DNA of 64,000 nt, taken from positions 62,001 through 126,000 of the forward strand of contig NZ_CP030064.1 of NCBI RefSeq assembly GCF_003990725.2, read 5' to 3'. Positions 1 through 64,000 of the stretch are shown in pieces (position 1 is the first letter of the stretch; each line of letters begins with the position of its first letter). This stretch comes from Halorubrum sp. PV6. GTDB lineage: Archaea > Halobacteriota > Halobacteria > Halobacteriales > Haloferacaceae. The translations under genes and the position numbers were made by a program. The notes beneath the pieces are model-generated. The model did not search any database and had not been told where the DNA came from. It was given only the letters and a program-made list of their open reading frames with translations.

Positions 1-963
1 GGCGTCGACCACGTCGAGTCGGTCGAAGCGGCGATCGATGCGACCGCAGCGTCCGGCGATCCCTACGACGCGGTGTTGCTCGATTTAAACCTTCCCGACT
101 CGCGGGGGTTGGCGACCGTCGAACGCGTGCTCGACGCCGACCCGTCCGCCGCGGTGGTCGTCCTCACCGGCGCGGGCGACGAGGAGATGGGGAAGCGAGC
201 GGTCGCCAGCGGCGCGCAAGACTTCCTGATCAAAGACCACGTCACGCCGCGGGTCCTGGTCAAGACGATCAGCTACGCCGTCGAACGCAAGCGACAGGCC
301 GCGACGCTGGAGCGACAGCGCCGCCGGCTCGCCGCGCTCAACTGGCTCGTCAGACACGACATCCGCAACGACGCGGCGGTCGTCCTCGGCTGGGCGGAGG
401 GGATCGACCCCGAGAACCCGGCGGAGGCGCGCGCGGTCTCGCGCATCGTCGAGGCGGGCGAGAGCATCGTCGCGTCGACGGAGTCCGCCGGCGCACTCCT
501 CGAGGCGCTCGACGGCGACGGGGACGCGCTCGTCTCGGTCGTCCTGAACGACATCGTCGAAGAGGAGGTAGACCGGCTCGAACGACGCCACGAGGGCGTC
601 CGGACGGCGGTCGGCGGCCTCGACGACACGGTCGTCACTCGGGCCGACCGATTCCTCGGCGTCGTCGTCCGGAACCTCCTCGACAACGCGGTCGTCCACA
701 ACGGCGCCGACGCCCCCGAGGTGACCGTCGACGTCCGCGAACGCGAGGAGACGGTGGTCATCGAGGTTGGCGACAACGGCGCCGGGATGCCAGAGCGAGT
801 TCGGCGCGTGGTCGCCGAGGCGGACGACCCGACCGACCTCACCGACGTCGGCCTCGGCCTCTTCCTCGTCGGAACGTTCGTCGAGCGGTACGGCGGGACT
901 CTCTCCGTCGAGGCCGATCCCGACTCAGGGACGCGCGTCCGAGTCACGCTCGAACGGGCTTAA
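1..963 (+). CDS. Response-regulator receiver / histidine kinase hybrid (5' partial)
   Basis: The reading frame is open from the first base, so the N-terminus lies outside the window. The first ~95 residues look like the end of a receiver domain: a hydrophobic strand ends in the phosphoacceptor region (LLDLNLPDSRGL), followed by the VVVLTG strand and a conserved lysine in FLIKD. Next comes a dimerisation helix with an H-box-like RHDIRND, then an HATPase_c domain with N box (NLLDNAVVHN), G1 box (DNGAGMP) and G2 box (GLGLFLV). There are no membrane segments, so this is a soluble sensor kinase of the kind haloarchaea have in large numbers. The signal is unknown. The gene runs straight into the repeat zone beyond its stop codon. 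Confidence 0.88.
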   Translation, partial: GVDHVESVEAAIDATAASGDPYDAVLLDLNLPDSRGLATVERVLDADPSAAVVVLTGAGDEEMGKRAVASGAQDFLIKDHVTPRVLVKTISYAVERKRQAATLERQRRRLAALNWLVRHDIRNDAAVVLGWAEGIDPENPAEARAVSRIVEAGESIVASTESAGALLEALDGDGDALVSVVLNDIVEEEVDRLERRHEGVRTAVGGLDDTVVTRADRFLGVVVRNLLDNAVVHNGADAPEVTVDVREREETVVIEVGDNGAGMPERVRRVVAEADDPTDLTDVGLGLFLVGTFVERYGGTLSVEADPDSGTRVRVTLERA

Positions 964-974
964 AAACGGCCCCG

Positions 975-1201
975 CGCGCTCCGCTGCGCGCGACTCGTCT
1001 GGTTCAGAACCCGCTCGGCGTCGTTTCTGCACCTCTTCACTTCGGTCGTCGCCGCAGAATATGCCGCCTCCCGGATTTGAACTTCCGAAAGACTCGCTTC
1101 GCTCGTCTTTCGACTTCCCGCTCGCTCCGCTCGCGGGAACGGGGATTGCCCGATCTTCGATTGAGTTTCTACTACTCACGTGGAAACCGCGTCGAAATAG
1201 G
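975..1201. repeat. Older, diverged units of the tRNA-Phe 3'-end repeat
   Basis: Positions 975-1060 match the second part of the 122-bp unit found at 1202-1567, with several substitutions. A new unit begins at 1061 with the same tRNA-Phe 3'-end core (ATGCCGCCTCCCGGATTT on the plus strand) but is 141 bp long and has a different middle. That middle holds a perfect 8-bp hairpin (CGAAAGAC ... GTCTTTCG, about 1085-1111). It also holds a stretch near 1139-1170 that resembles the tRNA-Phe anticodon arm, possibly a decayed tRNA copy. No protein gene is credible here. Confidence 0.75.
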
Positions 1202-1567
1202 ATGCCGCCTCCCGGATTTAAACCTCGCCGAGACGTGCTCGATCCGCTGCGCGCGACTCGTCTGGTTCAGAATCCACTCGGCGTCGTTTCTGCGCCTCCT
1301 CACTTCGTTCGTCGCCGCAGAATATGCCGCCTCCCGGATTTAAACCTCGCCGAGACGTGCTCGATCCGCTGCGCGCGACTCGTCTGGTTCAGAATCCACT
1401 CGGCGTCGTTTCTGCGCCTCCTCACTTCGTTCGTCGCCGCAGAATATGCCGCCTCCCGGATTTAAACCTCGCCGAGACGTGCTCGATCCGCTGCGCGCGA
1501 CTCGTCTGGTTCAGAATCCACTCGGCGTCGTTTCTGCGCCTCCTCACTTCGTTCGTCGCCGCAGAAT
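1202..1567. repeat. Three identical 122-bp tandem units carrying the tRNA-Phe 3' end
   Basis: Units start at 1202, 1324 and 1446, and the three copies appear identical base for base. Each begins with the complement of the last ~22 bases of tRNA-Phe (acceptor 3' strand plus T-arm), with one change in the T-loop (TTAAACC for TTGAACC). A spacer follows that includes a degenerate inverted T-arm (GGTTCAGAATCC). The array abuts the intact tRNA-Phe gene, on the 3' side of the tRNA. The repeated reading frames across it are by-products of the repetition. Confidence 0.95.
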
Positions 1568-1568
1568 A

Positions 1569-1642
1569 TGCCGCCTCCCGGATTTGAACCGGGGACAGCT
1601 CGATCTTCAGTCGAGTGCTCTCCCAGTCTGAGCTAAGGCGGC
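1569..1642 (-). tRNA. tRNA-Phe (GAA)
   Basis: A 74-nt cloverleaf reads on the minus strand. The acceptor stem is GCCGCCT / AGGCGGC with discriminator A. The anticodon stem CTCGA/TCGAG encloses the loop CTGAAGA, anticodon GAA. The T-arm is CCCCGGTTCAAATCCGGGG-like. The 3' CCA is not encoded. A weak TATA-like stretch (complement of GACAAAAGGAT, about 1670-1680) lies at promoter distance. Its own 3' end is repeated several times immediately downstream (toward lower coordinates). Confidence 0.95.
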
Positions 1643-1758
1643 TCGCATCTCGAAGAATGGCGATTCGGGACAAAAGGATTTCGAAAGGCGGCGGGAAGGT
1701 ACGGGGTCCGGACGAACGGTGTCGGCTCCCCGTTTCACTTCGCTTCATGGCCACCGCC

Positions 1759-1926
1759 CGCGGTGTCGCTCGCAGCAGCAGAGTGGGACCGCCCGGATTC
1801 GAACCGAAACCGAACGTGCTCGCTCCGCCGTCGCTGCGCGCGTCCGGTAGGGTTCGAATCCGATCCACGGCTGCTGCTCGCGGTGTCGCTCGCAGCAGCA
1901 GAATGGGACCGCCCGGATTCGAACCG
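1759..1926. repeat. Direct repeat (48 bp, 120-bp spacing) including the tRNA-Pro 3' end
   Basis: Positions 1759-1806 and 1879-1926 are the same apart from one base. Each copy contains a G/C-rich stretch (CGGTGTCGCTCGCAGCAGCAG) followed by the complement of the last 23 bases of tRNA-Pro. Only the copy at higher coordinates continues into an intact tRNA. Between them (about 1794-1861) lies an inverted T-arm (GGATTCGAACC ... GGTTCGAATCC). The spacer shares blocks with the tRNA-Phe unit (ACGTGCTCG and CTGCGCGCG in the same order), so the two arrays look related. Confidence 0.85.
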
Positions 1927-1974
1927 GGGTCACGGGCACCCAAGGCCCGGAGTATACCACTAACCCACGGTCCC
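1904..1974 (-). tRNA. tRNA-Pro (UGG)
   Basis: A 71-nt tRNA on the minus strand. The acceptor stem is GGGACCG / CGGTCCC with discriminator A. The anticodon stem CGGGC/GCCCG encloses the loop CTTGGGT, anticodon TGG, which reads CCA-type proline codons. The T-arm is CCCGGTTCGAATCCGGG. A TATA-like CCTTTAGC on the minus strand near 2004-2012 is at a suitable distance upstream. A pseudo copy of its 3' end sits 120 bp further on, as at the other tRNAs of the window. Confidence 0.94.
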
Positions 1975-2075
1975 GCACCTGTATATACCTCAATCGACCG
2001 CTAAAGGGTTTCGTTGCGAGACGGACTCCGCCGTCGCCGGGATTGCTCCCCTCGGCGACGCGCCCTGCGCCCGGC

Positions 2076-4130
2076 TCACTCCTCGTCGTCGCGAAGTTCG
2101 AGGTCGGCGACGATCTGGTACGGGTCGGTCCCCTTGCGGATCGCGTCGAGCATGAAGAACGCCTCGTCGGGCGCGAGGAAGTGTCTCGTGATCCCGCGGC
2201 CGAGCGGCGTCGGAGAGAAACCGTCGATGAACTCCCACTCCAACAGCTTCCCGATCGCGTGTTTCGTCGGCACTTCGCCGATCATCCGGTCGTTGAGCCG
2301 CTTCGCCTTCTTGCCCGCGACGACGATGTTCGCCAGCGTCTCCTCGACCGCGGCGGTCTCGTCGTAGTGCGTCGCCACGTCCTCCATTTCGCCTTTAAGC
2401 AGGGTGAACGCCACCTCGTCTTCGGTGCGGTCCATCGAGTTGTGATAGACGCCGTCGGGTTCGACGAGGAGGTAGACGCGCCCGCGGTCGTGGTAGTCCG
2501 GGCGCCCCGCTCGCCCGAGCATCTGGGAGAACTCCTGGACCGAGAGCCACTCGATGCCCATCGCCAGCGAGTCGAAGATGACCTGCGAGGCGGGGAAATC
2601 GACGCCAGCCGCGAGCGCCGCGGTGGTGACGACCGCCGAGAGGTCCTGATCCCCGAACATGCGCTCGACCTTCTTCCGCCGACCGTAGTCGAGGCCGGCG
2701 TGGTACGGCGCGGAGTCGTATCGGAGCTTCCGGCTGATCTCGTGACAGCGCCGCCGGGAGTTGGTGAAGATGATCGTCTGCCCGCGGTACCCCTTCGACG
2801 ACTTCGTGTCGAACTCGCGTTTCACGAGTTTGTCGGCGATCTGCGCCTTCTCGCGGCTGTCAGCGAAGGTGACGTGGCGCTCGATTGGGACCGGCCGCTC
2901 CTCGTACTCGATCAGCGTCGCGCGGAGGCGCTCGGCGAGCCACTCGGGGTTCCCGACGGTCGCGGAGAGGTAGACGAACTGCGTCCCGTCGTATCCCGAG
3001 TGGGTTCGCATCCGCTCTTCGCTGTAGTATTTCAGCCGCGAGATGAGTCCGTCGAGGCGGTGGCCGCGCTCGCCCTCCTTCAGCGTGTGGACCTCGTCGA
3101 TGACGACGGTGCCGACGTCGCCCAGGTCCTTTCCGGTCCGGAGCGCGTGGTCGATCCCCTCGTAGGTGCCGACGATCACGTCGGCGTTCGGGTCGAAGCG
3201 GTTGCCGTCGTCGTTCACCCGCGAGGAGCCGACGCGGATCGAGACGTTCAGGAGGTCGCCGTAGCGGTCCCTGAAATCCTCGTGTTTCTGGTTTGCGAGC
3301 GCGACGAGCGGCACCAAAAAGAGGAGCTTCCCGTTCCCTTGTAGCGCGCGGTTGATCCCCGTCAACTCGCCGACGAGGGTCTTGCCGGTCGCGGTGGCGC
3401 TCACCACGAGTTGGTCGTCGCCGTTTAAGAGGCCGTTCCGGACGGAGAGGCTCTGTACGGGGAGCAACTCCTCGAAGCGCCCCTGGACGTGCGCCGAGAG
3501 GTCCGGGTGCAGGTCCAGGTCCTCGGTCCGCACCGGAGAGATGTCGTCGACGTTCGCGGAGACCTCGTCGTACTTGGTGAGGTCGGGGTCGAGCCCGCCC
3601 TGCAGGAGATTGATTATCCGATTTAAATCGCCCGACTCGTACAGTAACTCCTCTAATCGCTCTTCGGCGGCGCCCGTGAACTCGCCTTTATACGAGAGCT
3701 CTCGCTCCAACTCCCGCCGAGCGCAGTCGCGGCAGATCAGCTCGTCGTTGTGTTCGACCGCGCTCTCGCTCGTGATCGGTCCGTATCGGCCGTCGTTCGC
3801 ACAGCGCCGGCAGGTCCGGACGGCCGTCGCCTCCAGCTGGTAGCCGTCGAGCATCGCCTTCAGCCGCGCGCGGTTCTCCGGCGAGGTCTGCTCGGAGATG
3901 CGGATCCGGGCGGCGGCGCGGGCGAGGTCGACGAACTCGTCGGGCTGGCGAGGCTGGTCCTCGCCGTCGCGGGTCACGCGGAACCGCCCCGGCCGCGGCC
4001 CTGCGCTGGTCTCCTTGAGTTCGAGTCGCCCGCGGAGCACCCGGTTCCCGTCGCGCGTGGCGACGACCGTGTAATCGCTCCGCGCCTCGTGGAGGAACAG
4101 CGTCTCGACCTCGGCCAACTGCTGTGACAC
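2076..4130 (-). CDS. Ski2-like DEAD/DEAH-box helicase with zinc-binding cysteines
   Basis: A 684-residue superfamily 2 helicase. The N-terminal ~220 residues carry two CxxC pairs (Cys107/110 and Cys133/136) that probably bind zinc. The helicase core follows: Walker A SATATGKT (244-251), the DEVH box (345-348), a SAT motif, and motif VI GRAGRP in the second RecA domain. This arrangement matches the haloarchaeal helicases related to Hel308/Ski2. It probably unwinds RNA or DNA in the cytoplasm; the exact substrate cannot be told from sequence. The gene stands alone, between tRNA-Pro and the L10e gene. Confidence 0.88.
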   Translation of the reverse strand: MSQQLAEVETLFLHEARSDYTVVATRDGNRVLRGRLELKETSAGPRPGRFRVTRDGEDQPRQPDEFVDLARAAARIRISEQTSPENRARLKAMLDGYQLEATAVRTCRRCANDGRYGPITSESAVEHNDELICRDCARRELERELSYKGEFTGAAEERLEELLYESGDLNRIINLLQGGLDPDLTKYDEVSANVDDISPVRTEDLDLHPDLSAHVQGRFEELLPVQSLSVRNGLLNGDDQLVVSATATGKTLVGELTGINRALQGNGKLLFLVPLVALANQKHEDFRDRYGDLLNVSIRVGSSRVNDDGNRFDPNADVIVGTYEGIDHALRTGKDLGDVGTVVIDEVHTLKEGERGHRLDGLISRLKYYSEERMRTHSGYDGTQFVYLSATVGNPEWLAERLRATLIEYEERPVPIERHVTFADSREKAQIADKLVKREFDTKSSKGYRGQTIIFTNSRRRCHEISRKLRYDSAPYHAGLDYGRRKKVERMFGDQDLSAVVTTAALAAGVDFPASQVIFDSLAMGIEWLSVQEFSQMLGRAGRPDYHDRGRVYLLVEPDGVYHNSMDRTEDEVAFTLLKGEMEDVATHYDETAAVEETLANIVVAGKKAKRLNDRMIGEVPTKHAIGKLLEWEFIDGFSPTPLGRGITRHFLAPDEAFFMLDAIRKGTDPYQIVADLELRDDEE

Positions 4131-4264
4131 TGCCCGTCGGTATGCGAGCGAGGTATTTCAGGAGTTCGGCTCGGCGCGTCGGCGGTGCTACGCGAAAAAA
4201 GCCTGCAGAGAACGGGGCCGTCCCGATCGGGCGGAACCGTCGCCGTGTCGACGAGTCGATCCGC

Positions 4265-4795
4265 TTACGAGACGAGGAGCTTCTCGCCGCGGTCGACCGT
4301 GATCCGGCACGGCGGCGAGAGCTTGTTGTACGCACGGCGGAACGCCTCTTTCACGACGGCTGCCTGCTCGACGTCGCAGTAGGCGGTGAAGACGATGTCG
4401 CCTTTGTTCAGTCGCGCGGCCGTCCCGACCGGCTTGCCGAACGCCTGCCGCATCCCGTCGGAGACACGGTCCGCGCCGGCGCCGGTCGCCTGCTTGTTCT
4501 CCCGGATGACCTGGTGGGGGAACTTGCGGAGGGTCATCTTGTAGTTGCCCTCGCCGAGCTCCTTGATCAGGTGGCGGTTCGCCGAGAGGCGCGCGCTCTC
4601 CAACGAGCCGTGTCGGATCTGCAGCTCCTCCTCGACGCGGAGGCTGATCTGGACGGGGTAGTCGTCCGGCTCCGCGGAGAGGTCGCCCATGTTGTGCTGG
4701 GCGATCTTCGAACCGGGAATGCCCGTGATGTATTCGCGGCGAGTGTACGACGGCTTGTCGATCGTCCGATACATAGAGGCGGGTTTGTCAGACAT
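4265..4795 (-). CDS. rpl10e: 50S ribosomal protein L10e (L16 family)
   Basis: A 176-residue protein starting [10 protein letters not shown], typical in length for archaeal L10e. It contains the family's [10 protein letters not shown] and HNMG regions and the central loop [15 protein letters not shown]. It belongs to the large ribosomal subunit near the A site and central protuberance. The start was chosen at 4795 because homology begins there; the open frame extends upstream but is G/C-rich without family character. A TATA-like CTTTATCG on the minus strand (about 4829-4836) lies upstream. A 6-bp inverted repeat GGCTAC/GTAGCC (4796-4801, 4811-4816) sits at the mRNA 5' end. Confidence 0.97.
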
Positions 4796-4943
4796 GGCTA
4801 CTTGTCCGATGTAGCCCCCGCTGCGGCGATAAAGCCTTCGATACCACGGCGTCGTTGTCGGCTCGTTGCCGGCTGTTTCGGGCGTTTTCCCCACAAAGCG
4901 ACGTGTTGACACACCACTCTCACACCTGCTGGACGCCACCTGT

Positions 4944-5690
4944 TCACTCTTCAGGGGTCGGTTCGAGCGCAACGTGGTCGAACCCGCGATCGGCGAGTCG
5001 CTCTGCGGCGCGGTCCGTAATCGACGGGGCGACGAGGACCCCGCGGACGGTCGTCTCGCCGCCGTCTCCGGGGCCGTCGACGCCCGACTCCGCTCTCACT
5101 GCCCGCACGTACCGCGCCAACTGCCCGACCGCGTCCGGGCCGACCCGCCGCCGTTTCAACTCGACGACGACTGGGTTCCCGTCGGCGTCGTGGCCGAACA
5201 CGTCCATCGGACCGGCGCTGGAGGGGCGCTCGGTCTCGCGGGGCGTAAAGCCCGGTTCGACGAGTTCCGGCCGCTCCAATATTCGGGTCCGCAGGTCCTC
5301 TTCGCTCCCGTGGAGCGTGAGGTCGCGCCCGCCCGTGACGGCCATCGCAGAGAGCTGGTGCACCCGGTCGAAGCGGACCGTCAGCGTCTCGTCCGGGTTG
5401 CTTCGGGTCGAGCGGACCCGGAGCGTCCCCTCGCGGACGGCCGCGCGGTGTTCAGACCCCGGTGGCTGCCAGTTGACCGGCTGGCGCCCTTCGTCGGTGT
5501 GGACGAGGGCGGCCCCGTCGGGCTTTAAGACGCACAGCCGGTCGCCGCTCCCGAGGTCGGAGGCGGCGCGGCCCTCGTAACTGACCGTACAGCGGCCGAA
5601 GAGGGTTATCAGGTCGCCGCGCTCGAAGGCGTCCTCGAGCTCCCAGAGGGCCTCGCGGTGGCTCGGGTCGTGGACGCTCGTGACTGTCAC
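4944..5690 (-). CDS. nucS: Endonuclease NucS (mismatch/branched-DNA endonuclease)
   Basis: A 248-residue protein with the two-domain plan of archaeal NucS/EndoMS. The N-terminal half is the DNA-binding and dimerisation part. The C-terminal RecB-like nuclease shows GPMDVFG (catalytic Asp), VVELKRRR (Glu and Lys of the E-x-K motif) and a following Gln in [10 protein letters not shown]. The family cuts both strands around mismatches, or flapped DNA, with help from PCNA. The C-terminus here ends VALEPTPEE and no clear PCNA-binding peptide is visible. Single gene, next to a small membrane protein. Confidence 0.94.
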
Positions 5691-5752
5691 TGACGACGGT
5701 AGGGGTCGCCGATAAAAAAGACGCGCGCTCGGTCGGCCGCGTGGCCTCCCCG

Positions 5753-5911
5753 CTACGCCCCGCCGTCGTCGCGCCGTGAGACGACGATGCCGGCGACGAA
5801 GAGCACCACGCCGACGGCGAACGCCGCGATGCGAAGCGTCGTGTCCGAGAGGAGGATTCCAGCCAGGACCGCCACGCCGAATCCGCTGTGAAGCACTGCC
5901 GTCAGGTTCAT
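5753..5911 (-). CDS. Small two-helix membrane protein
   Basis: A 52-residue protein beginning MNLTAVLHSG. Two hydrophobic segments fill most of it (about residues 8-24 and 29-46), and a short charged tail ends RRDDGGA. The start at 5911 is preferred because the upstream in-frame extension (MRRVRTRR) is just arginine-rich. Such short orphan membrane proteins are common in haloarchaea; I do not recognise a function. Confidence 0.6.
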   Translation of the reverse strand: MNLTAVLHSGFGVAVLAGILLSDTTLRIAAFAVGVVLFVAGIVVSRRDDGGA

Positions 5912-5992
5912 ACGACGCGTACGGACGCGCCGCACTAAAGCCGGTCGAACCGCGCTGTCGCCGGACCGCGGCCGGCGGCTCCGACTCCCGAG

Positions 5993-7282
5993 TTAGGTGC
6001 CGTGCTCCCAGCTGTCCATGTACTCGCGCTGCTCGTCGCTGAGGGCGTCGTGTTCGACGCCTTCGGCCGCGAGCTTGATCTCGGCGACCTCGCGGTCGAG
6101 CGCGTCGGGGACGTCGTGGACGCCCGGCTCGTACGCGTCGCCGTTCGTCGCGAGCTCACGGACGCAGACCGCCTGCACGCCGAAGCTCTGGTCCATGACC
6201 TCGACCGGATGCCCCAGCGAGATGGGCGCCGCGAGGTTGACGAGCCGCCCCTCGGCGAGGACGTTCAGGACGCGACCGTCCGCCAGCTCGAACCCCTCGA
6301 CGCCGTCGCGGACCTCGTAGCGGTCCACGGCGAGGTCGTCGAGGTCCTCTAAGTTCACCTCGACGTCGAAGTGGCCGGCGTTGGCCAGCAGCACGCCGTC
6401 CTGCATCTGCTCGAAGTGCTCGCGGGTGATCACGTCGCGGTTGCCCGTCGTCGTGATGAACACGTCGCCCTTCTCCGCGGCCTCGACCATCGGGAGCACC
6501 TCGTACCCCTCCATGTGCGCTTCGAGCGCCTTCCGCGGGTCGACCTCGCAGACGATGACGTTCGCGTTCTGGCCGGAGGCCTTCTTCGCGACGCCCTTCC
6601 CGCACTGGCCGTAGCCGCCGACGACGACGTTCTTGCCGGCCCACGAGAGGTTCGTCGTCATCGCGATGGTCGCGAGCGACGACTCGCCCGTGCCGTGGAC
6701 GTTGTCGAACAGCTGTTTCATCGGCGTGTCGTTCACGGCGAAGACGGGGTAGTGCAGCTCGCCGTCGGCGTCCATCGCGCGCAGGCGGTCGACGCCCGTC
6801 GTCGTCTCCTCGGCGCCGCCGACGATGGAGTCGATCAGGTCGGGGTACTCCTCGTGGACGAGCTTCACCATGTCCATCCCGTCGTCGACGGTGATGGTCG
6901 GCTCGTGGCCGAGGCAGGCGTGCATCGCGTCGTAGTACTCCTCGTCGTCGACGCCGCGGACCGCGTAGGAGGTAATCGACTCGTGGGTGTCGAGCGCGGC
7001 CGACACGTCGTCGTGCGTCGAGAGCGGGTTACACCCGGTGATCGCAACCTCGGCGCCCCCGTCGGCGAGGAGTTCGACGAGGTTCGCCGTCTTCGCCTCG
7101 ACGTGCATCGCCATCGCGATGGTCTCGCCGGCGAGCGGCTGCTCGTCGACGAACTCCTCGCGGAGCGCGTTTAAGATCGGCATGTGTTGGAGCGCCCAGT
7201 CCATCTTCCGGCGGCCCTCCGTCCGAGCCGTGTCAACGTCCGTGAGGTGCTTTGACACCGGCGGATACGCGGTTTCGCTCAT
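5993..7282 (-). CDS. ahcY: Adenosylhomocysteinase (S-adenosylhomocysteine hydrolase)
   Basis: A 429-residue enzyme of standard archaeal length. It hydrolyses S-adenosylhomocysteine to adenosine and homocysteine, which relieves inhibition of methyltransferases. Visible landmarks are the substrate-binding N-terminal region (TANLVELLADGGAEVAITGC), the NAD-binding Rossmann motif GYGQCGKGVAKK, and NAGHFDVEV. The start MSETAYPPV at 7282 was chosen over an ATG six codons upstream because it leaves a sensible promoter gap and fits the family. A second SAH-processing enzyme, a deaminase, is encoded about 2 kb away. Confidence 0.97.
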   Translation of the reverse strand: MSETAYPPVSKHLTDVDTARTEGRRKMDWALQHMPILNALREEFVDEQPLAGETIAMAMHVEAKTANLVELLADGGAEVAITGCNPLSTHDDVSAALDTHESITSYAVRGVDDEEYYDAMHACLGHEPTITVDDGMDMVKLVHEEYPDLIDSIVGGAEETTTGVDRLRAMDADGELHYPVFAVNDTPMKQLFDNVHGTGESSLATIAMTTNLSWAGKNVVVGGYGQCGKGVAKKASGQNANVIVCEVDPRKALEAHMEGYEVLPMVEAAEKGDVFITTTGNRDVITREHFEQMQDGVLLANAGHFDVEVNLEDLDDLAVDRYEVRDGVEGFELADGRVLNVLAEGRLVNLAAPISLGHPVEVMDQSFGVQAVCVRELATNGDAYEPGVHDVPDALDREVAEIKLAAEGVEHDALSDEQREYMDSWEHGT

Positions 7283-7389
7283 ACGCTTCAGTTCGCTCAC
7301 GCCGCACTAAACCCTGCCGACACCGTTCGCGTCGAAAGCGGAGAACAGGACCGAACCGCTCGCGTCTCGGCTACCGCGTCGCTCGCGCG

Positions 7390-8760
7390 TCAGTTGCGGG
7401 GGCCGTTGCCGTTGCCGTTCCCGTTACCGGGGCCGGCGTCGTCGTCATCGTCGTCTTCCTCGTCCGCTTCATCGTCTTCCTCATCTTCCGCGTCTTCCTC
7501 GGCGTCGTCCTCCTCGGCGTCACCCTCCTCGGCGTCGCCGTCGTTCTCTTCGTCCGCGTCGTCGCCTTCGTCGTCGCCTTCGTCATCGCTTTCGTCGTCG
7601 TCGTTCCCGTTACCGGCGTGAGCCGGGGGGCCCTGCCCGCCGTCGTTGCCTTGGCCGGCGTGGTCGGGCGCGTTCCCGTTGCCGGGCGCGTCGCTCTCGT
7701 TTTCGTCGCTCTTGTCGTTCTCGTCCGCATCGCCAGCGTCGTCAGGGCCGCCGGGACCGCCCGCGTGGTCCGGGGCGTTACCGGGGTTGTTCTCCGTCAC
7801 GAAGTCCGAGACGGCGGCGCCGATGCCGCCCTCGCGGTCGCTGACCTGCTCGATGAACTCGCGGACGAGCTGTCCGAACGGCTTGGCCTCCGCGTCGTCG
7901 CCCTCGGTCGTCAGATCGACGGTGGTCGAGGCGGTCTCGTTCCCGAACTCGGCGGTCACGTCGACCGTGACGTTCTCGTCGGCGGCGGGGAGGGTGACGG
8001 TACCGTTCGCGTCCGTCTCGTAGGTGCCCTCGCCGACGTAGGTGACGTTCTGCCCCTCGGCGGTCGTGACGTTCACGGAGGCGTTCGCCGCGGCCTCGCC
8101 GTCGTCGGTGACCGTGACGACGGGCTCGCCGTCGGCGTCTTCCACGTCGACTTCGAGTCCCTCAGGGGCTTCGAGGTCGACCGTCGTGGAGACGGAGTCG
8201 TTCTCGACCTCTGCGGTCACGTCGACCGTGACGTCCTCCGCGGCGGCGGGGAGGGTGACGGTGCCGTTCGTGTCCGTCTCGTAGTCGCCCGTGCCGGCGT
8301 AACTGGCGTTCCCCTCGGCGGTCGTGACGTTCACGGAGGCGTTCTCGACCGCGGTGTCGTTATCGGTCACCGTGACGACCGGCTCGCCGTCGGTGTTCTC
8401 GACCTCGAGTTCGAGGCCGTCGGGGGCTTCGAGGTCGGCCGTCACCGAGGCGGAGTCGTTCTCGGCGGCCGCGACCACCGCGACCGTCACGTCCTCTTCA
8501 GGGGTGGGGAGTTCGACGCTTCCGTTCGCGTCCGTCTCGTACTCGCCCGCCCCGCTGTACGACTCGTTTGCCGCGTCGACGACGCTCACGTTCACCGTCG
8601 CGTTCGCGACCGCGGTGCCGTTCTCGGTGACCGTGACGACCGGCGCGTCGCCGCCGTCGTCGACACTCACTTCGAGGTGCCCATCGGCGGCCGCGACGCC
8701 CGTCATCGCGCCGAGCGCGACGACCGCAATCAGCAGCATGCCAATCGTGCGTTTGCTCAT
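7390..8760 (-). CDS. Secreted surface protein with three Ig-like repeats and a long acidic tail
   Basis: A 456-residue protein with a Sec-type signal peptide (MSKRTIGMLLIAVVALGAM, cleavage near residue 25). Three tandem domains of ~85-95 residues follow. Each has the pattern PVVTVT...NATVNV...ETDANG(T/S)V.LP...VTVDVTA and is rich in N-glycosylation sequons (NGT, NVT, NAS). A G/N/H-rich linker (NNPGNAPDHAGGPGG) comes next, then about 100 residues dominated by Asp/Glu, ending GNGNGNGNGPRN. The plan suggests an adhesin or S-layer-associated secreted protein. There is no PGF-CTERM motif or C-terminal membrane helix, so how it is anchored is unclear. The domain repeats are also visible at DNA level around 7920-8530. 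Confidence 0.82.
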   Translation of the reverse strand: MSKRTIGMLLIAVVALGAMTGVAAADGHLEVSVDDGGDAPVVTVTENGTAVANATVNVSVVDAANESYSGAGEYETDANGSVELPTPEEDVTVAVVAAAENDSASVTADLEAPDGLELEVENTDGEPVVTVTDNDTAVENASVNVTTAEGNASYAGTGDYETDTNGTVTLPAAAEDVTVDVTAEVENDSVSTTVDLEAPEGLEVDVEDADGEPVVTVTDDGEAAANASVNVTTAEGQNVTYVGEGTYETDANGTVTLPAADENVTVDVTAEFGNETASTTVDLTTEGDDAEAKPFGQLVREFIEQVSDREGGIGAAVSDFVTENNPGNAPDHAGGPGGPDDAGDADENDKSDENESDAPGNGNAPDHAGQGNDGGQGPPAHAGNGNDDDESDDEGDDEGDDADEENDGDAEEGDAEEDDAEEDAEDEEDDEADEEDDDDDDAGPGNGNGNGNGPRN

Positions 8761-8787
8761 GTCCACTCGGGTCGTGACACTGTTACC

Positions 8788-8850
8788 GTATAAAAAGAGA
8801 ACTCGGTTAACGCGGTTTAATCCGGATTGTATCCGGGTTAACGGCACTGT
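8788..8850 (-). promoter_or_regulatory. Promoter of the Ig-like protein gene with flanking palindromes
   Basis: On the minus strand CTTTTTATACGG (about 8786-8797) forms a TATA box about 28 bp upstream of the ATG, consistent with a leaderless message. Just upstream of it are two copies of GGTTAAC and a palindrome CCGGAT-TGT-ATCCGG (about 8821-8835). These could be operator elements. Confidence 0.55.
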
Positions 8851-9237
8851 ACCGGTTGTTCTGTTGGATCGGCGGTTCGACGGCGGTTTCGCCCCCGATC
8901 GGCCCCGGTTTCGCCCCCGGACTCGGGTCGGTCGTCGGTCGCGCGCACTTCGTCGCCTATGAACTCGCCTCGGGAATCGACCCGCGACGACTACCGCCGA
9001 AATCCCAGACTCGGCGATACGCGGACGACCGCTGATCGCCGGTGAACCGCTCCAAAGTCCCACCCGACCGCGACCGCACAGCGCCCCACGCCTCCCCAGC
9101 CTCGCGGTTCGCGCTCTTCGAGCGCTCACCGCGGACCATTTATAAGAAGAAGGTCAGACTTTGCTTCCCTATTTAATTACTGCCGACACCGTCTGGGTTC
9201 GCAGTTTCCGTCCGGTTGCGTCCGCTTACCGTTCTCG
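8851..9237. other. Intergenic region without a credible gene
   Basis: The frames open here encode arginine-rich peptides with shadow-type composition. A direct repeat CGGTTTCGCCCCCG occurs twice near 8890-8930. A TATA-like CATTTATAAG is present near 9137-9146, but no gene follows at promoter distance in either direction. Confidence 0.5.
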
Positions 9238-10545
9238 CTACGCCGACTCCACGCGGTCGACGAGGTCGCTCGCGGCTGCTGCCGCCCGCTCCTGTACCGC
9301 ATCGGCGTCGAGCGTTAGCACTTCACGATCGCGCATGAGTATCGAGCCATCACAGACGGTGTGGCGCACGTCGCCCCCGCGCGCCGCGTACGCGAGGTGC
9401 GAGACGGGGTCGTGGACCGGCGTCAGGTGCGGGGCGTCGAGGTCGACGACCGCGAGGTCGGCGGCGGCACCCCGTTCGATCCGACCGCCGGGGAGCCCGA
9501 GGGCGTCGGCGCCTCCCGCGGTCGCCATCTCCACGGCCGCCTCGGCGGGGACCGCGCTCGCGTCGTTCGCGGCGAGTTTCCCGAGCATGGCGGCGTCGCG
9601 CATCTCGTCGAACACGTCGAGGTCGTTGTTCGAGGCCGCCCCGTCGGTCCCGAGCGCGACCGTCACGCCCGCCTCGCGGAGCCGCTGGACGGGGGCCATC
9701 CCGCTTGCGAGCTTCATGTTCGACGCCGGACAGTGAACGATCGCCGTCCCCGTCTCGGCCAGCCGACCGATCTCGGCGTCGTCGAGGTGGACGCCGTGCG
9801 CGAAGAAGTCGCCCGCGCCGAGCGCGCCGAGGTCGTCCGCGTACGCGATCGGGCGCTCCCCGCGCTCGTCGACGATGGGGTCGACCTCGTCCGTCGTCTC
9901 GTTCGCGTGGAGGTGGACCGGCACGCCCGCCTCGCGGGCCGCCTCGATTCCGTCGCGGAGGTACGTCTCGTCGACCGTCGTCAGCGAGTGCGGCATGAAC
10001 GCGGTCCGGACCCGGCCGTCGGCCGCTCCGTCGAACTCGCGGGCGATATCGAGGCTCTCCTCGATGTCGGCGCGGGCGGCTTCGGCGTCCTTTCCGAGCG
10101 TCACGACGCCGTGACCGAGTCGCGCGCGCAGGCCCGCCCGATCGACCACGCCGGCCACGCGGTCCATCGAGAAGTACATGTCCGCGAACGCGGTCGTCCC
10201 GGACCGGATCATCTCGAGGACGCCGAGTTCGGCGCCCGCCTCGATGTCGTCCGGCGTGAGTTCGGCCTCGGCCGGCCAGATGTCCTCGCGGAGCCACGGG
10301 TCGAGCGGCTTGTCGTCGGCGTACCCGCGGAGCAGCGTCATCGCCACGTGGGTGTGCGCGTTGACGAGCCCGGGGACCACGAGCGCCCCCGACGCGTCGA
10401 GCGTCTCGTCGGCCGCCCCGCCGACCTCGCCCGGCGACCCCACGGTTCGGATCGTTCCCTCGTCGCGGTCGACCGCGATGTCCGCCCGTTCGACTCGGCC
10501 GTCGGGCCGGAGTACCCGTCCGCCGGTGACGCGGAGGTGGTTCAT
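9238..10545 (-). CDS. S-adenosylhomocysteine / 5'-methylthioadenosine deaminase (amidohydrolase)
   Basis: A 435-residue metal-dependent amidohydrolase of the MtaD/DadD group. The metal site is visible as NAHTHVAMTLLRG, HLHANET, AHGVHLDD and TDGAASNNDLD. The family deaminates SAH, methylthioadenosine, adenosine or 5'-deoxyadenosine to inosine-type products. Near ahcY it may offer a second way to dispose of SAH. The start at 10545 (MNHLRVTGGRV) is where family similarity begins; the open frame extends upstream through the divergent promoter region and is not coding there. Confidence 0.9.
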   Translation of the reverse strand: MNHLRVTGGRVLRPDGRVERADIAVDRDEGTIRTVGSPGEVGGAADETLDASGALVVPGLVNAHTHVAMTLLRGYADDKPLDPWLREDIWPAEAELTPDDIEAGAELGVLEMIRSGTTAFADMYFSMDRVAGVVDRAGLRARLGHGVVTLGKDAEAARADIEESLDIAREFDGAADGRVRTAFMPHSLTTVDETYLRDGIEAAREAGVPVHLHANETTDEVDPIVDERGERPIAYADDLGALGAGDFFAHGVHLDDAEIGRLAETGTAIVHCPASNMKLASGMAPVQRLREAGVTVALGTDGAASNNDLDVFDEMRDAAMLGKLAANDASAVPAEAAVEMATAGGADALGLPGGRIERGAAADLAVVDLDAPHLTPVHDPVSHLAYAARGGDVRHTVCDGSILMRDREVLTLDADAVQERAAAAASDLVDRVESA

Positions 10546-10636
10546 ACCCGCCCGTTCCGCCCGCCGCACCAAACGCCTTCGGTTCGCGGGCTCGCTCGGA
10601 CGACACGCCTTTATCCGCGGATCGAAACAGGCCGGT

Positions 10637-11839
10637 ATGGCTCTCACCGGCGTCTTCGCGGCCCTCACTGGGGGCAAGCTCCGAACTGCCGTCGTCGCGC
10701 TGGCGGTCGTCGCCGCCGCGGTCGGCGGGGCGTTCGCCCTTGGCGTCTTCGGCGTCCCGAGCGTCGCCGCCGTGAACAACTCCTTCGGCGACGTGACGAA
10801 CGAGACGACGGTCGTCGAGACCGACCTCGTCGTCTCGAACCCGAACCCGATCGGGGTCGGCCTCGACGGCGTCACGGTCAACTACACCGTCTCGATGAAC
10901 GATGTCGAGATGGCTACCGGCGGCCGCGAGGGGGTCAGCGTCGCGTCCGGCAACTCGTCGCTCGCGTTCGAGACCGAGTTGGCGAACGACGCGATCCCAC
11001 CGTGGTGGACCAGCCACGTCGAGAACGGGGAGCGGACGACCGTCACCATCGACGCGACGGTCGCCTCCGAGGTCCTCGGGCGGAGCGCGAACCTCACCCG
11101 CACCCGCGAGATAGAGACCGACCTCATCGGCGCGTTCACCTCCGACGAGACCCGCCCGGTGAACGCCGACGCGCCGCTGGTCGACGACCCGGTCCTCTAC
11201 GTCAACGAGACGCGCGGTCGCTGGGGGACCGTGAGCGACGCCGAGACGCCGATCGAGATGGAGTTCGACGTGTACAACCCCAACCTCGAACCGTACGTCG
11301 TCTCGGAGATCGGGTACGACGTCACGATGAACGGCGTGCAGATGGGCTCCGGATCGACCGAAGAGGCGTACCTCGTCCCGTCGTACGGCACCGAGACGGT
11401 CGAGCTCACGACCGCGCTCCGGAACGAGCGGCTCGACGAGTGGTGGGTCACGCACCTCGACGAGTCGGTCCGCGGCCACCAGGTGAGCGACCTCCGGATC
11501 GAGTTCTACGCGGTGATCGAACTCCCCTCGGGCGAGTCGGTCACCGTCCCGCTGGACTCCCTGACGTACGAGGAGACCATCGAGACCGACATCTTCGACG
11601 AGGGGCTCGACCGAAGCGACGCGGCCGCGACCGGGAACTCGACCGACTCGGACGGCTCCGACGACGAGGCGGGCGACGGGAGTACCGCGGACGACGGGGG
11701 GTCGGACGACACGAACACGAGCGACGAGGGGACGACCGACAGCAACACGAGCGACGGCGGGTCGGACGACACGAACACGAGCGACGGCGACTCCGGCGAC
11801 GATGACGACGGACTGGTCCCGCTGACCGTCAACCCGTAG
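10637..11839 (+). CDS. Membrane-anchored LEA14/WHy-type surface protein with Asp/Ser/Thr stalk
   Basis: A 400-residue protein. An N-terminal hydrophobic segment (about residues 14-36, AVVALAVVAAAVGGAFALGV) acts as signal or anchor. Two LEA type 2-like beta-sandwich domains follow, each with the signature of paired strands around SNPNPIGVGLDGV and VYNPNLEPYVVSEI. The last ~75 residues are a low-complexity stalk repeating SDDTNTSD, then DGLVPLTVNP. It probably sits outside the membrane. The function of such haloarchaeal proteins is not known. Start ATG at 10637 lies ~25 bp after a TTTATCC TATA-like element (10610-10617). Confidence 0.8.
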   Translation: MALTGVFAALTGGKLRTAVVALAVVAAAVGGAFALGVFGVPSVAAVNNSFGDVTNETTVVETDLVVSNPNPIGVGLDGVTVNYTVSMNDVEMATGGREGVSVASGNSSLAFETELANDAIPPWWTSHVENGERTTVTIDATVASEVLGRSANLTRTREIETDLIGAFTSDETRPVNADAPLVDDPVLYVNETRGRWGTVSDAETPIEMEFDVYNPNLEPYVVSEIGYDVTMNGVQMGSGSTEEAYLVPSYGTETVELTTALRNERLDEWWVTHLDESVRGHQVSDLRIEFYAVIELPSGESVTVPLDSLTYEETIETDIFDEGLDRSDAAATGNSTDSDGSDDEAGDGSTADDGGSDDTNTSDEGTTDSNTSDGGSDDTNTSDGDSGDDDDGLVPLTVNP

Positions 11840-11963
11840 GGGCTCGACCCGCCTCCCGCGTTCGGTTTTCGTCGCCATCGTCGCCGTTCCCATCCGCCGT
11901 CACATCGTCTCCGTTCCCATCCGCCGTCAGAACCTTCTTGCCCGCGCGCGGCCGCCTTCCACC

Positions 11964-12314
11964 ATGGCAACCGACGCCCAGCAGGCGTGTTTCGAGGCCG
12001 GGATCAAGTTCGGCTCGCTGTACCACCAGTTCGCCGGCACGCCGATCAGCCCGTTGAGCACGCGCAGCATGGAGGCGGCGATGGCGGAGTCGATCGAAAA
12101 CCAGCCGTTCTGCGAGTCGGTGACGGTCACCATCCACGACGACCGGGTCGCCGACGCCATCGACCACGAGAACGGCTACACCGAGCTGACCGGGTCGCTG
12201 ATGGACGTCGAGATGCGGATCGAACACGAGGGCGTCACGGTCCGCACCCGCATGGCGATGCGGGACGGCTACCCGCTGATGGAGTTGGTCTCCGTCGACG
12301 ACGGCGCGGCGTAA
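11964..12314 (+). CDS. mptD: Archaeal dihydroneopterin aldolase (MptD family)
   Basis: A 116-residue protein matching the short archaeal dihydroneopterin aldolase family (PF04038 as I remember it). Typical regions are CFEAGIKFGSLYHQFAGTP near the start and the CESVTVTI and GYTELTGSLMDVEM stretches. MptD cleaves 7,8-dihydroneopterin to 6-hydroxymethyl-dihydropterin in the archaeal pterin/folate pathway. The upstream gap repeats GTTCCCATCCGCCGTCA twice. It is transcribed alone. Confidence 0.85.
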   Translation: MATDAQQACFEAGIKFGSLYHQFAGTPISPLSTRSMEAAMAESIENQPFCESVTVTIHDDRVADAIDHENGYTELTGSLMDVEMRIEHEGVTVRTRMAMRDGYPLMELVSVDDGAA

Positions 12315-12397
12315 TCGCGGCCGGCTTGTTGAGTGTCCGCGAGCGCCGTTCCGCCCGTACGACTCACCGCGAAACTACGAACTTATTCATTGTTTCT

Positions 12398-12410
12398 CGC
12401 AACAATTGCG
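12398..12410. promoter_or_regulatory. Palindromic site CGCAACAATTGCG upstream of the peptide importer
   Basis: An inverted repeat CGCAA-CAA-TTGCG in an A/T-rich promoter region, about 100 bp upstream of the TATA box of the substrate-binding protein gene. The same 13 bases occur at 41720-41732 upstream of aconitase. Candidate regulator binding site. Confidence 0.55.
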
Positions 12411-12510
12411 TAGATCTGCACGACTCACCGGATATTTCAATAAAAGATTGTTATTGTTGTGTATTTTGCATAGATCATCTCGATCGAGTGGCGCCGTTTG
12501 ATAATAAAAG

Positions 12511-12520
12511 CATTTTTATT
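12511..12520 (+). promoter_or_regulatory. TATA box of the peptide ABC transporter operon
   Basis: CATTTTTATT lies 25-34 bp before the ATG at 12545, which implies a leaderless transcript. The preceding ~150 bp (12375-12540) are strikingly A/T-rich against the genome background. Confidence 0.65.
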
Positions 12521-12544
12521 CTGTACGTGCTGCTATACTCAAGT

Positions 12545-14404
12545 ATGGCAAACGAAACCGAAATTTCGCGGCGACGACTCCTCCAGGCGACTGGTGGCGC
12601 GGCAGCGACCATCGCCATCGCAGGCTGCTCGGGTGAGGCACCCGAGGAGGGCGGTGACGGCGGCGACGGCAGTGATGGGAGCGACGGCAGCGACGGGAGC
12701 GACGGTGACGACGGGAGCGACGGTGGCGACGAGAACGCGAACCAGCTCAACCTCATCAACTCCAGCGTCTCGACCATCGACCCCATCGAGTCCACCGACA
12801 CGGCGTCCGCGTCGGTCATCCGCCAGCTCTACGAAGGGCTCGTCACGTATCCCGACGGCGTCCCCGAAGTCGAGAACGTGCTCCTCGACTCCGTGGACAT
12901 CTCCGACGACCTCCTGACGTACACCTTCACGATCAAGGAGGCAACGTTCCACAACGGCGCCTCGCTGACCGCGAACGACTTCAAGTACTCGTGGCGGCGC
13001 CTCGCCGAGGCCCCCCAGAGCCAGCGCTCCAACTTCCTGCTCGGCTCCGGGTTCCTCAACGTCTCGGCCGAGACCAGCGAAGAGAACGGCGTCGGCCCCG
13101 CGAGCGTCGTCCCCGACTCCGAAGCGATCGAAGTCATCGACGATCGCACGTTCTCCGTCACGCTCAACGCGCCGGCGCCGGCCGCGCTCGACATCCTCAC
13201 GTACGACTCCTTCGGGGCGCTCCCCGAGGGGTACGTCGGCGACGTCGAAGGGTACGACGGCGAGGTCGACCAGGCCACGTTCGCGACCGAGTCCGCCGCC
13301 GGGACCGGTCCGTTCGAGTTCGACATGTGGGAGCCGGGCACCGAGGTCCGCGTCACCCGCTACGACGACTACCACGGCGAGACGGCCTCGCTCGACTCCG
13401 TCCACTGGCAGATCCTCGAAGACGACGACGCCATCTGGACGTACGTCAACGAGCGGAACGCCGACATCTTCCCGGTTCCGACCCCGTTCTACGAACAGAG
13501 CAACATCGACGCGGAGGCCGACGACCGCGGCCGCCAGGCCGGGACCTACGGCCCGCTCGAGAACGGCGACGAGGTCAACTACCTCGGTGTCTCCGAGCTG
13601 AGTACCTTCTACGTCGGGTTCAACGCGGCACAGACGCCGCGCTCCGTGCGCCGCGCCATCGCGTACATCACGAACCACGAGGAGCTCATCAACGAGGTCT
13701 TCGAGGGACGCGGCCAGGAGGCGTTCAGCTTCCTGCCGCCGGGCGTCTGGCCCGAAGGCCCCGACGGCTACCAGGAGTTCGCCGACGCGTTCCCGTACGG
13801 CAAAAACGAGACGGACCGCGACAGCGCACAGCAGATCCTCGAAGAGGACGGGTACACCCCCGACGACCCGTTCGAGCTGACGCTGACCACCTACGAGAGC
13901 GAGGCGTTCGAGCAGTTCGGCCGACTCACCCGCGACAAGCTCTCCGGGCTCGGCATCGAGCTCACCCTCGAGACGTCGCCGTTCAACACGCTCATCAGCC
14001 GCGGTGAGGAGGGCGACCTCCAGTTCTACAGTCTTGGCTGGATCTGGAGCTGGAGCGACCCGGCGTACGGTCTCTTCGGCTTCGAGCCGGAGAACACGAA
14101 CACGGACCTCATCCCCACGGACGCCGACGGCTACTACCTCGACTGGCAGGCCGCCGACAGCGAGAACGTCCAGAAGGCGCAAGACGCCTGGGAGCGGTTC
14201 GAGAACAACCCGGACCCGGACGCGGAAGACATCCGGACCGAGGCGTTCGTCGACATCGAGGAGGCCCGCCGCGACGACATGATCATGCTGCCGCTGTACC
14301 ACGGGCTCACGGAGCGCTTCTGGTACGACTACGTGGACGTGGCGCCGACCGGCGCGCTCGGCCCGCACTACCAGAAGTACAACCAGACCTCGCTCGACAA
14401 CTAA
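12545..14404 (+). CDS. Peptide/oligopeptide ABC transporter substrate-binding lipoprotein (family 5)
   Basis: A 619-residue secreted protein. The N-terminus has a twin-arginine motif (SRRRLLQATGG) and a lipobox ending IAGC, so it is Tat-exported and lipid-anchored on the outside. A Gly/Asp/Ser linker (about 36-65) leads into a family 5 solute-binding domain. That domain includes the region RQLYEGLVTYPDGVPEVENVL, ATFHNGASLTANDFKYSW and the SAAGTGPFEF segment typical of DppA/OppA. It starts a five-gene importer with tight spacing. The substrate (di- or oligopeptides, possibly other compounds) cannot be read from sequence. Confidence 0.93.
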   Translation: MANETEISRRRLLQATGGAAATIAIAGCSGEAPEEGGDGGDGSDGSDGSDGSDGDDGSDGGDENANQLNLINSSVSTIDPIESTDTASASVIRQLYEGLVTYPDGVPEVENVLLDSVDISDDLLTYTFTIKEATFHNGASLTANDFKYSWRRLAEAPQSQRSNFLLGSGFLNVSAETSEENGVGPASVVPDSEAIEVIDDRTFSVTLNAPAPAALDILTYDSFGALPEGYVGDVEGYDGEVDQATFATESAAGTGPFEFDMWEPGTEVRVTRYDDYHGETASLDSVHWQILEDDDAIWTYVNERNADIFPVPTPFYEQSNIDAEADDRGRQAGTYGPLENGDEVNYLGVSELSTFYVGFNAAQTPRSVRRAIAYITNHEELINEVFEGRGQEAFSFLPPGVWPEGPDGYQEFADAFPYGKNETDRDSAQQILEEDGYTPDDPFELTLTTYESEAFEQFGRLTRDKLSGLGIELTLETSPFNTLISRGEEGDLQFYSLGWIWSWSDPAYGLFGFEPENTNTDLIPTDADGYYLDWQAADSENVQKAQDAWERFENNPDPDAEDIRTEAFVDIEEARRDDMIMLPLYHGLTERFWYDYVDVAPTGALGPHYQKYNQTSLDN

Positions 14405-14536
14405 CCGCCGACCGACGTCGGGGCTTCGGTTCGTTCCCCTGACACGGTCGTTTTCCGGCAAACCACGACACATAACACCCCCCCACCACCTACGCTAGCT
14501 TAGTTCAATGACCCCCTTGTTCACAAACGTCCGCCC

Positions 14537-15607
14537 ATGAGCCGCTGGCGATACTTCATCAAACGGGTCCTGCTGTCGATTCCCGTCCTCTTCCTGGTGA
14601 TGTCGCTCATCTTCATCATCCTCCGGATGGGACCCCTCGATCCGGTCGCCGCCCTGCTCGGCCCGGAGTCGAGCGGCGCACAGACGGCACAGATACGCGA
14701 ACAGCTCGGCCTCAACGAACCGCTCTGGCGGCAGTACCTCGACTTCATGTGGGGGCTGTTGACGTTCGATCTGGGCCAGTCGTGGGTCATCCAGCCGGGC
14801 CGGACGACGAACGAACTCCTCGTTAGCTACGCCCCGCGGACCCTCTGGCTCGGGTTCTGGTCGGTCCTGTTGCCCCTCTTCATCGGCATCCCCCTCGGCT
14901 TCTACGCCGGGTTAAACCCGAACAGCTGGGGCGACTACGTCGCCTCCTTCGGCGGTATCGTCTGGCTCGCCATGCCAAACTTCTGGCTCGCGATCATGGC
15001 GCTTGCCATCCTCCGGCGCACCGACGGCGGCGGCCTCTTCGGCTTCGACTGGTACACGATAGGTCCAAACGTGGACAGTCTCATCGGACCGCCACCGACC
15101 AACTTCGTCGGTATCACCGACTGGGTGTCGGTAGCCGGCATGGCGATTCCCGCGGGGTTCTACTTCGATTTCAGCCTCTTCCTCGTCGCGGCCAAGGTCA
15201 TTCTCCCGCCGGCCATCGTGCTCGGCTCCGCCTCGATGGCGTCTGAGCTCCGGATCGGTCGGACCGCGGTGCTCGAAACGATCAACTCGAACTACGTCGA
15301 GACGGCGCGGGCGAAGGGGCTCTCAGAGCGCGTCATCGTCTGGAAACACGTCTTCCGGAACGCGCTCATCCCGCTCGTCCCGATCATCACCAACGAGGCG
15401 TTCTTACTTATCGGCGGGTCGGTCATCGTCGAAGTCATCTTCGGTATCAACGGTATCGGGTCGCTGTTCTTCAACGCGGCCTACCAGGCGGACCTCCCGC
15501 TCGCGGGGTCGCTCATCTTCATCTTCACGCTGATAATCATCTTCATGAACATCATCCAAGACCTCCTGTACACGGTCCTCGATCCGAGAGTGGGGTACGA
15601 CCAATGA
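14537..15607 (+). CDS. ABC transporter permease, DppB type
   Basis: A 356-residue inner-membrane permease of the DppB/OppB family. An N-terminal helix is followed by the conserved stretch GLNEPLWRQYLDFMWGLLTFDLGQSW. The C-terminal half carries the EAA loop (TARAKGLSERVIVWKHVFRNALIP) that contacts the ATPases. About six membrane helices are visible. The gene overlaps the next permease by 4 bp (stop and start share ATGA), so they are translationally coupled. Confidence 0.94.
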   Translation: MSRWRYFIKRVLLSIPVLFLVMSLIFIILRMGPLDPVAALLGPESSGAQTAQIREQLGLNEPLWRQYLDFMWGLLTFDLGQSWVIQPGRTTNELLVSYAPRTLWLGFWSVLLPLFIGIPLGFYAGLNPNSWGDYVASFGGIVWLAMPNFWLAIMALAILRRTDGGGLFGFDWYTIGPNVDSLIGPPPTNFVGITDWVSVAGMAIPAGFYFDFSLFLVAAKVILPPAIVLGSASMASELRIGRTAVLETINSNYVETARAKGLSERVIVWKHVFRNALIPLVPIITNEAFLLIGGSVIVEVIFGINGIGSLFFNAAYQADLPLAGSLIFIFTLIIIFMNIIQDLLYTVLDPRVGYDQ

Positions 15608-17349
15608 GCGTCGCACACGACGGTCCCACGGCGGACGCCGGCGCATCGGTCGACGACAACGAGACCACGCTGCGCGAGCGCGTCGCGGCGAACCCCCGTC
15701 CCGCCCTGCTGTGGCTCCTCGGGGTCGGCGTACTCTTCGCACTCGAAATGGGGCGGTTCGCCGGCGGCATCCGGTCTATCGGCGCGGCCGTCGGCTTCGT
15801 CATCGGCGGCGTCGCCATCGGCCCGTCGTGGGTTGAGGGCAACGTGGCCGGCACGCTCGGTCCCATCGCGGGCGACATCGCGTTCGTGCTCACCGCGGTG
15901 CTGTTGCTGCTCCTCGTCGCGGTCCCGGTCAGGGCGGTCCTTCCCGTCTCGCTCGTGAAGACCGTCGGCCTCGAACGCAGCAGCGAGACCGACGACTTCC
16001 TCGAACAGGTGCTCGTCGCGGCGGGCGTCGGCGCCGTCGCCGTCCTCGTCGTCGCGACGCCGGTCGGCGCGCTCGTCGACGCGCTCGTCGCCGCGATAAC
16101 GAGCGTCCTCGACGCTCTCTCCTCGCTCCCGACGATCACGAGCCGAGAGGTGATCCCGAATCAGGGACACCGACTCCCGAGCGGGGGCTGGGACGACACG
16201 TTCCTCGGCCTCTCGCCGGCGGCGGCGTGGGCGATTCGCGTGGCGGTCGTCTACGCGTACGCCTTCATCGCGCTCGCGTGGGCGTGGATCGGCTACCGCA
16301 TCTTCCGCGAGCACTACCGCGAGGCCGACTGGACGCCCCGCGACGACAGCGTGAATCGTTTCCGGAACCACTACTGGGGTATCCTCGGACTCGTCATCGT
16401 CTTCTCGTTCGTCGTGATGGCGATGTGGGCGCCCGCGCTCGGCCCGACGACCGCCGAAGAGAACCTCTTTAGCCCGTACGAAAACGAGTTCGAGTACCTC
16501 GACGGGAACGAAGTCGTCACCGTGTCGCACGGGACGGCCAACCTCAACAGCCGCTCGCAAGGGGGTGACGACACCATCGGGCCGATGAGCTACGACGACT
16601 ACAACCGCTGGGCGCCGTTCGGGACGAACCAAGACGGGAAGGACCTATTCACCTTCCTCGTGTTCGGGGCCCGAACGTCGCTCGTCATCAGCCTCACGGC
16701 GATCGGACTCGCGACCAGCATCGCGCTGGGCATGTCGCTGATCACCGCCTATTACAAGGGGGTGATCGACGTCCTCACGGTGATCACCAGTGACACGATC
16801 ATCTCCGTCCCCGCGTTCCTGATGGTGCTCCTGCTGTCGGTGGTGTTCCAGGAGGCGAACCATCCGATAGCGGCGGTGTACGACGGGGGACTGCTACTGG
16901 CGTTGATATTCGCCTTCGTCTACTGGCCCGGCCTCTGGCGATCGATACGCGGGCCCTCGCTACAGGTCGCCGAACAGGAGTGGGTCGACGCCGCGAAAAG
17001 CTACGGCCAGAGCCCGTTCCAGACCATGCGGAAGCACATGACGCCGTACATCGCCGGCTACATCATGATCTACGCGTCGCTGCTGCTCGGCGGTATCATC
17101 ATCGCCACCGCGGCGCTGTCCTTCCTCGGTCTCGGGGTCAACCCCCCGACGCCGGAGTGGGGCCGGATGGTAAGCGAGGGGCGCTCGTACATCTCCACGC
17201 AGTCGTGGCACATCGCGACGATACCCGGCGTGTTCATCGTCTTCGTCGTGATGGGCTTTAACGCGCTCGGCGACGGCATCCGCGACGCCATCGACCCCGA
17301 GAGCAACGTCGGCAACGGCGACACCGCGACCACCGGGGGTGGTGCGTGA
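15604..17349 (+). CDS. ABC transporter permease, DppC type, with ~240-residue membrane extension
   Basis: A 581-residue protein. The C-terminal ~340 residues are a normal DppC permease, beginning near NHYWGILGLVIVFSF, with the EAA loop (DAAKSYGQSPFQTMRKHMTPY) and SFLGLGVNPPTPEWG. The N-terminal ~240 residues are extra. They contain about four or five additional hydrophobic helices (for example LLWLLGVGVLFALEMG, GPIAGDIAFVLTAVLLLLLV and AAAWAIRVAVVYAYAF) joined by short loops. DppC proteins usually have about 300 residues. The gene partners DppB in the membrane channel and overlaps the ATPase gene by one base. Confidence 0.92.
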   Translation: MSVAHDGPTADAGASVDDNETTLRERVAANPRPALLWLLGVGVLFALEMGRFAGGIRSIGAAVGFVIGGVAIGPSWVEGNVAGTLGPIAGDIAFVLTAVLLLLLVAVPVRAVLPVSLVKTVGLERSSETDDFLEQVLVAAGVGAVAVLVVATPVGALVDALVAAITSVLDALSSLPTITSREVIPNQGHRLPSGGWDDTFLGLSPAAAWAIRVAVVYAYAFIALAWAWIGYRIFREHYREADWTPRDDSVNRFRNHYWGILGLVIVFSFVVMAMWAPALGPTTAEENLFSPYENEFEYLDGNEVVTVSHGTANLNSRSQGGDDTIGPMSYDDYNRWAPFGTNQDGKDLFTFLVFGARTSLVISLTAIGLATSIALGMSLITAYYKGVIDVLTVITSDTIISVPAFLMVLLLSVVFQEANHPIAAVYDGGLLLALIFAFVYWPGLWRSIRGPSLQVAEQEWVDAAKSYGQSPFQTMRKHMTPYIAGYIMIYASLLLGGIIIATAALSFLGLGVNPPTPEWGRMVSEGRSYISTQSWHIATIPGVFIVFVVMGFNALGDGIRDAIDPESNVGNGDTATTGGGA

Positions 17350-18665
17350 TGCCCGGTGAGCCGATCGTCTCGGTGCGGAACCTCCAGACGGCGTTTTTCA
17401 CCGACAAGGAGACGATCCGCGCCGTCGACGGCGTGCAGTTCGACCTCACCCCCGGCGATACCGTCGGGATCGTCGGCGAGAGCGGGTCCGGAAAGAGCGT
17501 GACCGCACGCTCGATAATGGGGCTCATCGAGTCCCCCGGCCGGGTGCTCGACGGGTCGAGCGTCCGATTCACCGACCTCGACACGGTTCGGGAGTTCGCC
17601 TCGGAGTTCCCTCGCCGGACTGTCGATGTCGAGCGCGTCGCGGGAGATGTCGACCCCGCCTCGCTGTTCGATCACGATGACGTGGGGGTCACGCCCGGCG
17701 ACCTCGGCCTCGCCGGCCGCGACGCGGCCACCGTCGCCGACTTCCTCGCGGCCGGGTACGGCGAGGCACTCGGGTTGGCCGACGCGGACGACTGCGTGTT
17801 CGTCACCGACGGCGACCCGTCGGACCCCGACAGCATCGTCGACGGGTTCGTCGAACTGACGGCCCTCTCCGGGAAGGCCCAGCGGGCCATCCGCGGGAAC
17901 AAGATCGCGATGGTGTTTCAGGACCCGCTGACGAGCCTGAACCCCGTGTACACGGTCGGCAATCAGATCGAGGAGACGCTCGCGCTCCACCAGGGGCTCT
18001 CCGGCAACGCGGCCACCCGCGAGGCCGTCGACCTCCTCGAAGCGGTCGGCATCCCCGACGCCCGCCGCCGGGTCGACGAGTACCCGCACCAGTTCTCCGG
18101 CGGGATGCGACAGCGCGCCGTCATCGCGATGGCGCTCGCCTGCGACCCCGAGGTGCTGATCTGCGACGAACCGACGACCGCACTCGACGTGACGATTCAG
18201 GCGCAGATCCTCGACCTGATCGCGGAGCTGCAGGCGGACCGTGACCTCGCGGTGATGTTCATCACACACGACATGGGCGTCATCGCCGAGGTCGCCGACC
18301 GCGTGAACGTGATGTACGCCGGCGAGGTCGTGGAGACGGCGACCGCAGAGCCGCTGTTCGAGTCGCCGAAACACCCGTACACGCAGGGGTTACTCCGGTC
18401 GATCCCCGGTCGTCAGAGCGGGGCGAGGTTAGAGACCATCGAGGGCAACGTCCCAACCCCGAACGAGCCGGCGACGTACTGCCGGTTCGCCCCCCGGTGC
18501 CCGAAGGCGTTCGACGCCTGCGACCAGGTCCACCCGGAACACGTCTCCATCGACGGGGCCGCGTCGAACCACTCCGCGGCGTGTCTGTTGTACCCGGAAT
18601 CGATGGACCGGGCGGAGGCGGTCAAGGGCCACGAAGAAGGGACACACGAGCGAGGTGACCGATGA
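17349..18665 (+). CDS. ABC transporter ATP-binding protein, DppD type, with inserted segment
   Basis: A 438-residue ATPase (start ATG at 17349, overlapping the upstream TGA; an in-frame GTG lies 3 bp earlier). Walker A GESGSGKS is at residues 43-50, the Q-loop in MVFQDP near 190, the signature FSGGMRQR, Walker B VLICDEPT and the H-loop FITHD. The distance from Walker A to the Q-loop is about 140 residues instead of the usual 50-60. An acidic insertion of roughly 85 residues (around 70-160) lies in the helical face near the coupling helix. The C-terminus has the oligopeptide-type Cys motif [14 protein letters not shown]. It pairs with the next ATPase. Confidence 0.94.
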
Positions 18666-20047
18666 GCGACACAGCACACGACCCCGAGACGACGGAACCG
18701 ACGAACGCGTCGACCGACCGATCGACCGAGGCGCTCGCGGACGCGGGCGACCGCTCCGACGACCCGCTCGTCGAGGTGCGGGACCTCCGGACGTACTACG
18801 AGGGCGACCGGCTGTTCGGCGATCCGCCGGTGAAGGCGGTCGACGGCGTCTCCTTCGACATCCACCGCGGTGAGACGCTCGGCGTCGTCGGCGAGTCCGG
18901 CTGCGGAAAGACCACGCTCGGACGGACGCTGCTGCAGTTGGAAGACCCCACCGGCGGCGAGATCCGATTTGAGGGGCGCGACGTCACCGAACTCAGCGGC
19001 GCCGACCTCCGCGCGTGGCGGCGGGACGCACAGATCGTCTTTCAGGACCCGGACTCGAGTCTCAACGACCGCATGACCGTCGGCGAGATCGTCCAGGAGC
19101 CGCTCGACGTGTACGAGTGGCAGACGCCACGCGACCGCAAAGCGCGCGTCAAAGAGCTGCTCGACACCGTTGGGCTCCGCCCCGAACACTACTACCGGTA
19201 CCCGCACCAGTTCTCGGGCGGCCAGCGCCAGCGCGTCGGCATCGCCCGCACGCTGGCGTTAGAACCCGAGTTCATCGTCCTCGACGAGCCCGTCTCGGCG
19301 CTCGACGTGAGCGTCCAGGCCGAGGTCATCAACCTCTTGGAGGACCTCCAAGAGGAGTTCGGACTGACCTACCTGTTCATCGCCCACGACCTCTCCGTGG
19401 TGCGGCACATCTGTGACCGCGTCGCGGTGATGTACCTCGGGAACGTCATGGAGATCGGGCCGACGGAGGAGCTGTTCACCGACCCGGCGAACCCGTACAC
19501 GCACGCGCTGCTCTCGGCGATTCCGGAGCCCGACCCGACCGTGGAGAAGGACCGACTCACGCTCCAGGGGACGCCGCCGAACCCGCGATACCCGCCGAGC
19601 GGCTGTCCGTTTAGCACCCGCTGTCCGGCGCGCATCCGGCCGGAGGAGTACGAGGACCTCGACGACGCGGTGTGGTCGTCGATCAGCACGCTCGGCGAGA
19701 TCCTCCGCGAGCGCGAGCGCGCGGAGCAGACGGTCACCGACCGCATCCGGGAGCTGCTGGGCCGCGACGCCGCCCTCGACACGGTCGATGAGGTGTACGC
19801 CGAGCTGTTCGACGACCTCGACGTCCCGGACGACGCCGAACGGGTCCTCGACGACGTGGCGACCTACGCGCGGCAGAACGACGAGGCGCACGCGCTGGAC
19901 GTCCTCGACGACGCGTTCGGCGGAGTCTGCGAGTCCGAGGCGCCCGACGCTCACACCGTCGGCGACGCCGGCCGAAAGAGCCTCTGTCACCGTCACGCGC
20001 CCGAGTACCGCGACCCGAAGACCGTCATCGACGCCAGAACGAACTGA
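18662..20047 (+). CDS. ABC transporter ATP-binding protein, DppF type, with C-terminal insertion
   Basis: A 461-residue ATPase overlapping the preceding gene by 4 bp. After an acidic 35-residue N-terminus come Walker A GESGCGKT (about 76-83), Q-loop VFQDP, signature FSGGQRQR, Walker B FIVLDEP and the H-loop AHD. The usual C-terminal Cys cluster is split: [11 protein letters not shown] (around 315) and [10 protein letters not shown] (around 420) are separated by ~95 helical, charged residues ([18 protein letters not shown] and following). A similar spacer occurs in other haloarchaeal members as far as I recall. Confidence 0.94.
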
Positions 20048-20048
20048 G

Positions 20049-20504
20049 ATGCGTCCCGCCGACGGCTCGTCTCTCGCCCGCCTCCGCGTCGCCGGCCTCG
20101 TGGCGGCGCACGCGGTGACGTACGCCGCGACGGTCGCCGTCCTCGTCGGCACCGGCGCTGCCGTCCTCGGTATCGCCACCGGCGGCGGGTTCGCTCGCGT
20201 CAAGGTGCTCCTGTTTCTGGCCGGCCTCGCGATGATGGCGTACGCGACGGCCCGGCTGTGGCCGCGGTCGCCGAGCGACCTCGAATCGAACACCGTCGAC
20301 GGCGTGACCGTCGACGGCCGGTCGATCCCGAAGGTCCCCGACCGGACGCGCTTCCAGCGGTTCGTCCGCTCGCTTCCCCCGTCCCGCTGGCTTCCGCCGG
20401 CGCCGCCGACGAAGCGCGTGACGCCGGCCGGAAAGCTGTTCGTCGCGAGCGTGTTGGTGCTGCTCGCGTCGTACCTCCTCGAAGCCCAGTTCGGCATCGT
20501 CTGA
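20049..20504 (+). CDS. Conserved haloarchaeal membrane protein
   Basis: A 151-residue protein that starts one base after the stop of the DppF-type gene, so it may be co-transcribed. It has hydrophobic helices near residues 14-42 and 52-70 and a third near the C-terminus (LFVASVLVLLASYLLEA). Between them is a polar stretch rich in Pro and Arg (VPDRTRFQRFVRSLPPSRW). I do not recognise a function. It is not a known part of peptide importers. Confidence 0.7.
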   Translation: MRPADGSSLARLRVAGLVAAHAVTYAATVAVLVGTGAAVLGIATGGGFARVKVLLFLAGLAMMAYATARLWPRSPSDLESNTVDGVTVDGRSIPKVPDRTRFQRFVRSLPPSRWLPPAPPTKRVTPAGKLFVASVLVLLASYLLEAQFGIV

Positions 20505-20552
20505 GCCGGCTCACCGAAAAGGGTTTTATCCGCGACCCTCGAACCGATAGAC

Positions 20553-21077
20553 GTGCCTGATACCGGAAACGACCGCGACGACGAGCGACTCCAGCGGCTC
20601 GCGAGCGGGGCGTCCGTTCGGAAGAACGGCTGGGCGCAGACGAACGAGGAGATGCAACTGCTCGCCGACGAGCGCCGGGAGGCCGGGTTCGAGGTCGTCA
20701 CGGCGACGACGCTCCACACCGACACCGTGACGCCCGACATGGGCGACGACCCCGAGCGATTCGGGTTCGTCCACGTCGTTCCCGACAACCACGCCGACGA
20801 GGTGGCCGAGGTCCTCTCGACGCTCGACGTGACCCGGTACGAGGCGTACCGGTCGACGGTCGGCGAGAACGCGTTCCTCGTCGTCGAACTTCTCGACGAG
20901 TCGGCGTCCCGCGCGCTGCTTTTCGCGAGCTACTACGACCCCACCGAGGCGACCGGGATGGTCGCCACGGCGCGCGAACGTGGCGTCCTCTTCACGCATC
21001 TCAAACGCATCGACGGTACCCACCTCGGAACGATACGCCACGAAGCGATCGAACCGTTGCTCGGTCCCGACGCGTAG
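20553..21077 (+). CDS. Conserved haloarchaeal protein of unknown function
   Basis: A 174-residue soluble acidic protein with a GTG start at 20553. The start is supported by a TATA-like GGTTTTATCC at 20522-20531, about 25 bp upstream, which suggests a leaderless message. Secondary-structure pattern is alternating strands and helices (FGFVHVVPDNHADEVAEVLSTL; AFLVVELLDESASRALLFASYY). No catalytic motif is recognised. Confidence 0.72.
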   Translation: MPDTGNDRDDERLQRLASGASVRKNGWAQTNEEMQLLADERREAGFEVVTATTLHTDTVTPDMGDDPERFGFVHVVPDNHADEVAEVLSTLDVTRYEAYRSTVGENAFLVVELLDESASRALLFASYYDPTEATGMVATARERGVLFTHLKRIDGTHLGTIRHEAIEPLLGPDA

Positions 21078-21120
21078 GCGGCCGCGCCGTCAGTCAGCCG
21101 TCTCGCCGCCGTCTGACCGC

Positions 21121-22743
21121 TCACGTCACGTCGCGGACGGTCCCGACGCCCTTACTCGACCCCTCCCGGAAGACGAACCGCTGTCCCTCCTCGATCAGAT
21201 ACGGCCGGAACTTAAACCGGACCGTCGTTCGGCCGGTGTCGCCGGGGAGCAGCCGTCCGCCCTCCGGCTCGAAGACCGCCGCCTCGGAGACGGTTTCGAG
21301 GTGAACCACCGGTTCGTACCCGGCCTGAATCCGCGTCGGGTGGTTGAGGACCATCACTTCGGCTTCGAACGTCCGGACCGGCTTCGGGTCGCTGTCTCTG
21401 GGGACGAGCGCCATCCCGCGTTCGATCTCCGACTCGTCGACGCCTTTTAAGGCGATTCCGACGATGCGGCCCGCGGTCGCCTTGTCGACTCGGTGGTAGT
21501 GCATCTCGATCGACCGCGCCTCCACCTCGCGGAAGGAGCCGTCGGCCATCGGCCCTAACAGGAGTTCGTCGCCGGCCTCCACGGTGCCGGAGTTGACCGT
21601 GCCGGACGCCACCGCGCCGACGCCCGTCACCTTGTAACTCCGGTCGACGTACAGCCGGAACTCCTCGCGCTCCGGCGTCGCCCGCTTCGGGAGCGCCTCG
21701 AACAGTCGGTCGAGCGCGTCGACGCCCTGCTTCGTCACCGCGCTGGTCTGGAGCAGCGGGACGACCCCGTCACCGACCTCCGTGACCGCCGTGTCGATCC
21801 CGTGCCGCTCGACCAAAAGCGGCGTCTGTCCCGCGTCCCGGAGCATCGACTCCACCTCTCGTTCGACCGCCGCGAGCCGGTCGTCGCTCACGGCGTCGGC
21901 TTTCGTGACCGCGACGATCGTCGGGAGTTCCGTCGCCAACAGGATGCCGAGGTGTTCGCGGGTCGTCTTCGTCGGGCCGTCGTCGGCGGCGACGACGAGC
22001 AGCCCGTAATCGAGTTTCTGGCCGACGAGCCCTCGGATCGTCGTCCGGAGCCACGGCTCGTGGCCGACCGTGTCGACGAACGAGACTAACCGATCGGCCT
22101 CCTCGACGATCCGGGCGCGATCGGACTTCCGATGCGGGTTGTCCATTCGGACCGGCTCGCCGCCCTCGTCGTCGAAGCCGTAGACGGCGTACGAGAGGTC
22201 TGCCGAGAGCCCGCGCTCTATCTCGTGGGGTTGCACGTCGAGGAATCCCCGCGTCCCGCCCTGTCCGTCGTCGGCTCGCCCGGTGACGAGCGTCCCGACG
22301 AGCGTCGACTTGCCGTGGTCGACGTGGCCGGCCGTCCCGACCACGAGGTGGTCGTCGTCAGCCTCGAACATGCCGCCCTCCCGGAGGGTGGCGAGGCCGA
22401 CGAGCCCGTCAGTGTTCCCGTTGCCGGCGGAGCCGGCGCTCCACGTCTCTACGTCGGCGATGTGGGCGTCGGCCTCGTCGGCCAAAAGCGAGAGCACGTC
22501 CATCGTCTCCGTGAAGGCGTCGGGGTCGATCCCGGCCAACCCCCCGTCGTCGGTGACGCCGAGGACGTAGGTCGCCTCGCCGTCGCCCGAGAGGACGCGG
22601 TGGCGAAGCTGTGCCACGAGCGACTCCATGCGCCCGTCGGCGAGGTGGACTTCGCGAGTCAGTCGCTCTTTGAACTCGATGGAACCGCCGTCTCGTTCGC
22701 CGCGCTCGATGGCCCGCTGGAGGACGGACCGGTCAGCGCTCAT
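21121..22743 (-). CDS. GTPBP1-family translational-type GTPase
   Basis: A 540-residue GTP-binding protein related to EF-Tu/EF-1A and GTPBP1. After an ~135-residue N-terminal domain come the G1 motif GHVDHGKS, G3 DTVGHEP and G4 TKAD, then two beta-barrel domains (VASGTVNSGTVEAGDELLLGP and following). Members of this group have been linked to mRNA or ribosome quality control in eukaryotes; the archaeal role is not settled. The start MSADRSVLQ was chosen because the upstream extension (MSTHTTKTV) covers the likely promoter. Confidence 0.88.
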   Translation of the reverse strand: MSADRSVLQRAIERGERDGGSIEFKERLTREVHLADGRMESLVAQLRHRVLSGDGEATYVLGVTDDGGLAGIDPDAFTETMDVLSLLADEADAHIADVETWSAGSAGNGNTDGLVGLATLREGGMFEADDDHLVVGTAGHVDHGKSTLVGTLVTGRADDGQGGTRGFLDVQPHEIERGLSADLSYAVYGFDDEGGEPVRMDNPHRKSDRARIVEEADRLVSFVDTVGHEPWLRTTIRGLVGQKLDYGLLVVAADDGPTKTTREHLGILLATELPTIVAVTKADAVSDDRLAAVEREVESMLRDAGQTPLLVERHGIDTAVTEVGDGVVPLLQTSAVTKQGVDALDRLFEALPKRATPEREEFRLYVDRSYKVTGVGAVASGTVNSGTVEAGDELLLGPMADGSFREVEARSIEMHYHRVDKATAGRIVGIALKGVDESEIERGMALVPRDSDPKPVRTFEAEVMVLNHPTRIQAGYEPVVHLETVSEAAVFEPEGGRLLPGDTGRTTVRFKFRPYLIEEGQRFVFREGSSKGVGTVRDVT

Positions 22744-22921
22744 AACCGCTGATAGGGAACAGCCGGGCTTAACGGTTTTCGTGGTATGCGTACTCACGTC
22801 ACGTTACCGATACCGAGCGCTCGGGAGCGCTCCCACCGCCCCCGACAGCAATGCGGTCACACTCGGTCGGTTCCTCGTCGGCCGACGTCGCCGGACCGTG
22901 CGCTCCGGCGCGGGTCGCGGT

Positions 22922-23911
22922 TCACGACTCGGTCAGGTCGACGTACGTCCGCCGTACGGTCACGGGCGTCACGCCGGCCACGTCGGCGGCCTCCTGCTGC
23001 GTGCAGTCGGCTCCCAGCTCTCGGGCGGCCGTGTACAGGCACGCGGCGGCGACGCCCACCGGGTTGCGGCCGTTCGCGATGCCCTCCTCGACGGTCCGCT
23101 CGGCCAGCTCTCCGGCGCGACGCTCCAACTCGGGCGCACAGCCGAGGTCGCTCGCGAACCGCGGGAGGTACTCGGCGGGTCCGGTCGGCGCGATCGGCAG
23201 GCCGAGTTCGCGGTTCATCGCGTCGAAGGCGGCCCGGTGTTCGGCCTCCGTCGCCTTCGCTTCGGCGCAGATCTCACCGACGGTCCGCGCCACGTCGGCG
23301 GTGCGGCAGGCGACGTAGAGGCAGGCGGCCGCAAAGCCCTCAAGCGAGCGACCGCGGAGCAGGCTCTCGTCCTGTGCGGAGTCGAACAGCGTACAGGCCG
23401 TGTCGCGAACGCTGTCGGGCAGCTCTAAGGCTCCCGTGAGCCGCCGTATCTCGGTGTAGGCGTACACCTTGTTGCGATCGCGTTTCGAGGATATCTGCGC
23501 GCGGTTGTGCTGGGTGCGCATCCGTGCGAGTCGCCGCCGCTTGCGCCCTTTCACCTTCGTCGACCGGCCGATCTCCGTCGAGAGCCCGCGGTCGTGACGC
23601 GAGCGCGTCAGGGGTGCGCCGGTGCGCTTGGGGTTCGTGTCGTCGTCGTCGAACGAGCGCCACTCGGGGCCGTGGTCGATTCGGTCGGCCTCGACGACGA
23701 GCCCGCAGTCGGCACAGACGCGCTCTGCGGCGTCGACGCGCGTCCGGCCACCGCACTCCGGACACGTCTCGCGGGCGTCGGCGTTCGTCGCCGTGGCGTC
23801 GCCGTCCTCGACGGTCGCCGCTCGGGTCGGGCGCTCGGCGCGGTCCGCGGTCGCGGCGTCGTCGGTCTGGGTACGGGGCGAACGAGTCTGCGTCGAGCGT
23901 GCGTCACTCAT
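22922..23911 (-). CDS. tfb: Transcription initiation factor B (TFB)
   Basis: A 329-residue TFB that bridges TBP-DNA and RNA polymerase. The zinc ribbon (CPECGG ... CADCG) begins near residue 50, behind a longer than usual, Thr/Ala/Arg-rich and probably disordered N-terminal extension. The B-reader/linker region includes WRSFDDDDTNPKRTG and TKVKGRKRRRLARMR, followed by two cyclin-like repeats. The second ends with the HTH CTQQEAADVAGVTPVTVRRTY that contacts the BRE. Haloarchaea hold many tfb paralogues; which one this is cannot be decided here. ATG at 23911 is preferred to a GTG one codon upstream. Confidence 0.96.
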   Translation of the reverse strand: MSDARSTQTRSPRTQTDDAATADRAERPTRAATVEDGDATATNADARETCPECGGRTRVDAAERVCADCGLVVEADRIDHGPEWRSFDDDDTNPKRTGAPLTRSRHDRGLSTEIGRSTKVKGRKRRRLARMRTQHNRAQISSKRDRNKVYAYTEIRRLTGALELPDSVRDTACTLFDSAQDESLLRGRSLEGFAAACLYVACRTADVARTVGEICAEAKATEAEHRAAFDAMNRELGLPIAPTGPAEYLPRFASDLGCAPELERRAGELAERTVEEGIANGRNPVGVAAACLYTAARELGADCTQQEAADVAGVTPVTVRRTYVDLTES

Positions 23912-23936
23912 CACACATCGAACTCGGACCCGATGC

Positions 23937-24050
23937 CTTACTTAAACCCGCCCTGATCGCGGGTCGATCGGTCGACTCTGCGGGATCGAACCGACCGGTA
24001 ATCGGTCGGTGTTTCTTCCCACTATCCCGCCGCAGTACGGTGGTTTTAAC
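23937..24050. promoter_or_regulatory. Divergent promoter region with an 8-bp inverted repeat
   Basis: For tfb (minus strand) a TATA-like GTTTAAGTAAGG covers about 23936-23947, about 28 bp from its ATG. For the divergent gene a GGTTTTAAC TATA box covers 24042-24050, about 27 bp from its ATG. Between them lies a perfect inverted repeat ACCGACCG-GTAAT-CGGTCGGT (23990-24010), a plausible operator for either gene. Confidence 0.6.
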
Positions 24051-24074
24051 TCGTCGAGCGTGCGAGCATCTCGC

Positions 24075-24599
24075 ATGACGCTGTCGGAGATCGCGGACGG
24101 CCTCGAGGTGACCGCGAGCCAGCGCGACCGCGGGGTCGCCGTCGCGGACGACACCGACACGCCGCTCGCCGAGCGACTCGCAGAACAGGCCGACGACCTC
24201 CCGTGCACGCCCGCGGCGACGGCGACGCTCGTCGACGCGTACACCGCCGGCCGGAGCGTCGGCGACGCCGCGCGCGAGGCCGGCGTGACGCCGATGACGG
24301 GCGCGAAGGCGCTCCACCGGTGCGGCGTCGAGGGCGTCTGTCCGCTCGCGCCGAGCCGCCGCGAGGTCGTCCGCGACTGGCTGGACGGTCGACTCGCGCG
24401 CAGCGAGGCGGTCGCGCTCGCCGGCGGCGACGAGGCGGACTTCGCGCTGGCGACGTACGTCGAGACGCACGACCCGCTCCCCGCGGCCGCCGAAGCCGTC
24501 GACGCTCACGTCGCCGGCTCCGCGCCGCTCGGCGTCGGATCCGCCGGCGACGACGACGCGCTCGGCGGCGCGCTCGGGTCGCCGGACGGCCTCCGCTGA
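24075..24599 (+). CDS. Haloarchaeal protein with helix-turn-helix-like repeats, unknown function
   Basis: A 174-residue protein starting MTLSEIADGLEVTASQ, all-helical in pattern. A stretch AYTAGRSVGDAAREAGVTPMTGAKALHRCG looks like a helix-turn-helix of the kind that recognises DNA. Another possible copy follows (RDWLDGRLARSEAVALAGGDEADFALATY). It is divergent from tfb with a short shared promoter region containing a palindrome, so it could be a regulator. That is inference only. Confidence 0.7.
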   Translation: MTLSEIADGLEVTASQRDRGVAVADDTDTPLAERLAEQADDLPCTPAATATLVDAYTAGRSVGDAAREAGVTPMTGAKALHRCGVEGVCPLAPSRREVVRDWLDGRLARSEAVALAGGDEADFALATYVETHDPLPAAAEAVDAHVAGSAPLGVGSAGDDDALGGALGSPDGLR

Positions 24600-24623
24600 G
24601 TCGCTGTCGCCTGTTTTCTCCCT

Positions 24624-25406
24624 TTAAGACCGCAGCCGGTCGACCAGCCCCGGCTCCGCGAACTCGACGTCGACCGTCGCGTCGAAGCAGTCCTCGAAGG
24701 CCGCCGCCACCGCCCGCGTGTACGCGCCGTCCCCCGCCGCCGTCGTCGGCGCAGCACCGACTTCGGGAGCCGTCTGTGGGAGGCACACCTCCGCGTCGCG
24801 CTCGGCGGCTTCCCCGTCCGCCTCGCGAGCGATCGCTACGGTGCGGTCCACGCTCGCGCCCACGTCCGCGACGCGACCGCGGAGTCGCTGGAGGGCGTCC
24901 CGGCCGTGCGTCGTCGCCGGCGTCACCGCCGCGGTCCGATCGGCGGCGGTGACCCCCGCGACCGCCTCGTTCGAGCCGACGGGGGCGGCGTCGACGAGGA
25001 CCGCGTCGTAGGTCGTCGCGGCCTCGTCGATCCGGCGCTCCAACTTCCGCGCCGCCTCCGCCGTCTTCGCGCGTGCGACGCGCTCGAAGGGCGCCCGCGC
25101 CGGAACGACCTCTGCCCGCCCCGGCAGGTCGAGGCCGTCGGCACTGTCCCCGCCGCCGTCAGCGCCCGGTGCGATCGGGTACGTCGCCGCCGACAGCGAC
25201 GAGCCGGTTTCGTCGGTGAGAAGCGTCGTGAGATCCGTCCCGATCCGGCCCGACACGTATTCGGAGAGCCCCTGCGTGGTGAACGCGGCGTCGACGACCG
25301 CCACGTCGCGGCCGTCGCGCGCGCCGAGCGTCGCCAGTTCGATCGCGGTGCGGGTCGTTCCGGCCCCGCCGGTCGCTCCGACGAGCGCGAGCGTCGTCGC
25401 GTGCAT
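24624..25406 (-). CDS. ParA/MinD-like P-loop ATPase
   Basis: A 260-residue SIMIBI-class ATPase. The deviant Walker A is VGATGGAGTTRTAIELA near the N-terminus. Note that the signature lysine at the end of the P-loop is replaced (GAGTTRT, where GKGGVGKTT is usual), so ATP hydrolysis may be impaired or altered. A Walker A'/switch region VAVVDAAF and a VLVDAAP strand follow. ParA/MinD relatives position DNA, division machinery or surface structures. The gene is alone, with no ParB partner in view. The ATG at 25406 is the start of family similarity. Confidence 0.78.
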   Translation of the reverse strand: MHATTLALVGATGGAGTTRTAIELATLGARDGRDVAVVDAAFTTQGLSEYVSGRIGTDLTTLLTDETGSSLSAATYPIAPGADGGGDSADGLDLPGRAEVVPARAPFERVARAKTAEAARKLERRIDEAATTYDAVLVDAAPVGSNEAVAGVTAADRTAAVTPATTHGRDALQRLRGRVADVGASVDRTVAIAREADGEAAERDAEVCLPQTAPEVGAAPTTAAGDGAYTRAVAAAFEDCFDATVDVEFAEPGLVDRLRS

Positions 25407-25464
25407 GCGCTCTGTTTCTCGCAGTTTCGCTGTTAATCCTGTTGTCCTCCCGCCGCCGTGACGC

Positions 25465-25884
25465 TCACTCGGCAATCGCCTCGCCGATCGCGTCGAGTTC
25501 GTCGTCGGAGAGGTCGGGCCGCTCGCCGCCGACCGCGTGGAGCGGCGCGCCGCCGTCGCCCTCGAACCGCGGGATGATGTGGACGTGGACGTGCGGGACC
25601 TCCTGTCCGGCCGCCTCGCCGTCGTTGATCCCGACGTTGGCGCCGTCGGCGCCGACGGTCGACTGGACGCGCGGCGTGAGTTCGGCCACGGCCGCGAACA
25701 GTTCGCTCGTGAGGTCGCCGTCGAGGTCGCCGACGTGTTTCGCGTGCGACTTCGGGATCACGAGCGTGTGTCCGCGAGCGAGCGGATTGGCGTCGAGGAA
25801 CGCCAGCACGTCGTCGGTCTCGTGAACGGTTCGTGCCGGGATGTCGCCGGCGACGATCGAACAGAAGATGCAGTCTCCGGACAT
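25465..25884 (-). CDS. HIT-family nucleotide hydrolase
   Basis: A 139-residue histidine-triad protein with CIFCSIVAGDIPA at the start (Hint-type with two Cys) and the catalytic HVHVH triad in GQEVPHVHVHIIPRF. Hint-type proteins hydrolyse adenosine phosphoramidates and related nucleotides. The length is typical. The start MSGDCIF at 25884 was chosen by family. Confidence 0.93.
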   Translation of the reverse strand: MSGDCIFCSIVAGDIPARTVHETDDVLAFLDANPLARGHTLVIPKSHAKHVGDLDGDLTSELFAAVAELTPRVQSTVGADGANVGINDGEAAGQEVPHVHVHIIPRFEGDGGAPLHAVGGERPDLSDDELDAIGEAIAE

Positions 25885-25951
25885 ACCCGAGCGGTCGGCG
25901 CGGCGACTCATCAAGGTTTCCCGAACGGTGGCCCCTACCGGGCGCTCCGGC

Positions 25952-26461
25952 TCACTCCTCGGCGTCCTCGCGGACGGTCCCGCCGACGACCAGCGCGGCA
26001 CCGATGATCACGAGGTTCTTGACGATGTACTGCCCCTCGACGGTCAACTCGAACGGGAACGTGACGAACACGACCTCCGGCAGTAGCACCATCGGGAGGA
26101 AGGTGCCGGGCATCTGGAGGAACAACAGGAGTATGCCGACCCGGATGAGGGGCCGGTACAGCAGACACAGCCCGATGAGCACCTCCCAGACCCCGAGTAT
26201 CGGGACGAACACCTCGGCCGGCACCACGTACACCGTGGCGGCCACGAGGTCGGCGGCCGGGCTCCCGCCGATAACTTTCAGTCCGCCGAACCAGACGAAG
26301 ACGATCCCGAGCGCGACCCGGAGGACGGGGATTCCGAGTCGGTCCATCTCTCTCGTGATCGCGCGGTCAATCCGGTCGAAGCGTTCCCGGGCCGAGCCGA
26401 GCCGGTCCGTTGGATCGGGATCTCTCCCGCCCTCCGACCGGACCGTTTCTGAAGCGGACAT
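25952..26461 (-). CDS. DoxX-family membrane protein
   Basis: A 169-residue protein with four hydrophobic helices after a ~45-residue charged N-terminus. The first helix contains ALGIVFVWFGGLKV, the DoxX signature region. The others are YVVPAEVFVPILGVWEVLIG, GILLLFLQMPGTFLPMVLL and IVKNLVIIGAALVVGG. DoxX/DoxD relatives are linked to quinone-dependent oxidation reactions or membrane redox partners; the role here is open. Confidence 0.8.
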   Translation of the reverse strand: MSASETVRSEGGRDPDPTDRLGSARERFDRIDRAITREMDRLGIPVLRVALGIVFVWFGGLKVIGGSPAADLVAATVYVVPAEVFVPILGVWEVLIGLCLLYRPLIRVGILLLFLQMPGTFLPMVLLPEVVFVTFPFELTVEGQYIVKNLVIIGAALVVGGTVREDAEE

Positions 26462-26573
26462 TAGCTCTCGCTACCGGTAGGGGCGCAGTACGGAAAAACT
26501 CACCACAGCGGGGCCGTGAAGGGACGAAACGGCGAAACGGCGCTCCGGCGCGAACGACGCCCGCGACAACCCC

Positions 26574-27506
26574 TCACTCGTCCGCGCCGGGGAACGGGAC
26601 CTCGAACAGGTCGCCGTCGTCCGGCAGGAGCACGTCGCCGTCGAACGCGCCCGCCGCCTCCCTGCGGATCGGCGAGGCGTCGGCGGCGTACCGCGAGGAG
26701 ATGTGGACCAGCGCCAGCCGCTTCGCGTCGGCGCGGGCGGCTATCTCCCCGGCCTCTCGCCCGGTCGAGTGCGCCGTGTCGCGGGCGCGGTCCGCCATGT
26801 CGTCGGCGAAGGTGGCGTCGTGGACGAGCAGGTCGGCGTCCGCGGCGACCGCGACGGTGCCCTCTCGCGGCCGGGTGTCGGCGGTGTACACGAGCGTCCG
26901 TCCCGGTCGCGGCGGCCCCACGACCTGCTCCGGTTCGACAATCGAACCGTCCTCGGCCTCGACGGATTCGCCGGCGTGCAGGCGGCCGAACTTCGGTCCG
27001 ACCGGGACGCCCAACTCCTCGGCCTTCGGGCGGTCGAACCGCCCCGGCCTGTCGTCTTCTTCGAGCACGTAGCCCTGCGATTTCGTCCGGTGGACCGTCT
27101 CGAACGCGCGGACCTCGTAGCCGTCGGCGTCGAGCGCGACCGATCCGGGGGCGACCTCGTTGAGCCGCACGTCGAACGCCGGGTCGTGGCCGACCGCGTG
27201 GACGAGGTCGTGGAGGTCCGCTCCGGTCCCCGGCGGGCAGTGGATCGTGAGCGGGTCCTCGCGGTCGTTGAACCCGAGCGTCTGGACGAGCCCCGGAATC
27301 CCGAGGACGTGGTCGCCGTGGAGGTGCGAGACGAACAGGTGGTCGATCCCGAACCCGGTTCCGTGCCGCATCATGCCGCGTTGGGTGCCCTCCCCGCAGT
27401 CGAACAGCAGGCGGTCGCCCTCGCGGTTGACGAACAGTGCGCTCGGCGCGCGCTCGGTGGTCGGGACGGCGCCGCCCGTTCCGAGAAACGTGACGCGAAG
27501 GGACAT
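26574..27506 (-). CDS. rnz: Ribonuclease Z (tRNA 3' endonuclease)
   Basis: A 310-residue metallo-beta-lactamase enzyme of the short RNase Z type. The N-terminus FLGTGGAVPTTERAPSAL and the zinc-binding motif SHLHGDHVLGIPGL are diagnostic. Further histidine/aspartate ligands follow (LVHDATF; LVHISSRY). It cuts tRNA precursors right after the discriminator base so that CCA can be added. That matters here because none of the tRNA genes in the window encode CCA and each has extra 3'-end copies downstream. A minus-strand TATA-like GTTTACAAACC lies near 27524-27535. Confidence 0.96.
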   Translation of the reverse strand: MSLRVTFLGTGGAVPTTERAPSALFVNREGDRLLFDCGEGTQRGMMRHGTGFGIDHLFVSHLHGDHVLGIPGLVQTLGFNDREDPLTIHCPPGTGADLHDLVHAVGHDPAFDVRLNEVAPGSVALDADGYEVRAFETVHRTKSQGYVLEEDDRPGRFDRPKAEELGVPVGPKFGRLHAGESVEAEDGSIVEPEQVVGPPRPGRTLVYTADTRPREGTVAVAADADLLVHDATFADDMADRARDTAHSTGREAGEIAARADAKRLALVHISSRYAADASPIRREAAGAFDGDVLLPDDGDLFEVPFPGADE

Positions 27507-27581
27507 GGCTACCCATCGGGGCGGGGTTTGTAAACCGGTATCGATGACGCGGTCGAGGCGGCCCGACGGCGACACCGACAT

Positions 27582-27893
27582 GTGTCCGCCGCCCCGAACG
27601 CGACCGTGTACGATTCGATCGCCGCGCTGACCAAGGAAGACGGGTGGCGCGCGGAGGGCGCCGCGGCGCGCGTCCACTACGACGGCGGCGGCACGCGGTT
27701 CGCGGTGGAGTTCTACGCCGACGCCGAGCGTGTCCTCTACTGGACGGTCCCCGCCGACTCGGAGGAGGAGACCGCTGTCGGGACGGCCGCCCCCGTCCCC
27801 CGCGAGGAGATTCCGGACCCGCTCCGGCAACGCATCCGAGACGACCTCGCCGCCGCCGGCGTCGACCCGGACACGGAGCGCCGCGTCGTGTGA
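27582..27893 (+). CDS. Small conserved haloarchaeal protein
   Basis: A 103-residue protein with a GTG start (MSAAPNATVYDSIAALTKEDGWRA...). An N-terminal helix, a beta-sheet region (ARVHYDGGGTRFAVEFYADAERVLYW) and a C-terminal helix (PDPLRQRIRDDLAAAGVD) suggest a small alpha/beta fold. It looks like a protein family restricted to haloarchaea; no function is recognised. Confidence 0.68.
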   Translation: MSAAPNATVYDSIAALTKEDGWRAEGAAARVHYDGGGTRFAVEFYADAERVLYWTVPADSEEETAVGTAAPVPREEIPDPLRQRIRDDLAAAGVDPDTERRVV

Positions 27894-28000
27894 CGCCCAC
27901 CCGGTGATCGGCGGTTTCAGCGCTCGATACCGGAGATTTCAACCGATTCATCGCGGTCCGAAGGAAACCCATATGCCGCCAGACACGGTACGATACGGTA

Positions 28001-29947
28001 ATGAGTAGTCCCGAGTGGGAAGACGACGACCCGTTCGAGGAACAGCGGGACAAAATCGAGAACCCGATGAAACGGCTGTTCCTCGCGTACGGCCGCGACT
28101 ACCTCCCGCAGGTGTCCGTCGGCGTCCTCGCCAGCGTCTTCGCGCGGCTCCTCGACCTCCTCCCGCCGCTGATGCTCGGGATCGCTATCGACGCCGTGTT
28201 CTACCAGGACGCGCTGTTCCGCGAGCAGATCCCGCTCGTGGTCCTCCCGGACGCGTGGCTTCCGACGGGACAGGAGGCGCAGTTCTGGTTCACCATCGCC
28301 GTCATCGGGGGCGCGTTCGGGATCGGCGCCGCCTTCCACTGGGTCCGCAACTGGGGGTTCAACGCCTTCGCACAGAACATCCAGCACGACGTTCGGACCG
28401 ACACCTACGACAAGATGCAGCGGCTCAACATGGAGTTCTTCTCCGACAAGCAGACGGGCGAGATGATGTCCATCCTCTCGAACGACGTGAACCGGCTCGA
28501 ACGGTTCTTAAACGACGGGATGAACTCGCTGTTCCGCCTCTCCGTGATGGTCCTCGGAATTGGGTTCCTGCTCGTGTGGATCAACTGGCAGCTCGCCTTG
28601 GTCGCGCTCCTCCCGGTGCCCGTCATCGCCGGCTTCACCTACCTCTTTATCAAGATCATCCAGCCGAAGTACGCCGAGGTGCGCTCGTCGGTCGGGAAAA
28701 TGAACTCCCGGCTGGAGAACAACTTGGGCGGCATTCAGGTGATCAAGTCGTCGAACACCGAGCCGTACGAGTCCGACCGCGTCGACGACGTGTCGATGGA
28801 CTATTTCGACGCCAACTGGGACGCCATCACGACCCGGATCAAGTTCTTCCCCGCGCTCCGCGTGCTGGCCGGCATCGGCTTCGTGTTCACCTTCGTCGTC
28901 GGCGGCCTGTGGGTGTTCCGCGAGACGCCGCCGGGCCCCTTTACCGGCGACCTGTCGGTCGGGATGTTCGTCGTCTTCATCCTCTACACCCAGCGGTTCA
29001 TCTGGCCGATGGCGCAGTTCGGGCAGATCATCAACATGTACCAGCGCGCTCGGGCTTCCTCGGCGCGAATCTTCGGTCTGATGGACGAGCCCTCGCGGCT
29101 CGCCGAAGATCCGGACGCCGAGGAGTTGACCGTCGGCGACGGCGACGTGGTCTACGACGACGTGAGCTTCGGCTACGACGACGAGACCATCGTCTCCGAC
29201 ATCGACTTCGCGGTCGAGGGCGGCGAGACGCTCGCGTTGGTCGGCCCGACCGGCGCCGGAAAATCGACAGTGCTCAAACTGCTGCTCCGGATGTACGACG
29301 TCGACGACGGCGCGATCCGGATCGACGGCCAGGACGTGCGCGACGTGACGCTCAAATCCCTCCGCCGGTCGATCGGCTACGTCGGCCAGTCGTCGTACCT
29401 CTTCTACGGCACCGTCCGCGAGAACATCACCTACGGCACCTTCGACGCGACCGACGAGGAGGTCCGCGAGGCCGCGGAGGCCGCGGAGGCCCACGAGTTC
29501 ATCCAGAACCTCCCGGACGGCTACGACACGATGGTCGGCGAGCGCGGCGTCAAACTCTCCGGGGGCCAGCGCCAGCGCGTCACCATCGCGCGAGCGGTGC
29601 TGAAAGACCCCGACATCCTCATCCTCGACGAGGCGACCTCCGACGTCGACACCGAGACGGAGATGCTGATCCAACGCTCGCTCGACCGCCTCACCGCCGA
29701 CCGAACGACGTTCGCCATCGCCCACCGCCTCTCGACTATCAAGGACGCCGACACCATCCTCGTGTTGGAGGGCGGCGAAATCGTCGAGCGCGGCACCCAC
29801 GACGAACTGTTGGCCAACGACGGGCTGTACGGCCACCTCTGGGGCGTCCAGGCCGGCGAAATCGACGAGCTCCCGCAGGAGTTCATCGACCGCGCCCAAC
29901 AGCGCACCGCACAGCTGATCGAAGACGCCGAGAGCGACGACGACTGA
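28001..29947 (+). CDS. ABC exporter half-transporter (membrane domain fused to ATPase)
   Basis: A 648-residue protein with a six-helix ABC_membrane domain (about 45-370) and a C-terminal ATPase. The membrane half shows features of type IV exporters (HDVRTDTYDKMQRLNMEFF, and the coupling region RLERFLNDGMNSLFR). The ATPase has Walker A GPTGAGKST, Q-loop YVGQSSYLF, signature LSGGQRQR, Walker B ILILDEAT, a D-loop and HRLSTI. It probably acts as a homodimer exporting lipid, drug or peptide; the substrate is unknown. It is a single-gene unit. Confidence 0.93.
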   Translation: MSSPEWEDDDPFEEQRDKIENPMKRLFLAYGRDYLPQVSVGVLASVFARLLDLLPPLMLGIAIDAVFYQDALFREQIPLVVLPDAWLPTGQEAQFWFTIAVIGGAFGIGAAFHWVRNWGFNAFAQNIQHDVRTDTYDKMQRLNMEFFSDKQTGEMMSILSNDVNRLERFLNDGMNSLFRLSVMVLGIGFLLVWINWQLALVALLPVPVIAGFTYLFIKIIQPKYAEVRSSVGKMNSRLENNLGGIQVIKSSNTEPYESDRVDDVSMDYFDANWDAITTRIKFFPALRVLAGIGFVFTFVVGGLWVFRETPPGPFTGDLSVGMFVVFILYTQRFIWPMAQFGQIINMYQRARASSARIFGLMDEPSRLAEDPDAEELTVGDGDVVYDDVSFGYDDETIVSDIDFAVEGGETLALVGPTGAGKSTVLKLLLRMYDVDDGAIRIDGQDVRDVTLKSLRRSIGYVGQSSYLFYGTVRENITYGTFDATDEEVREAAEAAEAHEFIQNLPDGYDTMVGERGVKLSGGQRQRVTIARAVLKDPDILILDEATSDVDTETEMLIQRSLDRLTADRTTFAIAHRLSTIKDADTILVLEGGEIVERGTHDELLANDGLYGHLWGVQAGEIDELPQEFIDRAQQRTAQLIEDAESDDD

Positions 29948-30007
29948 CGGCGGGCGTCCCGGCGCCCGGACCGTCGGCTATACGGCATGTCCCGCCGACG
30001 GTCGGGT

Positions 30008-30745
30008 ATGCGACTCGCGGACGCCACCTGGACCGACGTGCGTGACGCCGACATCGACCTCGCGTTCGTCCCCGTCGGCAGCACCGAACAGCACGGCCCC
30101 CACGCCCCGCTCGGGACCGACACCCTCAACGCGGTCGCCGTCGCCGAGGCGGGCGAGACGGCCTACGAGGCCTCGGACCGCGGCGCCGTCGCCGTGTCGC
30201 CGCCCATTCCCGTCGGCGTCGCCGAGGAACACCGCGCGTTCGACGGGACGATGTGGGTCTCGCCGGACACCTTCCGCGCGTACGTCCGCGAGGCGGCCGA
30301 ATCGCTGTCGAGCCACGGGATACATCGGGTGGTGTTCGTCAACGGCCACGGCGGCAACGTGGCGGCGCTCGCGGAGGTCGCCCGCCGGTTCTCTCGCGAC
30401 GCGGCCCACGACGGCTACGCCGCGGCGTTCACGTGGTTCGACTCGGTCGGCGAGCACGCGAGCGACATGGGCCACGCCGGGCCGCTCGAGACGGCGCTGC
30501 TGCGCGCGACGCACCCGGATCTGGTTCGAGAAGACCGGATCGCGGACGCCCGCGACGGCGCCGCCGACCGGTGGGGCGAGTGGGTCGCCGGCGTGAACCT
30601 CGCGCACGACGCCGACGAGTTCAGCGACAACGGCGTGGTCGGCGATCCGAGCGCCGGCGACGCCGAGCGCGGAGCGGAACTCCTCGATACGGCGAGCGAC
30701 GCGCTCGTCGAGGTCGCGACGGCGGTCGTCGACCGGGATTTATAA
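30008..30745 (+). CDS. arfB: Creatininase-family amidohydrolase, probably the FAPy deformylase ArfB
   Basis: A 245-residue creatininase-family protein. Metal ligands are visible in the early motif VGSTEQHGPHAPLGTDT and in FVNGHGGN, with a further glutamate in GPLETALL. In archaea the family includes ArfB, which removes the formyl group from the GTP-derived formylamino-pyrimidine in riboflavin/F420 synthesis. True creatininase activity is unlikely. The start MRLADATW at 30008 is preferred to an ATG seven codons upstream. Confidence 0.8.
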   Translation: MRLADATWTDVRDADIDLAFVPVGSTEQHGPHAPLGTDTLNAVAVAEAGETAYEASDRGAVAVSPPIPVGVAEEHRAFDGTMWVSPDTFRAYVREAAESLSSHGIHRVVFVNGHGGNVAALAEVARRFSRDAAHDGYAAAFTWFDSVGEHASDMGHAGPLETALLRATHPDLVREDRIADARDGAADRWGEWVAGVNLAHDADEFSDNGVVGDPSAGDAERGAELLDTASDALVEVATAVVDRDL

Positions 30746-30762
30746 GGAATCGTTCGGTGCGA

Positions 30763-31170
30763 CTACTCCTCGTCGTCCGCTTCGGCGGCGTCCTGGAGCG
30801 CCCCGCGAATCGCGGGGACCGTGCCGGTGAGCGAGCCGACGTCCTCGGCGGCGGCCTCGATGTCGCCGACGAGCGACTCCAGTTCCTCGATCTCCGCTTG
30901 TAAATCCTCGGCGTCCTCGAAGGCGTCGGCGCGCTCGCCGAGCACGTACGCCTTCTTCGCCGAGCGCACGCTGTCGACCGCGTCGCCGACCGACAGCGCC
31001 GACTTCAGCCCGTTGAGCGCGCCCAACACGTTGTCCGCGTCCGTCTCCCACACCGCGTCGGCGTCGGGGAGTTCCTCGCGGGCGGCCTGGAGGTGTTCTC
31101 GAACCTCGGCGCGGGTCTCTTCTGCGGCCTCGCCGAACAGGTCGTCGTCGTCGAACGTGGACTGGCTCAT
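30763..31170 (-). CDS. Small acidic coiled-coil protein (haloarchaeal, DUF5790-like)
   Basis: A 135-residue, strongly acidic, almost entirely helical protein (MSQSTFDDDDLFGEAAEETRAEV and following). Heptad-like segments occur around EDLQAEIEELESLVGDIEAAAEDV. From memory it belongs to a haloarchaea-specific family named DUF5790. It lies tail to tail with arfB. No function is known to me. Confidence 0.72.
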   Translation of the reverse strand: MSQSTFDDDDLFGEAAEETRAEVREHLQAAREELPDADAVWETDADNVLGALNGLKSALSVGDAVDSVRSAKKAYVLGERADAFEDAEDLQAEIEELESLVGDIEAAAEDVGSLTGTVPAIRGALQDAAEADDEE

Positions 31171-31310
31171 ACCCGACTCGTCGTGCCCACGCCTTTTAAA
31201 AACGCGCCCGAAAGCGAAAGTGAAAACAGAGACGACGCGGCGTCTGCGCTCCGGTTCGCTGTCGTCGGCCGTTCAGTTTCGCTCGGCTGACCGGCGGGCG
31301 CCGCTCGCGG

Positions 31311-31472
31311 TCACAGCCGGCCGACGAGTTCGAGGACGAGCAGGCCGATAAGCAGGCCGAGAACGCCGGCCAGCAGCGCCAGCGTTCGGAGCCACCGCGT
31401 CACCCGTTCGGCGCTCGGGGTCGCGGCGAGGAGCGCGGGCCGGCCGGAGGGGGCGGCGTCGGCGTCGGTCAC
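31311..31472 (-). CDS. Very small membrane protein (53 aa, GTG start)
   Basis: A short frame starting GTG at 31472 and ending TGA at 31311 encodes MTDADAAPSGRPALLAATPS, then RVTRWLRTLALLAGVLGLL and IGLLVLELVGRL. It has a polar N-terminus, a basic turn, then one long hydrophobic helix to the end. Codon use follows the G/C-rich third-position bias of neighbours. It may be a tail-anchored membrane peptide. No family is recognised. Confidence 0.5.
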   Translation of the reverse strand: MTDADAAPSGRPALLAATPSAERVTRWLRTLALLAGVLGLLIGLLVLELVGRL

Positions 31473-31668
31473 GGCTACGAATCTCTCGGCGAGCGTCGTA
31501 AAACCGACTATGAGGGCGGTGTAGCGATGGATACCGGACTACATACCTATATAGGCGGAGACGCGCGTCCGCGACGTCGACCAACTCGTCGGCGACTTCG
31601 CGAGGCCGCGGAGCCGCTCGTCGCGGCGGCCGATCAGCGTTATCAGTGCTAATATTCGGGAACCACCT

Positions 31669-31676
31669 GTTATACC
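31669..31676 (+). promoter_or_regulatory. TATA box of the transducer-rhodopsin pair
   Basis: TGTTATACC lies ~28-35 bp before the ATG at 31704, which fits a leaderless message for htr-sop. A second TATA-like CCTATATAGG is present further upstream (about 31548-31557) without an obvious gene at the right distance. Confidence 0.55.
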
Positions 31677-31703
31677 GATCCGATCACTGTTGTATGGTAC
31701 ATT

Positions 31704-33413
31704 ATGCAAGAGGGGTCGACTTCCGGCATCCGATCGAGTTACGGCGCGAAGCTCGCGCTGTCGCTCATCGGGGTCATGGGGGTCTCAGTTTCATACGGGG
31801 TCATCGTCTACCTTCGCACGGCCGGCGCCGTGGGGACCGAGGTCCGATCCGGGCTCATCGGAATGACGTTGCTGACGGTGATCGGGCTCGCGCTCATCGG
31901 CGTCACGGTTGGATCGAACACGGTCATCTCGCTGCGCCAACTCACCGGCAAAGCCGAGCGGATGGCCGACGGCGACCTCGAGGTGCAACTGGAGACGGGG
32001 CGCACCGACGAGCTTGGGCGGCTGTTCCGCGCGTTCGACGCCATGCGCGAGTCGCTCCGGACCACGATCAACGACGCCAAGGAAGCCCGTCAGGACGCGG
32101 AGCAGGCGCGCCGCGAGGCGACCGAACGCGCCGAGACGGTCGAGCAGAAGGCGTCCGAGTACGAGTCGGCGATGCGCGCGCTCGCCGACGGCGACCTGAC
32201 CCGACGGGTCGACCCCGAGAGCGACAACGACGCGATGAGCCGGGTCGGCGTCGCGTTCAACGAGATGGCCGACGAACTGGAGGAGACGGTCGCCTCCGTC
32301 GCCACCGTCGCCGAGGACACCGCCGACGTGGCCGGGACCGTCGACGACCGCACGGACAGCCTGCGAGCGACGACGGGCACCGTGAGTGAGGCGGTCGACG
32401 AGATCGCGGAGGGCGCTCGCACCCAGCGCGACGACCTGCAGGCCGCGACCGACGAGGCCGAGAACCTCGCCTCCTCGGCCGAGGAGGTCGCCGCCACCGT
32501 CTCCGACGTGGCCGAGACCGCGGAACACGCCGCCGAAGTCGGCGACGAGGGCCGGGAGGCCGCCGAGGAGGCGCTCGCCGAGATGGACGCGGTCGAGGAG
32601 ACGACCGCGGAGACGACCGAAGAGGTCGAGGCGCTCGCCGAGGAGGTCGAAGAGATCGGCGAGGTCGTCGACACTATCTCCGAGATCGCCGAGCAGACGA
32701 ATCTGCTCGCGCTCAACGCTTCCATCGAGGCGGCCCGGTCCGGCGCCGAGGGCGCGGGATTCGCGGTCGTCGCGGAGGAGGTCAAGGCGCTGGCGGAGGA
32801 GACACAGGAGTCCGCAAGCGAGATCGAAGCCCGGATCCACTCCATCCAGGAGCGCGCGGAGACGGGCGCCGACGCGATGGCACGCACCGAACAGCGCATC
32901 TCGACCGGCGTCGAAACCGTCGAGACGTCGATCGACGCGCTCGAACGCCTCGCCGAAGCCTCCGAGCGAACGGACACGAGCATGACCGAGATCACGCGGG
33001 CGACGGAGACGCAGGCGGACTCCGTCGACGCGGTGGTCGGCCACGTCGAGGACGTCTCCGCGATCAGCGCCCAGACCGCGAGCGCGGCCGGCGACGTCAC
33101 CGGCGCGGTCGACGAACAGGAGCAGACCCTGAGCGCGGTCGAGACCGCGGCCGGGTCGCTCTCGGAGCGCGCCGTCGCGCTGCGAAACGCGGTCGACGAC
33201 TTCCGGTTCGAGGCCGACAGCGGCCTCGCTCCCGGCACGGATCTCGACGCGGACAGCTCGGCGAGCCCCGCCGGTTCCGCCGCGGCGGTCTCCGACGGGG
33301 GCACCGAGGACTCGCCGGACGGCGGCTCCTTCGACTTCTCACGCGGGAGCGACGCCGCCGGGGGGCGAGACGCGCCTCGCAGTGACCCGGCGGACGGGGA
33401 GGGGGTGAACTGA
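31704..33413 (+). CDS. htr: Sensory rhodopsin transducer (Htr, methyl-accepting type)
   Basis: A 569-residue transducer. TM1 is at about 15-38 and TM2 at about 49-73, with only ~10 residues outside the membrane, so there is no external sensor domain, as in HtrI. A HAMP domain and second HAMP-like linker follow (RMADGDLEVQLETGR; ALADGDLTRRVDPES). The long four-helix cytoplasmic rod has the CheA/CheW-binding tip ISEIAEQTNLLALNASIEAA near 326-345. The C-terminus is low-complexity (ending DPADGEGVN). It relays light signals from the rhodopsin encoded two bases downstream to the flagellar motor through CheA. Confidence 0.92.
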   Translation: MQEGSTSGIRSSYGAKLALSLIGVMGVSVSYGVIVYLRTAGAVGTEVRSGLIGMTLLTVIGLALIGVTVGSNTVISLRQLTGKAERMADGDLEVQLETGRTDELGRLFRAFDAMRESLRTTINDAKEARQDAEQARREATERAETVEQKASEYESAMRALADGDLTRRVDPESDNDAMSRVGVAFNEMADELEETVASVATVAEDTADVAGTVDDRTDSLRATTGTVSEAVDEIAEGARTQRDDLQAATDEAENLASSAEEVAATVSDVAETAEHAAEVGDEGREAAEEALAEMDAVEETTAETTEEVEALAEEVEEIGEVVDTISEIAEQTNLLALNASIEAARSGAEGAGFAVVAEEVKALAEETQESASEIEARIHSIQERAETGADAMARTEQRISTGVETVETSIDALERLAEASERTDTSMTEITRATETQADSVDAVVGHVEDVSAISAQTASAAGDVTGAVDEQEQTLSAVETAAGSLSERAVALRNAVDDFRFEADSGLAPGTDLDADSSASPAGSAAAVSDGGTEDSPDGGSFDFSRGSDAAGGRDAPRSDPADGEGVN

Positions 33414-33414
33414 G

Positions 33415-34176
33415 GTGCTCGTCGACATCGCCGTCTGGGCGTGGATCGGCGCGCTCGCAATGGGTGCCGGGACGATACCGCCGCTCTGGGCGTGGTTCTC
33501 TCGGTCCTCGTCGGCCGAGCAGTCACACGCCGTCTACTACGCGACGCTCGCCGGCGTCACCGGCATCGCGGCGGTCGCGTACCTCCTGATGGCGCTCGGC
33601 TACGGGACGGTCTCGACGGGGGGCGCGGAGCTCGACATCGTTCGGTACGTCGACTGGCTCCTGACGACGCCGCTTCTCATCCTGTATCTCGGGCTGCTCG
33701 TCCGGCCGCCGCGGCGCGTCCTCGCCGGCCTGATCGGGATCGACGTGGTGATAATCGCCGGGGGGATCGTCGCCGCGGCCACCACCGGAACGGTCTCGTG
33801 GGTCGCCTTCGGCGTCGCGGGCGCCGCGTTCCTCGCGCTCGTCTACGGCCTCCTCGTCTCGCTCCCGCGCTCCGCGTCGGCAGAGAGCGACCGCGTTCGA
33901 GCCGTCTTCGGCACGCTCCGGAACATCACGGTGGTGTTGTGGACGCTGTACCCCGTCGTCTGGCTGCTCGGGACCACCGGCTTCGGGCTGGTGACGCCGT
34001 CGACGGAGATGCTCGTCTTCGTCTACCTCGACATCGTCTCGAAGGTGGGCTTCGTCGTCGTCGCCGTCGCTGGCGCCGACGCGCTTGAGTACCTCGGAGC
34101 CGGCCGCGAGGCGTTCGCGGTCGACGCGGCGGACGCGGACGCCGGGGAGCACACGACCGTCCTCGGCGACGACTGA
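33415..34176 (+). CDS. sop: Sensory rhodopsin (microbial rhodopsin, phototaxis receptor)
   Basis: A 253-residue seven-helix rhodopsin, GTG start one base after the transducer stop. The retinal lysine is Lys210 in YLDIVSKVGF, with Asp206 in the same helix. The counterion Asp80 is in RYVDWLLTTPLLILYLG. The proton-donor position of pumps (Asp96 in bacteriorhodopsin) is Tyr91, as expected for a sensor and not a pump. Tyr179 (LWTLYPVVWLLG) is kept. The residue before the lysine is Ser209, where the well-studied SRII of Natronomonas has Thr204. Pairing with an adjacent transducer supports a phototaxis role. Confidence 0.93.
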   Translation: MLVDIAVWAWIGALAMGAGTIPPLWAWFSRSSSAEQSHAVYYATLAGVTGIAAVAYLLMALGYGTVSTGGAELDIVRYVDWLLTTPLLILYLGLLVRPPRRVLAGLIGIDVVIIAGGIVAAATTGTVSWVAFGVAGAAFLALVYGLLVSLPRSASAESDRVRAVFGTLRNITVVLWTLYPVVWLLGTTGFGLVTPSTEMLVFVYLDIVSKVGFVVVAVAGADALEYLGAGREAFAVDAADADAGEHTTVLGDD

Positions 34177-34192
34177 ACCGCCGCCGCTCTTC

Positions 34193-35248
34193 TTATTCCT
34201 CGGCGACGAGGCTTTCGTACTGCGCGCCGGTCTGTTTCAGCGTCTCCGTTGAGTAGAGCCGGTCGTGGGGAACCGGAAGGTAGTCGGCCGCGAGCTCGTC
34301 GATCTTCGCGTCGACCGCCTCCGCCTCGCGCCCGTGGATCATCGTGAACAGGTTGTACTCCCACTCCTGGTCCGGGCGCCGCGGTCGGTGGTAACACAGC
34401 GTGACGTACGGGAGGCTCCCGACCGCCGCGCCGCGCTCGTCGAGTTCGTCGTCGGGCACGTCCCAGACGACCATGCAGTTGTTCGTGAACCCGGTGACGA
34501 CGTGGTTGACGATACAGCCGATCCGCTTGATACAGCCGTCAGCGAGCAGGCGCTCGACCGCCGCGAGCACGTCGTCGAGGGGCGCGTCTATCTCCGCCGC
34601 CACGTCGGCGTAGGGGGTCGGAGACAGCGGGAACCCGTCCTGGATAGCCAACAGGAGGTCGGCTTCGAGCGAGGTGAGGTCGCCCCGCGCGTCCTCGGAG
34701 ATGCGGGTGGCCGAGACGTCCGTGCTGTCGAGCGACTCGCGCGCGAAGCGGTCCTCGTTCACGACCGGGAACTCCAGGTCGATGTAGTAGTCGGTGAGCA
34801 TCGGGAGCGCCAACACCTCACACCCGGTCTCGTCCTCGATCGATTCGAGGATGGCGTCGCGCTTCTCGCGTGACCCCGCGGTGACGACGAACCACTGGTT
34901 CCACTCGTGGTCCCGCCGATAGTTGTGGTTCACCTGCCTGTAGCCGTTGATCACGTCGGCGACCTCGTCGAACCGGTCCTCGGGCGCGCGAACCGCCGCG
35001 AGCGTCGATGACCCGATGACTGGGGGGTTAAGCACCGCCCCGAACCGTCGGAACACCCCCTTCTCGCGGAGGTCGCGAACCCGGTCGAGGACTTCGTCGG
35101 CGTCGACCGCGACGCCCGTCTCGGCCGCGATCTCGCGGGCGACCCGCTCGAACGGGCGCGACTCGACGGGGAACCCGCTCTGGTACTCGTCGATGAGGGC
35201 CGCGTCGACCGCATCGATATCGCTTCGCCAGTCGGCGTCCAGACTCAT
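34193..35248 (-). CDS. ahbB: Siroheme decarboxylase, fused AhbA-AhbB (AsnC-like)
   Basis: A 351-residue protein made of two Lrp/AsnC-like halves in tandem, each with a winged-helix start and an alpha/beta part. The first half carries FRRFGAVLNPPVIG and NHNYRRDHEWNQWFVV. The second carries KRIGCIVNHVVTGFTNNCMVVW and CYHRPRRPDQEWEYNLFTMIHG. The NHNYxRxH and CYxRPRxxPxxxYN motifs mark the AhbA/AhbB (NirDLGH) siroheme decarboxylases of the archaeal heme route, not true regulators. In many organisms the two subunits are separate genes; here they are one chain. It lies convergent with the rhodopsin gene. Confidence 0.87.
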   Translation of the reverse strand: MSLDADWRSDIDAVDAALIDEYQSGFPVESRPFERVAREIAAETGVAVDADEVLDRVRDLREKGVFRRFGAVLNPPVIGSSTLAAVRAPEDRFDEVADVINGYRQVNHNYRRDHEWNQWFVVTAGSREKRDAILESIEDETGCEVLALPMLTDYYIDLEFPVVNEDRFARESLDSTDVSATRISEDARGDLTSLEADLLLAIQDGFPLSPTPYADVAAEIDAPLDDVLAAVERLLADGCIKRIGCIVNHVVTGFTNNCMVVWDVPDDELDERGAAVGSLPYVTLCYHRPRRPDQEWEYNLFTMIHGREAEAVDAKIDELAADYLPVPHDRLYSTETLKQTGAQYESLVAEE

Positions 35249-35332
35249 TGCGCGCAGTAGGAGTTGCGCGTACCTACGGGTTTCGGAGCAGTCGAGGACA
35301 CAGTCTACTCCGGCGATTGCGGCCGGCCGGCG

Positions 35333-35410
35333 TCGGTAGCGGGGCGGCGAGGCCTCGGTCGGTAGCGGAGTGACGAGGGCTCACTCGGTAGTGGGGTGAC
35401 GAGGGCTCAG
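35333..35410. repeat. Three tandem 26-bp imperfect repeats
   Basis: Copies start at 35333, 35359 and 35385 (consensus TCGGTAGCGGGGTGACGAGG then GCTCAC), and a decayed fourth begins at 35411. They end at the stop codon of the small gene on the minus strand. Function unknown; they could be a transcription end region or just slippage-born. Confidence 0.75.
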
Positions 35411-35565
35411 TCGTCAGCGGGGGTCTCACTCGGCGTCGGCGCGAACGTACGGGCGCTCGCTTCCAGTTCGTCGGTCGAGCAGCCACCGACCGTGGCGGCC
35501 TGTTCGAGCGTCAGCGTGCGAGCGCGATACAGCGTGAGTGCGGTGGCGACGGATTTGGATGTCAT
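35407..35565 (-). CDS. Small haloarchaeal helix-turn-helix-like protein (DUF7317-like)
   Basis: A 52-residue protein starting MTSKSVATALTLYRARTLTL. The pattern (LYRxxTLTLEQAAxxxGCSxxEL) looks like a minimal helix-turn-helix and resembles a haloarchaeal family I remember as DUF7317. The start at 35565 fits a TATA box (complement of ACATATAAC, about 35593-35601). An ATG 18 codons upstream would place the TATA inside the gene. Confidence 0.66.
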   Translation of the reverse strand: MTSKSVATALTLYRARTLTLEQAATVGGCSTDELEASARTFAPTPSETPADD

Positions 35566-35852
35566 CGGGAACATCTGTTTACAAGATGGACGAACATATA
35601 ACTCTAACGGGTTTTGCACCTCACTCCATCAACTAGTGCGCTATAGAAGTTTGGGTATAAAGAGAAAATAAGGTGTTAGTAGACGATCGACCGATTTCAC
35701 TTTGCGAACTACTACCACGGATTCGGGGGAACCCCACCCAACACCCGCCGGTTCCCGCTCGCCCACCGCTCGGGCGCGCCGTCGCGAGGGACTCTTCTCA
35801 GCCTCCGGGAGCCGAACGAGGGACTTTTCGTTCGAGAACCCGAACGACGCGT

Positions 35853-36947
35853 ATGGCTCAGGCGACCCAGGAGTTCGGCGACTGGCCCCTCAAACGGCTG
35901 ATGACCGAGGTCTGTGGCTCCGGCCACAAGTCGGCCGACGACCTGACGCGCGCGCAGGCGACCGAGGCGTTCGAACGCATCCTCGCGGACGAGCCCGACC
36001 CGACGACGCTCGGCGCGTTCTGGCTCGCGAACCGCTGGAAGCGAAACACGCCCGAGGAGCTCGGCGCCTACGTCGACGTGATGTGCGAGCGCGTCGAGTA
36101 CGCGGAACCCGACGCCGACCCCGTCGACTGCGGCGCGAACTACGACGGCAAGGGCCGCTCGGCGATCCTCGGCGTCGCGGCCGGCGCGGTGGCCGCCGCC
36201 GCGGGCACGCCCGTCGTCGTCCACTCCGGCGACCGCGTCCCCACGCAGAAGCAGGACTCGTATAAACACGTGCTCGACGAACTCGGCGTCCACACCGAGT
36301 TGACGCCGTCCGACTCGGCCGACATGGTCGACGAGACCGGCTTCGGCTTCTACTACCAGCCCGCGTTTAACCCCGCCATCGACGACCTGTTCGACCGCCG
36401 CGACATGATGGGCGTCCGGACGTTCGTCAACACCATCGAGACGCTGGCGAACCCGTCCGGTGCGTCGGTCCACCTCGGCTCCTTCTACCACCTCGCGTTC
36501 GCGAAGAAGGTCGTCGACACGTTCGTGGAAAGCGAGTTCCACGACCTCGACCGCGTCCTGATGTTCCAGGGGATGGAAGGCTACGACGACGTGCGCCCCG
36601 GCTACACCAAGGTCGCCGAGTGGGACGCGTCGGGCGGAGACGCCGCCGACGGCAGCGAGGGCGCCTCCTTCGACGACTTCGAGATCGAGACCGCCGAGTA
36701 CGGGATGGACCTCGAAGAGGACGACCTCGCGGTTGACGACGTCGCCGCCGAGTCCGCCGCCATCACCGAGGCGGTCCTCGCCGGCGAGCGCGACGGCCCC
36801 TTCGCCGACGCGGTCGTGGTCAACGCCGCGCTCCGGATCTACGCCCGCGGGGACGTCGACTCGATCGAAGCCGGCATCGACGCGGCTCACGCCGCCATCG
36901 ACGACGGCTCCGCTTTCGACGTGCTCGAAGCGCTCCGCGACTTCTGA
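35853..36947 (+). CDS. Anthranilate phosphoribosyltransferase-like protein (TrpD paralogue)
   Basis: A 364-residue protein with the glycosyltransferase family 3 layout. An N-terminal helical bundle (GSGHKSADDLTRAQATEAFERILADE) is followed by a phosphorylase-like domain with NYDGKGRSAILGVAAGAV where TrpD has its PRPP-binding Gly-rich loop, then HSGDRVPTQKQDSYKHVLDELGV. The canonical GTGGD is replaced, so it probably does not make tryptophan and belongs with TrpD2/YbiB-like proteins. The start MAQATQEFG at 35853 is clear; the open frame upstream is non-coding. Confidence 0.82.
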   Translation: MAQATQEFGDWPLKRLMTEVCGSGHKSADDLTRAQATEAFERILADEPDPTTLGAFWLANRWKRNTPEELGAYVDVMCERVEYAEPDADPVDCGANYDGKGRSAILGVAAGAVAAAAGTPVVVHSGDRVPTQKQDSYKHVLDELGVHTELTPSDSADMVDETGFGFYYQPAFNPAIDDLFDRRDMMGVRTFVNTIETLANPSGASVHLGSFYHLAFAKKVVDTFVESEFHDLDRVLMFQGMEGYDDVRPGYTKVAEWDASGGDAADGSEGASFDDFEIETAEYGMDLEEDDLAVDDVAAESAAITEAVLAGERDGPFADAVVVNAALRIYARGDVDSIEAGIDAAHAAIDDGSAFDVLEALRDF

Positions 36948-37141
36948 CCGCGCCTGGCTGCGTCGGTCTCGCGTCCGTTTTTGTACCCCAAACCGAAATC
37001 CGATTAGTCGCCGTTTTCGGTACTTTCGCGCGCCGAAACGCCGATATGGGTCGAATTTGGGAGGGAATCCGGAAAGGAGTCTTGAGGCCACGCACCCTAC
37101 AAGTATTGTACAGAATATGACCCACGATACCACGCTTCACT

Positions 37142-37291
37142 ATGCCGACGTGTGAGCACTGCGAGGCGCACGTCTCGGAACGATTCGCTCGGGTGTTTTC
37201 GGACGCTCGCGGTCGGATTCACGCGTGCCCGAACTGCTCGGCGAACGCCGGGATCGCCGAAGTCGCGAAGGAACGCGCACAGAACGCCTGA
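37142..37291 (+). CDS. Small CxxC zinc-finger protein (DUF7563-like)
   Basis: A 49-residue protein MPTCEHCEAHVSERFARVFS then DARGRIHACPNCSANAGI. Two CxxC pairs (CEHC and CPNC) form a probable zinc ribbon. It resembles a group of tiny haloarchaeal zinc proteins (DUF7563 as I recall it). It lies alone after the TrpD-like gene. Confidence 0.7.
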   Translation: MPTCEHCEAHVSERFARVFSDARGRIHACPNCSANAGIAEVAKERAQNA

Positions 37292-37337
37292 CCCCCGCTG
37301 ATTCTCCCGGCCCTCCGCCTGCGCCGCCTGCCGATCG

Positions 37338-38171
37338 TTATCGGTCGGGCGCGGGCGGCATCGCGCGCTTGTGAGCGCTGCGCTCGTGCAGATCCGCGAC
37401 GCGCTCGACCGCCGCTTCCGGCACGCCGAGCTCCCGGACCGTCGCCGACCGCGAGAGCCCGCCGTCGACGTGGACCGCGAGGATGGCGTCGACGGTGTCG
37501 TAGTCGAGGCCCATCTCCTCGGCGTCGGTCTGTCCCTCCCACATGCCCGCGGTCGGCTCCTGCATCACCAAATCGCGGGGGACGCCGACGTGGGCGGCCA
37601 ACTGGCGGACCTGCTGTTTGTACAGGTTGCCGATGGGGTTGCAGTCGACCGCCTGGTCGCCGTATTTGGTGTAGTAGCCCGTCATCGCCTCCGCGCGGTT
37701 CCCGGTCCCCAACACGACCCGGTTCTCCGCGTTGGCGACGAAGTAGTTCACTACCGCGCGAGTGCGGACGTAGACGTTGCCGGCCGCCATGCGGTCGTCC
37801 GCGGCCTCGGGGACCGCGTCGAAGAACGACTCCGCTATCGGCTGGATCTCGACTACGTCGTACTCGATTCCGAGGTCCTCGGCGACGCGCTCCGCGTCGC
37901 TCATCATCTCCGGATCGTTCACTTCGGACGGCATCGTGATCCCGTGAAGCCCGTCTTTCCCGAGCGCCTCGACGGCGAGGTGGGCGGTCACGGTCGAGTC
38001 GATCCCGCCCGACAGCCCGAGGACCGCCCCCTCGGCGCCCGCGTCGTCGACGATGTCACGAATAAAGGAGACGATCCGCTCGCGGGTCGCCGCCAGCTCC
38101 GCCTCCGAGAGGCGGAGGTCGAGCGGGGGGTCGTCCGACAGCAACACCGACTGGTCCGAGGTCTGGCTCAT
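37338..38171 (-). CDS. nadE: NAD+ synthetase (ammonia-dependent)
   Basis: A 277-residue enzyme that converts nicotinate adenine dinucleotide to NAD+ with ATP and ammonia. The PP-loop SGGIDST is at about 54-60. The region VLGTGNRAEAMTGYYTKYGD, the substrate-binding DCNPIGNLYKQQVRQLA and the C-terminal KR residues (HKRAMPP) are typical. There is no glutaminase domain, so free ammonia is used. A TATA-like GGTATTAGTCG (minus strand, 38196-38206) is upstream. Confidence 0.96.
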   Translation of the reverse strand: MSQTSDQSVLLSDDPPLDLRLSEAELAATRERIVSFIRDIVDDAGAEGAVLGLSGGIDSTVTAHLAVEALGKDGLHGITMPSEVNDPEMMSDAERVAEDLGIEYDVVEIQPIAESFFDAVPEAADDRMAAGNVYVRTRAVVNYFVANAENRVVLGTGNRAEAMTGYYTKYGDQAVDCNPIGNLYKQQVRQLAAHVGVPRDLVMQEPTAGMWEGQTDAEEMGLDYDTVDAILAVHVDGGLSRSATVRELGVPEAAVERVADLHERSAHKRAMPPAPDR

Positions 38172-38287
38172 ACCCTAGTGTAGGACCGAGGCGACTAATA
38201 CCTCCCCGTCGACGCCAAGAACTGGACGGTCATCGGGTTATGCGGCGCGTTTCGGCGTTCTCACAGCTTTTAGGCGGCCGCCGCGGC

Positions 38288-38878
38288 TTATAAATACCCT
38301 TCCGCCTCGGCCAACAGCAACCCCTCCAGCGTGGCGTCGTTCGTCGGCGGCTCCCGAGCGACCGCCAGCGCCTCGTCGATCGGGACCGTCCGCGGCACGA
38401 GGAACTCGTTGCTGTCGTGGTCGACGCTGACCGGCTCTAACCCCTCGGCGAACACGTAGCCGCGCTTGTGGCGCAACACGCCCGTCGAACACCACACCTC
38501 CTGTAAGAGCACGGTCGACGCCGGGTCGAAGCCGGTCTCTTCGGCGAGCTCCCGAGCCCCGGCGGCGGTGTACGACTCGCCGGGCTCGACGATCCCCGCC
38601 GGAAGCTCCAGTTGGGTGTTGCGTACGGTCGGCCGGTACTGCTCGACGAACAGCACCTGATCGTCGGCGACCGCGATCACCACGGTCGCGGGCGACAGCT
38701 CCGCCCAGTAGTACTTCTTTTCGGTCCCGTCCGGCTGTTCGACGCGGTCGTACCCGCCGACGAACCAGCCGGCGTCGTACTCCACCGCGACCTCTAAGAC
38801 CGGCCACTCCGGCTCGCCGGGCAGCGAGTGCGACCGCCCGTCGTCGAACGCCGGCAGGTCGCGGAGGTCGTCGCTCAC
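38288..38878 (-). CDS. Nudix hydrolase (ADP-ribose pyrophosphatase type)
   Basis: A 196-residue Nudix protein. The Nudix box is visible as GIVEPGESYTAAGARELAEETGF (Gx5Ex7REUxEExG pattern), preceded by QYRPTVRNTQLELPAG, which is typical for ADP-ribose pyrophosphatases. The GTG start at 38878 overlaps the stop of the next gene upstream by 4 bp, so both are probably translated from one message. Confidence 0.88.
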   Translation of the reverse strand: MSDDLRDLPAFDDGRSHSLPGEPEWPVLEVAVEYDAGWFVGGYDRVEQPDGTEKKYYWAELSPATVVIAVADDQVLFVEQYRPTVRNTQLELPAGIVEPGESYTAAGARELAEETGFDPASTVLLQEVWCSTGVLRHKRGYVFAEGLEPVSVDHDSNEFLVPRTVPIDEALAVAREPPTNDATLEGLLLAEAEGYL

Positions 38879-39258
38879 GGCTGTACCACCTCCACGTAGT
38901 AGACCTGTCCGCCGCGGCGGACGCGCACCCCGTCGCCGGCCGCCGCTTCCGGCACCTGCTGGGTGAGGGCGTCCACCTCGTCGAACGGCGTGTGGGTGAA
39001 CCACTTCTTCGCGCCGGAGAGCCCGGTCTGGTACCCCTCCGAGCGCCCGTCCTCGCTCTCGATTGCGGTCGTCAGGAACGGGTACCGCCGGTCGGAGACG
39101 TTGTTCACGTCGGCGGCGGTCTCGTTCGTCTCGATCGGTTCGGCGGTGAGGTAGTAGGGGTCGCCGCTCCCGAGGTAGCTCGGCACCGCCCCCAACGCGA
39201 GCAGGGCGACGGCGACCAAGGCGATGGCGACGAGGAGGTTCCGCGTGACCGGGCGCAT
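38875..39258 (-). CDS. Membrane-anchored extracytoplasmic protein, unknown function
   Basis: A 127-residue protein with one N-terminal hydrophobic helix (LLVAIALVAVALLALGAV) and an outward ~100-residue domain (GDPYYLTAEPIETNETAADV ... VYYVEVVQP). It precedes the Nudix gene with a 4-bp overlap. The protein seems to be a haloarchaeal family without known function. The start at 39258 places the helix right at the N-terminus. Confidence 0.7.
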   Translation of the reverse strand: MRPVTRNLLVAIALVAVALLALGAVPSYLGSGDPYYLTAEPIETNETAADVNNVSDRRYPFLTTAIESEDGRSEGYQTGLSGAKKWFTHTPFDEVDALTQQVPEAAAGDGVRVRRGGQVYYVEVVQP

Positions 39259-39408
39259 GGGTATCGTTGGCCCCGCCGGGGAATACCGGTTTCGACCGCG
39301 GCCGCCGCGGGCCGTCCGGCCGAACACGGAACCGCCACGCTCGTCGGCTGGGCGTCCCGACGCGGCTCTCGCCGACGCGTTTTAGCCGGCCGCGCCCCTC
39401 GCGTGCGC

Positions 39409-40365
39409 ATGGAGTTCCGGTTCGAGTTGGCGCTGTGTGCCGCGCTCGAATCGCCGGACCGCGTCGTTTCCCGACAGCTCGGCGCTGGCATCGAGAACCC
39501 CGGCGGCCGGATCGTCGACGTCTGCGTGATGACGCCCGGCCCGGCGTTCGACCGGCGCGCGGCGATCACGGCCGACCGGATCCCCGACCCAGCCATCGAG
39601 GCCGCCGTTGGTCCCGGCGAGGCGGTCCCGCTCACGGAGGCGTTCGACCTGCCGCCCGACCGCGCCGAGGCGGTCGCCGACCACGCGGCCGCGGTCGGGT
39701 ATCTCGAACGCGAGCGTCGCGACGGGCGGCCGGTCGTGCGCGCGACCGCCCGGTACCCCGACGACTGGGTCGGGTCGCTCACCGCCGTCGAGAACAAGCC
39801 GGACCTCGGTTCGCCCGGCGATCTGGCGGCGCAACTGCGGTACGACGCCGCGCTCGGCCTGTTCGACCACGTCGTCCTCGCGACGGCCTCGTACGTCACC
39901 CGCGCGCACCTCAACCGGATCCCCGACGTGGTCGGCGTCTGGCGGTTCGACCCCGACACGGGCGACCGCGAGGTCGTCCGCGAGCCGACCCGCCTCGCGC
40001 CCGACGCGCCCGGCGTCGAGATTCGCGACGAGCGCGCGCTCCGAACCGACGTGGCGCTCGTCACCGCCGACGCGAAGGCGCGCAAACGCCGCCGGATCGC
40101 CGAACGCGCCTACGGGAAGGGGTGGCGACCGGACCCGCCCGCCTGCGCGCACGCGACGACGACCGCCGACGGGCGCCCCTACTGCGAACAGTTCGAGCGC
40201 GTCGTCAACCCCGGCCGCGACTGCGGCCAGGCCTGCGAGGCGTTCGAGCCCGCGGACCCGCCGGCGACCGACCGGGACGCGCTCCGCGACGAGCGCACCG
40301 CGTGGGTCGCGACGCCGGACGGCGCCGGGCCGCGTCGCCAGTCGGGCCTCTCGCGGTTCCGCTGA
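39409..40365 (+). CDS. Haloarchaeal DUF5787-like protein (nuclease-like Cys-containing)
   Basis: A 318-residue soluble protein starting MEFRFELALCAALE. The middle section (VENKPDLGSPGDLAAQLRYDAALGLFDHVVLAT) resembles the catalytic core of restriction-type nucleases (E-x-K followed by Gln), although this is inference. The C-terminal part has a Cys/His group (PACAHATTTADGRPYCEQF ... GRDCGQACEAF) that may bind metal. From memory the family is DUF5787. It is alone upstream of a CBS protein. Confidence 0.72.
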   Translation: MEFRFELALCAALESPDRVVSRQLGAGIENPGGRIVDVCVMTPGPAFDRRAAITADRIPDPAIEAAVGPGEAVPLTEAFDLPPDRAEAVADHAAAVGYLERERRDGRPVVRATARYPDDWVGSLTAVENKPDLGSPGDLAAQLRYDAALGLFDHVVLATASYVTRAHLNRIPDVVGVWRFDPDTGDREVVREPTRLAPDAPGVEIRDERALRTDVALVTADAKARKRRRIAERAYGKGWRPDPPACAHATTTADGRPYCEQFERVVNPGRDCGQACEAFEPADPPATDRDALRDERTAWVATPDGAGPRRQSGLSRFR

Positions 40366-40412
40366 CCGGCGGCCGTGGGAATCCTTATGCTTCGAGGGAT
40401 GGACAGATACGT

Positions 40413-40817
40413 ATGGACGACATCGAAGACGTGTTCGTCGCGCGCCTGATGACGAGCGAACTGTACACGGTGACGCCGGACACGCTCGTCGAGGACGCGG
40501 CGGCCGTACTGCTCGACAACGACATCAGCTCGGCGCTCGTCGTCGAGGACGGCGCGCTGGTCGGCATCCTCACGACGACCGATTTCGTCGACATCGTCGC
40601 CAAGAGCCAGCCGAAAGCCGAGACGACCGTCGAGCGATACATGACCGCGGACCCGATCACGGCGAGCGCACAGGACTCGGTGTCCGCGGTGGCCGCGACG
40701 ATGGTCGAACACGGGTTCCACCACGTTCCCGTCGTCGACGGCGACGAACCGATCGGGATCATCACCACCTCCGACTTCGCGTCCTACGTCTCTTCGCCCG
40801 AAGCGCCCTCTCCGTAA
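40413..40817 (+). CDS. Two-CBS-domain protein
   Basis: A 134-residue protein made of two CBS repeats (MTSELYTVTPDTLVEDAAAV ... VEDGALVGILTTTDF; YMTADPITASAQDSVSAVAA ... PIGIITTSDF). CBS pairs bind adenosine nucleotides and often sense energy state; partner unknown. ATG at 40413. Confidence 0.9.
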   Translation: MDDIEDVFVARLMTSELYTVTPDTLVEDAAAVLLDNDISSALVVEDGALVGILTTTDFVDIVAKSQPKAETTVERYMTADPITASAQDSVSAVAATMVEHGFHHVPVVDGDEPIGIITTSDFASYVSSPEAPSP

Positions 40818-40872
40818 CGGTATTTAAGAGCGTCAGCGAGACCGGCGTGTCGACATCTCGGACCCCCCGGCA

Positions 40873-40880
40873 CGTTTAAG
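40873..40880 (+). promoter_or_regulatory. TATA box of the candidate ncRNA
   Basis: CGTTTAAG, 22-29 bp before the first base-paired segment at 40902. No protein gene on this strand follows within promoter range other than a weak 50-codon frame. Confidence 0.5.
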
Positions 40881-40901
40881 TTGATTCCACCACTCTGTAC
40901 A

Positions 40902-41027
40902 GGTGACGCTTCGCTTGGAGGGCCGAAGCGTCAGCGGGGACCTACTGAACGACACGCTCGTGCCGCTTTTTCCTGGCACGGGCGTGCCGTTCGTCCTTAC
41001 ATCACCGCGAGCGACGCGTCTCGCGCC
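40902..41027 (+). ncRNA. Candidate structured ncRNA with three hairpins
   Basis: After a TATA box, three strong hairpins follow. Hairpin 1 (about 40904-40931) is a perfect stem GACGCTTCG/CGAAGCGTC. Hairpin 2 (about 40939-40996) pairs CACGCTCGTGCC with GGCACGGGCGTG, extended past one mismatch by GAACG/CGTTC and then GGAC/GTCC with a one-sided bulge, with a U-rich loop. Hairpin 3 (about 41007-41026) is CGCGAG/CTCGCG. The region is convergent with the dUTPase gene, so it is not a leader of it. I do not recognise it as SRP RNA, RNase P RNA or a classic C/D or H/ACA guide. A 50-codon GTG frame also spans it, but its third-position G+C is lower than that of real genes here. Confidence 0.5.
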
Positions 41028-41068
41028 CTCAAAGGCAGTGACTTCGACGCCGTGAGCCCACCTTCCCT

Positions 41069-41545
41069 CTACTCGCGCCCCTCGCCCTGATACGTCCCGT
41101 CGTAGGTGCCCTCGTGATCGGCCGCCGCGAGCACGAGCTGGGCGATCCGCGCGCCCGGCTCGATCGATATCTCGTGGCCCACGTCGAGACGGCCCTCGCC
41201 GACCCCTTCGTAGCCCGCGTCCCAGACGGCGGTGTCGATGGTACACGCGTTACGCAGCAGCGTCGACCGCGGGAGCACGAAGCCGATCCGCGCTTCGGGA
41301 ATCCGAACCGGCTCGCCGTACCGGACGACGTACGTCCCCGGCTCCAAGCGATACGCGCCGTCTTCGGGCTCGACCTCGGTACGCTCGCCGACTCGCTTCC
41401 CGTCGCGACGGATCTCGCCCGGCGCCGCCTGTTCGAAGACGGCACCGAGGGTGAGGTCGACGCCGTTCGGCTGTTGCTGTGTCTCGTCGAGGTCGGCGTC
41501 GGCGCTCTCGAGTGCCGCCGCGACCGTCGCTCCCGAATCGAACAT
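41069..41545 (-). CDS. dUTPase/dCTP deaminase-family enzyme
   Basis: A 158-residue trimer-type enzyme of the dCTP deaminase/dUTPase fold, shorter than bacterial Dcd (~190). The conserved core is VLPRSTLLRNACTIDTAVWDAGYEG followed by GRLDV and PGARIAQLVL. It either deaminates dCTP or hydrolyses dUTP; the short haloarchaeal versions are usually annotated as dUTP nucleotidohydrolase. I leave the gene symbol open. Start MFDSGATV at 41545. Confidence 0.83.
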   Translation of the reverse strand: MFDSGATVAAALESADADLDETQQQPNGVDLTLGAVFEQAAPGEIRRDGKRVGERTEVEPEDGAYRLEPGTYVVRYGEPVRIPEARIGFVLPRSTLLRNACTIDTAVWDAGYEGVGEGRLDVGHEISIEPGARIAQLVLAAADHEGTYDGTYQGEGRE

Positions 41546-41719
41546 ACTCGACCGGACCCGCGGCCCAGACTAAACCGTGTCGCCCGCGCGTTCGGGCTCG
41601 GTCCCGCAAAACTCCGGATCTGCTCAAACTGCCGAAATCGACCGATGTAGCCCTTTATTGGCCTTATACACTCGTTACGATCAATTTTCACATGGGTATT
41701 GGTATCACGACCTTTTTTC

Positions 41720-41732
41720 CGCAACAATTGCG
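41720..41732. promoter_or_regulatory. Palindromic site CGCAACAATTGCG upstream of aconitase
   Basis: Identical to the site at 12398-12410. It lies about 46 bp upstream of the TATA box of aconitase, in a locally A/T-rich stretch (41640-41790). Confidence 0.55.
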
Positions 41733-41777
41733 TCTCAAACCGATCTAACACGGTCGATCTTCCAGAAAACTCGCGGG

Positions 41778-41785
41778 TTTTATAT
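41778..41785 (+). promoter_or_regulatory. TATA box of aconitase
   Basis: GGTTTTATATTC, with TTTATATT centred ~30 bp before the ATG at 41812, which suggests a leaderless message. Confidence 0.7.
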
Positions 41786-41811
41786 TCACGGGAGAGCCAT
41801 CTCCGCGTGAT

Positions 41812-43794
41812 ATGGGACAAACGATTACAGAGAAGATCCTCGATGACCATCTCGTCGAGGGCGAGCTGACGCCCGGCGAGGAGATCGGCATCGAGATCGA
41901 CCAAGTGCTGACACAGGACACCACGGGGACGATGGTGTGGCTCCAGTTCGAGGCGCTGGAGATGGACGAGGTCCAGACGGAGCTCGCCGCGCAGTACTGC
42001 GACCACCAGACGTACCAGTTCGACTTCAAAAACACCGACGACCACCGCTTCCTCCGCTCTGCGGCCGGCACGTACGGCGCGTACTTCTCCCGGCCCGGCA
42101 ACGGTATCTGCCACCAGGTTCACAAGGAGAACTTCGCGGCGCCCGGTAAGACGCTGCTCGGCTCCGACTCGCACACGCCGACTCCCGGCGGCCTCGGCGA
42201 GCTCGCGATCGGCGCCGGCGGCCTCGACATCGCCGTCGCCATGGGCGGTGGCCCCTACTACGTCGAGATGCCGGAAGTCGTCAACGTCCACCTCGAAGGC
42301 GATCTCCCCGAGTGGGCGACCGCCAAGGACGTGGCGCTCCACCTGCTCGGCGAGCTGACCGTCAAGGGCGGCGTCGGGAAGATCTTCGAGTACACCGGCC
42401 CCGGCGCCGAGAAGCTCTCGATCCCCGAGCGGACCACGATCACGAACCTCGGCACCGAGCTCGGCGCCACCTCCTCGATCTTCGGCACCGACGAGAAGAC
42501 GAAAGACTGGCTCGCGCGCCAGGACCGCGAGGAGGAGTACGTCGACCTTCAGCCGGACGACGACGCGGAGTACGCGGAGACCATCGAGGTCGACCTCAAC
42601 GAACTCGAACCGCTCGTGGCCGCGCCTTCGATGCCCGACAACGTCGCCCCCGTCAGCGAGTTCGAGGGTACCGACGTCGAGCAGGTCATCGTCGGCTCCT
42701 GTACCAACGGCGCCTACGAGGATATCCTCCCCAGCGCGAAGATGCTGGAGGGCCGCGAGGTCGCCAAGCAGACCGAGATGATCGTCGCGCCCGGCTCGAA
42801 GCAGGCCTCCGAGATGCTGGCCCGCGAGGGCTGGACCGCGGAGATGATGGCGGCCGGCGTCAACTTCTCCGAGGCGACGTGTGGCGCGTGTATCGGTATC
42901 GGTCACGTGCCCGCCTCCGACTCCGTCTCGCTGCGTACCTTCAACCGCAACTTCGAGGGTCGCTCCGGTATCGAGGACGACTCCGTCTTCCTCTGCTCGC
43001 CCGAGGTCGCCACCGCGGCGGCCATCACGGGCAAAATCGTCGACCCCCGCGACCTCGCCGACGAACTCGGCGACCTCGAGGCGCCCGGCCTCGAGATGGG
43101 GACGAAGTACGGTCCCGGCATGGGCCAGGACGACAACGACATCATCGCGCCCGACGAGGCGATCGACGACGGTCTCGTCAAAGGCCCGAACATCGGCGAC
43201 GTGCCGATCAAAGACGGGATCGACGTGGACGGCGGTGAGGCCCTCCTCAAGATGGAGGACAACATCACGACCGACCACATCATCCCGGCGACGGCGGACA
43301 TCCTGAAGTTCCGCTCGAACATCGAGAAGCTCTCCGAGTTCACGCTCTCGCGCGTCGACGACACGTTCGCGCAGCGCTCGCTCGACGCCGACGGCGGCGT
43401 CCTCGTGGCCGGCGAGAACTACGGGCAGGGCTCCTCGCGCGAACACGCGGCCCTCTGTCCGATGTTCCTCGGCATCGAGGCCGTCTTCGCGCAGAGCTTC
43501 GCCCGCATCCACAAGGCGAACCTGTTCAACTTCGGCATCGTGCCCCTCGCGATCGACGCGGAGACGTACGAGAAGATCGAGCAGGGCGACGACCTCGAAA
43601 TCGTCGACGACGTGCCCGCGGGCGTCCGCTCCGGGCAGGAGGAGTTCACCGTGAGCGTCAACGGCGACTGGGAGTTCACCGCCGACCTCGACGCCTCCGA
43701 CCGCGAACGCGACATCCTCGCAGCGGGCGGCAAGCTCTCGTGGGTCAAACAGCAGCACTCGGGCGACTCCGGCGCGGCGCCGGCAGACGACTGA
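41812..43794 (+). CDS. acn: Aconitate hydratase (monomeric, mitochondrial type)
   Basis: A 660-residue TCA-cycle enzyme interconverting citrate and isocitrate with a 4Fe-4S cluster. Cluster cysteines are visible in VGSCTNGAYEDI and in CGACIGIGHVPAS. The active-site regions HTPTPGGLGELAIGAGGLD and GQGSSREHAALCP (swivelling domain) are intact. The length fits the short archaeal form. A 13-bp palindrome shared with the peptide importer lies upstream, so carbon or amino-acid supply may control it (inference). Confidence 0.96.
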   Translation: MGQTITEKILDDHLVEGELTPGEEIGIEIDQVLTQDTTGTMVWLQFEALEMDEVQTELAAQYCDHQTYQFDFKNTDDHRFLRSAAGTYGAYFSRPGNGICHQVHKENFAAPGKTLLGSDSHTPTPGGLGELAIGAGGLDIAVAMGGGPYYVEMPEVVNVHLEGDLPEWATAKDVALHLLGELTVKGGVGKIFEYTGPGAEKLSIPERTTITNLGTELGATSSIFGTDEKTKDWLARQDREEEYVDLQPDDDAEYAETIEVDLNELEPLVAAPSMPDNVAPVSEFEGTDVEQVIVGSCTNGAYEDILPSAKMLEGREVAKQTEMIVAPGSKQASEMLAREGWTAEMMAAGVNFSEATCGACIGIGHVPASDSVSLRTFNRNFEGRSGIEDDSVFLCSPEVATAAAITGKIVDPRDLADELGDLEAPGLEMGTKYGPGMGQDDNDIIAPDEAIDDGLVKGPNIGDVPIKDGIDVDGGEALLKMEDNITTDHIIPATADILKFRSNIEKLSEFTLSRVDDTFAQRSLDADGGVLVAGENYGQGSSREHAALCPMFLGIEAVFAQSFARIHKANLFNFGIVPLAIDAETYEKIEQGDDLEIVDDVPAGVRSGQEEFTVSVNGDWEFTADLDASDRERDILAAGGKLSWVKQQHSGDSGAAPADD

Positions 43795-43838
43795 GACGGC
43801 TGTCGATCGGATCGTCAGACTCACGGCCCATCTTCTCG

Positions 43839-43847
43839 TTTTTTTTT
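43839..43847 (+). terminator. Poly-T transcription terminator after aconitase
   Basis: A run of nine T on the coding strand about 45 bp past the aconitase stop, typical of intrinsic archaeal termination. Confidence 0.65.
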
Positions 43848-43980
43848 ACCTCGTTGCCAGCGGCGGCTCAGCGAACACCGTGACTCTGCGCCCCATTTAA
43901 GAATAGACTCGCCGCGATCTGTCTCGCCAGTCGCGACGTTTAAAAGATACTGAGAGTGGAGGGTCCTCGTCGCGACCGCG

Positions 43981-44634
43981 TTAGCGGGCCGCGGCGGCGA
44001 CGCGCTCGCGCTCTTCCTTCTGTGAGATGGAGTACGAGCGCTCGGGGTCGTAGTCCGCGGCCGTGACGAGCTCGTTCGCGAGCGCCTCGGCGGCGGATGT
44101 CGTCGACTTGTAGGTCGTGTTAGCGACGCCGTCGGAGATGAAAAGCAGCGCCTGATCGACGCGGCGCTGCGGCGCGACGTCGACCGCCTTGGGGACGGAG
44201 ATGCCACCGTACTTCAGGCGGACGGTCTCCTCACGCGGCGCGGCGTTCTCGACGGCCGTCACGAGAATCTGAACCGGGTTCTCCTCGGTCCGCTCGTGGA
44301 TGATGTCGAAGGCGTCGCGAACGATTCGCGTCGCCTGCTGTTTCTTCCCCGTGTTCTCGTCGGTCTGCATCAAGCGGTTGATCATCCGCTCGACCAGCGA
44401 GATCTCGGACTTTTTGAACTGCTTCGAAGCGTGGCGTCCCATCGTGTGCGCGATGGGCGTCACCGTCATGTATCGCTTCGTCGAGGGGTCCTCGTAGGCG
44501 ATCTCGGTGACGTCCCACACGTCGAACAGCTTGGCGTTCTCGTTTGCGGCCTCGCTGGACGCGGGCGCGTCCGGGTCCGGCTCGTCGGCGGCGACGTCCT
44601 CCTCGGACGGCGCCTCGGTCTCCTCACCGCTCAT
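43981..44634 (-). CDS. rps7: 30S ribosomal protein S7
   Basis: A 217-residue S7 with an acidic N-terminal extension ([20 protein letters not shown]...). The conserved helices include [20 protein letters not shown] and [17 protein letters not shown]. It binds the 3' domain of 16S rRNA in the subunit head. The gene overlaps rps12 by 4 bp and ends the transcription/translation cluster. Elongation factor 2, which often follows S7 in archaea, is not next to it; a convergent aconitase is. Confidence 0.97.
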
Positions 44635-45059
44635 CTGACGGGTTTCTCCGCGTTGCCGCGAACCAGTTCGATCATGGAGACACCGTTGACCTTTTCGACC
44701 TTGTAGTTGACACCGGAGAGGTCGCCCATCGCGCGACCCTTCGCCCCACCGATCCCGGCGATGGTGACCTCGTCGTGCTCGTCGATGAACGAGATGGCGC
44801 CGTCACCGGGACAGAACGCGGTGACCTGCTTCCCGTTCTTGATGAGCTGAACGCGGACACACTTTCGAATCGCCGAGTTCGGCTGCTTTGCCTCGATTCC
44901 GACCTTCTCTAAGACGATGCCGCGAGCCTGCGGGGCACCCTCGAGGGGGTCGGACTTCTTTTTGAGCCCGCGCTCTCGCCGAGCGTACTCGGAGTCGGAC
45001 CAGCGGCGCTTCTGCCGGTCCTGTTTGAGCTTACGGGCCGCGTATTTGCCGTTCGCCAT
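44631..45059 (-). CDS. rps12: 30S ribosomal protein S12
   Basis: A 142-residue archaeal S12 ([20 protein letters not shown]). The decoding-site loop [20 protein letters not shown] and the [14 protein letters not shown] stretch are typical. It is a decoding-centre protein of the small subunit. A minus-strand TATA box (CTTAAGTAG, 45083-45091) suggests it starts its own leaderless S12-S7 message, apart from the polymerase operon. Confidence 0.97.
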
Positions 45060-45083
45060 CGTACAACCACTTCCGAACGGAGC

Positions 45084-45091
45084 TACTTAAG
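45084..45091 (-). promoter_or_regulatory. TATA box of rps12-rps7
   Basis: CTTAAGTA on the minus strand, 25-32 bp before the S12 ATG. Confidence 0.55.
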
Positions 45092-45275
45092 CGTCGTCTT
45101 TCGGCTCGGCGAAACGGCCTCAGATCGCTCGAGCGGTGCCTCTCGTCCATTTTGAGCGTGTTTCTCGTCGCGCACGAGGCAGAAATAACCGACGCTCGTT
45201 CCCGATGAGCCGGTAAGCCGGCGCGAGCGCCCGCCGTTGCTCGCTGTCGTCTCTCGGGACGAGCGAGCCGGCGGC

Positions 45276-46115
45276 TCACTCGCTCGTCGCCTCGCGGGCG
45301 TCGGGGACCCACTCGGGCACCGCGATCTCGGCGCCAGGATCGCGGTAGTCGATGTCGACGTCGACGCGTGCCTCCCCTCCGTCGTGTTGGCCCGCCCACG
45401 ACTGTTCGAGGCGCGGGACGACGCCCGCCGCGTACACGTGCACCGTCGCGGCCGCAGTCTCGACCGTCTCGGGGACGCCACGGTTCCCGGCGAACTGATC
45501 GGCGGTGAAGCGCGCGGTCGTCTCGCCTTCGACCGATCCGCTGCCGTCGCTCGTGGCGTTCCACTGGTTGAGCCCCTCGTACTGCGTCTCGCCCGACGCG
45601 GTCTCGCTCCCGACTCGGAGCCCCGTCACCGCCTCCTGACGCATCGCCGCTTCGAGGTCCACCTCGGAGTTGTCCGGCGACTGGCGGTCGTACTGCGTCT
45701 CGCCGTCGCTTTGTCGCCGGAGCAGCACCTCGCCGTCGGCGACGAAAAGCTCCGTCACGGCGCCCCCGGCCGCGTCTCCCAACTCCTGTTTCAAGTACTG
45801 ACGCCCGTTTTCGAGGTCGTACCCGGACTCGTAGGTCTGTGACGGCAGCCACGGCGTCGGCTCTTCGTCGCCATCGTGACTCGTCTCCGCCGTCGAGAAC
45901 AGGGTGAACCCGCCCGCGTCGACGAACCGCTGGACGTGGCTCTCGGCCAACGTCTCGATCGCGATCCCCTCGCCGTCGCGCCACGCCGCGTCGGCGAACG
46001 GCCGGTCGGGACCGGTTTCCCCATCGCCGCCGCTCGCCTCGTCGTCGCTGGAACAGCCGGCGATACCGACCGTGGCTCCGGCTCCGAGTCCCGCGAGGAA
46101 GCGTCTCCGATTCAT
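45276..46115 (-). CDS. Tat-exported lipoprotein, unknown function
   Basis: A 279-residue protein with twin-arginine signal (MNRRRFLAGLGAGATV) and lipobox GIAGC. The mature part has an acidic linker and an elongated beta-rich domain (FTLFSTAETS; GAVTELFVADGEVLLRRQSD; ARVDVDIDYRDPGAEIAVPEW). It may have a LolA/LppX-like half-barrel as some haloarchaeal lipoproteins do; this is only a guess. It is inserted between nusA and rps12, in the same direction, with its own spacing. Confidence 0.75.
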   Translation of the reverse strand: MNRRRFLAGLGAGATVGIAGCSSDDEASGGDGETGPDRPFADAAWRDGEGIAIETLAESHVQRFVDAGGFTLFSTAETSHDGDEEPTPWLPSQTYESGYDLENGRQYLKQELGDAAGGAVTELFVADGEVLLRRQSDGETQYDRQSPDNSEVDLEAAMRQEAVTGLRVGSETASGETQYEGLNQWNATSDGSGSVEGETTARFTADQFAGNRGVPETVETAAATVHVYAAGVVPRLEQSWAGQHDGGEARVDVDIDYRDPGAEIAVPEWVPDAREATSE

Positions 46116-46162
46116 ACCGTAAAAAGCGGTGCGGCGACCAAAAGGACGCGGATTCTCTCGGT

Positions 46163-46582
46163 TCAGGTCAGCTGGATGTCGTCGATGTCGTGGTGCCGCC
46201 GTGCCAGCGTCCGGGCCGTCTCGATGTTGGTCCCGTCGGCGCCGATGGCGACGCCTCGATCCGGCTCCGACACCTCCACGTACGCGACGCGGTCGTTCTG
46301 TTCGGACACGGTCACGGCGTTGACCGCCGCGGGCGAGAGCGCGCTCGCGACGAACGCCTCCGGCGTGTCCGCGTCTTCGACCAGTTCGACCGATTTATCG
46401 AGCCGCCGTTCCGCCTCCTTGACGGTCTCGCCGGCCTGTCCTATCGCGGCGGCCATCTCGCCGGCCGGCACGAGAAACACGAGCCGGTCGCCCTCCACGA
46501 GGCAGTCCTTCGGCGCGACCCCGGTCAGCTCGTCGAAGCGACCGATGTACCGCCGTGCCTCGTCGGAGAGCTCGACGCGCAT
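46163..46582 (-). CDS. nusA: NusA-like KH-domain transcription factor
   Basis: A 139-residue archaeal NusA-like protein made of two KH domains only (no S1 or N-terminal domain), normal for archaea. Visible are RLVFLVPAGEMAAAIGQAGETV and GVAIGADGTNIETARTLARRH. It binds RNA and probably assists transcription elongation or termination. The start codon overlaps the rpoA2 stop by one base, so translation is coupled. Confidence 0.94.
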   Translation of the reverse strand: MRVELSDEARRYIGRFDELTGVAPKDCLVEGDRLVFLVPAGEMAAAIGQAGETVKEAERRLDKSVELVEDADTPEAFVASALSPAAVNAVTVSEQNDRVAYVEVSEPDRGVAIGADGTNIETARTLARRHHDIDDIQLT

Positions 46583-47796
46583 TAGTCGTCGCCCACGACG
46601 CGCGACCCCATCCGGAGGTCGACGTCGCCGGTGCCGAGCGAGATCGGTTTGCCGGCGATGACGTTCTCGATGACGCCGTCGAGCTCGTCGTACTCGCCGT
46701 GGATCGCGGCGTCGAGCAGGTGGTTGACCGTCACCTCGAACGCGGCGCGAGCGAGCACCGAGTCCTTCGAGCCCGAGATGCCGTGGCGACCGATCGACTC
46801 GATTTCGCCGTTGTTCGTCATGATGTCGGCGACCAACATCAGGTGACGGACGTTCACGTCGTCGAGCCCCTGCTCTTCGAGCGTGTTCTTCGTCTCGTCG
46901 ATGATCGTCTCGCGGGCCGCCTCGACCCCGAGGTTGCGGTAGATCTCGTGGATGTTGTTACACGTCGTCCGCGAGGCGTCGACGCCCTCGATGTCGAGGG
47001 TGTCGCCGAACGCCGACCCCTCGGTGTAGAGGACGAACTCCTCGTCGCCGTCGATCTCCTCTTTCCGGATGACGACGCGTTCGATCTCCTCGATCCCTTT
47101 AAATACAATCTCGCGGAGCTTCTCGACGAGTTGGAGCAGCTCGCGGTAGCTCGGCTCGTTCGGGCCGAACTCGACGACGGTCCCCGACTGGCGGGTGTCG
47201 ACGCCCAGCGAGTCCTCGATGGTCTCCGCGATGATCGCGGCGACCTCCGAGGGGTCCGAGTGGGTCGGCCACCGTTCGAGCAGCGTGTCGTCGTTTAAGT
47301 CGATCCGGACGAGCATGTCGGCGACGTTCGTCGACACGTCGCCGAGCGCGAGGATGCGCGTCGCTTCGATGGACCAGACGACCTCGTGGGCCTTCTCGCG
47401 GTCCGTCGCGTACTCGCCGTCGAGGTGGACCGTCATCATCGGCGTGTCCGGCGTCTTCCGGGCGTCCACCAGCTCGATGAGCCGGGGGAGCCCCTGCGTC
47501 ACGTCGATTTCTGCGACGCCGGCGTAGTGGAACGTGTTCATCGTCATCTGCGTTCCCGGCTCGCCGATCGACTGCGCGGAGACGGTGCCGACGGGGTCTA
47601 ACGGGTCGACCCGCGTCTCGATGTAGCGGTTCTCGACGCCCGTCGCGATGTCGGTCGCCTGTTCTGTGGTGACCTCGCCGCTCTCCTCGGCCTTCCGGTC
47701 TATCGCCTCGTACACCTCGTCTTTGAGGCGCGCGGGCAGCTCAGTCGCCTCGACGATCGCTTCGATGTCGTCGGTGACGTGGTCGTACTCAGTCAT
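46582..47796 (-). CDS. rpoA2: RNA polymerase subunit A''
   Basis: A 404-residue subunit corresponding to the C-terminal third of the bacterial beta' subunit. It contains the trigger-loop region ([23 protein letters not shown]) and the bridge-distal elements. It overlaps rpoA1 by 8 bp, so the two halves of the large subunit are made from coupled frames. Confidence 0.97.
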
Positions 47797-50716
47797 CCGA
47801 CTCCACCCCCGAGGCCTTGTTCAGGCCGGGTCCTGAATGCTCCGAGAGGTTCGTCGGCGGCGCGCGCTCGCCGAGGAACCGCTCTTTCTCGTCATCCGAC
47901 TCGAACTCGGAGTCGACGACGCGGTTCACGATGTCGTCGACGTCGATGCCGTCGCCCTCGCCGGACGAGACCTTCACCGGCGAGGTGCCGTCCTCGCCGA
48001 ACTCGAACTGGACGATCCGGCCCGAGGTGTCTCGAACCGTTCCGTCGTACTGCGCCTCCAGCTCGGAGAGCGCGTTGATGAGCCGGCGCTGGAGGTAGCC
48101 GGACTTGGAGGTCCGGACCGCCGTGTCGACCAGCCCCTCGCGGCCGCCCATCGCGTGGAAGAAGAACTCCTCGGGGGTGAGCCCGCTGCGGTAGGAGTTC
48201 TCCACGAAGCCGTGCGCCTCCGAGGACAGGTCGTTCTCGCGGTAGTGTGAGAGCGTCCGGTCCTCGTAGCCGCGGTTGATCCGCTCGCCGCGGACCGCCT
48301 GCTGGCCGACGGAGCCGGCCATCTGCGTGAGGTTCAGCATCGACCCACGCGCGCCGGAGCGGGCCATCACGACCGCCGGGTTGTCGTCGCCGAAGTGCTG
48401 GTCGGCGATGTCACCGGCCGAGTCGCGGGCCTTCCCGAGCGTCTGCATGATCTTCATCTCCAGCGTCTCGTCGACGCCGCGGCCCGGCAGCGACTCCAGC
48501 TCGCCGGCCTCGTACGTCGCGATGAGCTCCTGGACGCGGTCGTAGGCGCTCTCGATGGCGTCGTCGACCTGCTCTTCGGCCTCCGGCGGGATCGACTCGT
48601 CGTCGATCCCGATCGAGAATCCGAAGTGCATGATCGCGCGCATCGCCAGCGACGCGATCTCGTTGATGAACACGCGCGAGCGCGTCTCGCCGTATTCTTT
48701 CGTGAGAGTGTCGACGACCTCGCCGCCGAACGCGCCGACGGCGTCTTCGTCTATCGTCCCTTCGACGAGCTGGCCGTTCTCGATGAGCACGTCGTCGCCC
48801 GTCGAGGAGGTGAAGTCAAGCGACAGATCGTCGGGGAGCAGCTCCGAGAACAGCGTCCGGCCGGTCCAGAACTCGCGTCCCTCGTCGTCGACGCCGTCCG
48901 ATTCGGGGAGTTCGTCCACGCGGGTCGCCCGGAGCAGGTCCAGCGCCTGCGTCTCGGTGAACTCGGGGTTCGAGTGCGTGAGCAGGTAGGTCCCGGAGAT
49001 GTGGTCCTGAATGGCGCCGATAATGTTCCCGCCGAACCGCGGCGAGAGGATCTGCTCTTGGACGCGCATGAGGACGCGCGCTTCCGCGCGGGCCTCCTCG
49101 TTTTGCAGCGCGTGCATGTTCATCTCGTCGCCGTCGAAGTCGGCGTTGTACGGCGGACAGACGACGGTGTTGAGCCGGAACGTCTTGTACGGCATCACCA
49201 CGACCTCGTGGGCCATGATGGACATCCGGTGCAGCGAGGGCTGCCGGTTGAAGATCACGATGTCGCCGTCCACGAGGTGGCGGTTGACCTCCCAGTCGGC
49301 CTCGACCTTCTCGGCGAGCTCCTCGCAGTTCTTCTCGGTCACCTTCAGGCGACGCCCGTCAGGTCGGCGAACGTAGTTGGCGCCGGGGTGCGCCTCCGGT
49401 CCGTTTCGGACGTACTGGCGCGCCTCTTCGACGTTGCGCTCGGTGACGTTGAGCGTCTGGGTCATCTCTTTGGCGACGCGGTCCGGGACGCCGACCTCGT
49501 TCAGCGAGAGGGTCGGGTCCGGCGAGATGACGGTCCGGGCGGAGAAGTTCACGCGTTTGCCCGAAAGGGAGCCACGGAAACGACCTTCCTTGCCTTTCAG
49601 GCGCTGGCTGAGCGTCTTGAGGGGACGGCCAGAGCGGTGTCGCGCCGGCGGCGTCCCGCTGATCTCGTTGTCGACGAACGTGGTGACGTGGTACTGGAGC
49701 AGCTCCCAGAGGTCCTCGATGATCAGCTGCGGGGCGCCCGCCTCGCGGTTCTCCATGAACCGCTGGTTGATCCGGATGATGTCGACCAGCTTGTGCGTGA
49801 GGTCGTCCTCGGAGCGCTGGCCGTTGTCGAGCGTGATGGAGGGGCGCGTGGTTACCGGCGGCACCGGGAGAACCGTCAGGATCATCCACTCCGGGCGGGA
49901 GTGTTCGGAGTCGATGCCGAGGACTTCGAGGTCCTCGTCCGGGATGTCCTCGAACCAGTCGCGGATGTCCGAGGGCATCAGCTTGTTCATATCCTCCTCC
50001 GTGAGATCGACTTCCAGCGCCTTCTCGATGGCGCGGCGGTCCTCCTTGCGCGGACGGAACTCGCCGGCCATGATCTGGTTGACTCGATCTAAGGCGATGT
50101 CCGTCTTCTCGGCGAGCTCCTGCGGGGAGGTGCCGGGGTCGTCCTCCTCCTCGTCAGGCTGCATCGCGGCCGCGATGCGCTCGGAGTAGTCGCCCGAGAG
50201 CACGTCCTGGACCTCGTAGTACGTGGTCGGCTTCTCGTGTTTGATGTCCGCCTGCGGCTCGCCGCAGAACGGGCAGGTCGACGCCTTCCGGGCCTGTCGG
50301 ACGGCGGCCTTCAACACGTCGTGTTCGTCGTCGCCGAGCTCCTTGGCGCGCTCGTAGCGGTCGCGGAACTCGTCGCGCTGCGCGTCGTCTAAGGCGAGGC
50401 GACCGCACTCTCGGCACGTCGAGCGCAGGAGCCGTCGGATGAGCTTCGTAAAGCCCACGTGGATGACGGGCGCGGCCAGTTCGATGTGGCCGAAGTGGCC
50501 GTTACAAGAGCCGGAGTGGGACCCGCAGGTCCGACACTCCAGGCCGGGGTCGATGACGCCGAGCCGCGGGTCCATCAGCCCCATGTCGATCGGGTAGCCG
50601 TCGTCGTCGTACGTGTCGGCCGTGATCACCTTCGTCGCCGACATGTCCCGGTACGTCTCCGGGTCCATGAGGCCGAAGTCGATGCCGCCGAGCACTTTCG
50701 GTGTTTGCATTGACAT
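47789..50716 (-). CDS. rpoA1: RNA polymerase subunit A'
   Basis: A 975-residue subunit with the clamp zinc-binding motif [17 protein letters not shown], the double-psi barrel catalytic [12 protein letters not shown] (three Asp bind Mg2+), the zipper/rudder region and the bridge-helix segment. The start abuts the rpoB1 stop. The length is normal for haloarchaea. No intein or frameshift is seen. Confidence 0.97.
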
Positions 50717-52546
50717 TTAAATCGCGTCCTCCAGTTCGAGCTTCGGTCGGATGCCCAAGGCGATCATCTCGTCGAGCAGGAGCTTGAACGCGTAGCTCAC
50801 TTCCAACTCGTGGATGTCGTCCTCGTCGCCCGTGACCGGGTCGTACACCCGGCGCTGTTCTCGGTCCTCGACGGCGACGAGTCCGGTCTTCGCGGAGACG
50901 TGTACCGTCTCCGCGTCAGACGACTCCAAGAGCCGCTCGTTGAGCACCATCGACGCGCCGTGGCCGATGATCGTGTCGCGCTCCATCTCCCCGACGCGCA
51001 GCCCACCCTCGCGGGCGCGCCCCTCGGTCGGCTGGCGCGTGAGCACCTGCACCGGCCCGCGAGAGCGGGCGTGGAGCTTGTTCGACACCATGTGGTACAG
51101 CTTGTGGTAGAAGATCGTCCCGACGAAGATCTCCGCTTCGATCTTCTCGCCGGTGACGCCGGAGTACATGACCTCCTTGCCCGAGGACTTGAAGCCGTGT
51201 TCTTCGAGTCCGCCGCGCAGCTCTTCTTCGTCTTCGCCCTGGAACGGCGTCCCGTCGACCCGCGAGCCGCGGAGCGAGCCGACCTTGCCGCCGAGCATCT
51301 CCAGCACGTGGCCGACCGTCATCCGAGACGGTAGGGCGTGCGGGTTCATCACGAGGTCGGGGACGACCCCCTCCTCGGTGAAGGGCATGTCCTCCTGTGG
51401 CGCGAGGTGGCCGACGACGCCCTTCTGCCCGTGTCGGGACGCGAACTTGTCGCCCAGTTCGGGAACGCGCTGGTCGCGCACCTTCACCTTCGAGAGCTTG
51501 GAGCCGTCCTCGCCCTCCATCAGCGTCACGGTGTCGACGACGCCCGACTCGCCGGAGCGCATCGTCACACTCGTTTCGCGGCGCTTCTGCGGAGAGAGCC
51601 CGCCCATGTCGTCGGGCTCTTCGAGGAAGCGCGGGGGGCTGGTCTTTCCGAGCAGCACCGAGGACTCGTCGACCTTCGTCTCGGGGTTGACGAGACCGTC
51701 CTCGTCGAGGTGCGTGTAGGCGTCCTCGCCGCGGGCGCCGCGCACGTCCTGGTCGGGAATCTCGAACCGATCCTCCTGGCCGCCGGGGTACCGGCGCTCC
51801 TCGCCCTCGTAGGTCCGGAAGAAGTGCGAGCGCGTCAGGGCACGATCGACGGAGCCCTGGTTCATCACCAGCGCGTCCTCGATGTTGAACCCCTCGTAGC
51901 TCATGACGGCGACGACGAAGTTCTGCGCGGCCGGCCGCTTGTCGAAGCTGATCTGGTCGGACGTCTGCGTCTTCACCATCGCCAGCTGCGGGTAGTGCAG
52001 CAGGTGCTGGCGCGTGTCCGGCCGGATCCGGTAGTTGGCGGAGGGAAGCCCGAGCGACTGTTTCATCATCCCCGCGCCCATCGTAATTCGGGGACTCGCG
52101 TTGTGTTCGGGGTACGGGATCATCCCCGCACCGATACCGAAGACGAGCTGCGGGTCGATCTCGAGGTGCGTGTGGTCGTCGCTTACGTCCTCTTCGTCGA
52201 CGGCGACGAGGATGTCCTCCTCCTCCTCGGCGTCGATGAACTCGACGTAGCCGCGCTCGACGAGGTCCTCGAACTCGACGTCGCCGCGTTCGAGCGCTTC
52301 GATTTCCTCGTCGCCCAGCAGGGGCTCGCCGTTCTCGACGACGATCAGCGGGCGGCGGGCGCGCCCCGCGTCCGCGTTGACGATTACTTCTTGGGTCCGG
52401 TCTTTGACCGAGACGTTCACCATCTCCGAGACGTCGCCGCGTCGGCGAGCCTCGCGGATCTGTTCGGCGAGGGCCTCGGGGTCCGGATGGGTCCCGACGA
52501 GGCTCCCGTTGACGTACACCTTCGCTTCGCGTTCTGCCTGAGCCAT
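50717..52546 (-). CDS. rpoB1: RNA polymerase subunit B'
   Basis: A 609-residue subunit equal to the C-terminal part of bacterial beta. The hybrid-binding and wall regions are present ([63 protein letters not shown]). The start [10 protein letters not shown] at 52546 lies one base after the rpoB2 stop; an in-frame ATG 19 codons upstream would extend into rpoB2. Confidence 0.97.
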
Positions 52547-52547
52547 A

Positions 52548-54113
52548 TTAATCGTCCGCCGTCTGTCGTTCGACGCCCTCGATGCCGGGGATTCCCTCGA
52601 CACCCATCGACGCCAGTTCTCGTTTCAGCCCCTGTTCGTCGTCTACCGTCTGCGAGAGCTCCATCGCCTGCGCGAAGTTCTTCACGAGGCCACAGTTCGG
52701 CCCCTCCGGCGTCTCGGAGGGACAGATGCGACCCCACTGGGTCGCGTGGAGGTCCCGCGCCTTGAAGTGCGGCTGCGAGCGCGACAGCGGCGAGCGCAGG
52801 CGCCGAAGGTGCGAGAGCACACCCATGTAGTCCGTCCGGTCGACGAGCTGGGAGACGCCGGACCGACCGCCCACCCAGTTACCCGTCGCGATCGGGTGTT
52901 CGAGCCGCTCGGTCAGCACGTCGGAGCGGACGACCGTGTTGACCGTGAGCTCACGGTTCCGCATGTTCGCCCGCTCGAGCTGGTATTTCACGTCGCGTGC
53001 CAGCTTGTTCAGCGCGGTCCGGAACAGGTCGCGCATCAGGTCGCCGGAGACCTTCAGGCGCTTGTTCGCGTAGTGGTCCTTGTCGTCGGCCTCGCGTCGG
53101 TCCAAGGCGAGCTCGAAGCACGCCTCGGCCATCCGGCAGAGGTAGTACGCCTTGTTGATCCGCACGTCCTCCTCTTCGACGCCCTCCTCGTGGAGGTGCG
53201 GGAGCAGGTAGCGGTCGATGACGTAGTTCGCCCGCTTGAGCTGGTAGTTTTTCCCCTGGCCGGAGGCGACGCGCTCGCCGAGGGTCTCGATGGCCTCCTC
53301 GGTCGTCTGGACCGAGGCCTCCTCTAAGTTCTCCAGCATGAACTTCACGATCTCGGGGTCGTCCGAGACGCGGTGGACGATCTCCTCGTCGGACTCGAGT
53401 CCGAGCGCACGAACGAGGGTCACGAAGTCGATAGAGCCGGAGACGGACGGGAACGACACTTCGAGCAGCCCCTCGCGGTTGCGCTCACACAGCACCAGCG
53501 CGCGGTAGCCGCGGCGCTGAGAGAACGTCTTCGCGACCTGAATCTCGTCGCCGTACTTCGAGTCGTACTCCGCGAGAATCTTGTTCGGCGCCAGGTCCTC
53601 CGAGGTCATCAGCACGCGCTCGGAGCCGTTGACGATGAAGTAGCCGCCGGGGTCGACCGGGTCCTCGCCGATGTCGATGAGCTCCTCGTCGGAGAAGCCG
53701 GCCATGTTACACTTGTCCGAGCCGACCATGATCGGCATCCGACCGACCTTCGTCTCGGTCGTGTCGACGACCTGTTCGGGCTCGTCCTCGCCGCCGCGCA
53801 CGATGGACATCTCCATGAACACGGGCGCCGAGTACGTGATGTTTCGCAGTCGGGCCTCCTGAGGGTACAACAGCTCTTCGGACCCGTCGGCCTCGCGAAC
53901 GCGCGGGGTGACCATCCGCACGTCACCGAGTTCGACGTAGACGGGCTCTTGCCCCTCTTTGTCGCCGATGTCGGTCTCGATCGTCTCCTTCTCGTCGACG
54001 ACCTCCTGCATGCCGCGGTCCAAGAAATTGTTGAACGATCGGAAGTGGTGTTCGGCGAGCCGTTCGTCTGAAAAGTACTCGCGTGACACCACGCGTCGGT
54101 CTTGTCTGTTCAT
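52548..54113 (-). CDS. rpoB2: RNA polymerase subunit B''
   Basis: A 521-residue subunit, the N-terminal part of the beta-type subunit. It includes [20 protein letters not shown], the fork and lobe regions and [39 protein letters not shown] at the end, which is the fork-loop/rifampicin-pocket area. The B subunit is split at the same place as in other haloarchaea. The start overlaps the rpoH stop by 4 bp. Confidence 0.97.
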
Positions 54114-54337
54114 GAGACAACTAATCGGTACACGACCGCTTTCTCGGTCGTGCGGGAGTTTCGAACGATCTTCACCACGTCGCCGACCTCGGCCTCGTCG
54201 GGGATCGCGGGATCGGTGCGTTTGATCTTCGGCAGGTTCGTCCGTTTCACGTCGTACTCTGCCAGGACCTCGTCGACCTCCTCGGGCTCGAGTAGGACGT
54301 GGTCCGGGACGAGTTCGTGTTGGCTTACGTCTACCAT
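54110..54337 (-). CDS. rpoH: RNA polymerase subunit H
   Basis: A 75-residue subunit ([20 protein letters not shown]) with the typical [10 protein letters not shown] and [20 protein letters not shown] ends; homologue of the C-terminal domain of eukaryotic Rpb5. It is first in the polymerase operon, which runs rpoH-B''-B'-A'-A''-nusA with overlaps or gaps of at most 1 bp. Confidence 0.97.
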
Positions 54338-54696
54338 GGGTGGTGGTTATTGAGAGAAGCTATCACGAGATACTACAGATCGCTATATGTGCCAACCTCA
54401 TAAGGCTTGTTAAGCGCCGCTGCCACGCGCGGCTCACGGCGGGAGGGCGTGCGATACCCTATCTCATGTGGGTATCACACAAAAGCGTACCGCCGAACTG
54501 GCTTTCGCTCACCGAGACCCATCGTACGACGGCGATGCCGGGCTGAGCCGGCCGTCTCTCCTTTATCATCACCTTCGTCTGTGTCGGCCCACGCGTACTC
54601 CCCCACGGTGAGGCCATCGCCCCTGTCATCGGTCACCATCGTCGGCGGGGATGACAAGCCTTATTTGCCAGACAGGGGTACGAATGACTGCGACAA
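54338..54696. promoter_or_regulatory. Divergent regulatory region between rpoH and tRNA-Asp
   Basis: It holds no gene. On the rpoH side there are minus-strand TATA-like elements (CACATATAGC, about 54383-54392, and CCTTATGAGG, about 54398-54407). A 7-bp inverted repeat GATACCC/GGGTATC (54453-54459 and 54470-54476) could be an operator or hairpin. On the tRNA side CCTTATTTGC (54659-54668) is a TATA box about 30 bp before the first tRNA-Asp. Confidence 0.55.
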
Positions 54697-54769
54697 GCCC
54701 GGATGGTGTAGTGGCCCATCATACGACCCTGTCACGGTCGTGACGCGGGTTCAAATCCCGCTCCGGGCG
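54697..54769 (+). tRNA. tRNA-Asp (GTC), copy 1
   Basis: A 73-nt tRNA. Acceptor GCCCGGA / TCCGGGC, discriminator G. Anticodon stem CGACC/GGTCG encloses the loop CTGTCAC, anticodon GTC. T-arm GCGGGTTCAAATCCCGC. CCA not encoded. A TATA box lies about 30 bp upstream. It is followed after 30 bp by a second, identical tRNA. Confidence 0.97.
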
Positions 54770-54799
54770 TCCCCACGTTTCCGGGGTGAGTCGCTGTTT

Positions 54800-54872
54800 G
54801 CCCGGATGGTGTAGTGGCCCATCATACGACCCTGTCACGGTCGTGACGCGGGTTCAAATCCCGCTCCGGGCG
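54800..54872 (+). tRNA. tRNA-Asp (GTC), copy 2
   Basis: Identical to the tRNA at 54697-54769 and offset by 103 bp. There is no separate TATA box in the 30-bp gap, so both are probably cut from one transcript. Confidence 0.97.
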
Positions 54873-55009
54873 TTTCTGTCACTGCCAACCGACGAGCGAA
54901 GCGAGCCGACACCGTCGGCGACGAACTCCTGCTCAGGGATTTGAATCTGAGGACGAGCGAACGCAGCGAGCGAAGTCCTCCGGGTTCAAATCCCGCTCCG
55001 GGCGTTTCT
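54873..55009 (+). repeat. tRNA-Asp 3'-end copy behind the tandem pair
   Basis: Positions 54981-55009 repeat 29 bases of the second tRNA-Asp end plus trailer (CGGGTTCAAATCCCGCTCCG then GGCGTTTCT). The spacer (54873-54980) contains an inverted T-arm remnant (GGGATTTGAATCT) and several GAGCGAAGCGAG-type stretches. Same design as at tRNA-Phe, -Pro and -Arg. Confidence 0.85.
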
Positions 55010-55096
55010 TGAACTTACCTTCGGAGCGACTGGTCCGTCGCTGGTCGTTTACCTACCCCGTTGGTCAACGCACCGTCACGAACCGGCTGAAAATCC

Positions 55097-56101
55097 TTAT
55101 AAATCGAGCAGGTCCTGCAGTTCGCCCACCAGCGTCTTGGTCTTCTCGTCGGGGTCTTCGTCGTCGCTGACCGGGGTGCGTCCGTCGAACGTCTCGTGCA
55201 CCATCGAGACGCCTTCCGCCAGCGTGTCGAGGCCGTATCCACCTTCGAGCACGTAGGCGGTCGCGGCGCCGACGTCGTCGGTGACCGACCGAATCTGATC
55301 GGTCATCAGTGCGTACCCCTCCGACGAGACTCGCATCCGCGAAATCGGGTCGTGTCGGTGGGCGTCGAACCCGGCAGAGACGATCACGAGGTCGGGGTCG
55401 AACCGTTCGAGCGCCGGCGCGACAACCGCGTCGATAGCGTGGCAGTAGTCCGCGTTGCCGGCGCCGGCAGCGAGCGGGAGGTTCACCGTGGTGTTCTCGC
55501 CCTCGTCGCGCCCGGTCTCTTCTACCTCGCCGGTGTCCGGATAGAGGCCGTCCTCGTGGATCGACGCGTAGAGTACGTCTCCGCGCTCGTAGAACACGTC
55601 TTGGGTCCCGTTTCCGTGGTGAACGTCCCAGTCGAAGATAGCGACTCGGTCGGCCTCGCCCTTATCTAGGGCCGTCTGGGCCGCGACGGCGGCGTTGTTG
55701 AAAAAGCAAAAGCCCATGGCGTCGTCGGGGACCGCGTGATGGCCCGGCGGGCGTCCGAGCGCGAACGGCGTGTTTCGCCCGTCGGCGCCGTCGAGCGCAG
55801 ACCGCGCCGCCCACTGTGCGAGCCCCGCCGACGTGAGCGCGGCGTCCCAGGTCCCCTCGCTCACGACGGTGTCGGGGTCCCAGCTTCCGCCGCCGTCGGC
55901 GACGAACGCCTCGAGTTCGTCGACGTACGTCGCGTCGTGGACCGCGACGACCTCCTCCCGCGTCGCGGGGTCCGGCTCCGCGTACTCGACGCCGTGGCGC
56001 TTCGCCAGCCCACGCCGTATCGCGCGCAGTCGGTCCGGATTTTCCGGGTGTCGTTCGCCGGTGTCGTGTTCCAGACACCGCTCGCTGTAACCAAAGTGCA
56101 T
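55097..56101 (-). CDS. hdaI: Histone deacetylase family protein (acetoin-utilisation/HDAC type)
   Basis: A 334-residue arginase-fold deacetylase. Zinc and catalytic motifs are visible: RPPGHHAVPDDAMGFCFFNNAAV, IFDWDVHHGNGTQDVFYE and VSAGFDAHRHDP. The start follows the histone stop codon with no gap, so the two are almost surely translated from one message. It could remove acetyl groups from proteins, possibly the histone, or from small molecules such as polyamines. Confidence 0.93.
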   Translation of the reverse strand: MHFGYSERCLEHDTGERHPENPDRLRAIRRGLAKRHGVEYAEPDPATREEVVAVHDATYVDELEAFVADGGGSWDPDTVVSEGTWDAALTSAGLAQWAARSALDGADGRNTPFALGRPPGHHAVPDDAMGFCFFNNAAVAAQTALDKGEADRVAIFDWDVHHGNGTQDVFYERGDVLYASIHEDGLYPDTGEVEETGRDEGENTTVNLPLAAGAGNADYCHAIDAVVAPALERFDPDLVIVSAGFDAHRHDPISRMRVSSEGYALMTDQIRSVTDDVGAATAYVLEGGYGLDTLAEGVSMVHETFDGRTPVSDDEDPDEKTKTLVGELQDLLDL

Positions 56102-56533
56102 CTACTCGAACAACGCGAAGTACGTCTCGATGTCCTCTGCCTGTACGGTCCGTCTGTCGGCGTGGTGTGCGAGGGTCGCCGCCGCGCTCGCGACGTTGTC
56201 GGCGTAATCCTCTAAGATGTCGGCCAGCGCGATCCGCGCGTCGACGCCCACCCGATATCGGTCGTCGATCCGGAGTCGAGCGATCCGGTCGATGGGGGCG
56301 ACCGGGAGCGTGAGATCCTCGCGAGGGATCACTTGCTCGACGCCGAAATCGGCCGCCATCAGCGTTTTGCGGCCGTCTGCTGTTGCCTGCTCGGCCGCGT
56401 CGATCGCCAGGTCCGCGCCGTGTGCTTGGATCCGGCGGGCCAACTCCTCGGCGGCGTCCGCGCTCACGCGGAGGTCCCCGGCGTTCCGCCGGATGATCCC
56501 GTCGACCGGCGCGAACGGCAACTCGACACTCAT
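56102..56533 (-). CDS. hstA: Archaeal histone, two histone folds in one chain
   Basis: A 143-residue doublet histone. The first fold is residues ~1-68 (LPFAPVDGIIRRNAG ... RKTLMAADFGVEQV), the second ~75-143 (LPVAPIDRIARLRIDD ... RRTVQAEDIETYFALF). Each has the three-helix pattern and the RxTxxAxD end motif. It is acidic, as in other haloarchaea, so it may act as a regulator more than as bulk packaging (inference). Start MSVELPFAP at 56533; TATA box on the minus strand (GTTATACGG, 56556-56564). Confidence 0.95.
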   Translation of the reverse strand: MSVELPFAPVDGIIRRNAGDLRVSADAAEELARRIQAHGADLAIDAAEQATADGRKTLMAADFGVEQVIPREDLTLPVAPIDRIARLRIDDRYRVGVDARIALADILEDYADNVASAAATLAHHADRRTVQAEDIETYFALFE

Positions 56534-56685
56534 ACACACAGTCGCGTCCGTGTACCGTATAACGCTTTCCGTTACCCACTCTCCGCGGCCGAGGGCTCAC
56601 GTCGCGGCGACTCCGGGCGTCGCTGTGATGCCGGTCGATCGGCCACCGACGCGAGCTTCCCCGTCGAGAACAGTCGAGCGACGGG

Positions 56686-58134
56686 CTAGAACACGTCGTC
56701 GGCGTCGATGGTCCCGTCGCGCTCCGTCCCGCGGACCGTGACCTCCTCGCCGAGCCGCAGGCTCGCATCGGTCGCGACGCTTTTCGTCTGCTGGCCGTCG
56801 TCTAACACGACCGGATCTCCGGTCTGAACAACCGTGCCGGTGAACTCGATGCCCTCCGTCGCAGCCGCCGCCGCGGCCGCTGCGCCGCCTCCGGCCTCGT
56901 CGTCTCCGCTCTCGCCGGCGACGGCCTCGGCGGCCGCCTTCTGTCCGTCCTCGGCGAACGCACCCAGTCCCGTGTCGCTCGCACCGCGCTCCGCCCCGCC
57001 GTCGCCGCCCGCGCCCGACGCGCTGCCCCCCTCGTCAAGCACGGTGACGGTCGACCGCCAGTTCGCGGAGGCTTCGAGGTCGTCCTGCCAGCCGTCTTGG
57101 ATCTCGACGTCGGTGAAGACGACCTGGTCGGCCAAGTCGATATCGCGGTCCGCCTTCTCGCCCCACAGCGCGACCCGGATCTCGCCGGTGTCGTCTTTGA
57201 TCCGGACGTTTCGGACCTGTCCCTCGGAGCCGTCGTCGCGGTCGAACGTGCGGACCGGGTCCGTCTCGATGACGCCGCCGCCGATGTCGACGATCTGGTC
57301 GATCTCCACCTCGGCGATGTCGGTCGTCTCCGGGACGTACTCGACGTCCTCGTCGACGCGTTCAACAGTGCCGCGGTCGCCGACGTGAAGTTCGAGGTCG
57401 CCGTCGCGCTCCCGGACGTAGCCGTCGCCGACCTCGACGACTTCGCCGGCTTCGAACTCCTCGGCGAGGTCGGCCTTCCCGTCCCACAGCGTCACGCGCA
57501 CGCGACCCGTCTCGTCGCCGACGGTGAGGTTGGCGACGCGCCCCTCGCTTCCGTCGTCGCGGTCGAACGTGCGGACCGCGTCCGTGTCGAGGACCTGTCC
57601 GACGAGGTCCACGTCAGACGCGCCGAGCGAGAGGTCTTCCACCTGGTACGTGTCGAGCACCTGCACGTCGACCTCGGCGTCCTCGTCCGGTTCGACCTTG
57701 TCGGCGCTCACTTCGAGCCCGCTGTACCCCTCCTTCGGGCGGCCCATGACGCGGACCACCTGGCCGACTTCCAACTCCTCGTCGGCCGCCACGGCCATGT
57801 CGTCCCAGAGCGCGACCCGGACCGAGCCGGAGGCGTCCGCCACGTCGACGTTGCAGACGCGCCCCTCCTCGGCGTCCTCGCCGTCCCGCTCGAAGGTTTT
57901 GACGTCCCCGATGGCGGTCACCTTCCCGAGGAACTTCACGTCGTTCATGCCGGGCTCGATGTCGGCGATCGTCTCGGCCTCTTCGTCGCGCAACTCGTGG
58001 GCGATCAGCATCGCGGCCGTCTCCTCGTCGGCGAGCCCGCCCATCTGCTCGACTTTGTCCTCGACGGCCGCCTCGAACTCCTCGAACTCGACGTCGGTGT
58101 CGAGACCCCCGTAGACGTCCTCTATCACTCCCAT
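56686..58134 (-). CDS. Single-stranded DNA-binding protein RPA, three OB folds
   Basis: A 482-residue RPA-like protein. Three OB folds follow each other (around 70-150, 165-250 and 275-365). Each has a repeated pattern such as VRTFDRDDGSEGRVANLTV ... RVRVTLWDGKA. An Ala/Gly/Glu-rich linker (about 390-430) and a short C-terminal beta domain end in RDGTIDADDVF. No zinc finger. It resembles the haloarchaeal RpaC/Rpa2 kind, which works in replication and repair. It is encoded next to histone and HDAC, an order I recall from Haloferax as well. Start MGVIEDVYG at 58134; TATA box near 58164-58172. Confidence 0.9.
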   Translation of the reverse strand: MGVIEDVYGGLDTDVEFEEFEAAVEDKVEQMGGLADEETAAMLIAHELRDEEAETIADIEPGMNDVKFLGKVTAIGDVKTFERDGEDAEEGRVCNVDVADASGSVRVALWDDMAVAADEELEVGQVVRVMGRPKEGYSGLEVSADKVEPDEDAEVDVQVLDTYQVEDLSLGASDVDLVGQVLDTDAVRTFDRDDGSEGRVANLTVGDETGRVRVTLWDGKADLAEEFEAGEVVEVGDGYVRERDGDLELHVGDRGTVERVDEDVEYVPETTDIAEVEIDQIVDIGGGVIETDPVRTFDRDDGSEGQVRNVRIKDDTGEIRVALWGEKADRDIDLADQVVFTDVEIQDGWQDDLEASANWRSTVTVLDEGGSASGAGGDGGAERGASDTGLGAFAEDGQKAAAEAVAGESGDDEAGGGAAAAAAAATEGIEFTGTVVQTGDPVVLDDGQQTKSVATDASLRLGEEVTVRGTERDGTIDADDVF

Positions 58135-58472
58135 ACGCGTACCTCCTCGGTTGTCGAGTCCGCGCATAAGCGTTGTCCTTGCTGCGATCTCGCGGCCGCG
58201 CTCGTGTCCGCTTTCGGCCCGCTCCGGGGCGCGTTCGCCAATCGAGTCCGCGGCGTCGCCGTCGCGGATCGGGGTTCGGTCATGTCGATCCCTCGGGCCC
58301 CCTCGATACAAAAGGTGTGCAATCTCACTCGGGGTTTCACGTCCCTGCGCGTCCGGCGCTCGACGCTCTGTCAACCGTGCGGAGCCGACCCCCTTCGCGC
58401 CGCATGCGACCACCCGCCACGCGGCCTCCGTACCGTAACCGTCTTAAGTTCTACCGCGGTACGTTTGCTTGA
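58135..58472. other. Intergenic region with two opposite promoters
   Basis: Contains the minus-strand TATA box of the RPA gene (GCTTATGCG, about 58164-58172) and, near its right end, the TATA-like CTTAAGTT (58443-58450) about 26 bp before tRNA-Arg. I see no gene between them. Confidence 0.55.
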
Positions 58473-58545
58473 GTCCTGGTAGGGTAGTGGACTATCCTCT
58501 TGGCTTGCGGAGCCAGGGACCGGAGTTCAAATCTCCGTCAGGACG
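58473..58545 (+). tRNA. tRNA-Arg (GCG)
   Basis: A 73-nt tRNA. Acceptor GTCCTGG / TCAGGAC (last pair G-U), discriminator G. Anticodon stem TTGGC/GCCAG encloses the loop TTGCGGA, anticodon GCG (Arg, CGC codons). T-arm CGGAGTTCAAATCTCCG. No CCA encoded. TATA box at 58443-58450. Confidence 0.95.
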
Positions 58546-58840
58546 TTTTCGGATGCACCAAACGGCGAGCATCGCGAGCCGTGCGTGCATCCGAAAACGC
58601 CGCGGAGATTTGTGCAGGAAAGTCGCAGCGGCCGAGCGTAGCGAGACCGGAGGTCTCGCAGGCAGCCGGCGCGAAGCGCCGGCAACGAAGCGAGGCCGAC
58701 CGTCTTTCCGAGTTCAAATCTCCGTCAGGACGCTCACTTTGCGGCTCTCTCACTTCGTTCGGGAGCCGCTGCGTTCGGTCCTGACGTGCCTCACGCTCGC
58801 TTCGCTCGCGTGAGACTCCGTCAGGACGTTTTCGGATGCA
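58546..58840 (+). repeat. tRNA-Arg 3'-end copies, direct and inverted
   Basis: Two direct copies of the tRNA end: 58710-58732 (23 bases, T-arm to discriminator) and 58815-58840 (acceptor strand plus 13 bases of trailer, CTCCGTCAGGACG then TTTTCGGATGCAC). An inverted copy of the trailer begins right after the tRNA: GTTTTCGGATGCAC (58545-58558) pairs perfectly with 58585-58598, and beyond it GCGGAGATTTG mirrors the T-arm. A further inverted acceptor piece GTCCTGAC lies near 58779. Short GAGCG(A/T)AGCGAG stretches fill the gaps. Confidence 0.85.
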
Positions 58841-58918
58841 CTATCAGGTTGTTCTCGGACACACCAGCCACGGCCAGCACCGCACGTAGGAGATTCTACT
58901 ACGCGCACGGCTGTTTGG

Positions 58919-58930
58919 CATTTATATACC
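58919..58930. promoter_or_regulatory. Orphan TATA-like element
   Basis: CATTTATATACC lies in the 3' region between tRNA-Arg and the antiporter gene. It reads as a TATA box on either strand but no gene starts at the right distance. It could drive a short RNA, either across the tRNA-end copies (minus) or antisense to the antiporter end (plus). Confidence 0.35.
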
Positions 58931-58996
58931 GTTACCTGTGTTTCGCTCCGACACTTCCTTGTTCACTCTGCAAACACACGACCCCGTCTCGCCGCC

Positions 58997-60853
58997 TCAA
59001 TCGTGCGGATGGAACCGCTCCATCGCGCGCTTGACTGCGGCCGAGTCGCCGATGAAGGTGACGTGATCGCCGTACTCTAACACGCTGTCCGCCGACGGCA
59101 CGTTATTCTCGCCGTCACGACTGACGACGGCGACGAAGGCGCCGTCCGGAATCTTCGCGTTGAGGTCGCGGATCGTCTTCCCCGCGAGGTTCTCCGCCGT
59201 CACCTCGACCTCCTGAACGTCGTGGCTGTCGCCCAGTTCGTTCATCCAGTGTGTGATCGCCGGCCGCTCGATCTCGTCGTCGATGGCGACCGCCGTCGCC
59301 GTCGGGGAGTCGATCGCCGTCACGCCGATGCTGTCGAAGGCGTCGGTGTTCTCCGAGTCGTTCACCCGCGAGTACACCGCCTCGATGTCGAACTTCGTTA
59401 TCGCGAGCTGGCACGTGAGGAGGTTGATGTCGTCGTCCGCGGTCACCGTGATCACGCGCTTTGCGTCCTCGATGCCCGCGCTCCGGAGCGTCTCCGTGTC
59501 GCTCCCGTCGCCTTCGTAGACGGTGAACCCCTCCGAGCGCGCCCGCTCGACCACTTCGTCGTCCATCTCGACGATGACGACGTACTCTCCGCGCCGCTCC
59601 AGTCGTGTGGCGAGCGCCTGGCCGACCCGGCCGCCGCCGATGATTATCGTGCGCATTGGTGACACTCCAAGGACGTTGCCGATCTGCTTTGCCAGCCCCG
59701 CTTCGATCGCGACCGTCGCGAAGATGACGGCGAACACCGTCCCGACCAACAGCTCGCCCGCCGCCACGTTCCCGGCGAGTTCGAGTTCGATGGCGAACAG
59801 TGTGGCCACGCTCGCCGGAATGATCCCTCGGGGGCCGACGCCGGCGATGAACAGCCGCTCCGGCCAGGTGAACCGCTCGACGCCGGCGGTCGCGATCAGC
59901 GCGCCGAGCGGCCGGAGGACGAGCATGATGACGAGGACGAGCGCGATCGCGCCGACCCCGAGCGCCGCGATCGCTTCGACGTCTATCAGCGCGGCCAGCG
60001 AGATGAACACGAACGATAAGACGACGAGCGTCGTGTTCTCCGCGAACCGCTCGATCTCTTCTCTGTTGTCGATGTCGAGGTTGCCGAGCAGGATCCCGCT
60101 CGTCGCCGCAGCCGCGATACCCGCCTCGGCGGCGACGGCCTCGGCGGCCGCGAACGCCCCGACCGCCGCCGCCAACACGAGGAACTGCGAGGCCTGCACG
60201 TCGCGTTCGGGGACGAAGTTGCTGTTCAACAGGTAGTAGATGATGACGGTCGCGAGCACCCCGGCGGCCACCCCGACCCCGAGCCGCTGGAGAAACGACA
60301 GCACGGTCGCCGGGACGCCCAGATCGTCAAGCAACAGCGTCTCGAAGATCACCACGGCGACGATCGCGGCCGTCACGTCGTTGACGATCCCCTCCGTCTC
60401 CAGTGCGGTCGCGACGTGGTCCCTGACCCGCACGACGTTGAGTATCGGCGTGATGACCGTCGGTCCGGTCGCCACCAGCAGCGCCCCGATGAGCAGCGAA
60501 ATATCCCAGCTTGCTCCCTCGAAGAACCGGACCGCCGCCGCCGTTCCGAGGAACATCACGAGGGCGCTCACCGTCACCAAGCGGAGCGACGCCGTCGACG
60601 CGCCGCGGATCCGTTCGATCCGCAGCGCAAACGCCCCCTCGAAGACGATGATCGCGACGCTGATCCCGACGATGATCTCCAGGCCGCTCCCAAACGTGTC
60701 CAGCGTTACGAGCCCCAACACCTCCGGTCCCAGCACGACGCCGATGAGGAGGTAAAAGATGACACTCGGCACCTTCAGACGGTGCGCGACCAACTGGACG
60801 ACGAGTCCCGACACGAGGATCGCCGCGATGACCGGCAACAGGCTACTGGACAC
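58997..60853 (-). CDS. Cation:proton antiporter with TrkA-type regulatory domains
   Basis: A 618-residue protein. The first ~390 residues form about twelve membrane helices of the CPA superfamily with ATGPTVITPILNVV and EGIVNDVTAAIVA (the ND pair marks the NhaP/CPA1 type). Then comes an RCK/TrkA-N domain (IIIGGGRVGQALATRLERRG) and a TrkA-C domain at the end. It exchanges Na+ or K+ for H+ across the membrane, gated by a nucleotide. A GTG start at 60853 (VSSSLLPVI) puts the first helix at the N-terminus; the open frame upstream is non-coding. Confidence 0.87.
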   Translation of the reverse strand: MSSSLLPVIAAILVSGLVVQLVAHRLKVPSVIFYLLIGVVLGPEVLGLVTLDTFGSGLEIIVGISVAIIVFEGAFALRIERIRGASTASLRLVTVSALVMFLGTAAAVRFFEGASWDISLLIGALLVATGPTVITPILNVVRVRDHVATALETEGIVNDVTAAIVAVVIFETLLLDDLGVPATVLSFLQRLGVGVAAGVLATVIIYYLLNSNFVPERDVQASQFLVLAAAVGAFAAAEAVAAEAGIAAAATSGILLGNLDIDNREEIERFAENTTLVVLSFVFISLAALIDVEAIAALGVGAIALVLVIMLVLRPLGALIATAGVERFTWPERLFIAGVGPRGIIPASVATLFAIELELAGNVAAGELLVGTVFAVIFATVAIEAGLAKQIGNVLGVSPMRTIIIGGGRVGQALATRLERRGEYVVIVEMDDEVVERARSEGFTVYEGDGSDTETLRSAGIEDAKRVITVTADDDINLLTCQLAITKFDIEAVYSRVNDSENTDAFDSIGVTAIDSPTATAVAIDDEIERPAITHWMNELGDSHDVQEVEVTAENLAGKTIRDLNAKIPDGAFVAVVSRDGENNVPSADSVLEYGDHVTFIGDSAAVKRAMERFHPHD

Positions 60854-61439
60854 GACTACTGGCCGTAGGGGCCGCCCCGTCTTAGTGTATGTGCCACGAC
60901 CCGTGCCCGCCGCGTCGTTCCCGATACAAAATAACCGCTGGACATCTCTATTAAATATCCAATAATGACAATGCGTCGCACACACGGGTAATTATTAATC
61001 CGCATCCGTCTGTACGGGCAGATACGCCCGTGCGGAACCCCCCCGCTGGGCGCAACCCATGACCACCCGCACCCCGATCCCCACGCTCGCCCCCCGCTGG
61101 AGCGCCGGGTACCGGGGTTGCGGTTCGGTCGTCGCTCGATCCGACGCCGTCCCCGCGTAACCCGCGTGGGGGCGGTCGGCCTCGCCGGTCGGAGCGAGCG
61201 CTCCCTCTCTCCCGTCCTTCCAACAGTTGGACCCGGTCGCTCGACCGACAGAGCCTCGGGTGAGGACCCGGCCCGCGTCCGACGCCGAGGCCGGCGTTCC
61301 GATCGCGGTCGTCGACTCCACGAGGCGCACACTCGCCGACGCCGGTCGACGACGGTCCCCGACTGACGCATCGACGGTCCCCGACTGACGCATCGACACC
61401 GCCCGCGGCGCGGGGCTCCGCGCCACCCTCCACCCACCA
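60854..61439. other. Long intergenic region, A/T-rich promoter area then G/C-rich with a 22-bp repeat
   Basis: 60935-61012 is A/T-rich with several TATA-like elements (CTATTAAATATCC; GTAATTATTAATCC) that could serve the antiporter (minus) and a rightward transcript. A 33-codon frame at 61059-61160 is too short to call. At 61351-61394 a 22-bp sequence (GACGGTCCCCGACTGACGCA then TC) is present twice in tandem. No clear gene is seen. Confidence 0.5.
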
Positions 61440-61733
61440 ATGCGACGAGACAACTCGCCTTCGAGACGCACCAGACGCATGAGACGCCCCGACCGCTACG
61501 CCGGGCCAGCGCTGCCCGACCGCCTCCCCTCGTGGCGCGCGGCCCTGACGCTCGCGGCCCTGTCGGCCCTGCCGTTCGTCCTCGGCGCGTTCCCGGTCGC
61601 GACCGCGGTCCTCGCGGCCGCGCTCGCCGGGACCGTCGTCGGCGTGGCCCTCCATCGCCGATATCCGGACGCGGTCGACCGCGCGGCGCCCCGCCTCCCG
61701 GCCGGTGACGAGTCGGTCCCCGCTGACGGCTGA
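61440..61733 (+). CDS. Small membrane protein with two hydrophobic helices
   Basis: A 97-residue protein. The charged N-terminus (MRRDNSPSRRTRRMRRPDRY) may be shorter if the ATG at 61479 is used. Two hydrophobic segments follow (AALTLAALSALPFVLGAFPV and ATAVLAAALAGTVVGVALHR), then a polar tail. No function recognised. Confidence 0.6.
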   Translation: MRRDNSPSRRTRRMRRPDRYAGPALPDRLPSWRAALTLAALSALPFVLGAFPVATAVLAAALAGTVVGVALHRRYPDAVDRAAPRLPAGDESVPADG

Positions 61734-61818
61734 CCGAGGTCCCCGCTGACAGCCCCTCCTCCCGTCCGCTCTCCGCTCGGCCTCACCGCTTATCTGTCGG
61801 CGCCTCCGAGCCGTCGGT

Positions 61819-62466
61819 ATGACCGACGCCGACTCCGACGAGCGACCCCCGCCCCCCGTTCCCGTCGCGCTCCGCGCCGGGGCCGCCCTCTTCAACGAAG
61901 GACACGTCCTCGCGGCCCACGACCCGTGGGAAGCGGCGTGGCTCCCCCTGGCCGACGGTCGCGACGAGCGCCTGCTCCACGGGCTGATCGCGGCCGCGGC
62001 GGCGACCCACCACGCCGCCGACCACAACTGGTCCGGCGCGGTCGGCTGTGCGGGCAACGCGGTGACGTACCTCGGCGACGCGGGACCGACGCCGCGAGGC
62101 CTCGATTCGGCACCCGTCCGTGAGTGGTGCCGGCGACTGGCGGCCGACCCGGAGGCGATCGAGCGGTCGAGCCCCCCGACCATCCGCATCGACGGGACGG
62201 CGCCGCGGTTCGACAATCTCGACCTGTCGGCGGCGCTGCTCGCGGCGCCCGTGCTGGCGGACGCGGTCGCGCCGGGCGACGCGGCCGCGTTCGAGACCGC
62301 GGCCGAACTCGCCCGCGAGGAGGAAGGAACCGCCCGGACGACGGTCACCGAACTCCTCTTCGCGTTCCTCCGCACTCCCGACGCCCGCCCGCAGGTGGCC
62401 GCGCGGCTCACCGATCACGTAGAACTGGCAACGCGGAAGCGACGCGACGTCGACGACCTCTTTTAG
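61819..62466 (+). CDS. DUF309-family protein
   Basis: A 215-residue helical protein with the DUF309 core FNEGHVLAAHDPWEAAWLPL ... DERLLHGLIAAAAATHHA near the N-terminus. The family is common in archaea and some bacteria; its job is unknown. The C-terminal ~100 residues are a haloarchaeal addition. A TATA-like GCTTATC (61789-61795) lies about 25 bp upstream, so the message is probably leaderless. Confidence 0.85.
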   Translation: MTDADSDERPPPPVPVALRAGAALFNEGHVLAAHDPWEAAWLPLADGRDERLLHGLIAAAAATHHAADHNWSGAVGCAGNAVTYLGDAGPTPRGLDSAPVREWCRRLAADPEAIERSSPPTIRIDGTAPRFDNLDLSAALLAAPVLADAVAPGDAAAFETAAELAREEEGTARTTVTELLFAFLRTPDARPQVAARLTDHVELATRKRRDVDDLF

Positions 62467-62477
62467 CTGCTACCGCG

Positions 62478-63371
62478 TCAGGCGTTGTCGGTCGGCGTGT
62501 CGGGGTCCGCCGGGAAGTTCGGCTCGGCCGGGGGGTCGGCCGCGTCGTTTTTATCGGCCGCGTCGTCGGGGTCGTCGTCGACGCCCGCGTCGGCCTTGGG
62601 TTTCCCGTCGAAGGTGTAGTCGGCGGAGTTGTCGGCCGGGTCGTAGCCGAGGGCCTCGCGGGCGCGCTCGATGGAGTAGTACCGCCGGTCGTTGTTCGAG
62701 ATCCCGTAGACGACCTCGTAGCCGTACTCCGCCTGCAGACACCGGTCGAACAGGTGCGCGCAGTCGCGGTGTGAGAGCCACATCGCCTGTCCCCGCTCGT
62801 ACTCCCGCGGCGGGTGGTCCTTGGTGAGGTTCCCGATCCGGACGCAGACGACGCTCATGTCGAACTCGTCGTGGTAGAATCGCCCGAGCGACTCCCCGGC
62901 CGCCTTCGAGACGCCGTAGAGGTTTCCGGGCCGGGGGAGTTCGGTCCCGTCCAGCCGGTAGCTGTCGTCCGACCGATAGAGGTCCGGGGTGCGCTCTTCG
63001 GTCTCGTAACCGCCGACCGCGTGGTTCGAGGAGGCGAACGCGAACTTCTCGACGCCCGCGTCGACCGCGGCGCGCATCACGACCTGCGTCCCGTCGATGT
63101 TGTTCCGAAGCACCGAGTCCCACGGGGCCGTCTTCCGGGGGTCGCCGGCGAGGTGGATCACCGCGCCGACGCCGTCTATCGCCGCTCGGACCGCGTCGGC
63201 GTCGGTGATGTCTGCGACGTACCGGTCGGCGTCGGGGACCCTGTTCGGCACCTTCGCCGCGGGCAGCGGCTCCCTGTCGAGGAGTCGCCACTCGTAGTCG
63301 TCGCCGATGCCGCGGAGGATGGCTTGCCCCACCCGTCCCCCGGCGCCCGTCAGCAGGACCGGCTCGTCCAT
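62478..63371 (-). CDS. azf: NAD-dependent glucose-6-phosphate dehydrogenase (Azf type)
   Basis: A 297-residue short-chain/extended dehydrogenase. The NAD-binding loop TGAGGRVGQAIL, the catalytic Tyr/Lys in YGVSKAAGESLG and SSNHAVGGYETEERTPDLYR match the haloarchaeal Azf that oxidises glucose-6-phosphate with NAD+ at the start of the oxidative pentose phosphate path, unrelated to classical Zwf. Compared with Haloferax Azf, as I remember its length (~262 aa), there is an extra acidic, Pro/Asp-rich C-terminal tail of ~35 residues (GVDDDPDDAADKNDAADPP). The gene lies convergent with DUF309. Confidence 0.86.
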   Translation of the reverse strand: MDEPVLLTGAGGRVGQAILRGIGDDYEWRLLDREPLPAAKVPNRVPDADRYVADITDADAVRAAIDGVGAVIHLAGDPRKTAPWDSVLRNNIDGTQVVMRAAVDAGVEKFAFASSNHAVGGYETEERTPDLYRSDDSYRLDGTELPRPGNLYGVSKAAGESLGRFYHDEFDMSVVCVRIGNLTKDHPPREYERGQAMWLSHRDCAHLFDRCLQAEYGYEVVYGISNNDRRYYSIERAREALGYDPADNSADYTFDGKPKADAGVDDDPDDAADKNDAADPPAEPNFPADPDTPTDNA

Positions 63372-63445
63372 TCGGTCGTACGTGGGCGCGAGACGGGCAT
63401 ATATGCCACGGTTCGGCCGCGATCGGGGCCGTCGTTGAAGCAGTC

Positions 63446-63796
63446 CTACAGTTTCTGCCGCGAAATGCTCACACCGGTCGGGGCGACGACGATCTGGTCG
63501 TCGCCCTTCTGGACGATGTCGCCGTCGACCTCCCGCGCGACCTGCCGCAGTTCGTCGATGATGTGTTCGATCGTCCGGTCCGAGGTGGAGTGCCGCGTGA
63601 TGTCCGCGATGACGAAGTCGCCGTCGTACACCGCGTCTTTGATCGGAATCACGTCGCTCTGGCTGCCGATCTCCGCGATGTGTACCTGCATTCCGCCGTC
63701 CGTGTGCGCCTCCGCGAAGTCGCCGAGGTCGAGTTCGACGTAATCGTCGACGGAGCGGTTCCCGCCGCCGCCGAGGATCTTGCTCATAATACCCAT
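63446..63796 (-). CDS. sepF: Archaeal SepF, FtsZ membrane anchor
   Basis: A 116-residue protein with N-terminal amphipathic membrane-binding helix (MGIMSKILGG), a charged linker (RSVDDYVELDLGDF) and the SepF fold (GGMQVHIAEIGSQSDVIPIK; VIADITRHSTSDRTIEHIID; QIVVAPTGVSIS). It tethers FtsZ to the membrane in archaeal cell division. The start at MGIMSKIL was chosen because this peptide is the conserved membrane anchor. Confidence 0.92.
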   Translation of the reverse strand: MGIMSKILGGGGNRSVDDYVELDLGDFAEAHTDGGMQVHIAEIGSQSDVIPIKDAVYDGDFVIADITRHSTSDRTIEHIIDELRQVAREVDGDIVQKGDDQIVVAPTGVSISRQKL

Positions 63797-63848
63797 ACAC
63801 ACCACACGAGGAGGTCAGACATTAGTTCTTACGTCAGACGCGCCCTCG

Positions 63849-64000
63849 TCAGCCGCTCTCGTCGAGCCGGTCCTGCCACTCCTGGACGCGCGCGAGCAGG
63901 TCCACCGGCGCGGTCGACGCCACGTCGACCTCGCGGAGCTCCTCGACCACGGCGCGGGTCTCGGGGGCCGTCTCGTCGGTCGCTTCGGCCTCGACGGCGG
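63849..64000 (-). CDS. Probable DNA mismatch repair protein MutS, C-terminal end (partial)
   Basis: Only the last 50 codons are in the window; the rest lies to the right. The sequence VVEELREVDVASTAPVDLLA then RVQEWQDRL resembles the conserved MutS end (I/L-x-x-x-D-L-x-x-T-T-P-L-x-A-L-x-x-L). Because so little is visible the call is tentative. Confidence 0.5.
   Translation of the reverse strand, partial: AVEAEATDETAPETRAVVEELREVDVASTAPVDLLARVQEWQDRLDESG

Follow-up and report, generated by a model that had tools for sequence, protein, structure and literature searches.

The window analysed here is a 64,000-nt stretch of the Halorubrum sp. PV6 genome. Between two convergent protein-coding genes, it holds a short intergenic space with the features listed below; the element described in the following paragraphs lies on the forward strand.

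Left neighbour, + strand: gene for a CBS-domain protein, convergent with the right neighbour
40867..40880, + strand: BRE-like CCGGCACG and then a TATA element, TTTAAG (40875-40880), 28 nt upstream of the predicted start
40903..~40998, + strand: predicted non-coding RNA, copy A, about 95 nt, from the conserved block and covariance-model matches
40904-40913/40924-40933, + strand: hairpin 1, stem UGACGCUUCG/CGAAGCGUCA, 9 perfect pairs or 10 counting the outer U-A
40914..40923, + strand: apical loop of hairpin 1, CUUGGAGGGC, with GGAGG at 40917-40921; UGGAGGG constant
40933..40942, + strand: near-invariant linker between the hairpins, AGCGGGGACC, from alignment A1 and linker counts
40947-40964/40975-40992, + strand: hairpin 2, 18 positions, with U-rich loop GCUUUUUCCU; pair changes on both sides
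41006-41011/41020-41025, + strand: third hairpin, CGCGAG/CTCGCG, 6 bp; enriched at genus level only
40903..41055, + strand: 50-aa open reading frame with a GTG start, not accepted as a gene (frame broken, start codon lost)
Right neighbour, - strand: dCTP deaminase/dUTPase-family gene (dcd), with an aconitase gene beyond

The original prediction, which was made from the DNA letters, had described a TATA box followed by a 9-bp perfect hairpin and then by an 18-bp hairpin carrying a single mismatch and a U-rich loop, between convergent CBS and dUTPase-family genes, and all of this is present as described; in hairpin 2 of the window copy the mismatch is an A.C, and there is also one U.G pair. The three stable hairpins that it had named likewise all exist, but only hairpins 1 and 2 belong to the conserved RNA, the third lying past its likely 3' end. 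The locus folds at -57.2 kcal/mol, compared with -43.4 +/- 3.7 kcal/mol for shuffled sequences (z -3.8), and none of 200 shuffles was as stable. Because the opposite strand folds equally well, the strand is given by the promoter and not by the folding. In all 156 unique upstream regions of copies with an intact core, the distance from the start of the TATA element to GTGACGC is 27 or 28 nt; the promoter consensus across these loci is CCGGTACNTTTAAGT, and conservation is absent farther upstream. The start of the RNA was set by the TATA spacing, to within a few nucleotides, and the 3' end by the point at which conservation stops together with a short U-run (UCCUU), both ends thus being predicted ones. 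We infer from these features that the RNA is transcribed, and transcription should start at, or a few nucleotides from, the base of hairpin 1. Elsewhere in the window, we noted two tandem tRNA-Asp (GTC) genes at 54697-54873.

A BLAST comparison with 59 relatives detected the element in 54 of them (44 of the 46 high-quality genomes), and the segment 40900-40942 was nearly identical between families. The host genome carries a second copy, paralog B, at C1:2194606, which is of the PadR-linked type. Further, an exact 31-mer was found in at least 119 GTDB contigs, and the matches listed include Halorubrum, Haloarcula, Natrinema, Natrialba, Natronomonas, Halobacterium, Halococcus, Halorussus, and others, the identity of the core among these contigs being by construction. 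A covariance model (R1) built from 60 sequences matched all 170 genomes of the host's family, usually with two paralogs each, and 186 of the 195 genomes of the host's order (155 of the 157 of high quality), the members outside the family usually carrying one copy. When a sample of the phylum was searched, R1 matched 52 genomes, every one of them from the host's order, and the 242 sampled genomes from outside that order gave no match. Those members of the order in which the RNA is missing fall in f2, f9, and f11, three families whose genomes are small.

Hairpin 2 differs among lineages, yet its pairing persists. When RNAalifold was run on the whole of alignment A1, it recovered hairpin 1 alone, because hairpin 2 varies in length among lineages and is misaligned as a result, and a within-lineage alignment was then used for hairpin 2. 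In this set of 20 Halorubrum-type copies, seven of the nine varying pairs of hairpin 2 had changed on both sides; none of 500 shuffles reached any observed measure, and slid controls scored far lower. Across 197 copies, which include 130 distinct 5' arms, the stem score of hairpin 2 was at least 11 in 138 copies (compared with 2 of 150 shuffles), and UUU occurred in the loop of 177. In most copies the stem of hairpin 1 does not vary at all, and these copies are thus uninformative on its structure; the diverged extra copies, however, have compensated stem changes, from UUCG/CGAA to UCUG/CAGA or UCCG/CGGA. Despite the varying stem and loop length, UGGAGGG is retained in all genuine copies, and the loop varies in length only 5' of GGA (CUU, UCU, CUUU, UCUU, UU, and others). 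The linker is almost as constant as this part of the loop. At the position of the third hairpin, a perfect stem of at least 6 bp was seen in 13 of 40 Halorubrum-type copies, compared with 5% of shuffles, and we rejected it as part of the RNA, given its position beyond the likely 3' end and its enrichment in only part of the genus. This hairpin (41006-41025) might serve the convergent dcd gene.

The window copy represents the Halorubrum type, located beside dcd and the aconitase gene, and has no PadR neighbour; in other genera of the host's family, the second copy is located elsewhere (L209 and L212). In 96 loci, the RNA is followed on its own strand by a PadR-family gene (~92 aa). This gene has its own TATA element, which precedes the ATG by ~40-50 nt and lies hundreds of nucleotides downstream of the RNA, and a search for consistent complementarity between the RNA and the PadR leader found none. 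Between the TATA element and the ATG, the PadR leaders (L208, L213, L134, and others) contain a conserved CGACAGTAA-like word, which resembles an operator, perhaps for PadR autoregulation. Further, a conserved ~48-aa protein (MRSEDEIREQYEFLREQLDDEEM...EEEHM) without a Pfam match is encoded just upstream of the PadR-linked copy in several genera (L002, L210, and L213). The diverged extra copies are found on plasmids and in genus g34, beside the gene for a ~325-aa phrog_35116 protein (weak DUF2800), and in L269, L271, L272, L274-L276, L278, and L282 a gap of 107-128 nt separates the RNA from that gene, with the RNA upstream and the two in divergent orientation. Copies linked in this way occur in pHLAC01 of Halorubrum lacusprofundi (L271), in g34, and in G388, and a TRAM-domain protein follows the phrog_35116 gene in several loci. 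The phrog_35116 protein itself is present on 69 haloarchaeal plasmid records, and we rejected the idea that RNA and plasmid protein form a constant module because 12 other phrog_35116 plasmid loci are without the RNA; the link is lineage-specific.

We considered whether the conserved block could be something other than an RNA gene. The GTG at 40903 sits at the predicted RNA start, haloarchaea commonly have leaderless mRNAs (PMC3986360), and the two loop changes that turn CGCTTG into CGTCTG in paralog B are synonymous in the GTG frame, all of which would suit a leaderless small-protein gene. However, a single extra loop U in many genomes (g31, g34, g36, and some Halobacteriaceae) shifts the frame while the downstream nucleotides are unchanged, and the start codon, present in 43 of 53 unique copies, is missing in the other 10. 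A protein gene is therefore extremely improbable, and the conserved 50-residue peptide that the original prediction had set against its own reading fails on the frame-shifting insertion and the loss of the start codon. That the block is a DNA element, a terminator, or a leader of the PadR gene is also very unlikely: inverted repeats do occur as DNA features, both strands of the locus fold equally well, and PadR lies downstream on the same strand in the 96 loci mentioned above, but the fixed promoter and the constant loop and linker poorly fit a terminator or a DNA palindrome, and a PadR leader or riboswitch was rejected because PadR has its own TATA element and is absent beside the window copy.

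None of 4227 Rfam 15 families gave a match at the gathering score at the locus or at either copy, the best permissive match scoring 19.5 bits where the cut-off is 45, and a text search of the literature with the letters of the core sequence found no relevant paper. Box C/D sRNAs are marked by the boxes RUGAUGA and CUGA, and this class was rejected because no such boxes occur among the invariant columns of A1 and no Rfam model matched. Archaeal RNase P RNA and SRP RNA are, like the window RNA, non-coding RNAs conserved throughout the class, but both are encoded elsewhere in the host genome. Bacterial RNAs of the CsrB/RsmY type share with the window RNA a GGA in a hairpin loop but have several such loops, whereas the window RNA has one. 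CsrA is a known binder of GGA loops, and a CsrA sponge was rejected because the CsrA gene was absent from all 20 relatives searched.

Because the element is nearly universal in the order, has a fixed promoter, covaries, and contains no conserved open reading frame, we conclude, with a probability of about 0.95, that the locus is an independently transcribed gene for a structured non-coding RNA, one of two paralogs in the host and a member of a haloarchaea-wide family. This agrees with the original prediction of a new structured RNA with its own promoter and no resemblance to common RNAs: the TATA element keeps its spacing at every one of the unique loci, Rfam is without a match, and the compensatory changes that were proposed as a check are found in both main stems, in 7 of 9 varying pairs of hairpin 2 and in the diverged copies of hairpin 1. 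We class it as a new RNA family within a known kind of non-coding RNA, unusual in its class-wide constancy and its paralogy. The RNA has a nearly frozen core of ~40 nt and occurs in 155 of the order's 157 high-quality genomes; it is thus probably one of the basic components of the cell, overlooked by annotation and by Rfam, and it is amenable to deletion and purification in tractable laboratory haloarchaea.

The RNA may match an unnamed entry in existing lists of Haloferax volcanii sRNAs. PMC10927574, citing Babski 2011, describes HVO_2908s and H3.2 as intergenic sRNAs conserved between Hfx. volcanii and Hbt. salinarum, and in being intergenic and conserved both resemble the window RNA. HVO_2908s is located near HVO_2906 (TrmJ). 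In g31 genomes, which carry the window RNA, TrmJ lies ~41-43 kb from the PadR-linked copy and is not near the other copy; identity with HVO_2908s is thus unsupported by the neighbourhood, and HVO_2908s is probably a different RNA. With this identity dropped, the site that CdrS binds between HVO_2907 and HVO_2910 (PMC8406309) no longer served as a clue. Some abundant H. volcanii sRNAs, in the study of sRNA_60 and sRNA_61, are ribosome-associated and non-coding, and sRNA_61 is described there as chromosomal, 111 nt long, very abundant, ribosome-associated, and non-coding, its open reading frame having no stop codon (PMC12482152). By this description, sRNA_61 is a possible match to the window RNA. 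Of 27 haloarchaeal sRNAs studied, 22 were confined to H. volcanii (PMC3956466), and the window RNA contrasts with the mostly species-specific haloarchaeal sRNAs studied so far.

Because loop and linker are constant and the remainder of the RNA mainly keeps its pairing, we consider it likely that the RNA works in trans by way of the linker and its invariant loop, UGGAGGGC, and that hairpin 2 serves as a stabilising or loading domain. GGAGG is the core of the Shine-Dalgarno (SD) sequence, and we tentatively propose, as our best specific candidate, that the mechanism is translational, with the loop GGAGG pairing with the CCUCC tail of 16S rRNA. Hairpin 1 would present its SD-like GGAGG to this tail, the RNA would thereby associate with 30S subunits, and the bound RNA would mask or gate the anti-SD sequence; such masking would demand that the RNA be nearly as abundant as the ribosomes. 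The host 16S rRNA has the 3' end GGATCACCTCCA, and nowhere in this rRNA is there a longer complement of the loop than TGGAGG at the 3' tail; the loop matches the tail over 5-6 nt, and over 6 nt in the host. A 6-nt match somewhere in 16S rRNA was reached by 82% of shuffled loops and is expected by chance, and the argument, which was framed after the match had been seen, thus rests on the place of the match and on its constancy. The flanks of GGAGG do not lengthen the usual SD complement (GGAGGUGA), and the computed energy for opening the loop is ~2 kcal/mol, compared with -7 kcal/mol for a 5-bp duplex. SD motifs of 0-7 nt reportedly go unused in H. volcanii, whereas one of 8 nt is repressive, as though only a motif of that length had access to the anti-SD sequence (PMC3986360); that short motifs are ignored would fit a masked anti-SD sequence. 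The RNA would offer a testable answer to why haloarchaea dispense with SD initiation. Outside the anti-SD tail, pairing of the RNA with rRNA, RNase P RNA, or SRP RNA was also considered and rejected: a 9-nt match of the linker (GCGGGGACC) to the 23S+5S region and a 7-nt match to SRP RNA were the longest, and both were near chance.

Two other roles can be set beside the anti-SD mechanism. The RNA could be part of a haloarchaea-specific ribonucleoprotein in which a protein recognises the loop and linker, with the RNA as a scaffold, a sponge, or a housekeeping part, a possibility that we rate about as highly as the anti-SD mechanism, but which names no partner. Both single-stranded parts and most of the sequence of stem 1 are frozen beyond what mere pairing needs, as expected for a protein site; the U-rich loop, seen in 177 of the 197 copies, could suit an Sm-like (Lsm) protein; and in some loci a TRAM-domain protein is encoded close to the diverged copies on plasmids. 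Against this, no protein partner for the RNA was found, the TRAM association is inconstant, and CsrA, as noted, is absent from the relatives searched. We rate it as slightly less probable that the RNA is a conventional trans-acting sRNA that pairs with one or more mRNAs via loop or linker, even though its G-rich loop and linker are exposed and constant and archaeal sRNAs that act on mRNAs are known, e.g. sRNA162 (PMC3510493) and sRNA132 (PMC6560208). Such extreme constancy is unusual among haloarchaeal sRNAs (PMC3956466), the neighbouring PadR leader offered no pairing site, and the loop complement GCCCTCCA is not rare in genome G000, and the count of this word pinpoints no target. Across the whole of this genome, GCCCTCCA occurs at 172 sites, compared with 347 for the reversed control word, a deficit that could reflect avoidance or composition and codon effects only.

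Follow-up and report, generated by a model that had tools for sequence, protein, structure and literature searches.

Small, gene-less units behind tRNA genes of Halobacteriales that end in a copy of the host tRNA tail

The 3' end of a tRNA-Arg gene in Halorubrum sp. PV6 is followed by its own mirror image and by further direct copies of itself, and the question raised by this locus is what kind of sequence such a trailer is and how it came to carry them. The window analysed is the whole stretch of 64,000 nt (contig NZ_CP030064.1, positions 62,001 to 126,000), and its DNA is haloarchaeal. The trailer was dissected in the window, followed through related genomes, and compared with the trailers of other tRNA genes.

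The tRNA-Arg trailer and other units in the source genome

A perfect inverted repeat at the 3' end of the tRNA-Arg(GCG) gene, noted in an earlier, sequence-only reading, is real and has arms of 15 nt (58544-58558 and 58585-58599) separated by 26 nt; by our own arithmetic, with uniform bases, about 1e-4 perfect 15-bp repeats at such spacing are expected per 3 kb. The complement of the T-arm that was said to continue past the mirror was confirmed as CGGAGATTTG (58603-58612), and the claimed direct copies are present as well. Nucleotides 51-73 of the tRNA (58523-58545), the tail that gets copied, recur exactly over 23 nt at 58710-58732, and 58533-58558 recurs exactly over 26 nt at 58816-58841. 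The Arg trailer is made up of two and a bit units, A, B and a stump, the first two each closed by the tRNA tail. Unit A (58546-58732, 187 nt) is terminated by the first copy, while unit B is composed of a hairpin (58741-58769), an anti-acceptor strand, GTCCTGAC (58778-58785), a second hairpin (58789-58815) and the 13-nt tail copy 2, CTCCGTCAGGACG (58816-58828). The stump is what remains of HP1 in a further, decayed unit, and is longer in several relatives. The inner part of the Arg unit (58614-58706) belongs to a palindromic repeat dispersed in the genus, with matches of 88-91% in two relatives (G002 and G003) and two weaker matches in the source genome, directly behind tRNA-Gly genes.

Table 1. 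Features of the tRNA-Arg trailer and of other trailers in the window (positions in the 64,000-nt window)
Feature	Position	Strand	Evidence
tRNA-Arg(GCG)	58473..58545	+	ARAGORN, Rfam
HP1 (first hairpin; the inverted repeat noted earlier)	58544..58599	+	repeat search, arm pairing across genomes
anti-T strand CGGAGATTTG, complement of the T-arm in tRNA-Arg and in its copy	58603..58612	+	
HP2, inner part: variant core GGAAAGTCGCAGC..GACCGTCTTTCC flanking the dispersed palindromic insert	58617..58709	+	
tail copy 1 (tRNA-Arg nt 51-73, exact, 23 nt), closing unit A	58710..58732	+	repeat search, weak R1 match
unit B	58733..58828	+	repeat search, covariation
TTTTCGGATGCAC, HP1 stump of a further decayed unit (repeats 13 nt of the first-hairpin start)	58829..58841	+	
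three near-identical units, 122-nt period, behind tRNA-Phe (1569-1642)	1203..1533	-	R1 E 9.3e-14
weaker, diverged further R1 match in the Phe trailer	945..1026	-	R1 E 0.0087
unit behind tRNA-Pro (1904-1974)	1784..1875	-	R1 E 2e-17
unit following the second gene of a tandem tRNA-Asp pair, with a 24-nt tail copy at its end	54923..55004	+	R1 E 3e-4

It had also been proposed that a transcript would fold the tRNA end into a long hairpin. This held for 58473-58620 (-81.7 kcal/mol, z -8.3, no shuffled sequence as low), a segment which stops short of the tail copy at 58710-58732, but not for 58473-58732, where the copied T-arm becomes the partner of the anti-T strand and the tRNA's own T-stem mostly re-forms. 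The further suggestion that HP1 is a terminator or 3'-processing signal of tRNA-Arg is very improbable. A very stable hairpin does lie immediately past N73, and compensatory change preserves it, but it is without a U-run, and conserved structure continues for more than 200 nt beyond it. The conserved, covarying distal hairpin could matter only if transcription ran on beyond HP1, and this, together with the missing U-run, makes a terminator unlikely. Such a role would also leave the tail copies unexplained, and 30 of the 46 tRNAs of the source genome have no tail copy.

Other tRNA genes in the window are followed by units (Table 1). The Pro and Phe trailers form an array on the minus strand (945-1875), with one Pro unit, three Phe units and one diverged unit, and the tandem tRNA-Asp pair plus its unit spans 54697-55004 on the plus strand. 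The covariance model R1 matches the Arg unit weakly, with the correct right end (58594-58732, 17.8 bits, E 0.035; unlisted at E 0.01). In the source genome as a whole, the final 12 nt of the tRNA itself recur, with at most one mismatch, within 600 nt downstream for 16 of 46 tRNAs; upstream the 12-mer was found for 2 of 46, one being the tandem Asp pair, and foreign tRNA tails gave 8 hits in 1886 comparisons of the same test. The bodies of the units are alike across these tRNAs, running from a hairpin through an anti-T strand and a core to the copy, and a GCGAGC..CGCGAGC loop region occurs in the first hairpin of many of them. The dominant core is not universal, as the Gln, Asp and Leu-CAA units have other inner hairpins. 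The tRNA-Tyr unit of the source genome (C1:1711557-1711900) starts with a degenerate piece of tRNA-Tyr, from the anticodon region to the T-stem, and a tRNA-Tyr unit at locus L194 (about 3520-3760) has the same start; this case looks as if the element sat within a second tRNA copy, at the T-stem/T-loop.

Extent of the family, ends of the copied tail, and variable occupancy

The commonest core, AGTCGCGCGCAGCG..GAGCACGTCT, was used as the query in one scan of public genome contigs, and gave at least 120 loci. Among the matches listed, 119 loci are titled archaea and one is a Bacteroidetes MAG, the contig of which carries a tRNA-Val unit of haloarchaeal type and is probably misbinned. At 120 loci, 102 of the 125 core matches listed lie no more than 400 nt downstream of a tRNA on the same strand, and these tRNAs represent at least 27 anticodon types. 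The other matches listed comprise 8 with less than 400 nt of upstream sequence and 15 that do not qualify. A tRNA-like tail follows the core in these 15 also, degenerate in a few, and several of them are preceded by a partial tRNA 3' end, by an intron-containing tRNA missed by ARAGORN, or by an array. At one locus, four tandem tRNA-Asp genes share a single unit behind the last. The core had no match in viral contigs, and a link of the units to viruses was rejected on this account.

The covariance model R1 matches 26 of 30 relatives and, in an even sample of 148 genomes from the phylum searched with stricter filters, 22 of 24 Halobacteriales and none of the 124 others. In four genomes with tRNAs listed, 32 of 39 R1 matches have a tRNA on the same strand no more than 400 nt upstream, counting only matches and tRNAs among those listed. 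Three of the seven other matches listed are 2-16 kb downstream of a same-strand tRNA; only the one in G016 is clearly displaced by an element from the same tRNA, and the one in G020 follows the tail of another tRNA. The trailer units are a family of small, gene-less sequences specific to Halobacteriales.

The ends of the copied tail are sharp. The T-loop could be recognised on both sides in 84 of 102 cases among the matches listed, the other 18 being dropped, and in these 84 the identity between tRNA and copy approaches 1 over nt 52-73 and drops to 0.20 at nt 51 and to about 0.5 past nt 73, where both sides are pyrimidine-rich. The copy, tRNA nt 52-73 and thus 22 nt in length, is exact in 50 of the 84 and has at most one mismatch in 66. 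Within it, the mismatch rate among the matches listed is 0.02 at nt 52-65, 0.07 at nt 66-72 and 0.13 at nt 73 (n = 84); the T-loop filter may flatter nt 53-61, and nt 62-64, which lie outside the filter, also show 0-0.01.

Occupancy differs among relatives. The Arg region was matched in 29 of 30 genomes searched, counting the source genome, and 27 of the 28 matching relatives were inspected, with G010 left out. Unit A is located directly after tRNA-Arg in five genomes of the genus (the source genome, G003, G009, G011 and G015) and in three of other families (G020, G022 and G023). In ten other members of the genus, unit B is placed directly after N73 of tRNA-Arg, and the sequence that follows N73 in those ten follows the copied tail in the five with unit A. 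This displacement behind the copied tail provides a clean comparison of filled and empty sites, but the same pattern would arise if recombination between the direct copies removed a unit cleanly, so that such sites fit loss too. In two relatives with variant tRNA-Arg tails, G021 and G022, the copy has changed likewise, and so has its complement (imperfectly in G022). A minimal tRNA-Arg unit in G027 (L045), which has no R1 match, consists of a short anti-T strand and a tail copy without the core.

Other isotypes are equally variable within the genus. Among the 18 Gln tRNAs taken from 30 loci, nine have an exact copy and nine have no good copy, and in 30 Pro/Phe loci the 21 Pro tRNAs have none to two copies and the 24 Phe tRNAs none to four. 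Where the T-stem of tRNA-Phe in the source genome differs from that of the rest of the genus, the copies there carry the source genome's variant. In 56 arrays of at least two units, some of them nested and hence not independent, and with Arg-GCG left out, the mean number of mismatches to the tRNA was 1.30 for the proximal copy versus 2.89 for the last; the proximal copy was closer in 27 arrays and the last in 8, with 21 ties. Bodies at different tRNAs are up to about 81% identical, each with the tail of its own host. Since identity across tRNAs never exceeds this value, recent jumps are not proven. The best pair of different isotypes in a single genome (Gly-GCC and Met in Halosimplex pelagicum) reaches 79%, and the best in the source genome 63%, on which grounds a fresh jump within a genome was rejected. 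A cross-isotype pair of 100% at L239 was discarded, the ARAGORN call there overlapping a Pro trailer, and the "Ala" tRNA of L193, which carries a Gly-GCC tail, was excluded as evidence.

Covarying hairpins and the fold of the tRNA end

The hairpins of the units covary. In all five unit-A genomes of the genus the HP1 arms are paired at 14 of 14 positions, with up to six double substitutions; in G020, G022 and G023 the pairing is 13, 11 and 10 of 14, the last of which falls inside the background of the arm-pairing search (8-10 of 14). For unit B (14 sequences), 96% of cells are paired and covariation is 0.220 vs 0.098 after shuffling (0 of 500 as high) and at most 0.052 when slid, but its anti-acceptor helix says little because it hardly varies in this set. 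HP2 was assessed with an alignment, A1, of 62 of 69 prepared segments, seven having been omitted by choice (for example, one that contained an N, and units that came second at a locus already represented). In the 62 units the anti-T strand is paired to the T-arm of the copy, and the inner helix alternates between ATCAG/CTGAT, ACCAG/CTGGT and GCCAG/CTGGC. For HP2, 85.9% of cells are paired vs 78.3% when shuffled, with covariation of 0.253 vs 0.127 (0 of 500); sliding gave no more than 0.09. Two T-loop sites, 57 and 59, are variable, and there the anti-T strand agrees with its own copy in 102 of 124 cells, where 2000 permutations gave a mean of 69 and a maximum of 84.

Strand bias and whole folds were examined in 47 of the 67 tRNA-linked matches listed, drawn from 80 of the 120 or more public loci; matches were dropped if the T-loop was unrecognised on one side, if they lay more than 130 nt from the tRNA, or if N was present. 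In 34 of 47 units the sense strand gives the more stable fold, and in 11 the antisense strand does (p 4e-5); 210 flanking control sequences gave a mean difference of -0.4 kcal/mol. This bias favors selection on RNA, and is also compatible with a single DNA strand. In MFE folds of the tRNA alone, the T-stem forms in 42 of 47 cases. When the sequence is cut after the anti-T strand, the T-stem forms in 8, and at least 8 nt of the tRNA tail are paired into the trailer in 38; in complete units the corresponding figures are 33 and 8. As modelled, restoration of the T-stem and the reduced invasion suggest that the copy shields the T-arm against pairing with the anti-T strand. In the same complete folds, the partner of the 5' acceptor strand is the copied tail in 30 of 47 and the genuine tail in 5, and forcing the genuine acceptor pairing costs a median of 5.3 kcal/mol, these energies being those of a single strand, which ignore modification, salt and order of synthesis. 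With the acceptor strand so often predicted to pair with the copy, a "harmless" unit is not simply what folding predicts, and the trailer may affect 3' processing.

Two readings bear directly on these folds. One is that the trailer is a structured RNA under positive selection, an alternative tRNA end kept because it is useful, whether as a tRNase Z processing site, as a switch between folds or because a stable small RNA derives from it. This is possible, and would fit the covariation of HP1, HP2 and unit B, the bias in sense-strand stability, the predicted pairing between acceptor strand and copy (30 of 47 folds), and the mini-tRNA-like shape that the anti-acceptor strand gives to unit B. It does not sit well with the patchiness of the units even within one genus (a good copy at 9 of 18 Gln loci), nor with the decay of the copy's acceptor part, nt 66-73, which at 0.07-0.13 exceeds that of the paired nt 52-65 (0.02, partly owing to the T-loop filter). 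The other reading goes further, and is quite unlikely: the units would be a genome-wide set of second, interchangeable T-arm/acceptor ends, with the 5' acceptor strand choosing the genuine or the copied 3' end and the anti-T hairpin closing the spare one, and would enter tRNA by tRNA through target duplication in a leader-proximal order like that of CRISPR. If it were true, haloarchaeal arrays behind tRNA genes could set tRNA maturation, and might supply spare 3' ends after damage or integration.

Origin of the units and comparison with known systems

The explanation given most weight, with a probability of roughly one half, is that the units are small elements which enter at the 3' ends of tRNA genes, duplicating 22 nt there, and which are tolerated thanks to hairpins that fold on themselves. 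A unit adjoins the tRNA gene on its 3' side and comprises HP1, the anti-T strand, the core hairpin and a copy of nt 52-73 of its host. Insertion at the tRNA 3' end would duplicate the 22-nt target, so that the tRNA stays whole ahead of the unit and the duplicate closes the distal end, and would presumably require an enzyme. The unit would be transcribed together with its tRNA, and selection would keep its RNA self-folded, through HP1 and through pairing of the anti-T strand with the copied T-arm. Units would then be tolerated because the co-transcribed hairpins fold the extra tail away, preventing the duplicate and its complement from invading the real tRNA. New units would arrive beside the tRNA, and older, distal copies would decay. 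Neither a mobile enzyme, an autonomous relative nor a new insertion was found for the units.

A different origin is unlikely, in which the units are remnants of integrated elements and the copies of nt 52-73 are scars of crossovers made by tyrosine integrases in the T-loop. The copied nt 52-73 do come from the 3' part of the host tRNA, as expected for an attachment site, and in the available sections of the literature integrases are described as using the tRNA T-loop/3' end (PMC8371274) and a Haloquadratum provirus in tRNA-Ala as flanked by a 22-nt tRNA duplication (PMC3119063). The bodies, however, are homologous behind at least 27 anticodon types and have a covarying, RNA-like structure, and at about 100-190 nt the units are too small for an integrase gene, and their copies flank no element with one. 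In G016 a genuine element with a Phage_integrase domain lies between a tRNA-Gly gene and its old unit, which accounts for the R1 match 8 kb from that tRNA; the part of the tRNA that this element duplicates runs from about nt 23, and behind that duplication comes the old unit. Several "orphan" units likewise follow a partial tRNA 3' end. Provirus attachment scars were rejected as the main reading on the strength of this element. The element (L264, G016 C1:113050-121900) is about 8 kb long, its integrase lies in two overlapping frames and is possibly broken, and it also encodes an Eco57I-type methylase.

The sites known as attC in integrons are recombined by IntI as a folded single strand. The hairpin of the units has what we take to be a likeness to attC, and the unit, as one DNA strand folded on itself, could act as a recombination site of this kind whose partner would be the tRNA T-loop. 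In alignment A1 the hairpin has two arms, carries GAAC/GTTC at the outer ones and contains spacers that are unpaired and an end loop that varies, and the copy boundary adjoins G53-T54-T55, but neither gene cassettes nor an associated integrase were seen, and the sense-strand bias fits RNA equally well; this origin is highly improbable.

Returning to insertion with a 22-nt duplication, the observations matter beyond this one locus. The family copies the 3' end of each host tRNA and keeps the complement in step across most of an archaeal order. It raises questions that can be tested directly: what enzyme could duplicate exactly 22 nt within tRNA genes, how a pre-tRNA with one to several spare tails folds and matures, and whether to regard the trailers as parasites, spare parts or regulators. 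For annotators, tRNA fragments behind haloarchaeal tRNA genes are often trailer units and not provirus scars.

The tandem repeats behind the tRNA-Tyr gene of E. coli (the tyrT 3' repeats, or rtT RNA) each contain a copy of the tRNA 3' end. The layout of the units is similar to that generally described for these repeats; unlike the repeats, the units are not confined to one Tyr locus and span many isotypes across an order, with their own tails and a covarying anti-T hairpin. A literature search for the tyrT/rtT repeats found no paper. In Rfam, nothing reached the gathering score on a unit, either in the window (58200-59100) or at five loci of the source genome. An earlier description of trailer units was not found in the open-access literature, subscription papers being mostly outside its coverage, and the available text of PMC2841640, PMC4983044, PMC3432209 and PMC3623002 makes no mention of them. 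Within these bounds, open-access literature and Rfam, the family appears not to have been described before.

Several mobile elements of archaea share features with the units, judging from the available parts of the papers cited. Haloarchaeal MITEs, PATEs and small mobile repeats are characterized by terminal repeats or palindromes, with target duplications present or absent (PMC3119063). The units are likewise short, gene-less and rich in palindromes, but are set apart, on that description, by the copy of their own tRNA tail, which the available text does not mention for those repeats. Attachment sites of tyrosine recombinases have in common with the units a direct copy of the tRNA 3' part, but the archaeal tRNA duplications are mostly 40-60 nt and flank kilobase elements with an integrase (PMC8371274). 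Casposons, of the Cas1 family, insert site-specifically at tRNA 3' ends with target duplication and leave the tRNA intact (PMC6977970, PMC4046053), as the units appear to do. Casposon duplications are 14-15 bp, however, and overlap only the last 4-7 nt of the tRNA, and the elements have terminal inverted repeats and a casposase (PMC6977970, PMC4046053); the duplication of the units is 22 nt and wholly within the tRNA, and the units are too short for casposase (Cas1) and PolB genes. As far as these accounts go, casposons and tRNA integrases share a principle with the units but fail on length or genes. Within the open-access literature and Rfam, none of the known kinds considered fits the trailer-unit family.
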